A stretch of 64,000 nucleotides of DNA, from positions 81,140,644 to 81,204,643 of the forward strand of contig NC_088295.1 in assembly GCF_032854445.1 (NCBI RefSeq), in the 5' to 3' direction. The notes beneath the pieces were generated by a model. The model was not told where the DNA came from. It saw only the letters and a program-made list of their open reading frames with translations, and did no database searches. Both the position numbers and the translations under genes were made by a program. Of this stretch, positions 1 through 64,000 are shown in pieces; the first letter of the stretch is position 1; the number at the start of each line of letters is the position of its first letter. This DNA is from Liolophura sinensis. Lineage: Eukaryota; Mollusca; Polyplacophora; Chitonida; Chitonidae.

Positions 1-585
1 AGTAATTATTTATTACACTGGAATGGCGTTGTTACACATCGGATGTACATGATGTAAATTTTAAAAGTTTGTGATTCAGGTGGCAGATTTTCTGCTAAAC
101 AGTTTCTTCACTGGGGTGACCGGCCTCTGAACACCAAATAATGGAGAAATAGTGAATACATCAGCCTTACAATTCTTTTAAATTATTTCCTAGTTTTTAT
201 TTTTACAGCTTGTTACAACCACACTGAAATACAGTTAGTTTTAATGACTACTTATGCCTAAGTATATGTATGGCGTAACATTAAACACCGAAAACACAGG
301 GAGTGGTAGGCCTTTATTCAAACAGCTTCCTTTGTCTTGTTTCCATTGGTCCCATTTCCATTGACCAAGTTGAAATATTGTGAAGGCATTGAACTACAGA
401 TAAAATGACATGCATTTAATATGCTAAGTTTCAGTATATATTTGGCTGAAGTATAGACCACACATACCACCAAACAGGATACAGTAGTCACTGGGAAGAA
501 GTGCCTGAATGAGCACAATCCTCACAATATACATATTGTGAGGTATGATATATATGTGCAGGTATGATATACATATGCAGTTTAT

Positions 586-781
586 ATTTATTTATTTGGT
601 GGTAGGAAAATGAGCAGAGCCTGAGCCTGGAGAAACCAACTGGCCTCTGCAAGTTGCTGGAAGATCTTCCCACATATGGTCGGACAGGAAGCCAGCATGA
701 GCTAAACTTGAACTCACACCGACCTCATTGGTGTGAGGCTCCTGGGTCATTGTGCCGCTAACCATCTCGGCCACGGAGGCC
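586..781 (-). mobile_element. tRNA-derived SINE, variant tail
   Basis: Read on the minus strand, it begins at 781 with a tRNA-like head: GGCCTCCGTGGCCGAGATGG resembles box A, and GTGAGTTCAAGTTTAGCTC resembles box B. It ends in a CCAAATAAATAAAT tail at 586. It shares the head and middle with the other SINEs in this window but lacks the GTATAAGTGAAATATTC block, so it is either internally deleted or a sister subfamily. A short CAGTTTA occurs near both ends but is too short to call a target duplication. Confidence 0.8.
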
Positions 782-1960
782 TTATCAGTTTACCTTATCT
801 GTTCTGACACCATTGTGAAAGGGATGAAAGGATACTGTTGTCAACTGAGCATGCACACTCATGAAGAAATAAATTAATTTGATCACAACACAAATAAACT
901 TTGAACCCTTTATTTATACTTATTTAACCAAAAAATATTACAAATGAACATGGACAAAGACATATTATTTGAACATTTACACCGATAAGGCAGTTAAAGT
1001 ACTTTGGAAATTCATGGTATATGACCTTAAATTTGGACCATCACAAAAATTGTACCTTGTGTCTTATTCTGAGAGTTCTATTAATGTTATAAAGGTGTTT
1101 TGGGGTTTGTTTGGAAAGTAGGACGATATCCTAAGGAATAGGTAAGTTATCGCACCAAAAGTATATCTGACAACATTTATTTGCCTCTAAAAATGAACTT
1201 TTGGGGTAAAATTTTAAGTCATTCACCTATATGTAATATATATTACACAATTTAAATATTATCACTTTCTACCTTCACTTTAACAAGTGGGCAAGAACTT
1301 TGCAATTTCTGCATTGATGTACTCATACTATCAGCAAGAATAATATGTAATGAGCTGATTATTACAAATATGTTATTAATGTTTACTCTTCTCCATATTT
1401 GGACGTTCCCGAGTATAGTCATTCGAGCATTACTGCACACAGTACATTTAGGTCTGTGAAAGGTGTAGGATGCATTTCTGTAGGAGGTCCTGGATTGATG
1501 GCTTGCATTTTGCTTGAAGTTCAATGAGATGAAGACAACGATGACAGTGCAAACTGTTCCACCATATCAGAAAATGGAGTTGTCAATCTGCCAATAAATA
1601 TCACAGATGTTAATGAGAAAATATATATTTGGCAGAGCTGCATGAAGAAAACATTTTTCATCAGGCAAATCAAACACTAGAAGGAAAATGATACACCCAT
1701 ATATGTTTCATACACACTGAATGCAAATCCTTGTTTACGCAAACCAGAATGCCAGTTTGAAGACATGCTGTGCACTTGGTGTTGAAAGTGTCCACATCAT
1801 GTCTACTGACAGCAGGTAATGCCTCTCACTGAATTAATACCCATAATCAGGAGAAATTAAGAAAACATGACTGCTTTGGTTCACAAAAAGTATACTTTTT
1901 GGTAACATTTATGGCATTTACAACTGGAATGTGGTATTCCTCTTAAAGTAAGAGAAGGTT
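782..1960. other. non-genic AT-rich DNA
   Basis: No open frame here resembles a protein I know, and I see no ordered repeat. The short frames lack paired splice sites. Confidence 0.5.
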
Positions 1961-2067
1961 GTGGTTTCCCTCAGTCCGGTTTCCTCTCATCATAACACTG
2001 ACTGCCATCATATAAGTGAAATATTCTTGAGCATGACATAAAACACCAATCAAATAAAATAAAAAAA
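1961..2067 (+). mobile_element. 3' fragment of Meta-type SINE
   Basis: Only the 3' half is present: a GTGGTTTCCCTC segment, a diverged ATATAAGTGAAATATTCTTG block, then AAACACCAATCAAATAAAAT and an A-rich end. The head is missing, as expected for a 5'-truncated retroposon. Several substitutions from the fresher copies in the window (for example 48805-49008) suggest an old insertion. Confidence 0.8.
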
Positions 2068-2391
2068 CTCAGTCATGTGACATCAAACATAACCTGTACA
2101 CAGTTAGATTGAAGTTTTGCCTGATGAACTTAAATATCGTTCCATTTTTTTCTGCGATGCCCAGAGAACAGCAGATAACACTAAAAATCTGCTGTTTTTC
2201 TCATTCTTAAAAGTCACACAACCAGGACCCATTGCTACAGTGAGGCTAAAAAGTGGTAAGCATGTAGATAAACTAACACTCTTTATTTTAGTGTGTTGTA
2301 ACTATTTTGCCACACTGGACAGTTTTGCCTTTTGTGTAGCCTTTGTGCCATAGTTTCTACACTGTCTGATTTAGTTCTGGCAATTTGTATA

Positions 2392-2645
2392 AAACTGAAA
2401 CTGACATCCTAAAAGCTGGAGGTGGGTACATCTCCTTAACAAATGATGTCCCAGCATAATGCCAATGCAAAGACACAAATTTTACCTTTGCAAACCAAAA
2501 GTAGGACATAGAAAAAAAACAAACAAACAACTTGCACTTTCTGCAAAATAATTGTATGTGTAGCAGTTTTGGACAATGATTGTAAATATACAAACACATA
2601 ACCTGAAGTGACATCCTTGAAACCAGAAGTGGGTATATCTCCTTA
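2392..2645 (+). repeat. pair of related segments, third copy inverted at 5876-5925
   Basis: Two segments, about 2392-2442 and 2604-2645, share the order 'TGACATCC, then AG-TGGGTA-ATCTCCTTA'. The same text appears in reverse complement at 5876-5925. This marks 2.4-2.65 kb and 5.8-6.0 kb as copies of one dispersed repeat. No coding capacity is visible in either. Confidence 0.6.
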
Positions 2646-3724
2646 TACTCCTATATTTGGCACATGTAACATCCCATCAGCTGATGCTATTTGGAGGAAA
2701 AAAAATGCAATATGTCCATCAGCAAACTGGGTAATGTGACTTGGTGGCCATGTTGAATTTAGTGCAAAACCTTTAATAGCATGCTAGTCTATATAAGTCA
2801 CTAAAATTTGGAAATTGTGAAATCCTTTTTATGTTTTTTGCAGCCAGTTATTAGAAAACATTACATAAAAAACTATGCTATCTGATGAACTTTGAGATGC
2901 TGATTGCAAGTCACCAGAAGTTAGCAATTTTATTTTACTACAAGTGGAAAAAATGCAATGAAAATAATTGAAAATGGATCTTTTGAAACTAAGCAAACAA
3001 AGGGTTTATACACCGGTAGCTGACACAGACTGAAGCAAAGAAAGTATAATAAACCTTCAAATTTGTTTGTAAACTACAATTGTAAGTATTGTAGATCGAA
3101 GAAAAGCAAAAGAAGAATACAATGTGAGAATAGGAAAAAAAAAGAGAAACTTGTCCCCTAAATAAATAAAGATTTCAATACAATTGCTCATCAAAGTAAT
3201 TAGTGTGCATGAAATGTGGAACGCTGAAGTATTTACATTATCTACACTCACAGAGCTTTGTTGAGTAAGCTTGGATGGGCGAGGTATATGTACGATAAAT
3301 GTACCCTTTAGGGGTAAATTATATGAATGGAATTAATAAACAAACCTGTTAGGACAGTGGCCAAATATGATGAAATTCATGAATATTTGTTATTCAACCA
3401 GACAGCTACTACAAAAAAAAAGCAAAAAAAACGAAAAATGAATGTAAAAATGAACATGCTTTGTTATTATTTGTGTATTCTGTAGCTTTTATTATGTAAC
3501 TTTCTTTTTTAACCTTGTGTATTTATTTCTTTACTAACTTAACTGTTGTTTAATGACATACTAATGTGATGGCAGTAACTTTTATGGGTGGAGGAAGCTG
3601 GAGAAAACCCATATGTTGTCAAATGCTTACTGTTACCAATGTGCCCCAAGCTGTGAGCGAGGGAAAAACCTTTTTAAAAAAGCAAGTTGGCGTGACGTTA
3701 AAGACTATTTATAACATTACCATT
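2646..3724. other. non-genic, possible degenerate repeat debris
   Basis: No gene is recognised. Positions about 3570-3700 contain a GGTGGAGGAAGCTGGAGAAAACCC-like stretch of the kind often found in SINE bodies, but it is too decayed to delimit. Confidence 0.4.
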
Positions 3725-3856
3725 ATTTATTTATATAACTGGAGCTTTATACAGTATTCAAAAATATTTGACTTACATGATGATAGCCAGTATTAAACCG
3801 GGCAAAGCTTGGGGAAAACTCACGACCATCTTCAGCTTGCTGGCAGACCTTCAAGG
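3725..3856 (-). mobile_element. degenerate Meta-type SINE fragment
   Basis: In minus orientation it matches the family in order: a TTTATTTATATAA tail, a diverged ATTCAAAAATATTTGACTTA block, AAACCGGGCAAAGC-GGGGAAAAC, and GTTGCTGGCAGACCTT-type sequence. The tRNA head is absent. Confidence 0.7.
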
Positions 3857-4745
3857 ATACGAATATAACATTAAGAATAAAGTTAACAGAATCAATGATA
3901 TGCATGAAGTTGAAAAGTAAAGCACCCTTCAAGGTCATAATTATGGCAAATTAAGATTAATACGACACACGAAATATGCAACAATTATTCATGGAGTAAG
4001 CTGGATTTCAAACTTGATGTGAGGTTACACAAAATGAACACATGCACACAAAATTTTATGAGAATGACACAATGAGACCTGTGTGACAGATAGGTGGACA
4101 GAGTACGGGTGAGCAGACAGAATGACAAATCAAAATTAATCTCTGTTGCTGATTTTGAAGAATGTGATTAATGGCAAACAAGGCAGTCGGTGTACACCTG
4201 TAGCTCTCCTGACTGAGCAGTTCATAAAACTGTATAGTGTTCAGTGAGATATGTTCAAATCCTGTGCTCTAAACCAAAATACAGCAGAATGACACAGTCA
4301 CATACACATGTCATTCATACATTAGATAGTACTAAGATGTCGGAATTAAATTAAAAAAAAAGGCCAAAATTATTATGTACTGTCAGAAATATGACTGTTT
4401 ATTATATACATAGCAGATATAGGTTTCAGAGCAGCTTTGTGGTCAGGTCATCAAACTACATAAAGTAGAATACAGAAAATATTTAAATTCAGAAAATATT
4501 GATTCTGTGACAAATTCAGTGATCAGCGCATTTCCACAGTTTTCAAGATAAACAACTAATTTCTGCACCCTTCATTTGTTCGAACATGCTCTATCTGCAT
4601 TTTAAATTTCAGCTTAATCGCATTAAACCTTGTCAAGAAAATGACACATAAACACTTTCTGTCAATCGTAATATTGCAGAAACAGTAAATTAATTGAATG
4701 GTGTCTATGCATTGATAGAAAGCACATATTCTTCGTAACCATCAA
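3857..4745. other. non-genic region
   Basis: No gene is recognised. Part of 4560-4680 has the 'aaatttcagcttaatcgcattaaacc' character of the repeat seen again at 5546 and 6119, but the match is weak. Confidence 0.4.
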
Positions 4746-5445
4746 TGCACTGTACATACACTACATAATATGTACATATAAATGTGTCAAATGTAGTCAA
4801 TCAACCTGTGGGCAATGTTTAAAGGCGTGTATGTCCTCTTCTTTTCCACACAGCTCAAGGATTTTCAGCATACTTACAGAACATACATAGCCCTTATTAT
4901 ACAGTCATTTTCAGCTTACAACTATAGCAGTTTTCTGTCTAGTGTCCAGCAAATACTGGGATAATTGCGGTTTTTCACAGCTTAATCACAATTTAGGCCA
5001 AAAGTATACACATCAAGAAAAAAAATAAGACCGGGTTCGAGATAAGAACATCAAACTATGTTGGGTGGCACACTTACAATATTTCTACATTCATTCTAGA
5101 CACAAACAGATTGTACATGCATTATGTAACATGTCTTGTAAATGTGCCAAAAAATCGTAAATCGACCTTTTATCAAATTTTGAAGCCCTGTATATCCTGC
5201 CTTAAGACAACTCAAACATTTTCAGCATACATACAGTACATATATAGTCCCTTTCAATCAGCAATCTTGAACTCTACAGGTGTATCAGTTTTCTGTCACA
5301 AGACCTACAAATATGGGGAAATTGCAAATTTCTGATCACAATTTGCAACATAACTACATCTTACAGGGAAAAAATAAGAACAAATTCGTGATCTGGACAT
5401 CAAATTATGTCAGATAGCATATTTAGAATCTTGAAATTCCAAAAA
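4746..5445. repeat. diverged tandem duplication, unit about 357 bp
   Basis: Copy 1 (about 4746-5097) and copy 2 (about 5111-5445) share landmarks in the same order: TGTACAT-CA at the start, TTTTCAGCATAC (about 4861 and 5217), TCAGTTTTCTGTC or GCAGTTTTCTGTC, a GAAAAAAAATAAGA or GAAAAAATAAGA stretch, and GACATCAAA-TATGT near the end. Neither copy is an open frame. The divergence points to an old duplication. Confidence 0.75.
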
Positions 5446-6440
5446 ACACACACACACAAAAAAACGTGATATCACTTCCTCTGTATCATGTAAAACCTAA
5501 TTTGCATAAACATTGCATTCTTTCTTCCAAACAGTCTCCAGGGAACGCTTGTTACGTGTGCTAAATTTCAAGACAATCAGCCAGGGTTCTGGAGAAAATG
5601 ACTCTCAAACATTTTCATGTCAAATGTATATGGCCGCCACATCACATGACTTGAGGACACCCAAATCTTTACTCAAAAGAGCACATCTCCAAGTCTGTCA
5701 CCTATCTAAGTTTCACGCATTTCTGTCAAGCCTCTTTCGCTTAGAAGTTTTTCAATTTTGAGAATGAAAAAACTGCAAATTTTTTGGCATGTACTACTTT
5801 CGGGTTGTTGACGTCACTTCCGGTAATGTAAAATTTGTCTGCCTGCCTTGGGATGATTGCATCTCTAGCTTCACTGGTTAAGGAGGTATACCCACTTCTG
5901 GTTTTGATAATGTCACTTCCGGTTTTGCAAAAATTGCATTTTCGGAATCAGCGTCAAAAAATGCATATGACAGGACTATTTGCAGAACATCACCTGAACA
6001 AGTGTAGACATTATTAGCAAAAAACGAAATTTGGGGTTACAAGACAATTTAACCCAATAGCAAGCTTGTACAATTTTCAACCAAGAAAGTTCTCATTCTC
6101 AAACTTAACAAGCCTAGGCTTTGTACACATTCAGTTGAAATTTCTGCTCAGTCACATCAGCCGTTCTGGAGAAGAAGATTTTTTTCAGGTTTTCATCAAA
6201 ATCCAAGATGGCTGCCAAGTCACGTGACAAAATCTACCTAAAAGTTAGGATGCACAACTTCAAGTCCTACAGTCCCCCACAATATGCCTGAAATATTGCC
6301 AATGCAGCTTTATGCCATAATCATTCATTCGTTCAAGTCCTACAGACAAACATGTTAAAATTTCATAAACTTCAGAATAACCATTTTCACCAGAAACGCG
6401 GCACAATTTTGGTGAGAATAATAATAAAGACAAATAATCT
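5446..6440. repeat. dispersed repeat with two related segments
   Basis: The segment from about 5546 and the segment from about 6119 share an 'aaatttc..., CAGCC, GTTCTGGAGAA' core, followed by a 'GG-(C/T)GCCAC or TGGCTGCCAAGTCACGTGAC' motif. This indicates paralogous copies about 0.6 kb apart. A short GCC(A/T)TAATCATTCATTC motif lies at 6283-6336 and recurs at about 17099-17156. No protein-coding frame is preserved. Confidence 0.55.
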
Positions 6441-7649
6441 TAACGAACACAAGAGGGAATCAACCCGGAAAGAATGCAGAGCAGTGACTTCTTATGTTAT
6501 AGATTTGTAAATCGTTGTGGTTGTAAAAGATGCCACTGTGGACTGTGGTATTTGTATACACATGGTGAACTGCATTTGGCAATCCGTGTACTGTTTGTGG
6601 CAATTGCAATCCTGTGATTGGTCAAGTCCATGTTACAGGCACTACATTCAGATTGGTTTTTTTTATTAATTTTTTCAGTGGGAATATATGAAAAGAGCCA
6701 ATGATATTAAGAGACATTGACTAATCATAATAGAGGCTAGTTTGTATAGTGTGACGGGTGCTGCAGACAACAGTGACTACTGACGTGTCACTTTGACATC
6801 TTCCCAGATTCCTGTGATTTGTTGTAAGACTGAACCTTAATTTTATGGTTGAACTGACTGACTTGACTGAAACTTATGCTGCTTTAGCACAAGGAAGCAC
6901 CAATCAAATAAAACTGTCAAAAAGGAAAACTTGAGGTTTTACATGTAAATGTTTAACTGTCAAGTGGTGCATAAGTGATAGGTTCTGAAGGTGTCAATGA
7001 ATGTCGGGGATACATAACAGGTAAGTGCTTTTGGTGCATATAAACTCTGAAACTGGATATGCCTGGCAGAATAAAATTATTCAGTGGAGCTCACATTAGA
7101 TATGAGATTTTGTACTTTTTGAGAAACACAGTGTTTGCCATGGCAAAAGGACAGAGAAAGAGACAGGTGTCAAGGTTTAGGAAAAGAAAAAAACTATTCA
7201 ATCAGAGGCAATAAAGCAACACTCAGGCTGGTAGGAATGTGCCAAAAACATATGTACATATGAGCAACAGCAGCTGTGTGAGATTGCATGGATTGGACAA
7301 AAATTGAATGTGTGAACTTGTTGGACTGCGATCTACAGCCCTATGATGTTGGTGTACTGGCCCATTCGCTCCCACTGTCATGGACTCTTACCAGCAGGCT
7401 GAATGCCAGAGATCAAAAGCTGAGTAAAACACCTACAGACTGCTGCACCTGGGAAAGACCGCCGAGCTGTAGAATACCGCATTTGCCTACCACTGGACCA
7501 CAACATCATACTGTCCTGAAGGGCTGAACTGAGATTTGAACAGCGAGGTGCCTTGGGGTGTGTGCGTCACAGAGAGGTTTGCCTGTGCTGAGTGCGGCTT
7601 CTCTTCTAAAAGTAGAAAGTTGTACCATGGAGATACTATCAGGCAAAAA
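6441..7649. other. non-genic region
   Basis: I see no gene. A CACCAATCAAATAAAA string at about 6898-6913 is a SINE-like 3' end without a recognisable body. Confidence 0.45.
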
Positions 7650-7832
7650 TTTATTTATTTAATTTATCTGATTGGTGTTTTACGCAGTACTCAAGAATAC
7701 ATCACTTATACGATGACAGCCAGCATTATGGTGGGTGGAAACTGGGCAGAACCTTGGGGAAGACAGACAGACCTTCCCACTTACGGCCAGAGAGGAAGCC
7801 AGCATGAGCTGGACTTGAACTCACAGCGACCC
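7650..7832 (-). mobile_element. Meta-type SINE, 5'-truncated
   Basis: Minus orientation. The A-rich tail appears as TTTATTTATTTAATTTATCT at the low end. It is followed by the conserved CTTGAGTACTGCGTAAAAC block, a degenerate CAGCATTATGGTGGGTGG segment, and the GGAAGCCAGCATGAGC body, ending near the box-B region. The first part of the tRNA head is missing. Confidence 0.85.
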
Positions 7833-8335
7833 CAAGCAGGCAAAGACAATGAAAATGTCTGCTAGTTGGAATGAACCCACACTAGCAATGAAAATGGGTC
7901 AGTTACTGAACATGCTGAACTTGCATGCCGTTTGTTGCACTCATTGCAATGTAGTTTGAGACAGTCTAGTCAAGCACAATGAGGCATCAATAGTACAGAT
8001 AAGGTGAAACACATAACAACCGATGCGGACAGTTCATTATACGCAGTAGCCATGGACCACTGAGTCAGTGCACCATCTGGACACACCACTTGGGGAAAAG
8101 CCATTGCAGCAGGGTGAAAGTGATGGCATTCTGTGACAATGTGTTCCCCACAAGGACAGCGGAGTGAAAGAAAGACAGGAAACTGGCTTTGTGGACGGCT
8201 TTGCATCTAGGTGAAACAGTGAGTGTACAGAGGCCTACTGACAGACTCCAAGTGACATACAGGACTTCATATGTAGAAACCTGACTTGCGTAACAGATGC
8301 CATTGTCCTGTGTTATCAGGGAGATCACTGTTTGT

Positions 8336-9234
8336 GCAAGCAGTATTTGGCTATGACTGAGAAGGATGGCAATTTAATAGATGATCCAGCTAAAATTTTC
8401 CATATTTTCAATACTTTCTTCTCAACTGTCCCCATTCTTTAATAGATATTAATAATATAAACAAGGACAATTTTGTTCAAAGTCTTGAAAAACTCAGGGA
8501 ACAAGTTGAGGGAAAAGTTCTTCATGATACTTTTTACTCCATACCAAATATGTTGTATGTTTCTGTTTTACAATACCTTTTAAGGCTTGATAAAGATAAG
8601 GCTAGTGATCTGGACAATGTCAATTCTAAATTTCTTTCATCATCTGCCCCTATTATTGCAAAATCTTTTACCATGCTAATAAACAAATGTGTTATGACCA
8701 GACATGGTTATCCCTCTTCACAAAAGGGGTTCAAAGTTGAAAACTATCATCCAATATCTGTCCTACTCAGTTTTTCAAAAATCACTGAACGACATTTACA
8801 TAACTGTTTATACGAGTATCTCTCAAATTTTAAATTATTGAGCAAAAATAAATGTGGTTTTTGCCCCTCTTACGCTCTTGTGGAACTGTATTGCTGAAAA
8901 TGGTTGAACACTGGTTTACGGCGACAGATAACACTGAAGTTATTGGAACTGTACCTGTAGACTTCAAGCAGGCATTTGATACTGTTAATCACAATATATT
9001 ACTTAAAAAACTTAAAGCATACAAATTCACTCAACTGCTCTTACATTCTTCCAGTGATACCTATCTAACACACAACAAATGGTTGTTTGTGGAGGAGAAA
9101 TGTATAATGCTAAGGATATTAAAGCCAGTGTCTTGCAAGGCTGGCTCCATATTGCAGCCTTTACTTTTTATACTATACATAAATGATCTACCATTATTTC
9201 TAAAGAACAATTTTATTATTTCTAATTATTTCTA
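8336..9234 (+). pseudogene. decayed non-LTR retrotransposon reverse transcriptase
   Basis: Translated pieces in shifting frames follow the usual LINE reverse-transcriptase order. A pre-RT 'DGNLIDDPAKIFHIFNTFFS' segment (about 8368-8430) is followed by a KA-DLD--N-KFL motif (about 8595), ENYHPISVL (about 8740), VDFKQAFDTVNH (about 8960) and QPLLFILYINDLP (about 9155). The frame changes near 8430 and 8870. The text just past YINDLP, where the FADD-type catalytic aspartates normally follow, is lost. It is a dead fragment of a Jockey/CR1-like clade element; the exact clade is uncertain. The endonuclease domain and 3' end were not found. Confidence 0.8.
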
Positions 9235-9239
9235 AAGGG

Positions 9240-10480
9240 GCAATCTTCCACTCATTTGGCTTGTTCTCTGTATATGCGTTTCAGGGTTCCAGACAGCAGG
9301 AGGGCAGAAAAGGGTCGATAATGGGGCGTCTTCCACTACCCTACTATCATATTATTAATATGTGTGGGGAGGAACCAAAGGAGATAACTGCATTAAAAAC
9401 AGTGTTTAGTGAGTGACAATTTTGAACTTGTTGCTAGCCCTTAGACTGACTATACAATCAGGCAACGTGTGGCTTTTAGCCTTGGACAATCTGCTCTGAG
9501 TAAAACAAGCCACTTGCTGAGTACTAACAAGGCAGAGGCTTTTAACCTGGCCATCAGTAAATGAGTTCCCAAAAACAAACTTTTCTCTCAAAATTTTGAA
9601 GAGAGAACACACAGCTGCCTGGAAGGGAGGAAAACAGACAGAGCTAAACCCTCTGCCACAAAGGCCATTGTGAAATGCTTAGGCCTGAGCAACATACACT
9701 TTTATGGGAGACTTGAGGATGAGCTACACACAAGCTCTCAATGACACTAAAATGCACTGTTTTCTTCTGTCCCTGACAACTGTGTTTTAATAAAGGAAAG
9801 AACAAAAAATAAAGGAGTTCATGTTTGGGAATGTTTTCATTCATGCGTGAACGAGTTCCCCACTGATGCAGATAAGAAAATTTTGAGGGGAGTGTATGAA
9901 CAGAAAATTACATTAGCAAAAAACATTTAAATGGATTATAATACCCCAAAGAAATGTGAAGATACTAGGTATGACCCAGTTATTAATATGTATACTGAAA
10001 GCAAATACATTAAATGGCACACTTGTATGACAAATACTGATAGCCAAAAATTTTTAAACCTAAATTGTTAAGATGAGTATTGATTACAGATGTACTTACA
10101 AGACAAACAACCTTACAAACTAAGTAATATGTAAAAATGAAGCACAAACAATATGAATGAATAGGTGAAAACCAATTAAGTGACTACCCCCTGTATCAGT
10201 CAATGTTGAACTCTCCAAGAACAAGCTTGCACAGCTCCACCACTTGTGAGCACTGAGTAGTTAGACACATCAGCTTAGAGAATTGGTGGGCTCCATATGA
10301 AGGGGATAACCTGTAACAAGAGTAATTATTTTGTCACCCAAGAATTTGAAACACTGTTTAGACATTAAAATGATATTGGCAGCTGAATTACACGTGCATA
10401 CAAAACAAATGATGAAATGGTAGAAAAGAAAATATGTGTGTAATAAACTGATTATTAGTGCTAGTAGTATGTAAAGTAAC
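9240..10480. other. non-genic region downstream of LINE fragment
   Basis: I recognise no protein or ordered repeat. Some of it may be further decayed transposon, but nothing in the frames supports that. Confidence 0.4.
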
Positions 10481-10493
10481 ACTCTAGGTTATA

Positions 10494-10660
10494 TTTATTT
10501 CTTTATTTTATTTGATTGGTGTTTTATGCCGTACCCAAGAATATTTCACTTATACGACGGCGGTCAGCATTATGGTGGGTGGAAACTGGGCCGAGCCCGG
10601 GGGAAATCCATGACAATCCACTAGTTGCTGACAGACCTTCCCACTTACGGCTGAAGAGGA
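10494..10660 (-). mobile_element. 5'-truncated Meta-type SINE with target-site duplication
   Basis: Minus orientation: TATTTGATTGGTGTTTTATG, then AAGAATATTTCACTTATACG, a GGTCAGCATTATGGTGGGTG segment, and ending inside the body at CTTACGGCTGAAGAGGA. It is bracketed by perfect direct repeats ACTCTAGGTTATA at 10481-10493 and 10661-10673. The 13-bp duplication and loss of the tRNA head are what LINE-driven target-primed reverse transcription leaves behind. Confidence 0.9.
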
Positions 10661-11322
10661 ACTCTAGGTTATAGGCAGGAAAGAAAACAGCGATGGAATA
10701 CACAGTATTTAAATGCTTAACATAACTAGACATAGTTCAACTACTACGTTTAAATTATACACACAAAAAAAAATAAAGAGTACAAACAAGCCTGAGTTTT
10801 TGACAAGGTGCATCGATGTGACTTTAGAGTTGACAGCGTGAACTTCACAGCGCATTTGATGAGAGTGCACATTGTATGGTCCTACTTCATGCACACTGAA
10901 ACAGAGAACAATATGAATATCAGAGAAAGCTTGAAATAAAAGAACTTGAGGGTAAATTTTAATATTTGTGAGTGAAATTTACAGCAGATAACTGCCCATG
11001 CACATAACAAAATGAGAAATGAGAAGTGATTATTGCAAAATGGCTGTCATTTCCCCTTTGACCTTTATGAAACTGAATTTGAAAGAAATGTGTAGTGGTA
11101 ATTTTGTAACATAACTTCATACTTATTTGCAGAATGCTGAGGTAGTTTCCAGCGAATTGAGATTACAGGTACAAGTGTGAAATACACAGAAAGTTTTCGT
11201 TTGGCCAGGATAAAATATGGTAGCCTGAATGTAATGTATGATAACAATACATCAAGTTAAGAATTACCAACTTGGAATGAGTGTACAATTTGCTTACATG
11301 TACTTATGTAATCGCTGAAGAA

Positions 11323-11700
11323 TTTCCCTACGTGGGTGACACAAGGATTCGAACTTGGGTCTCCGCAGCCGACGTCCAGCGCTCTACCAACGGAGCTAAA
11401 GGGAAATTTCCACTAGCTACTGCTAGTATAAGCACTGGAAAGCTGCTCCTGTTACACTCCTCCCCACTTAAATCCTCCCCTCTCTCCCAAAACACACCCA
11501 AGATCACTGGCCCAGAGCTCCACGCTTCTTGGAACCTGTTGGGTCAAGGTACCAGTGGAATGGTTGAAAGATTTCACTACGTCGGTCACATTCAAACTCG
11601 GGTTTCTGCAGCTGATGTCCAGCGCTCTACCAACTGAGCTAACGGGCAATTCCTGCTAACTACTGCTAGTATAAGCACTGGAAAGCTGCTCCAGTTACAC
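11323..11700 (-). repeat. tRNA-derived repeat doublet
   Basis: Two direct copies about 243 bp apart each contain, on the minus strand, a tRNA-like promoter. Copy A (about 11326-11405) reads TAGCTCCGTTGGTAGAGCGC with box B AAGTTCGAATCC. Copy B (about 11567-11648) reads TTAGCTCAGTTGGTAGAGCG with a weaker box B, GAGTTTGAAT. Both adjoin the same CTACTGCTAGTATAAGCACT segment. The text between box A and box B does not form a clear anticodon arm, so this is a tRNA-derived SINE in tandem, not working tRNA genes. Its head differs from the Meta-type SINEs here. Confidence 0.7.
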
Positions 11701-13425
11701 ATATACACTGCCGTGGAACCCAGTTGTCAATGAAACATATGTTTGTTTACACAGCCACTCAGAACAACACCCGGTGACCTAAAGCCCCTGACTAATGCAC
11801 CTTACCTACAAGATTTGTAAGTTACCGTGCCAACATACATGTACGCAAACATGTGTTGATTATATTATTCATTTGATTCGTGTTTTACGTTGCAAACAAG
11901 TATTGAAAGCCAAACTGAAGTTGAAGTATAGTTGTGAAGGGCAGCAATTGCAGGAATATGCTCTGTGCGTTGTACATGAATTATAACTAAGTTAAATTGT
12001 AATTATATAATTATAATTAAATCATAATTTAACTCAGCGACCCCACGGTGTCTTGCAATTACACTGTCTTGTAATACTGCACCCACTGATAAAATTGGGG
12101 GACGAACAGGAGTTACCAGATAACGCCCCCTAGTGGCAAAATGGGAAACTAAAGTAATTGCTGCACCAGAAAAATCAGCATTTAGGTCCATTTACCTCTC
12201 TGTTACTTATGACGTACTGGTCACTGCCAGGATCCCCGGTGCTCGAAACTATATATGAATCCTGATCCCCAGTCGGAATTTCAAGGTTTAAAATTCACAC
12301 GTTTAAAGGCGAACCAAATGCGATTAAATGATTTTTTCATGCTATAAGGTACATGCATTAATAAAAATATGTTATTATTAAACTATAAATGCTCGGTACC
12401 ATACCGGTACTGCACACAGGTACCTAATCTATAGCTGTACGTATGTGTAAATAATACACACGTGGTTGTTGTTTCACCATTTTCTACTTCGCTGTGAATT
12501 TGGGCTTTGTATTGTGGCATTTGATTGGTCGAATGACGCCCTGCCATGCTTTGTTTGTAAGATGTGATCTGATTGAGTCCAACAATTTGCGGTCAATCCA
12601 TACTGTTAGTCTCGCAAAGCAACCTTTCTCCTTTGCTTTATGTTGGAAACTGTGTGCCTGGAAAATCGACGCTTCTGAAAAAAAAAAAAAAAAGAGAGAG
12701 ACATGCCAGAGGATTTCTACATCGTCACTTGTATATTAATAAAGTAGCTTTGGATTATACATGTACAAGAAGAAGAATTAGGTTAGAAAACCACGTATTT
12801 CTGCATGTTTTTGCGACGTTAATATTCTGTCGTATGTGGCGCACTGACGTATGTGGCCTCCTACAACCATATATATGGTAAAGCTCATTAACTTTTGTAG
12901 TTCAGGTCGAAATGGAACTGTAAGAAGAAAATTAATTATTGCTGAAAACCAGAAAACTGCGTAAGTCGGCAAATACAGAAACCAGATTGAATTGCTTAAA
13001 CAGAAAATTTAAGTCATTCCCTAGTTTCTTTGATCATAGGATCGGGCAGACGTGTCTCGCCGAAATAAATAAATAAATAAGTAAGATAAAATGAAAGAAA
13101 TGTGTACAAAATATGAAGGATTTTCTTTCGTGTGCATGCTTATTTAAAAACTACTTTTTTACCTTACCTCCAACAAAAAATGAGTATTTTTAAGCTGAAA
13201 AAATAACTTTTCAAAAACTTTTAAACTGAAATATATCAGCTTAATTATAATATAACATGTTTTTTTAACAAACGCCTGAGCCTACCACAGCAAGTTGTTG
13301 TGCCAGCATCTGTATGCTGTAATAAACCTGATAATTATCAGTACCTCAGGAACATCCCTGTCATAGGTCACAGGAGCATAACGAGAGACTAATTCAGCTC
13401 ATGAAAAGGTACGAGTGTTAGGCAC
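11701..13425. other. upstream region of SMARCC
   Basis: No gene is recognised. It contains a short A-tract (12679-12693), an AAATAAATAAATAAG run near 13066 and scattered AT-rich DNA. The SMARCC promoter and 5' UTR must lie at its right end, but I see no TATA box placed to mark the start site. Confidence 0.45.
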
Positions 13426-13430
13426 TCAAA

Positions 13431-31716
<18,286 letters not shown>

Positions 31717-32040
31717 CTCATAGGGGTGGTATTTGTCAGGGTCACAGTCTGTACATCGTTGTTTTTGTTGTCTTCAAATCACACCTCACAGGGGAGGTCA
31801 GCATCATGTCCGTACCACACCTACGAGAGGACACCTTACTCACATGCTTCAACTGTCTTAGTACCATTTGTACTTCCTGAGCTTTGTGACATGTTCTCAC
31901 TGTGTTGTTTTGTATGGTAAAGGTAAAGCTGAGTGTAAAGTCTTGTAAGAAGTGTCATGTGTTTGGAAATGAGCTGCTATGGTCATTATAATTTCACAAT
32001 GAAATTTTGGTATCAAACGTGATAATCTGAAGCAGAAGTT

Positions 32041-32046
32041 AATAAA
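32041..32046 (+). terminator. candidate SMARCC poly(A) signal
   Basis: AATAAA 325 bases past the SMARCC stop. A second AATAAA at 32321-32326 is an alternative. No cDNA evidence is available to choose between them. Confidence 0.45.
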
Positions 32047-32642
32047 TCTTGATACTAGCGTCGATCATATGAAAGCAGACCACAGTGGTCAGAGTAACGC
32101 ATTTTTCTACAAACAGGTTTGTCACTAACTGCCCGTCTGATGCTACGCATACAGTAATCCTGCGTATATTTTCTTTTACCAGCGTTTGTCAGGTTATGAA
32201 TTTCTAGATAATTGTTCCCTTCCACATGTATTGTTCTATTTATTGAATCTCTCACAACCTTTTTTCATTTTAATGCCCTTCCCCTGATTGTACATTTCAT
32301 CAGTCATATCTTATGTAAGAAATAAATACATCTGTCACATACAGTTTTTGTCATGTTTCAACACTGAAAGCAAGTTTGGTATAAATTTTATAAATTTACT
32401 CCTCGTGTCCCATAACAGGGAAAGTGATGTAAAGTTAAATGTTAATGGTTGTATCTCAAAATGTCCTACCTGTATTGAGCTCAGGTTTTGCATACATATA
32501 TAGCACAATAACATGAAAGGGATGTTCCAGTGTTATCGCCACCATGTGTTCATTACCATAAATTACAAAATTCATGACCTTACTATTTTTTTTTCTTCAT
32601 TGTATGAGAATTCATTTAGCAGTAAATGTTTTTAGTACTTTT

Positions 32643-32730
32643 ATTTATTGATTGGTGTTTTACACTGTATTCATGAATATTTCACTTACGATGATGGCCA
32701 GCATTATGATGGGAGAAAACCTAGGACGCC
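32643..32730 (-). mobile_element. short 5'-truncated SINE with target duplication
   Basis: Minus orientation: ATTTATTGATTGGTGTTTTA, GAATATTTCACTTACGATG and GGCCAGCATTATGATGGGAG. It is bracketed by AGTACTTTT at 32634-32642 and 32731-32739. The tail's own T-run makes the duplication length uncertain by one or two bases. Confidence 0.8.
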
Positions 32731-32779
32731 AGTACTTTTGTATATTGTGCTGAAGTTATACTTCCATGTCTCCTACGCG

Positions 32780-32903
32780 AATTTATTTATTTGAGTGGTG
32801 TTTTACGCCATACTCAAGAATATTTCACTTATACTATGACGGCCTGATACACATTGCTGTCGGACCTTCCCACATAAGTCCAGAGAGGAAGCCAGCATGA
32901 GTT
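32780..32903 (-). mobile_element. rearranged Meta-type SINE fragment
   Basis: Minus orientation: ATTTATTTATTTGAGTGGTG, CTCAAGAATATTTCACTTAT, then after an internal deletion GACCTTCCCACATAAGTCCA and GAGGAAGCCAGCATGAG. The middle (CAGCATTATGGTGGG-type text) is missing. Confidence 0.8.
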
Positions 32904-32950
32904 TCACACTTCATGCATGAGCTTCTGGTAGCCCTGCTACCAAATCTAAG

Positions 32951-35750
32951 CAAACTTCTTGATGGTGTTTCACAATTGTTAATGAGTTTTCTTAGAGAAA
33001 TTATTTATTTGTTTGTTACTTAACACCGTCATGGCAAGTTACTCATGAACCTTCCTGCTTGACATGGAGATATGCATACTGTAATAATGGAAGACAAGTG
33101 GTCTTGTTCAAATGGCCACACGAGCATCTTCGACCACTTTTAACATCTTGGGCCCCATAAGCAGTTTTCCATTCCAAGGCTTGTTTTACATGGGCTAGTC
33201 CTTGGCCAAAGTGGCTTTTCAGGTATCAATCTACAGGTCACCAGATCTCACTGGTATTTGAAGCCTTCCAACACACCTCGGTGCACTGCCCAAGCGAAGT
33301 CCGTAGCTTTGTACATTTGATTAGTAGATGACGCATAATGCATTGGAAGTATGTTTCATTACCCAAACTATTACGAATATAAGCTGGAAAAAGTTTTATT
33401 AAAAACTAAGATTACACTTGGAAAATGACAAATTCAACGACCACTTCACAATTGGTAAACTTGTCTGTAGTTATATGTATGTGCAACTAGGCATGTACTG
33501 ACTACATTTTTAGATATGGGTAAATCATATCAACAGATCACAAGTGAAAAAAAAAACTGCTGTCTACCAGTGTGATGGAGAGTAACTTTTGACACAAAAC
33601 TGAAATCAGACTTGCACTGGATTCTCCTTGGCAGCCAGAATGACTTTCACAAAACCCAATGTACATGTATATAGCTGTTTCTTTTTGGAATAGCCATCCA
33701 ACAAACCAGAAAACGTGTGAACAAGAACAAATACAAGTATTTTGTAAGCAACACAATACAAATATAAATCTATATACTACATAATTTACTACTTCATTTA
33801 TTAAAGTACTAGTCCAATCCTGTTTCTTGTTGCCCAGTTTTGACACTTGGTGTCTCATTGGCAGACAGAAATCTTTTGAGTTGAGATTTAGTCATCATGA
33901 AGACTTGATGAAGTTACTTCGGTATTAAGAAGGTACATACATGTATATATGTATATACTAGAGGCATACAACTCTCACACACTCTAGTTACAGAGCAATT
34001 AGGACCAGAGGGGAACATGATGAGACATACACTGGAGTACACAATGTGCTTGATTTAGATGTCATGACATTTTTGAAATTGTATAATTTTCTGAGACTAC
34101 CCTGAACAAGCAAATATTCAATTGGAAGCGTAACAATATTCACCCAATTGTTAAGCAGCAAGGTGTGTTACATTAAACACAAGCATAAATACAAATAAGT
34201 ACTTTTATTTTAACATCAGTAAGGCTTTGATTTTTGGAATGGATCTTGAATGGCCTCAGTGTTAAGATAACTCCAAAGAACATACGAGATCAAGAGTTTG
34301 ATATCAGGCACCACATAAAACTGCTCATGACAAACACGCTTTTGTCATAACCTATATTTGATTAAGATGATAACCTGTTCTTCAAATGCTGCTCCATAAT
34401 TACAGCTCAGAACAGCAGTATTTCAGCCAGTGTTTGATTCTTCTATAATATGGATAGGTATAATATACTGGCACAAAAAACTTGGCAAAAATGTATTTCT
34501 GACAACCTGTACATATGCACATAGATAGCAGAAAATAACAAAAGTTGTACAATGACAAGGTGAGGAATTTTTCACATCAGTATGTACACTCATTATTTCA
34601 CTCGATGTCATTTTCTATAACTTGTACGTACAACCTTTAACAGATTGCTTACTATGCATAATGAAGACCCACAAACAGTCTGAATTAATGGACGAGTAGC
34701 ATGATTCAAAAGTTTTTCTGCCATATTCATAGCAGTAACCTAGGATCCGCAATATCTATGCTTTCATGTGATGGCAAGTTTATTGGTGGATGAAGACTTG
34801 GCTTGTTTAATCTTTTACCACTACTTCATTGACCGTAATTTAAACTGATGACCAGAATATTGTGTGTAAATTATCAGCCTCTGAAAATGAGTTGCAACAT
34901 AAGCTATACAAGGCATTAATAACACAGCACTGTGGGAATGAATAAATTACATAACATTCAAAATAGTGAAGTACATGAAACCAAAACACAACAAATGTAA
35001 ATAGCACTTGGGCCACAATCTCAAGTCACTGGTCTACCTACTACAGAGAGTAACATGTTATTGCACCAGATGGGTATTGAGATAACCTGATTGGTCAAAA
35101 TTTTAACTACAGCACCTCTTTTCCGTGAGAGACTGTCTGACATGACATAATGACTTATCTCCCTTTAGTTCTGGGATACCTGTGACGAGTACTGTGTGAA
35201 GAAACCACACTTACTCTGAAAACTTGCTGAACAATCCATACATTGCACAAATTTCAATCTGTACAACAGCTGAATACAACACACCATACTTAGTGATGCA
35301 CAGGTGACATAAATTGTAAAAACTGCAGAAGTAAAACACACAATAACTCTAACAGAGGTACAGTAGTTCTACTTTCCAGGTACAAAGCAAGTGGTACTGC
35401 TTTTACCTGAAGACCTGCTGATTCACTGGCCTTGCACATATCCCTTGTTACAAAGTTGTTCACTTGGGGCGATAGCTGTGAAGTTTACTCTTCAAAGTAA
35501 CCAAAAGCCCAAAATCTAGAATTTATCAAGCAGTTCCTAAGACTAGATGAACCAGCAGTTCTACTTGGTAACAACAATGCCAATGAAGGGATGGCCTCTG
35601 ACAGGAGATATATCATTATGTCATGTTAGGGGACTAGTCAAACAAACTGCTATCATTGGCCAATTCTACTGGCCTCTATGATGATTGACAAAACTAGTCA
35701 ATCAACATGGATGCAGTAAAACTTGCCTATGCAATGTTCTGTACACAGCA
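32951..35750. other. intergenic DNA and LNPK 3' UTR
   Basis: No coding frame is recognised between the convergent SMARCC and LNPK genes. The LNPK 3' UTR (minus strand) must start at 35750. Possible minus-strand poly(A) signals (TTTATT on the plus strand) occur at 34204-34209, 33797-33802 and 33395-33400, so the 3' UTR could be 1.5-2.4 kb long. Nothing in the sequence decides which is used. Confidence 0.5.
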
Positions 35751-38700
35751 TTATGAAATCCTCATCTCTTGCATCAGTGAGGAGACATTTGACTGGCCAT
35801 TGGTATGGTCTGGACAGGACTCCTCTGTTTCAATGTCCTGGCCATTGACATGAATGTCTGGTTTCGACGCAGCAACTGTCTTCGTGTGCTGCTCACTTGG
35901 AGGAGCTGGAACACCATTGGTTATTTCAGAGGCCGGGCCCTCTACTTCCTGTTTTCCTGTACCAGGGGGAGGTAACTGTCCACCATCTTCAATTGCATCT
36001 AGTCTTTCCTTACTCTCCTTTTCATCTTCTGTGTTGTCATCTTCCCCAGACTCAGACTCATCCTCATCACTTTCCCCATCATAGCCACCATCTTCCTCGC
36101 CTTTAGTCAGATCTGCAGCTCCTGATCTCACTGGTTTTGATCCTGTGAAGATGTAGTTTTGCTTTTCTTACTAGTCTGTTATTTTTTTTACAGAAAAACA
36201 GTTAATGTTTGTTCGAGACAATGAATTAGACGATTTTCACAATATATAATATGTTCAAAAAAGACTGAGATTTGGTAGGAAAGCTCAATACATAAAGTAA
36301 TGAAGCCATGAATTTCGTAATTTACATCAATTAATACACACACTTAGCCTTGACAACGGGTGTTCCCTTTTGTGCTTTACATGCATAAAAAACCTCGGCT
36401 GTATACATGACTTACTCTTTTAGGTACCACCATTTTTTGAGATACGTGTACTATCATTTACTATAACGATGCTTTCCCAGTTACTAGACGGCGATGCTGA
36501 CGCAAGCCAACTTTCTGGGTATGACACAGGCTATGCCTGTACTTTGAAATACTACTGTTCTTTATGCTAAAGGCCTACGTGGCCAAGGGGTTTAGCAATC
36601 CAATGCAATGCAATGACCCAGGAGCTTCTCTTCAATGCAGTCGCTGTGAGTTCAAGTCCAGCGCATGCTGGCTCCTCCTCCAGCCATACGTGGGAATGTT
36701 TGCCAGTAACCTGCAGATGGTCGTGGGTATCCTCCAGGCTTCACCCGGTTTCCTCCCACCAGAATGATGATCGTAGAAGTGAAACGTTCTTGAGTATGGC
36801 ATAAAACACCAATCAAATAAATATATCTTTATGCTCAAAATGTGGTAAGGACCACAATTTGCCAAAATAAAAGTTAAGACAAGTTAAGAGCACAGAGTAT
36901 AAATACCTGTAGGAGTGGGTTTTGGAGTAGATTGCTGGAAGGGGCCCTTGGGAAATGGACTACCTGATGGGGCTGGAGAGGTGAAGTCTATTTTTGGTGC
37001 ATATGGTCTCTGCTTACGAGCTGGGTTGAGTTGGTAACAATAGCAGCATCTAAATGCTAAAAAAAAAGAACAAAAAATAGAAATGATCATTCTTTTTGAA
37101 AAAACTGTTCCTGACACTGCTTTGGGACTAGAAGTTAACAAACCTCAAGCTTCCTTGATAAAGCTGTATTGAAGTGCATGCACACCACAAAGGTAAAACC
37201 ATATTGCTGTTCTAGTAACATGCAACTCACAAAAGAAAGTAACTTTATAGTCTTCATCGAAATAAGATGACTGGAAAGCCTTTGCATTAAGAAGGCCACA
37301 AATGATTGGCTACCACCAAGTAGGCCACACCCTAGTGCTTCAGGTTTTATTTCTGACCATGGTAGACAACATCCTTCCCTTCCTGGACTCCTCATAATAA
37401 GTACGGTTCATATTTTTTAGCCTATCTTCAAACAGCACACTTTGACATATTTTGAAGAATGTATACCTCCAAATCTCAAATACATAGATTTCACAAATCC
37501 ATTATATATTTAGAAAATCTATTTTTATGCCTATACAAAAATAATTTCATTGTATACTTTTGATCTTGAATTTTTCCCCTGCCTTTTCCATGAGGAAACC
37601 AGATCATGCTAATTACTCAACATGATACACAGGATAATGAAAAATATGAAACAAATTATAAACCTTGGACGACTAAAACATAAGGCAAGAAATCTCTTTC
37701 AAACTTACTGAGATATTCAAACTCTTCTTTGAGTGCCATTCCATTATGAGAGTGACAGTAGCGACAGATGAGAGCGTAACGGTTCTGGGGACCGTCCCCA
37801 ACAAAGTACTCGACCAGCTTGTCCATTTTACCCCGCTCTCGTGGTAAGACTGGTCTTGGTAAGGGAGGCCCAGGTGGCTGATCTGCAAACAAAAGCCATC
37901 TTACAGACACAATACCAAAGGAACATTAAGAACTTATATATTATATATTCATCATGTCATGATGAATAATTTGACAAATTTAGGCAATATAATCAAATCA
38001 ACACATATTTTCATTTCTGTACAAAATGTGCCAAAAATACCACTACAAGTTGCATTTCCACAAGCAAAAATATGAAAGATTTTGCTTCATATAATTCTGT
38101 TTTCATTTTTTTCAGATTCCACAAAGCTGGTTCTACATGTAACTTTAAGTCAAAATTTTAAATCTGCATTCAAAAACTTTCTAAGAATTTTTAGAAGTTA
38201 AAACTGGTAAAGCTTAGCAAGTATACAGCTGACACACAGCAATTGTAATTTTAACTTTTTGAACCATAGTTTAACTACTGTAATTCTTCGACCTCTTTGC
38301 ATGTTTGCAAGGTGTTTATTCACAGATATTCTGAGGCATTATTCTGTGTTGACTGATAAAATCATACTTTTTGTGAAGCCCTGAAACTGGCCAATTCAAC
38401 CAATGTAATTCTGTTTCCAAAATCTAAATAAGATTGTGCATAAATTGCACTTAAAGTTTCTTTCATTGAGAAAAGGTTCAGGAATTGCAGTACTGGTAAC
38501 TCATTGCAAAACCTCACATTCCAACCCACCTATTCCTTTTACAGGGATGAACAATGTCACTTACTGTATGGACTCATCACTGGCTTGCCATTTCTGCCAG
38601 CAGACATAATCTGGCGAGGCTGCATAGGGGATCCACGACCCTGAGGTAGGCGTGGTGTTGCTGCAGGAGACATGCCACGCCCTCTTCCAGACTGAGGTGA

Positions 38701-41700
38701 TGGACCTCTAAACCCCACAGATCTTTGTCGCAGACCTAAAGTTTTGTAAAATTCAAATCAAACATACAAATAATGATTATAATATAGCCATACATTCCTA
38801 GAAAGAAACTAACCACTGACATTGATTATATAACATGGAAACATTATACATGTATAAAATTCACTCTAGTTCAATCTCTCAGCTGCATCTTATACACTGT
38901 ACTTAGTCACTTTCCAAGCTCATCCTTTGCTTATCATATTCCCACTGCTGTATTATAGGTAGTGAAGTCAGCTCTATCCATCAATTCACATTTGTGTTTT
39001 GAAATGAAAACACAAATGAAAAACTTATTTGTTTATGCTTGACTGATACTGATGAGACAGTGTAACTACAAAATGTGGTAAACAAAGTTTTACCTGATGA
39101 GGCTGGAGTTATCACAGGCTTAGTAACTATCACTGTTTTCTGAAATGGGACAAGCAATAATCTTGTTACATGTTCCATAAGTCAGCATCTCACATTGTTA
39201 TGACTGTTCCATCAGAAAAACTCAATCCATGTTTTCCAGAAAACTAAAAATATTAAAATTCTTGTTTCATCCATATACACGTAACACCATGTATTTCACA
39301 GTGTGCATAAGTAGAGTATATCAGAGTATATACAATGAATGTATTCAAGCACCCAAACTTTCAGTGTTCATCCAGTAGAAAAGTGTCATTTCCTTTTCCA
39401 TCAATCTCGTTTTCAAAATGAGCATGACTTGACATGTTTTGAAACACCTTCCTGCTTGATCTTCAATATTTTCAAAGTCTTAATAAATAAAAGAACAGGG
39501 CTGCAACATTTCCTGTAGCAGTCTAACCAAGTAAACAATTCAAACGGAAGAGTAAGCAGAGATGATAAAGCACAAACTAATGCAGGGACATCTGATAGCA
39601 GCAACATCATTATAATAGCATGTGACCAAGGGCTGAGTGTTCACAGTATTAATTTTGTCAGCCGGTCAGATATGGTGACTTAACTGGTCCACTAGTCTCT
39701 TTTGAACAAGCCAAAATAATGGAGCAAGCTCACTAGTTTAAATAGGTGAAGCATTGATTTGAACCCTGCAATACTGAATAAAGTAACAGCAGATGGTGAG
39801 CATTTGACAGTCAAAAAAACCTGTACATATAGTTTCGCATAAGTCGCTAGTAGGAAAATCACTACAATTCTGTTAGTATGAAAAATATGTGAAACAAAAG
39901 GGCTAAACACAAATGACGCACTTTAATGATAACTTAGTAAACTAGAGTTACTAAATGCAGCTGCTTTCAGCACATGCATCAACTGAGGTTACCACTACTT
40001 GTACACCATTCAGCATGCTCACCTCTACCTTCTTAAATCTATCTGGGTCGTACTTCTCCAGGATCTCCTTAGCCTTTTTATACGTCTCTTTCTCCATGAC
40101 TTCTTCAAGCTGCATGTCAAAACAAAAGGATAAATTTCCAGAGAATATTTCCAACATGTTTCAGAAATTCTCATAATTATTACTGACAGCAGACCTTTTA
40201 TAAATATCCTTAAAAAATATTACTGATGATGAACAGTATGCTGGTAATGGTATATCTCATTTGACAGCTCTGTCAGTAAGAGCTTTCAATGTACCATGAT
40301 GCTCATGCCAGCTACATGAAGGTTACTGAAGTCTTCAGAGTAGATAACTTCTGATCAGGAATACTCCCTCACAACAAACAATTTTTTACTATTAAACACA
40401 ACAGCATTTTTAGAATCATTGTTAGAGAATACATCAATATTGATACATGTATCTTTAAAAAATGATATAAAATACTTACAATTTGCTTCTTCTTGCTCCT
40501 AATCTCTTCCAATTCAATATCTGAAAAAGAACAAAATAGATAGTTTAAAGTTATACTGATTATCATTCAAGGTGTACTTCATTCACCAATTACCTCATAA
40601 AACCCCTTAAAGATTTTCAATGTCTTACCATTTTGGGCAATGCGTTTCACGAAATACCAATGTAGAAACTTCTTCAGTAGCCATACTCTGAAAACAAAAT
40701 TAAATGTTTGAGTCACAGTTTGGTAGTAGTAAAGTAGTAGTCGAAATAACGAAGGGAGAACAACTTTAACAAAGGCAACTCATTCATTATATGTTTACCA
40801 AATGGACATGGTGTATATATTGTTCTGATGTACAACGTTCTGTAGGCAAAGGTACATATACTGAAACATGTGTTTGCGGTCTTAGAAAAAATCATTTATT
40901 CTTCTTTTTCAGTTATACACTCACACACATAACACTGTGCATGCATTTATACACTTACGAAATTGAAGGTACTCAACACAGAAACAGACAGTATTTCAGG
41001 ACAAGCAATTCTAGGAATAAATTAAGTCCACTGTAAAACAACAGAGGCAAAGTCAATTGCTAAGGAATACATATACATACATCACTGGAAAGATTAAGAG
41101 TGGTGTTGAGTAGATTACACGGTCTTTCCAGGTGTCTGGTAAATAGTAAAAGAAAAAAACCAAGGCTGCCAAAATGTAGATGACAATTGAGTACAGAATC
41201 AAGCTGCCAATGTACTGCTTTTTCAGTTGCTGATTCCGCCATCGAAACTTCTGTAGTTCTGTCACTCTCTGAAAAAAAAGTAATGCTGTTTTAGGAAAAA
41301 AAATTTCATGACAATAACAAAAACTATGCAAGTAATGACAAAAATGTAACCTTAAATCTTCTAAATCTGAACATTCATTTTCACGAAACGAACTTGAATA
41401 TGTAGTTAAAATCTGGTCCTAAATCACTAGAAAGCTTGAGCGCATTTGTCCCTTTGCATGGTTTACCTTGTCAATACCATCTAAGATTTCTTCAGTCGTC
41501 TGCTTTTTCTAAAAAAATACAAAAATACAAAAATTCATGTGACAACAATTTAAGGATGGATAAGAATATGTTAACTGCCATTAAATACCATACTTGTGGA
41601 GATATTAATCATTGTAAGTATATAACACACTTTCACAATAAAGCTGGATAAAAAAGGGAAATCTTAATCACACAGTAGCTCAGGTTGCTGTTGTACCTAC

Positions 41701-42086
41701 ATTTATTCTCCATATTTACGTCACCTGACAGATATGCAAACCACGTGTAAGTGTTACCAGGCATGAAATGCTATGAATTAACACACATACATCATGTTTA
41801 TAAACATGTAAAAAATGCACTCCTCTGCAACAACAGATGGATGCGACATGGAAACAAAATGTCACAACTATAGCTCACAGTGGTCACAGGAAAAAAGAAG
41901 TCTTGTGAGGCCGTCATCAGGGTTGAAACAAATATAATAAAACTTCTTCACAGCTAAACAATAGGGTGTCTGATTTACATGCATGTGGCCTCTGTCAAAA
42001 CCGATGTAGTTAGTCAGTTTCATATTGCATTTCATCATGGCAGAAGCCCTAAATGCTGGTTTCAGGATGCTTAAATGTTAGAATCG

Positions 42087-42120
<34 letters not shown>

Positions 42121-43887
42121 CCAAGGATGGCCTCAGCCCCAACATCAGAGCAACTTAAAAACCTGATACAGTTAACTGTCCTTGCCAAATATGATGAGGC
42201 TGTCAGTACAGTAGGCCACTTTGAGCATCACCAAGGAATCTCAGGCCTACACAGCCTAGGATATAACTGGCTGATGTAGCGCTTTCGATAAATCAACAGA
42301 CGAAAAGGTAAGGAAAATTAGTGTCTGCAAACTTCAGGCCATAGAAACATATTTTAGGGTACTTTGGTTTATCGCAAACATCTACAATAATTTTAGGGCC
42401 AGATTGTGAATTCTCGCTATGCTTTAACGACAAGGTGAGATCGCAATGTCAAAACATGACTGTGTAGGAAAAGATCCAGCCGAAGTTTCGATGTTTAGAA
42501 GTTAAAGCATAGTGAGGTGGTAGGACTAGACTGTGAATGCTAGCCCTAAAATCGTGCTAACAAACTGCTGGACCAACTGCATTAGGTTTTTAAATGTAGT
42601 GCGCTCTGGAGTTGGTTTGAGGCCATCCTTGGCCAAACAAAATTTTGCCACAGCTAACATCAAACTAATCTTGGTCTATTTCAGTTTCTGTCTCTGGGTA
42701 GTTCAAATCCAGATTGTAGCTGATCCCACGTGCAGAAAAGACAGATAATGAAGCACATGCCTCATGATAGCCACAGGAGCCTTTAGAATTAATTTTTCTC
42801 GCTTGACTGACAGGGCAAATTGTTCTTTCTATTCTACATCAATGATGAAGTTGTCACTTAAGCCTGGCTGCGTGGTTAGTCTTGTTAGGTTGATTTCTGT
42901 ATCTTTTGGCATGCAGATCCAAGATTTAAGTACACCAAACTCGCCATGACAGCACCAAGATACTTTGACCAGTGAGAAGGAAATGTTTCTATGGATTTCA
43001 ACAACATTTTAACTCGGGAATGGTTTAACATTTGCAGGAGTGGTCATAAAGGTCCTATTCTCTTTGCTGCACTCCAGAAATCAGCATGTGCCACCATTTT
43101 GGAAAGGATTTAACAGCCATTTTTGTTCTGCAAAGTGCCTTGTGGAATGGAACTAAAGTGTTTTAGAATTCAACAACTGAACATTGAGGTGGGTAAATGT
43201 CAGAAATTGTTGAAAATAGATATAAATGTTTACTTTAACTGAACTACGCCTCTGAGCAGTTTAGTCAAGAAAAATGTTTCTGAATTTAGTGAGGGGACAG
43301 GTTAACCATAATTTTACTTGAATCTCATATAATTACAAGACAGAAGAGAGATTCTCTGTAAAAATCTGATACCTGTGTCGTCAATCAGTGAATTATACGA
43401 CACTGATGACCTCTGTGGCTCAGTTAGTTAACGCGCTAGCACAGCGTTATGACCCAAGAGTCTCTCACCAATGCAGTCGCTGTGAGTTCAAGTCCAGCTC
43501 ATGCCGGCTTCCTCTCCGGCCGTAAGTAGGAAGGCCTGTCATCGGATGGTCGTGGGTTTCCCTCGGGCTGTGCCCGGTTTCCTCCCACCATAACGCTGGC
43601 CGCCGTCGTATAAGTGAAATATTCTTGAGTACGGCGTAAAACACCAATCAATCAATATATATATATATAAACATGACAGCTAGTCATAATCATATTGATA
43701 CATTTACAACAACAACAACTTTGTTGACGGGCACAACACTCGCCTTGATCGAAAATTTGACATGCAGTGGCCATGTGACTGAAAAGTAAAGACGGTGGTG
43801 TGTAATCTAAACATAAACAAAAGTATTTCAGCAACACAGATGTCAAATTGGAGACATTACCCTAAACCTAGACACGATAATGCCCAT
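35751..43887 (-). CDS. LNPK: lunapark, ER three-way-junction stabiliser
   Basis: ER membrane protein that sits at three-way tubule junctions and balances atlastin. Eleven exons, 5' to 3': 43887-43861, 41508-41467, 41268-41081, 40687-40629, 40520-40480, 40109-40023, 39139-39094, 38735-38565, 37882-37709, 37056-36907, 36142-35751. Phases agree throughout, giving 458 residues (human about 428). N-terminus MGIIVSRFR has Gly2 and Ser6, fitting N-myristoylation as known for lunapark. Two membrane segments follow, at about 43-64 (YIGSLILYSIVIYILAALVF) and 74-95 (STPLLIFPVIVWLLKKF), separated by YYLPDTW. Next come a coiled coil at about 105-130 (LEEVMEKETYKKAKEILEKY) and an RG/P-rich stretch. The zinc finger follows PRPVLPRERG and GDGPQNRYAL, with Cys260, 263, 282 and 285 (CRYC and CCYC), then NPARKQRP. 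The tail is acidic (DEDESESGEDD). All donors are GT; the exon 1 donor is AGG/GTAATG. Confidence 0.95.
36569..36825 (+). mobile_element. full-length Meta-type SINE in LNPK intron 10
   Basis: Head CTACGTGGCCAAGGGGTTTA, box B GTGAGTTCAAGTCCAGCGC, a body ending GTAGAAGTGAAACGTTCTTG, then AAACACCAATCAAATAAATA. Flanked by TCTTTATGCT at 36559-36568 and 36826-36835, a readable target-site duplication. It is antisense to LNPK. Confidence 0.9.
42089..42117 (+). repeat. A homopolymer (29 A)
   Basis: Lies in LNPK intron 1, immediately left of the inverted-repeat element at 42120-42633. Being transcribed as poly(U) in the LNPK pre-mRNA, it could act as a polypyrimidine tract, but no acceptor follows it. 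Confidence 0.85.
42120..42633. repeat. fold-back (inverted-repeat) element in LNPK intron 1
   Basis: The outer ends are a perfect 16-bp inverted pair (GCCAAGGATGGCCTCA at 42120-42135, its complement at 42618-42633). Imperfect complementarity continues for about 45 further bases (TTAAAAACCT-AT-CAGTT). Inner arms pair again: ATTTTAGGGCCAG (42390-42402) with 42540-42552, and CTATGCTTTAAC (42417-42428) perfectly with 42501-42512. The right arm is shorter than the left, so one side has a deletion. There is no transposase frame, so it is most like a non-autonomous fold-back or MITE-type element. Confidence 0.7.
43090..43310 (+). repeat. dispersed repeat, related to 14460-14640
   Basis: Collinear with part of SMARCC intron 1. 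GGTAAAT-TCAGAAATTGTTG is the clearest shared word, with flanking TGCAAAGTG and TTTACTTTAACTGAACTA segments. The function is unknown. Confidence 0.5.
43408..43656 (+). mobile_element. full-length Meta-type SINE in LNPK intron 1
   Basis: Head ACCTCTGTGGCTCAGTTAGT (box A), box B GTGAGTTCAAGTCCAGCTC, conserved GTATAAGTGAAATATTCTTG and AAACACCAATCAATCAATA, then a short TA run (to about 43669). It is antisense to LNPK, 200 bases from exon 1. No clear target duplication was found. Confidence 0.9.
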
Positions 43888-44890
43888 CTTTCTGTTTTGA
43901 CCTCACTTTGCCATCCTTCCGCCAAACTTCCTCCAGAGCAAGCATGAAAACGTGCACAGCCGCAAAGCCGTATTTTACTTTGTGACATTGGTGTATGTAG
44001 ACAACTAGCCCACATATTTATAGGACTTGATACACTTTCTAGCAATTATAAAAACATACCTACACGGATAAAAACAATCTTGGACGCAGTATGAGGCAGG
44101 TTTTAGAGCGGTGTATTTACATTATAATTGTGAATTGCGCGGAGCCGTCATAGACTAGGCCTGGGCCTATATGCTTTGATATGATTAAAGTCTATTTTAC
44201 TCCTAGAAAATCGCTTAGAATAGCTTCGCGGACAAGAACACAAAGGCCTGCTTATCAAACATCTTAAGACTTGAATGAAAAATTCGAACAGAGCTTTAGT
44301 TATAATGTTTTGCTCCAGGAAGCCATGCTTTGCAAACCGATACTTTATTGTATACTTTATTGGGGACCAAGCACAATTTGAGTTTTTTCCTGTTCACAGT
44401 TTGGCTTTTAAAGCGACGTAGAGGACGTAGGCTTGCGAAGATGCGTCCAAGTTACAGTTATAACATGACGAGTCCGGGTTCGCTTTATACATAGGCCTTA
44501 CATTAATTGCATCACGGTAAATAAATCGTGCTTTCATCACGCTCCCATTTCTCCCCGTGATAATTATATGGCTGGGGCAAATTGACAAGGACGATAACAT
44601 CTTATATATTCACACTGAACCCACGTCCTTTCGTTAGAGGAAGAGATAAACTAATTCTGTATGCATTCAGCGGACTGATTGAGATGAGCTCTAGTTAAGG
44701 GATTAGTGTCCAGATTTACTATTTATTCACAAGTATACACCCCTGCATATATTGTTAAATTGAGTGTAAACAAAACACTGAAAAGGGGTACATTCATCTG
44801 CGTAATATGGCACTTCAAATAACTAGGTAATGACACTGCTTTAATTTATGCATTTTTCCCGCCAACAATCGATCGGTAGTCTTCGCCGAA
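43888..44890. other. LNPK 5' UTR and upstream region
   Basis: The LNPK start codon is at 43887 and its promoter must lie here. The region is somewhat richer in CpG than its surroundings (for example 44100-44240). I see no TATA box or further open gene. Confidence 0.45.
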
Positions 44891-44902
44891 TTACGTCGTA
44901 CA

Positions 44903-45143
44903 TTTATTTATTTGATTGGCGTATTAAGCCGTACTCAAAAATATTCCACTTATAGCCTACGACGGCGGCCGGCATAATGATGGGTGGAAATCGGGTAGCG
45001 CCCGGGGGAAACCCACGGCCATCCGCAGGTTGCTGAAAAACCTTCCCACGTACAGGCGGAGACTCACAGCGAACGCATTATGAGAGGCTCCTGGGTCATT
45101 ACGCTGCGCCAGTGCGCCAACCAACTGAGCCACTGAGGCCCCC
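44903..45143 (-). mobile_element. full-length Meta-type SINE with 12-bp target duplication
   Basis: Minus orientation: TTTATTTATTTGATTGGCGT at the tail end. The head at 45140 reads GGCCTCAGTGGCTCAGTTGG, with a box B partly deleted (GCTGTGAGTCTC), followed by GTACGTGGGAAGG. Perfect TTACGTCGTACA lies at 44891-44902 and 45144-45155. This is a typical SINE insertion with only modest decay. Confidence 0.92.
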
Positions 45144-45659
45144 TTACGTCGTACAAGTCCAAGCTTTACGAGCTGTCAGAGCTTCGCCCAGGAACCCAGA
45201 TACCAAGAGTTATTTTTTCAACTTTCCAGACGATTTGGCCCTCAGAAAGGCTTCGATTTACAGCACGACATAAGGATTTTGTACCCACCAAACACAGCCA
45301 TGTCTGCTCTAGCCATTACACAGCTGAAAGCTACGAAAGGAATACAGCTGAAAAACCAAAATGGCACTGTACACAGTAGATATGAAATACTAGTAACTGA
45401 AATGAAATCTGATTGACAGTAAATGTCTGTACACTGACACCGACGTTCACATCGTACATTTATTTATGTTGCACACAATTATATGCCCTATAGACATGGG
45501 CTTTTGGGAATGCCGACAATAACATGTACCGTAGTTGACATCCCATACAGGTATGGGTTTAGAATACTTTGGGGATTAGAATGATATTTATGGCGAAGCG
45601 GATGCAGGGAGAGAATAATAAATAAATACTGAATCTTAAGATAAACGCGCGAAATGCAC

Positions 45660-45830
45660 AGTGTAAAACAGGATAAAGCTATAGCTTATTAGTCCGTGTT
45701 GTCAGTGTGGTCGGAAATGCCTGGACAAATTAAGATCAAATTCAACGTATATGAAAACTCGGAATCTGATCGAAATCTGACCACAGATGCCAGTGTCATA
45801 AATCGGAACATTAACGTCGTCCATGCATAA
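45660..45830 (+). repeat. duplicated segment A (partner 49340-49510)
   Basis: Shares with GPD1 intron 1: ACAGGATAA-GCTAT, AGTC-GT-TTG-CAGTG, GGAAATGCCTGGACAAA, then GCCA(G)TG-CATAAATCGGAAC and (A/C)AC-TC-TC. Same orientation, about 3.7 kb apart. No shared reading frame survives. Confidence 0.7.
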
Positions 45831-45959
45831 ATCGACATGTATATTCTAAATCGAAAGTAATATTGCAGTTAAGTTATATACCGGGAGGTTTTTTGGCAAA
45901 ACAAAAATAAAAAATAAAAACATTAGCTAATAAAGTCATTTTTTAATATTTACCAAATG

Positions 45960-46170
45960 ATTTATTTATTTTATTTATTTGATTGGTGTTTTGCGCCGTA
46001 CTCAAGAATATTTCTCTTACACAACGGCGGCCATCATTAAGGTGGGAGGAAATCGGGCACAGCCCGAAGGTTTCCCCCGACCGCAGGTTGCCGACAGGCC
46101 TATGAGCTGGCCTTGAACTCACAACGACCGCATTGGTGAGATGCACCTGGGTCATTACGCTGCGCTAGCT
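45960..46170 (-). mobile_element. Meta-type SINE with internal deletion
   Basis: Minus orientation: ATTTGATTGGTGTTTTGCGC, CTCAAGAATATTTCTCTTAC, GGTGGGAGGAAATCGGGCAC, then GAACTCACAACGACCGCATT and GGGTCATTACGCTGCGCTAG. The GGAAGCCAGC part is missing. Confidence 0.85.
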
Positions 46171-46547
46171 CAATATACATGAATAAGCTTTCATTAAATA
46201 TCAGACCGTAGCTGTATTATATCGTGTTGAAATGATTCTGCGTTTGAACAAGTTATAATATTAGCAAAGGGACACGTTATAACGTTTATTAAACTTTATT
46301 ACCGATTTTGAAAGGTTCCTATGAAAAACCCGACAATGCTTTGGGGAAAGCAAGGCACCAAAGGTATATCCACGCCTGCAGAGTTAACATGATGGAAAAC
46401 AGCGGAACTAGTAAATATTTTTGGCAATATGCAGAGCCTCTAGAATAATGCCTATTAATGTATATGTATATATTGTAACAGTATATAGGGCTATTTGCAA
46501 TTTATACAGTAGCATGCATTCTTCGTAGTATAATTGGCCATCACTGA

Positions 46548-46551
<4 letters not shown>

Positions 46552-46632
<81 letters not shown>
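46552..46632. repeat. (AT)n microsatellite, about 40 repeats
   Basis: An uninterrupted 81-bp alternating AT run in the LNPK-GPD1 intergenic region. Its length is likely variable between individuals. Confidence 0.97.
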
Positions 46633-46635
<3 letters not shown>

Positions 46636-48297
46636 CTGTGAACGTAACTTTGAATTCTTGATATACATACAAATATTTGATTACTTACATTTGTATAAAC
46701 AGATATAAAAATTAAAAACACATATGGACATATATTTCTGCATTAATTCACGCACATGCCTGTACACGAATGTACAGGTACGATGCCATGGTTATATACA
46801 GTCCCAGATTTGGCCAAAACCTACATGTGTATGAAACTTTGTCGGCCTATGCCAAACGTCAGTGGTGCCCAAAACGTTTTAGCAACTGGCTTTGCCTTGT
46901 TAATCATTAATGGGCAATTAATTGTGACCAATACATTATATAATATCAGAACCAATGCGGTAGATGTGAGTTCAAGTTTAGATCATGCTGGCTTCCTCCC
47001 CAACCGTACGTGGGAAATTCTGTCAGCAGCCTGCGGATAGTCGTGGGTTTCCTCCGGGCTGAGCCCGGTTTCCTCCACCATAAGGCTTGACGTCGTATGA
47101 GGGAAATATTCTTGAGTACGGCGTAAAACACAAACCAAACAAATAAATGAATTGTGATCGTGATTAGGAAGATAATATGTTTATTCACATATAAGTTTAT
47201 GACAACATATCAGGAGGTGCACGAGACTCAGAAAGGCTATATCTGTATAGCTCATCGGTCAAGAGCCCTGCATGCACGCATTCGTGCAAGACAGGCAGGG
47301 GTATTTCGTGCAATGCCCTTCTTTCACAAGATCGACTGTATAATACAGAATTAAGTTAAGTGTGACATATATTTAACTGAATTATCAATATGAACATTTG
47401 AAATGATTACATATATTTTACTTAGAAATTGGTTTCCGTTTCTGCACGCCACTTGAAGTGTAAATTTAGTCATTAAGGTGGATATAGGCCTATATGTAAG
47501 GAAAGTCTGTTCAACATCTAAATTCTCGCCCTTAGTGATTCCTGTCAACATGAGACCAGGCCTATACAATGCATCGTTCCTTACTTTTGAATAGTAATTA
47601 GAACTAGCCAAATGTTACGGGAATCGGACGAAAGTACTATCCCAATCTGATGTAGCCTATAGGCCAACAGTACTCGTGGTCTAGTGGTAGGCTAACTTCC
47701 CATACGTCAGTTGGATCATGCGTCGGGACAAGGTGCTGGCCAAGCCCTGGCAGATCTGTGTTTTAATTATACTACGCGATTAATAACCATCTCTTATAGC
47801 AAATATCAGCAAATTTAGTGAATCGTACGTAAAGTAACCAAAATGTACACTATCAGTGGAATAATATATTTCACTTTGGTGCAATATAGTATAACCACTT
47901 TGATTTCCACAGTGGTGCAATATATACTATTTGTATTTTTACAGGAAACCAGGGGAATTTTATAAAAGAGTAACTAGCCATTTTTCTTTGTTTTAGACCT
48001 GCTTGAAAAAAAAAAAAATCCTGTGCTTTCCAAGAGGGAGGTGGGCTCTTTCACTATCATCAAATAAACCTTTCTCGACTGCATCTTTTTATTTTCTTAT
48101 ATATTGTAGGCTTGAACAGGCTATTTCTTTTGAAGAGTGGCCTACACCTTGCAGGGAACTGTTATGAAACCTGAGCAGAGGGTATCATGTCGGTAGGGTA
48201 CAGCTGTTATGCATCATTCAGCGCCATCGCAAGGGAAAGCAAGCTTACCGTATTGACACAAATCACTACTTTCGCTAGGGCATCCCTGTGGTCAGGT
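46633..48297. other. upstream region of GPD1 copy 1
   Basis: Apart from the SINE at 46951-47150, I see no gene. The GPD1 promoter must be at the right end; no clear core element is visible. Confidence 0.4.
46951..47150 (+). mobile_element. 5'-truncated Meta-type SINE
   Basis: Starts at ACCAATGCGGTAGATGTGAG (just before box B). It continues through CATGCTGGCTTCCTCCCC and GAAATATTCTTGAGTACGGC and ends AAACACAAACCAAACAAAT. The start point is nearly the same as in the copy at 48805. Confidence 0.85.
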
Positions 48298-48324
48298 TGA
48301 GCAGCGTTGGCGTTGTTTTCGAGC

Positions 48325-48477
48325 ATGTTTAACACTCGTACATTTCTGTTTAATTTGTCGTCTGCTCACAAGGTGGCGTACCGGGGCTTATTACCGATAA
48401 CATTGGCAAGGTCATTGAAAACGGGCCAAGTATGGGCTAGCGAAGTTCACAGAAAGTTGACGTGGAGAAGCTTGAAC
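48325..48477 (+). other. N-terminal extension of GPD1 copy 1, mitochondrial-presequence-like
   Basis: Fifty-one codons before [14 protein letters not shown]. The first 39 residues contain several Arg/Lys, many Ser/Thr/Leu and no acidic residue ([20 protein letters not shown], then [14 protein letters not shown]), as in mitochondrial targeting peptides. Both ATGs have A at -3, and the second also has G at +4, so leaky scanning could make both forms. It could instead be untranslated leader that happens to be open. Confidence 0.5.
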
Positions 48478-51400
48478 ATGGGTGGGAAAAAAGTTTGCAT
48501 CGTTGGATCGGGAAACTGGTGGGTGTTGTGTGGTGTATTTGATCCAAATTATCGTGCTGATCAGGACTGTTGTTGTTGTAACAGTGTCATGACACTTTGA
48601 AGACCGGAGTAGGCCTATTCCCGGCGCAGCGCCGGTAGCAAGTAAATGCTTCATTTAGCATCTAACAATGGATTGCGCTAATTTTGTCATTGGCAGCTAA
48701 GATTTTGTCCTGCATTAATCATAACATTAAGTTCACAGTCTCAAGGAAGAACAAAAGTTACATGTACATCATAATGATTACTATCAACTTGCAAACCCTA
48801 AAACCAATGCGGTCGCTGTGAGTTCAAGTCCAGCTCATGCTGGCTTCCTCTCCGGCCGTACGTGGGAAGGTTTGTCAGCAACCTGCGGATGGTCGTGGGT
48901 TTGCCCCGGGCTGTGCCCGGTTTCCACCCACCATAATGCTGGCCGCCGTCGTATAAGTGAAATATTCTTGAGTATGGCGTAAAACACCAATCAAATAAAT
49001 AAATAAATGCATACCCTAAAACATTGTTAAACTTATATCACTGATATTAGTTAATGCTTGCATATGATATAGGGCTATATGTTTCTGCACAAACATAGCT
49101 CAATATGTAAGTATTGACGTACCCTGCAGTTCATGGTTCTCAGTGTGCTGCCCTCAACATACTGTTGTGGTTGATGTGTTGCATGATGTGGTTATCAGCA
49201 ATCCCTGCATGTCCATTTCTACGTCCGATGTGTGTCAGTTTAGTGATATGATTTACCTTGCAAGTGTGCACTCGACCAAAAAGTCAAAATCTCTGTCATG
49301 TCAAACATGGCGATTGAGCAGGTTAGCCACATCAAACACACAAAATGTAGTGTTGCACAGGATAAGGCTATGGATTACCAGTCTGTATTGCCAGTGCAGG
49401 TGGAAATGCCTGGACAAACATCAAATGCAACATCTGAAAACTTAGACTTGGAAGTCAGTCATGTCAGTGCCATAAATCGGAACTTCAACATCATCGTCGG
49501 TGGGTTCAGATTGATACGGCAGTATATTTGCTTGATAGGACGGCCAACTGCGGATGGGCTAGAGCAGTAAATGTGTTGTTTCTGCTATATTTAGAGTCAT
49601 TTTTATGTTTCTCAGAAGCACTCTCAGTAATATACTGTTTAAACAGGTTATAATCTTTATAATTATGACCAGCAGGAAATCTGGACACTAAGCCTTTAAG
49701 TTAATTGCTGGCTGCATTAATACTATTTATGTATTCATCTATGCAGGGGCTCAGCTATTGCAAAGATTGTTGGCCAGAACGTGTTGGACAAGGGTGATAC
49801 ATTTGACAAGACTGTAAAAATGTACATGTACCAGGAAATGTACAATGATGAAAAATTAACTGAGATCTTCAACAGAGAACATGAAAATGTGAAATATCTT
49901 CCCGGTGTCAAAGTGCCAGACAGTGTGGTAAGAAAATAGAAGTACTGTAACTTATAAGCACGTTTTCTGAAAGCACGTTGACGAAATTGCATCCCAAAAT
50001 TTCTTGATGAAAAAAGCCATTCTACCATATTGTGGTATAAATGAGGTTGGGAGGGCTATAAACTTTGAAATGAGTTAAAATGTAGTATTTAATGTGGAAA
50101 TTCATTCAAATTAATATTATATAAATGTCGTGGAATATGACGTGCATCTATTATTTAAGATGAGCAATATGGTATTGTGTTGCTTAAATTACATGTACCA
50201 AGATTCACCTTTTACGTCACATTATGGTTTGTTTTATTTTATTTTTCCTTTTTACAGATAGCAGTGCCTGATTTATTGGAAACTGTAAAGGATGCAGACA
50301 TATTCATCTTTGTTGTCCCTCATCAATTTGTTCGTAAACTTTGTGAAGAGATGAAAGGACACATCAAGAAGGATGCAATAGCTGTATCCATGATTAAGGT
50401 ATATACAAGTTATCTAATTGCCTGGATCAACTGGCCCATGTTTGTCCCAGAAATACTTTAAAGATGTAAACATTTAGGATGAAATATTTGTGTGGACTGT
50501 TTACCATGTTCTTGTGTGAGATTTACGTGTTTTGTTAAATATCCACTGGCCTGTGATGGGAAAAGAAAACATGAAATTATTAAGTGGTTGAGTGAGTCAA
50601 ACCTAAGACTTCAGGTCAAATCAGGACTCAGCAACATAAATGGAAAGGCTAATTATCCCTCCACAGGTGACACATTTTAAAGCATTGTGATATGACTGAA
50701 ACATTGTGACTTTTCCTCAAGCATGCAAATAAGCCAACAGTATTGTCTCCATACAAAATAATTCATGCAAGTACAACAAGCCCCAAATACGAAGTTACAA
50801 AATTTTATCTCTTCAAATATTCACTTATTGTGCCCACTCAACTGAAATATCCTGCTTATTGTGAATGGTTTCATGTAAAGCATCATTAGTTATGTTTAGC
50901 TTTATGTTTTAGATTTGGATGTGACCCAAAGTAGAACAGTCTTAGGGTTATAATAAATCTCTTTTGGTGTTGGTAGGCATACATGTATGTGCTCTCGTCT
51001 GATCATGATGATTGTCATAAGCAGGTCTCTTTGTGTACAAGTGTTAATTGTGGGTTTAAATTTTCAGGGTTTTGAACAAGCAGAAAAGGGCATTCGACTG
51101 ATCTCTCACTCAATATCAGACCTTCTGCAAATAGAATGTGGTGTTTTAATGGGAGCTAACCTAGCCCCTGAAGTAGCTAGTGAACAGTTCTGTGAAACCA
51201 CAATTGGTAAGCATATAGAGGTTAGAAATTTTGATTTGCTGCAAATAACATATACCTGGTACAATGTACCTATCCATTTTGCTCAGGGTATGTAAAGTTA
51301 CTACTGGTGATTTTGTCCAGGAGACAGAAGTGTAACATTCCTAAATGTATGCTAATTGTCGGATAATAATTCTGCAAAAGAGCAGCTGGCTGTTATTTCT

Positions 51401-53967
51401 GTATTTACATGTATGTACAGTACAGTTTAAGTGGTTACTTTGTAAATTTTTTTTTTGTCTTTGTTTTTTTATCTACATAGGCACAAGAAATACTGAAAAT
51501 GGAAAGGTGTTAAAAGTGTTATTTGAAACCCCATACTTCAGGTGTTCTGTTGTGGAAGACCAAGACACAGTGGAGATGTGTGGTGCCCTCAAGGCTAGTA
51601 CATCATTAAGTCAACTACTTATTGATGTGTAGCATGAACAAAACCTTATTTGATTGTTGTTTGATGCCATTGGTTAACATACTTGTTTTTCTTGTGATAA
51701 TGTAACTGCTCTAAAGGCGTGTCCACTAAGTTTACATTTGAAGTTATATCTGATACATGTATTACATGCTTGTATTTAAACGTGTTTTCTATCCCAAATT
51801 CATTATGTTTAACGTATGTTTACTTTGAATATCTTCGCGCAGAATGTAGTTGCTATTGGAGCTGGCATTGTAGATGGGTTAGGCTGTGGGGACAACACCA
51901 AAGCAGCTGTCCTCCGACTTGGTCTCATGGAAATGGTAAAATTTGGAGAGAAATACTTTCCAGGTAACTGTATACTTAGTAAGCCTTGTATCTGTGAGAA
52001 AATTTTACTAGTGTAATGCATTCTAAAATATAAAGTTATGTCATTGGTTTTGGCACAGTTGAGGACATTAGAAGAGTTATCTCCCCTTAATTTAATAGCT
52101 GAAATTGTTTTTTGGTTTCTTTTTTGTGTCTGGAAGTGTAACATTCGTTTGACTGCAGTGCAGTGAAATCATTCGGAACTTGAAACATGGAATGTTTGAT
52201 TCAATTTCTGCCTACAATCAAAAATTACAAATGGCTGACATTCACTCCTTGCTGTATAGTGTGTGATGAGTAGATAAGAGCTCCTGTGGCATGTATCAAA
52301 CATATCAAATATGAACAATAAAATACATTAAAAAAATAGAAAGTAATTTAGGTAGCAACTGGGTGAACTCCATTTGAGATCTGACGTCTTGACCTAAATC
52401 TGCTTAAAGGTGATTACCACAAAAACTCATTCCTACTACTTATGGAATTTAGTGTACCATCTGCACATTTCATTGTACATCTGCACATGTACTGCACACT
52501 TGTTGTAGTGAAAAATGTAAGATACTAAATATGCTGTACATTCCCGAAACCATTGTTGTGGTGTTGACAGGATCTAAGATGACTACCTTTTTTGAGAGCT
52601 GTGGAGTGGCTGACTTGGTGGCCACATGCCATGGAGGCAGGAACCGGGCTCTGGGGGAAGCTGTTGTCAAGACCGGAAAGGTAACATCATACATTGTTAC
52701 ATGCACTTATCATTCTGTTTTTCTCCCATCAGTTTCATTCAAGGCAAGGGTTTACTTTCACCTTGTATTTCATTTGCAATATTTGAGGGTATTTTTGATA
52801 TATTCTGCTTCACTATCAACTGCAGGCTTTTTGAAAATATACATATTTAATAGTTATATTTAAGGCCAGGTGAATGTCAGGTTTTTCTTCTTTGATGAAA
52901 GTGTTATTTTACATGTTAGACGTCACTTTTCTCACTAGATTTTGACACTTCACACCCAGACGCACAACGATAAAAAAGAAAATTTTGTTTTATTACTTTC
53001 AGTCAGAGCTCAGTGGGATGATGTCTTAATACAGGTTTAGTTAATTTAAGAGGACGTATACATTGTGCAACATCATGTCCTACAAGATGTCCTGTACGAT
53101 ATCATGCCACATATCATGTCTATGAAGGCCTACATCTAAAACTTTCAAATTCACAATCAGCAATAATGTCAAAATATAAATATAACCACAAACAAATCCT
53201 GATGACTCAGCTTGAAGTACACGGTTGTGCACCCCTCCCCCCCCCCCCCACTCCCTACCTCAATACAGTGAATTGAACTAGAACATGAATGCCAGCAGTT
53301 AGTTTTTATCCTCCTGTTGTAGCACACCTCATAGCTACTTAATCGCTGAAAACAGTGACATGAAGGCATTCATAGTTTCTCCGTTTTGATTGTAATTGTT
53401 GTAAATCTACTCTGTTGTCTTGTTTGCAGACAATCCAGGAATTAGAGAAGGAGATTTTACATGGTCAGAGCTTTCAGGGGCCATTGGTGGCAAGAGAAAT
53501 AAATACAATGCTCAAGGAAAGTAACTTGGAGGAAAGGTGGGTGACAAATACATGTATTCCGTACACGTGAAGAATATCCTAGTTTTAAACCATGTACTGT
53601 ATTTTGGCCTGATCAGTTATTTGACCTAATAATTTGCCCCAAACAAGCAAATAAAATGTTATTTGTCGTGCTGAAACATTTCCAGTCAGATATCATCCTG
53701 CCTTCCAAAAAACCTTATTACGAAGAGTGGTATCAGACAAAATGAGTTACTTAGTCATGAGCGAAATTTGAGGTTAAATACTGTATTCAATATTTTGTGA
53801 ACCATGTTATTGATGCACATATAATATGATTTAATCTTGATATAATTTTCTCTTGGTTTTGTCATTTCAGCTTTCCTCTCTTTACAGCAATCCATAAAAT
53901 TTGTGCACGAATAATTGATCCAAAAGAGTTCATCCCTTGCTTACGTGATCATCCAGAACACCTTTAA
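48325..53967 (+). CDS. GPD1: NAD-dependent glycerol-3-phosphate dehydrogenase, copy 1
   Basis: Interconverts dihydroxyacetone phosphate + NADH and glycerol-3-phosphate, feeding lipid synthesis and the glycerophosphate shuttle. Nine exons: 48325-48518, 49747-49927, 50258-50398, 51068-51206, 51481-51593, 51843-51963, 52571-52680, 53430-53536, 53871-53967, with phases consistent. From the ATG at 48478 the product is 349 residues, exactly the usual GPD1 size. From the ATG at 48325, just after an in-frame TGA at 48298, it is 400 residues. Motifs, in short-form numbering: GSGNWG nucleotide loop (10-15), [50 protein letters not shown] with the substrate/catalytic lysine, CHGGRNR, and the ending LRDHPEHL. 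Intron 5 has a GC donor (AAG/GCTAGT). Neighbouring copy 2 shares exon borders. Confidence 0.96.
48805..49008 (+). mobile_element. 5'-truncated Meta-type SINE with target duplication in GPD1 intron 1
   Basis: Starts at CAATGCGGTCGCTGTGAGTT and is otherwise intact to AAACACCAATCAAATAAATA. Flanks GCAAACCCTAAAAC (48791-48804) and GCATACCCTAAAAC (49009-49022) differ at one base in 14. It is one of the best preserved copies in the window and serves as a reference for the family. Confidence 0.92.
49340..49510 (+). repeat. duplicated segment B (partner 45660-45830)
   Basis: Within GPD1 copy 1 intron 1. It lies in a 90-codon open frame (49298-49570) that resembles no protein I know. The partner copy has stops in that frame, so the openness is probably chance or a remnant of a transposon frame. 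Confidence 0.6.
51593..51842 (+). other. GC-AG intron of GPD1 copy 1 (intron 5)
   Basis: The coding match requires exon 5 to end CTCAAG at 51593 and exon 6 to start AATGTAGTTGC at 51843 ([12 protein letters not shown], an invariant junction). The donor is then GCTAGT and the acceptor TCTTCGCGCAG. No GT donor nearby keeps both the frame and the conserved residues. Confidence 0.88.
53231..53251 (+). repeat. C-rich tract
   Basis: CCCCTCCCCCCCCCCCCC-type run in GPD1 copy 1 intron 7, a low-complexity tract. Confidence 0.8.
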
Positions 53968-54826
53968 CCTTTAGTCTTAATGCTACAATAGTACTTATGT
54001 TTTGTACGGCATCCATGTTAATGTTAATATAAGTACTTTGGATCTCTAATAGAATGTAGACCTGTGAACAACTGTATAAAGCTCAGCATTATAATATTCA
54101 GTGCTGTTGCTTGTGGATGTTTTTCAAGTGTTGCTGAAGTGTTGGGGATTGGTGGAGTTATAATGTTCAGATAAGATTATTTTAGCCACTGATCTTTAAG
54201 ACTGTAACTTAACACACTGACATATGTTGCGTCTGGGTAAGAATGCTTGAGTGTAAGAAGCCATAAATGTTTGATCTAATATACTGCATATTTATCTATA
54301 GACAATAATCTGTCCTACATTTAGTGATGTAGATGTGGATGATGTGGGTCATTACAGAGCTATTTACTGTATAAAAATCTGTGAAAATGCTATATGATTG
54401 TGATGTTCAGTGAACTCAGTATTTCAAGCATTCAATATGCATCGGTATTGAACATAAACTGTGATTTTTTATTTGGTACTTTTGACTTTCTTGTACATTT
54501 GCATGTCTATTTATACTAGGGATTATTTATTTACTAGGGAAAAGGCATGGGGGCATGACAGCCCCTTCTCATTGAGGTTTACTTTGGTTTCCTCATTTTG
54601 TACATCATTTTCTGTGCAGTGGCATTTTGTCTAATATATTGATTACCATAACCTTTGGTATGTGTTACAGATCTGCTTTGCAATGCATATTTAATAATGA
54701 AGCAGTGGGTGGCTGCAAATGTGTGTTAAGAGGAGGATGTTTACCTTTAGACATGTTTGATATACCCTTATTGTTGCTGTAGTTATTAAAACACCTATGC
54801 AGTTTACTGGAGTGTAGGGATACTTA

Positions 54827-54832
54827 AATAAA
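54827..54832 (+). terminator. candidate GPD1 copy 1 poly(A) signal
   Basis: AATAAA 860 bases past the stop at 53967. Another occurs at 56847-56852. The 3' UTR length is therefore uncertain. Confidence 0.45.
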
Positions 54833-55079
54833 GCTATACAGTTTTAAACTGACAAAGAGCATTGGATGCGATGGTGGCAGACTATTGTTCTTTGTTAATA
54901 TTGTTGATCTGTCTCTTTTTTTTTGATGATGGGTTATTCATACTTCATGCACAATCTGATATATTGATGATAGTGGTGAAAGGTTAAAGTATTCTTTTTT
55001 CTCTGAATTTATCCCTCATTTTTGGTCCTGAACAGGTGTAGGTTATGTTTATACCCCGAGCATCGGCTTCGGCTGGGTC

Positions 55080-55295
55080 CAATAACAGGGAAAGCGATTT
55101 TAAACAAAATGTTAGGGGTAGTATCTTAAAAAATAACGCACATATAGAGGATGTCCATTGTTGATTTTCTGTGTGTATATTAATAACCATAAATTACCAA
55201 ATTCATGACTTCCATACTTTATGTATTGAGCTGAAGTTTTGCATTCATGTATCTCCAACAGGCTAGCTCTTTGGTAGCCTTGCTACCCCATGTAA
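55080..55295 (+). repeat. dispersed repeat, uninterrupted sister of 32400-32950
   Basis: Contains AACAGGGAAAGCGATTTTA, AACCATAAATTACCAAATTC, GAGCTGAAGTTTTGCATTCA and TTGGTAGCCTTGCTACCCCA, the landmarks also found in the SMARCC-LNPK interval but here without SINE insertions. It lies between the two GPD1 genes. Confidence 0.65.
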
Positions 55296-57200
55296 GTTCT
55301 ATCTATGTGGAATGGAGGATATACTGGCAGTTTATGTGAAGAGTCATAAGACGGGACAAATGTGAGACATGCCTGTCTGAGAAAAGTGTGATGTTCAGCA
55401 GTTTGGTCAAGGATGTTGTATATAGCTATTGTGGTAGAACATAGTACAATTTGTTCAAGTTACAAGTGTTATGAGGCTGGAACATTTCCATTAATTTCCT
55501 CATGGACCTTCTTGTTACATGCTTTTACATTTTTACTTACATACTTACAAAACTTTTTAATAGTGTAATTTTTACTCTTTATTAACTTGTTGTTGGATGT
55601 ATAATTTAGGACCCTATGTGCCAAATCTTGTGTCATTTTGAACTGGTAGATGCAGAGAAATGTCACTGTAAGATGTGAAACTAGGCACTATGACATTAGG
55701 CATTTAACTGTGTTTTGACGATGCAGAAACTGCTGTTATAGCTATTACACAATATTGAGACGTATACCAAAACAATGACTTTAGTCTTGTAAATTTCTAA
55801 TAACATCCAATTATGACAATGTGCAAAAGTAAATATAACTCTTGACAAAAGAATTTTGTAAAGTAAACTGATAACCATACAGTAACTCCACTATTCCACC
55901 CTATCAAGCCAGAAAAACCTGTTTCGAGAAGATACGACAACCCAAACTTTAAAAATTTTTAAAGATTTGATTACAGTTAGTAATCTCCACTAAAATGTGG
56001 TGTTATGCAGTTGTCATCTTTTAAATACCATTGCCATAATACTGTAACTCAGAAATAGCACACAATGCAGCCTGGGTAGTAAGCTAATTTTGGTTAAGAT
56101 AGACTGATATTTTAATCCCAGGTTTGACCAAAGTCAAGTGGAGTAGAACAGAGCACAAGTGACATGCTTATAGCCAGAGGTCCTCTTCTAGTGATGTGTC
56201 GTGTTAACTGTTTACATAGTTTCAGCTATATAAGAAATATGCAAATTTGTATATGCTTGTAAGAGCAGTTAAGAGTCATAGTGTGTATTTAGGCTGTGTA
56301 TTCATTTAACCTACTAGCTCATGCTGATGCAGGTTCATGGATCTTTATTGCTAGCTGGCATATTAACTGTGCTCAGGGCAAGTATTTTCTTCCAAGTTAT
56401 AGAAAGAAAAAAAAACAGATGTGTTTTGCAAAAAATTTTGAAAAAAAGTGTATGTTGACAGTTTCTTGTACTGAATTGAGGCAATGGAATTAATGTAATG
56501 CGTCATGGATAAACCATACATGATTTCCCTCAGGATTATGAATGCTTTGCTTTGCGGTGGAGTGTGAGTTATTGCATTTGTCCACGTCTGTGTTGTTTAG
56601 AGCGAATTGGGTAGTACTTAGTGCTTGACAAAGGTATCCAAGGCTTAAAAATACAGCGATAACTTGTGATTTGGGGAACCCATGTTTGTATGTCAATATA
56701 GTTGGCAAGTCATTCAAAATTTTACTGTTTTTCTGTGTGTTTTTTATGTCTATATTTCTCTCTCAGTTCACTTGTACAAGTCTTCAAAATTGTTGCTGTT
56801 TTGTTTGTAATTACACTAAGTTTTTTACTTTGTAGCATATACAAAAAATAAACCTTTGTTTTACTTGATGTTTTGGGTCATGATCATTTATTATTGAAGA
56901 CATTGTATTCAAGGTCAGGAAAATGAACTGTTGAACAGAATAGTTTTTTGAACTCGACGAAATTTTACATTGTCTTAAAGGTGTACGGACAGTTAGTACT
57001 GAGTAATCTATAATACCCTGTTATAGCTGTCAACTTGTTCATTTATAATTTCGGGAAAAGCATGATGTGTACTTTTTTGAAAGTGAATTAGTAATTCATA
57101 TAACATAAAACAATCACACACGGTACGCTATGTATGATCTAAATTTGACAAAAACTATACGGACGAGAGAGACAACCTTAGCCAAGTTTCCCGCGTCATT
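55296..57200. other. intergenic region between the GPD1 copies
   Basis: No gene, SINE or ordered repeat was recognised. Confidence 0.45.
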
Positions 57201-57209
57201 TTCCCTAAA

Positions 57210-57270
57210 CCAATCAAAGTCGCCCGTCTATTATCAAATGTCAGGGTCAAGGACAGGGTTAGACCACGTG
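57210..57270 (+). promoter_or_regulatory. CCAAT box and CACGTG E-box upstream of GPD1 copy 2
   Basis: CCAAT lies at 57210-57214 and a palindromic E-box in ACCACGTGACAT (CACGTG at 57265-57270), 134 and 79 bases before the ATG. Such E-boxes are bound by USF, MYC/MAX or TFE-type factors that control metabolic genes. Use here is inferred from position only. Confidence 0.4.
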
Positions 57271-57343
57271 ACATGGCAGACGACGACGTAAACTGCTAAA
57301 ACAAAATTCGGTGTGAGGGAGTATTTCTTAGAAGCACGCCACG

Positions 57344-60300
57344 ATGTCCGATAAGAAGAAAATTTGCATTGTCGGATCTGGGAATTGGTAAGTGCAGGCC
57401 TGAGGGATGCGTTGGGTTAAAGACACTGATGCGTGCAAGTCGAACAAATCAAGTCTCCCGTGGACTTACCACAATTCACACACTCACAGTTGAGAAGTTG
57501 TTTCGTGTGCTTTCGACTGACCTGTAAAACCGTGCCTCCCATTCACTGTCGACTTATTTCGTCGATTGAATAAGGACTGCATGTTTGCCTAGTTACTGTG
57601 TTTGTCCGCATAAAAGAACGGGAGGCTGGTCTAAGGTAAGCTGCTGAGCTAGCTTACATAGAATAACCCGGGGACGGTGATCGCTTGCCTGACTCTACAT
57701 CCCGTAAGCGGGCTAGCAAGGGTAGCTCGGTGTACTACTACACGCATGTCTTGGACATCCCCACACTGGTGTAGCTGGAGAGAGAGCACAGTAAACGACG
57801 TGGCAGAGTGTACGTAGATTACCGACGGACGGCCTCAATACTCGACTGTTGTACGCATTAAATGTATCATTCTCAGACATTTATATCTATTAGACCTATC
57901 CAAGCTCCATGATGAGATAAAACTTGCGGAGTCATTTTTTTTTCTTTTTACGAACAATTTCTGACAATTTTTATTTCCAACGTTTAATACTCAACATGAA
58001 AAATCCTGTTAGAGCCCTCCCAAATGGTTGAACATAAAACCACCTTGTAGACAAGAGCAGGATTGTTCAAAACTGGTGTAAGACTTCATACCAAATTTAA
58101 CTTTAAGCCAAGTCTTCAGTTTTGTGTTTAGCCCCAAAAAGCACATACGCATATACCAAGATACGCAGCCTCGATTTCGAAAAGGCTTGTTAACAAACCA
58201 GCTCGGCCGATCTCTTAATATTAGAGCAAGTACACTGCTGATGGTGCTTTCCTGTTTTTCAAGTTATTTGCATCATAGCACCTGTTTATCTTAGGCATGT
58301 TCAGTTTAGTGAATGTAGAGACGTGGAAGATATAAAAAATGACCCAAGAAAATTAAAGACAATATTATTAATATTATTCTTCCTTTTTTTGACTGGAAAT
58401 GTGCTTTGGACTTAAATGACGCTTGGGACGTGTCATCAGTACGGATTTTGAACACAGCTAAACTTAAATTGAGCTGTCACTCGTACAATACCACTTCATA
58501 ATGTACAGAATACTTCCAAACAACCTATTTGTTATATCGCTCAACCTGTTCAAGGACTTCCATATCCTGTACAAAATCCAATATCGATCGAAGACACACA
58601 TACAGGTTCAGCTGGCCTGGAGGAAGTTTTTGGGTCTCCTTGTTCGTGTTAGGCAATACACTTTGTATCCAGCGCTTGAATATTCCTTAATCGGTTATAG
58701 ATCTTAACTTTAGTATTTCAGGGAATTTGAAAATCATCAAACAATGAAATTTATTCGGAGGTTTATATGTGGTCGTCAATGTTTACAGAAAGGCGGAGAG
58801 AGAACGATAAACACGTACTGCCACTGTGCCCCTAAATGCTTTCATTTTATGAAGTTACCTCCCTTTGCTTCTGCACAGTATTAAAAACATGGTTCTCCAG
58901 AATCCAGTAGCACTTCAAGAGTAGAATGATCACTTGGTACGATCAAACTTATTTCATCGGACCATTATAGCTACCCATATATAATACTTCATTGTTTTGT
59001 ACACAGACGAGCAGCAGTATATACGTACCAGTATTGTACATATAGTCAGCTTACAAGTTCGTACCACTGTGCAAACATTGTTGTGTTAAAAAATTAAATT
59101 TACGTATAAAAGAAGCATGATCATGGATGGTTAGTTGTGTATATAATTCTACTCTGATTAATTTAAGTAAAAAATAAGCACATAAATTTTCATGTGTAAG
59201 TCAGTGTTTTCTATACAGGACGCATTAAAAGTTGTGAAAAAAATGTTTGCACTAATTTTTTTTCATTTGCTGTGTCATATTCATTTTAAAATGTTCCAAA
59301 TTCTTTTGCTAAATGCTATATGTAGAAAAGCTTTGATACACATGCAGTTGCAACAAAATATTGAAGAGCTGTATGATACATAGACCTATAGCCTACACAC
59401 CTATGTATATCAAGGTTGTTGGAAATTACATTGAACACCTTGAAGTCTCATTTTCCAAACATCTGAAGTATTTTGTATTGCGTTCACGTTATTGACAGCT
59501 ATGTGTACAGATTAAATGTACATGTAGATTTTGTACATGCACTGTAAGCCTGCGGACCAGTAACCTATTGCATGATTTCATGAAACATGGAAATATTCAA
59601 CCATGCTTGCTTTATTGTGCATTTTTGGGATCTATCAGTTTTCTTCATTTGCTAAACTAAATATATGTTTAAGAATAATGAGAAATATGGAGTAAATAAT
59701 ACTAAAAACAGTGTAAAACCAGTGCCTGTGGGATTGTTGTAATGATAAGATATACACAAGTGGAATGTTTTTTGGAAAGCAAGGCTTCTTATGTAGGTAG
59801 AAGTGCCTGTGTGAGATTGTGAGGTGGGTTATTTCCAATTCGTACAAAATGGCTTTGAAAAAAAAAAAAGCAAATGATGAAGTGATGAGTTAATCATTGT
59901 CTTCATCAATAAAGCTCAGTTTGTCACCCCCTTGCAAAGAAGTGTATTAGACTCATACTAATAATAAATTAAAGTACCTTGCAGAAAGTTAAATTTAAAT
60001 AGGTAAGGCAGATATTCTTGTCAGCCATGTTGCACGGAGAACAAGTCAGAAATTCAACTGTTTCAAAACGTCGGCTGGTAACAGCATTGCTTTGGCCTGA
60101 CTCGGTAGTGGGGAAATCACTGATGAGAATCAGTAACATTGAAATTTGCTTTTACTCATGCACCAAATGTATGGTGGTGTGGCGATACTCTAGACATATG
60201 CAGTTATTGAGAGGTCGCCTAGCTACAACAGTACAGAAGAGTCCGTCAGAATTTATAAAACATGGTCATTTAGCAAGAACTTAACTTGAATCTGTGAAGG

Positions 60301-63300
60301 CTGAAGTACAGTTTATGTATATGTATATGAAGATCATTGTTGGTCCAATGTGATTGATTTTGGTGGATGTGAGAGAAAGTTTGAAAAAGCCAAGGGTAAA
60401 AGCACTGACAAATAACGTGAAAAAAAGGGACCCCATGTTGGCTGAGGGCCAAGTAAGTAAACTTTTCACCGGTTGTGTTTATTCTTTTGCACTGGATATT
60501 TTTTGAGGCATTGTTGGGTTTATTTGTTAAACATTGCATAACCAGATGACTTAATGAAGTCAATGAAAGTACTGGAGATTTGGAAATTTTCCAACATCAG
60601 TTGTTTTTACAGGAACTTGTTTACAAAGAGCAGTTCATTATAAACTGTAACCTTCATGGTTAAACCCTTTTGACCCATTACATGTAGATGGGGCAGTTGT
60701 AAATCTTTGGGAGTGGGAGTGGTTGTGGAGTTTGTATAGAAATGTCTTTGGTGAAATTCATACTTGATAGACAAAAAATAAAGTATTAGCCAAGTTGGAG
60801 AAACTCAATTTTGAACTGAGAATTTTAGATACATGTAGGTGTTTTTCAACTTGATTCATTTCATTGGTAGGCACTGTATAGCTTTAAACCTACAGCTGAA
60901 GGAGTTGAAATATTCTTTCCATGTGAAAGTTAATTTTTTTTTTGCCTGCCCATTCATGTTTTCCATTTTTGATTGATGACTTCTGCCATAGTAAGAATCT
61001 TTCACTTAAATGCATTGTTAGGTAGGCAAGCATCTTGTTGGATTGAATGGGTAATTTCAGATTCATTAGTCACTCAGAAATTATCTTTTAATTTCTGTGG
61101 AGAAGTTAGAACCTAACGCCTATTATTTCAACCAGCTTACTTAGGCGCTATTACGTCCCCATTATTTGCTGTGTGTGATAATTCAGAATCCGTTGAATGC
61201 ATTGCCTTCACAGATGTTTAAATAACATGACATTTCATTACTGGCCTGAAGCCTAAAACAAAAAGCTGTAAGCTTTCCTCTACACCACACAAGACCTCTA
61301 CACCACATATTAGGCCCACCTTAGAACCCAAACATTCAAGTTCACTTGCTAGTTTTAGGTTTTTGACATTGCCATGCTGCAGCAGCTGGGTCCAGTATTT
61401 ACTCTGCCTTCAGTTGGTTGAGGGGATTATCAATGTAACTGTCACTACTGGATGTGGATATGTTGAAAACAATACAGGACTCTTAAACCTCTTTCATTCT
61501 GGACAAGGGTTACAAATCAGTCGGCATGAATCAGCCATTTTAAATGGTGTGAGGTTGTAATGACTAACAGTAGGTTGTAATGCATGTGCTACATAAACTT
61601 ACATCATAAATCTGGGGTGAACAAACTTACATGTGACAGTACATTGCAAATTGTATATTTTCTGCTGTATATATAGATTCATTCTCTAGCAATTGTTTTG
61701 ACATGGAAAACCTATATTTACACAGTCTAGACTTTAGTCAGTGTACAGTGTGTGGTTAAATTGTGGAGCTACATGTAGAACTCATTACTGACCTCCTTTT
61801 TTGTTTGCCTAGGAGCACCTGGAAGAAGGGAAAACTGACCCAGTTCAGGCCATTCTACATGTATATATGGAAGTGTTAAACTTAACTATAGGGCCAGCAT
61901 TGATCGTCCTTACAGCACTGGGGCTGAGCTTTAGACTTGAGTCTAAACATTGCTGTCTCAGTTACAACTCTGTACACTGTTCTGATATTTAAAAATAACC
62001 CATGCTATGTACTGCCTACTTACATGTACATAAGATAGATCTGTTTCACTCTTTTAAATGGATTCATGTACCATATTGCCACTTAAATGTCATGTCACCA
62101 AGGGTGCAAAATAAAATATTGACAATTTGTACTTGTTTCAGGGGATCAGCAATAGCAAAAATTATTGGAAATAATGTGAAGGACCCAGAATTGTCTAAAA
62201 AGTTCCAGGAAGAAGTGTGTATGTATGTGTATGAGGAGATGGTAAATGGAAAGAAACTAACAGAAATCATCAACAACGACCACGAGAATGTCAAGTACTT
62301 GCCCGGTCACAAGTTACCAGAGAATGTGGTAATTGCAGGCTGTTGACAAAAATGATTAAAGAAGGCCAGAGAAGTTCATAACCCAGTGAGCCTCTCAGAG
62401 AGATCAGTTGGGGACTTTAGGAAATTCGAAATGGTCAGCGAACATCCAGTTGTTTTCACTTATTTAAATTTAGATTCAAACCTTGGCAACCTGGAATTCT
62501 AGTAGCCTGCAAGATTGGAGCATCTATTTTATCAGGCCTTATCATCGGGACTAAGGAGCAGATTATTTTTGTCCTTTAGAATAATCGAAGGGCTGGAGAC
62601 AAAAAATGGAGGTCCCAAAAATGTCAGTTTTTCTTAATGCTTGTGTTGTGTGCGGTTAAGGTAAACATAAAAGCCTTCTTTAAACATTATGTAAAAGTTA
62701 GATAGGTGTAACATAAGGATTTCTTTTGCATGTAAATAGTGTTTCCATACATGTATTTAACGTTCTTAAATTTCACTGTGTAAAGAGATCCATTATTGGC
62801 CAATGTAATGGTTTCTAGTCCCATAGGTGGTAACTGGCCATAATCTACTGAAGAACGGGTAAGTCCCCCAAAGTGGCCTAAGTGGAAGCATTTATGACAA
62901 CTAGTGCAAGATTCCAGTGGCAGTAGAGTGTGAAAGTTACATGTATGGAGTTTTTGACATCCTTTGTGGGGACTACCTACTTGGGAAACAAGGCGGCCAT
63001 ACAAACTGTTTAAGCCAGCACCTTAAATAACAATAGCAGGGACCAATCCTACTTCAGAAAGGGCTTTCAGTATTTCCAGACAAGGAGCACATTGAGTGAT
63101 GTGGTGTTTAATTACACAGAAACTTTTGTGCAGTTACTTCAGTTAAAGCTTAACAGGTTCCTCTCCTGAAATGATTATTGTCTAGAAAAACTAATTTTAG
63201 CCTGAAGGTCAGTGAAATGAGTTTAGGCTCAGTCATCTTAGGTGGCTCTCAGAAGCAGATGACCATTATAAATCACATCGTGGTATTTGTATTCTTTTGG

Positions 63301-63547
63301 TAGGTCAGCTCTTGCACAGCTCAGGAAGTCAACTAATGAGCACATATTATAGATTCTCTCCAATGAAAACAGGTGTAGTGATGCATTTTTTCTTTTTGTC
63401 ACACAGAAAGCTGTCCCTGATGTGAAGGAATCAGCCAAAGATGCAGATATTTTAATATTTGTTGTGCCTCATCAGTTTGTCAAAGGCATTTGTAAGCAGC
63501 TACAGGGAAGTGTGAAGTCAGGTGCCATTGCTGTATCTCTTATCAAG
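57344..63547 (+). CDS. GPD1: NAD-dependent glycerol-3-phosphate dehydrogenase, copy 2, partial (runs past window end)
   Basis: Exons 57344-57387, 62142-62328 and 63407-63547 encode residues 1-124. [20 protein letters not shown] has the nucleotide loop, followed by [19 protein letters not shown] and [20 protein letters not shown]. Intron positions and phases equal those of copy 1; exon 3 has the same 47 codons, and exon 2 is two codons longer. Over exon 3, 29 of 47 residues match copy 1, so the duplication is old. There is no upstream in-frame extension like that of copy 1, so this copy should be cytosolic. Intron 1 (57388-62141) is 4.75 kb with no SINE recognised. The rest of the gene, about 225 residues, lies beyond 64000. 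Confidence 0.94.
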
Positions 63548-64000
63548 GTTTGTGAACACACAGGGATCATGCCACTGGAAACTATGTACTATAAGTTTGC
63601 TAGCAGCATCGATGAATAAAACCTGCACTTTCATAAGCTATTGTCTGACAGTGTAGCAGATTTTTAGCAGATTTCCTGATTGTGTCATGTAGGAGAAAAC
63701 ATATAAGGCACATTTAAAATTGCTGGGACAAGGCAACCTACCTAAGCATTACATCTAAAAGTTTTGCAGACTGGCTCTTGCAGCTGGTCAAGGCGTACAT
63801 GCTCGCTCTTGTTTCTTGCTTATTCATTATGGATAGCTTATTTCATCCACGGGTGAAAAGGTCATTGGAGTTGAAAATAAGATGAAAACCAGAAGGCATA
63901 TATCAACTAATCTAGGAGGACTAGCTTTGGTTTCAGTGTAAAACACGTATAACATGATTTATGTCCTTCTACGTAAAGAAAAAAAAAGAATGTAGTGACT
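63548..64000 (+). other. intron 3 of GPD1 copy 2 (start)
   Basis: Begins with donor GTTTGTG after ATCAAG. The next exon is not reached before the window ends. Confidence 0.8.

Follow-up and report, generated by a model that had tools for sequence, protein, structure and literature searches.

A candidate mitochondrial presequence on one of two tandem GPD1 genes in the chiton Liolophura sinensis

Results

Analysis of a 64,000-nucleotide stretch of chiton DNA (C1:81140644-81204643, hereafter the window) revealed two tandem GPD1 genes, of which copy 1 has an open 51-codon extension in frame with an intact enzyme core, with one ATG at the head of the extension and another at the head of the core. 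Copy 2 has no such extension, and copy 1 has evolved faster. The extension resembles a mitochondrial presequence and is probably translated and used. We further propose, tentatively and at slightly below even confidence, that copy 1 is mainly or only a mitochondrial form and that copy 2 stays cytosolic.

Gene structure of the tandem pair

The spliced model of copy 1 had consistent exon phases (Table 1), and seven of its eight introns were GT-AG and one was GC-AG. The GC donor, which replaces GT, lies in the fifth intron at 51594-51595 (CTCAAG/gctagt). Translation of the spliced gene gave 349 residues from ATG 48478, the standard length given in the preliminary description, and 400 residues from ATG 48325. 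The core matched PF01210 (159.3 bits), PF07479 (148.7 bits) and TIGR03376 (481.2, with a cut-off of 285.5), each well above its threshold, and aligned across all 349 residues with the cytosolic, NAD-dependent mammalian GPD1 (PDB 1X0V/6E8Y), to which it was 57% identical. Copy 2 continued beyond the window, with its last exon about 7.75 kb past the window end. In a Pfam search of the whole genome assembly (609,464,459 bases in 632 contigs), GPD1 exons were found in this tandem pair only. Exon 1 of copy 1 was single copy at the DNA level, with no second copy or retrocopy that could mark the transcript start.

Table 1. Features of the tandem GPD1 pair, in window positions
Feature	Position	Strand	Remarks
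GPD1 copy 1, 9 exons	48325-53967	+	includes the extension if the first ATG is used
GPD1 copy 1 core, 349 aa	48478..53967	+	stop codon counted in
GPD1 copy 1 exons 1-5 (core)	48478-48518, 49747-49927, 50258-50398, 51068-51206, 51481-51593	+	
GPD1 copy 1 exons 6-9	51843-51963, 52571-52680, 53430-53536, 53871-53967 (with stop)	+	
GPD1 copy 1 exon 1, coding part from first ATG	48325..48518	+	GT donor at 48519
51-codon in-frame N-terminal extension, presequence-like	48325..48477	+	putatively translated
In-frame TGA, upstream bound of extension frame	48298..48300	+	
TCATTC, initiator-like (TCAKTY)	48214..48219	+	sole match in 47951-48480; about 0.5 expected by chance; weak
Out-of-frame two-codon ORF ATG GGC TAG, optimal context	48432..48440	+	between the two in-frame starts
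Canonical GPD1 start ATG	48478..48480	+	aacATGg (A at -3, G at +4); Met shared with copy 2 and with mammalian GPD1
GPD1 copy 2	57344..64000	+	exon 1 coding 57344-57387; without extension

Divergence of copy 1 from copy 2

Identity to mammalian GPD1 was 56.9% for copy 1 and 65.8% for copy 2, and a comparison of the two copies gave 63.3% identity. When mammalian GPD1 served as the outgroup, 48 changes were unique to copy 1 and 17 to copy 2 (relative-rate p = 1.2e-4), a difference in rate that the preliminary description had missed. Among the checked active-site residues, with roles assigned as in the human enzyme, copy 1 keeps W14, F97, K120, N151, K204, N205, D260, T264, R269, N270, Q295 and Q298. 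It differs from mammalian GPD1 by F41 to Y, a change also present in copy 2, by K296 to S, and by the possible 51-residue extension. This pattern suggests an active but diverged duplicate, as relocalisation predicts, and is insufficient alone to show relocalisation.

Upstream of the copy 2 start at ATG 57344, in-frame stops lie close by with no in-frame ATG between, and the paralogue lacks an extension, as had been described. One copy of the pair carries a candidate signal, itself putative, and has diverged, and the other carries none; this is the arrangement of a relocalised tandem duplicate.

Properties of the N-terminal extension

The extension codons share exon 1 with the canonical start, and no stop occurs between ATG 48325 and ATG 48478. 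The preliminary description was borne out in stating that the upstream ATG adds a basic stretch of 51 residues in frame, the first 39 free of acid: it includes eight K/R and a single acid, E40. It had placed an in-frame stop directly before ATG 48325, but the TGA lies 8 codons upstream. Residues 1-38 hold five K/R and an amphipathic stretch with a maximum helical moment of 0.48 (crude scores), which falls inside the range of 0.37-0.75 of seven vertebrate presequences taken as rough controls. On these crude scores, the extension has the basic, acid-poor and amphipathic N-terminal segment of a matrix precursor. An R-10 type MPP/Oct1 pattern, which is loose and present also at R48, was found at R29 (R29-S, then LKTGQVWA), and cleavage there would give a mature N-terminus at S39, just ahead of E40. 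Residues before the core are tolerated by the GPD fold, since yeast and Plasmodium GPD structures carry them (matches start at chain residues 36 and 20, respectively). When the extension protein was searched against its own genome, it had no match besides itself.

It is very improbable that the extension is translated but sends the enzyme to another site, such as the peroxisome or the secretory path, or forms an inert tail: N-terminal signals of different organelles look alike and yeast Gpd1 localises to peroxisomes, but the extension has no PTS2 pattern, and the C-terminus of copy 1, EHL, is not a PTS1, nor does readthrough of the stop produce one.

A 37-codon ORF at 48187-48300 shares the frame of the extension and ends at the TGA (MSVGYSCYASFSAIARESKLTVLTQITTFARASLWSG, then TGA). 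It is mildly basic and probably due to chance.

Frequency of such extensions by chance

Dinucleotide shuffling of 48100-48477 produced an in-frame ATG extension of at least 45 codons in 556 of 20,000 cases (2.8%); in the window itself, 70 of the 2,840 ATGs had one (2.5%). When a net charge and an acid-free run at least equal to those of copy 1 were added, 34 of 20,000 shuffles (0.17%) and 4 of 2,840 window ATGs (0.14%) qualified. ATGs in a strong context numbered 294 in the window; 34 of them had any extension of 20-100 codons, and that of copy 1 alone was presequence-like. The thresholds were picked post hoc and the candidate was chosen after a look at the whole window, both of which weaken these estimates; a realistic look-elsewhere chance is, by our judgement, nearer 1%. 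The extension is more than casual chance.

The main alternative is that the extension is part of the 5' leader or promoter that happens to be open and never yields a functional peptide, and that ordinary cytosolic GPD1 is made from copy 1 by reading from 48478. We regard this as a serious possibility, though below even. Its transcript would begin downstream of 48432, or the upstream ATGs would be tolerated. Lengths such as that of the extension do arise randomly at the frequencies above, and meaningless open frames do occur in this region, as the 37 open codons 5' of the TGA indicate; the presequence-like make-up is the rarer property and counts against a chance frame. The 349 residues from 48478 align end to end with mammalian GPD1, and the sole other GPD1 copy has no extension. 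The conservation of M52 with an optimal Kozak context is expected if 48478 is the genuine start. Synonymous codon usage, compared with that of 30 GPCR reading frames, lent no support to coding in the extension, in a test without power: it failed to separate coding from non-coding sequence here, and the real copy 1 core likewise scored as non-coding under one background. Reading from 48478 makes a further demand on the leader: either the 5' UTR must not exceed 45 nt, so as to escape the upstream ATGs, or initiation must occur beyond two of these, both having A at -3.

Start codons and the probable transcription start

ATGs in the leader occur at 48164, 48187, 48209, 48325, 48432 and 48478. A pyrimidine-rich possible splice acceptor was observed upstream of the starts at 48108-48109 (tttattttcttatatattgtag, followed by G after the junction), and a leader exon joined there would add the ATGs at 48164, 48187 and 48209 to the mRNA.

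The interval 48210-48324 contains no ATG, so a transcription start within it makes 48325 the first AUG. The ratio of observed to expected CpG rose from 0.18-0.46 at 47900-48100 to about 1.06 from 48200. The initiator-like TCATTC at 48214 adjoins this rise, and a transcript from it would meet 48325 as its first AUG. Both features agree weakly with a start in 48210-48324.

The preliminary description had judged both in-frame ATGs to have good contexts, and each does have A at -3; at +4, 48325 has T and only 48478 has G. It had also offered two explanations, a paralogue retargeted to mitochondria or one gene making both a mitochondrial and a cytosolic enzyme. The first fits best, given the standard N-terminus of copy 2, the faster evolution of copy 1 and an active site kept nearly entire. 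The second lost ground, as far as scanning is concerned, to the out-of-frame ATG 48432, which had been overlooked.

That copy 1 yields a mitochondrial form from 48325 and a cytosolic form from 48478 at similar levels, through two transcription starts or leaky scanning, is unlikely. Such an arrangement would accord with the A at -3 of both in-frame ATGs, with the additional G at +4 of the second and with the retention of M52 and its context. Alternative initiation gives dual products in animals, as in human ELAC2 (PMC3084753), which has two in-frame AUGs and a targeting sequence on the longer form. Unlike ELAC2, copy 1 has an optimal-context, out-of-frame AUG between its two starts. Dual products via leaky scanning are unlikely, since ribosomes past 48325 hit ATG 48432 before 48478; the ORF there ends after two codons, leaving 37 nt for reinitiation, and should trap leaking ribosomes. 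With ATG 48432 in between, a cytosolic form of copy 1 needs a second transcription start within 48433-48477. In addition, an enzyme of the standard cytosolic type is already available from copy 2.

We tentatively favor the relocalisation of copy 1. In the proposed mechanism, copy 1 would be the derived member of the tandem pair, and its main transcript probably begins 5' of 48325, so that 48325 would be the first AUG. Translation from it would give a 400-residue precursor, which may be imported into mitochondria and cleaved, and the usual cytosolic role would be carried by copy 2.

Discussion

In standard animal metabolism, NAD-linked GPD1 is cytosolic and only the FAD enzyme GPD2 is mitochondrial (PMC11148179). 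Our literature search found no report of an animal mitochondrial NAD-GPDH. The chiton pair raises the possibility, which we put at somewhat below even, of an NAD-dependent GPDH paralogue acting in the matrix of animal mitochondria beside the usual FAD enzyme. FAD-type GPD2 is present in the same genome, and so no metabolic gap to be filled is evident. Loss of GPD2 as the cause of retargeting was considered and rejected when GPD2-type DAO_C exons were found on C4.

Duplicates in animals commonly gain N-terminal targeting signals, and relocalisation is a known fate (PMC2790464). The chiton genes are similar to the pairs described there, in which animal duplicates are divided between mitochondria and cytosol, in that one duplicate has gained a candidate N-terminal signal; we found no description of the GPD1 family in this role in the literature. 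In Saccharomyces cerevisiae, Gpd2 is an NAD-GPDH with a mitochondrial location (Valadi 2004, as cited in PMC8124512). Copy 1 resembles yeast Gpd2 in being an NAD-GPDH that bears a mitochondrial N-terminal signal, here a candidate, and that has a paralogue located elsewhere. The chiton case differs in concerning an animal and in having an extension whose translation is putative and whose kinship with the yeast signal is hypothetical.

If the proposal is true, copy 1 would be a relocalised duplicate of a known kind, comparable in effect to yeast Gpd2 and unusual in an animal, and a clear example of a tandem duplicate retained through relocalisation. The glycerol-phosphate shuttle of chitons would then take a route other than the expected one. 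A role in glycerol-3-phosphate supply or NADH balance within mitochondria would be possible, as would redox exchange between DHAP and glycerol-3-phosphate in the matrix, perhaps linked to intertidal oxygen or osmotic stress.

Other features of the window

An element resembling a dispersed repeat was spotted by eye in two copies, at 48790-49015 and 46950-47150 (GAGTTCAAGT..CTGGCTTCCTC..CTGCGGAT.GTCGTGGGTTT), the former within intron 1 of GPD1 copy 1. An ORF at 8852-9235 weakly matched reverse transcriptase (PF00078, 27.3 bits, slightly below the cut-off) and is probably a transposon remnant.
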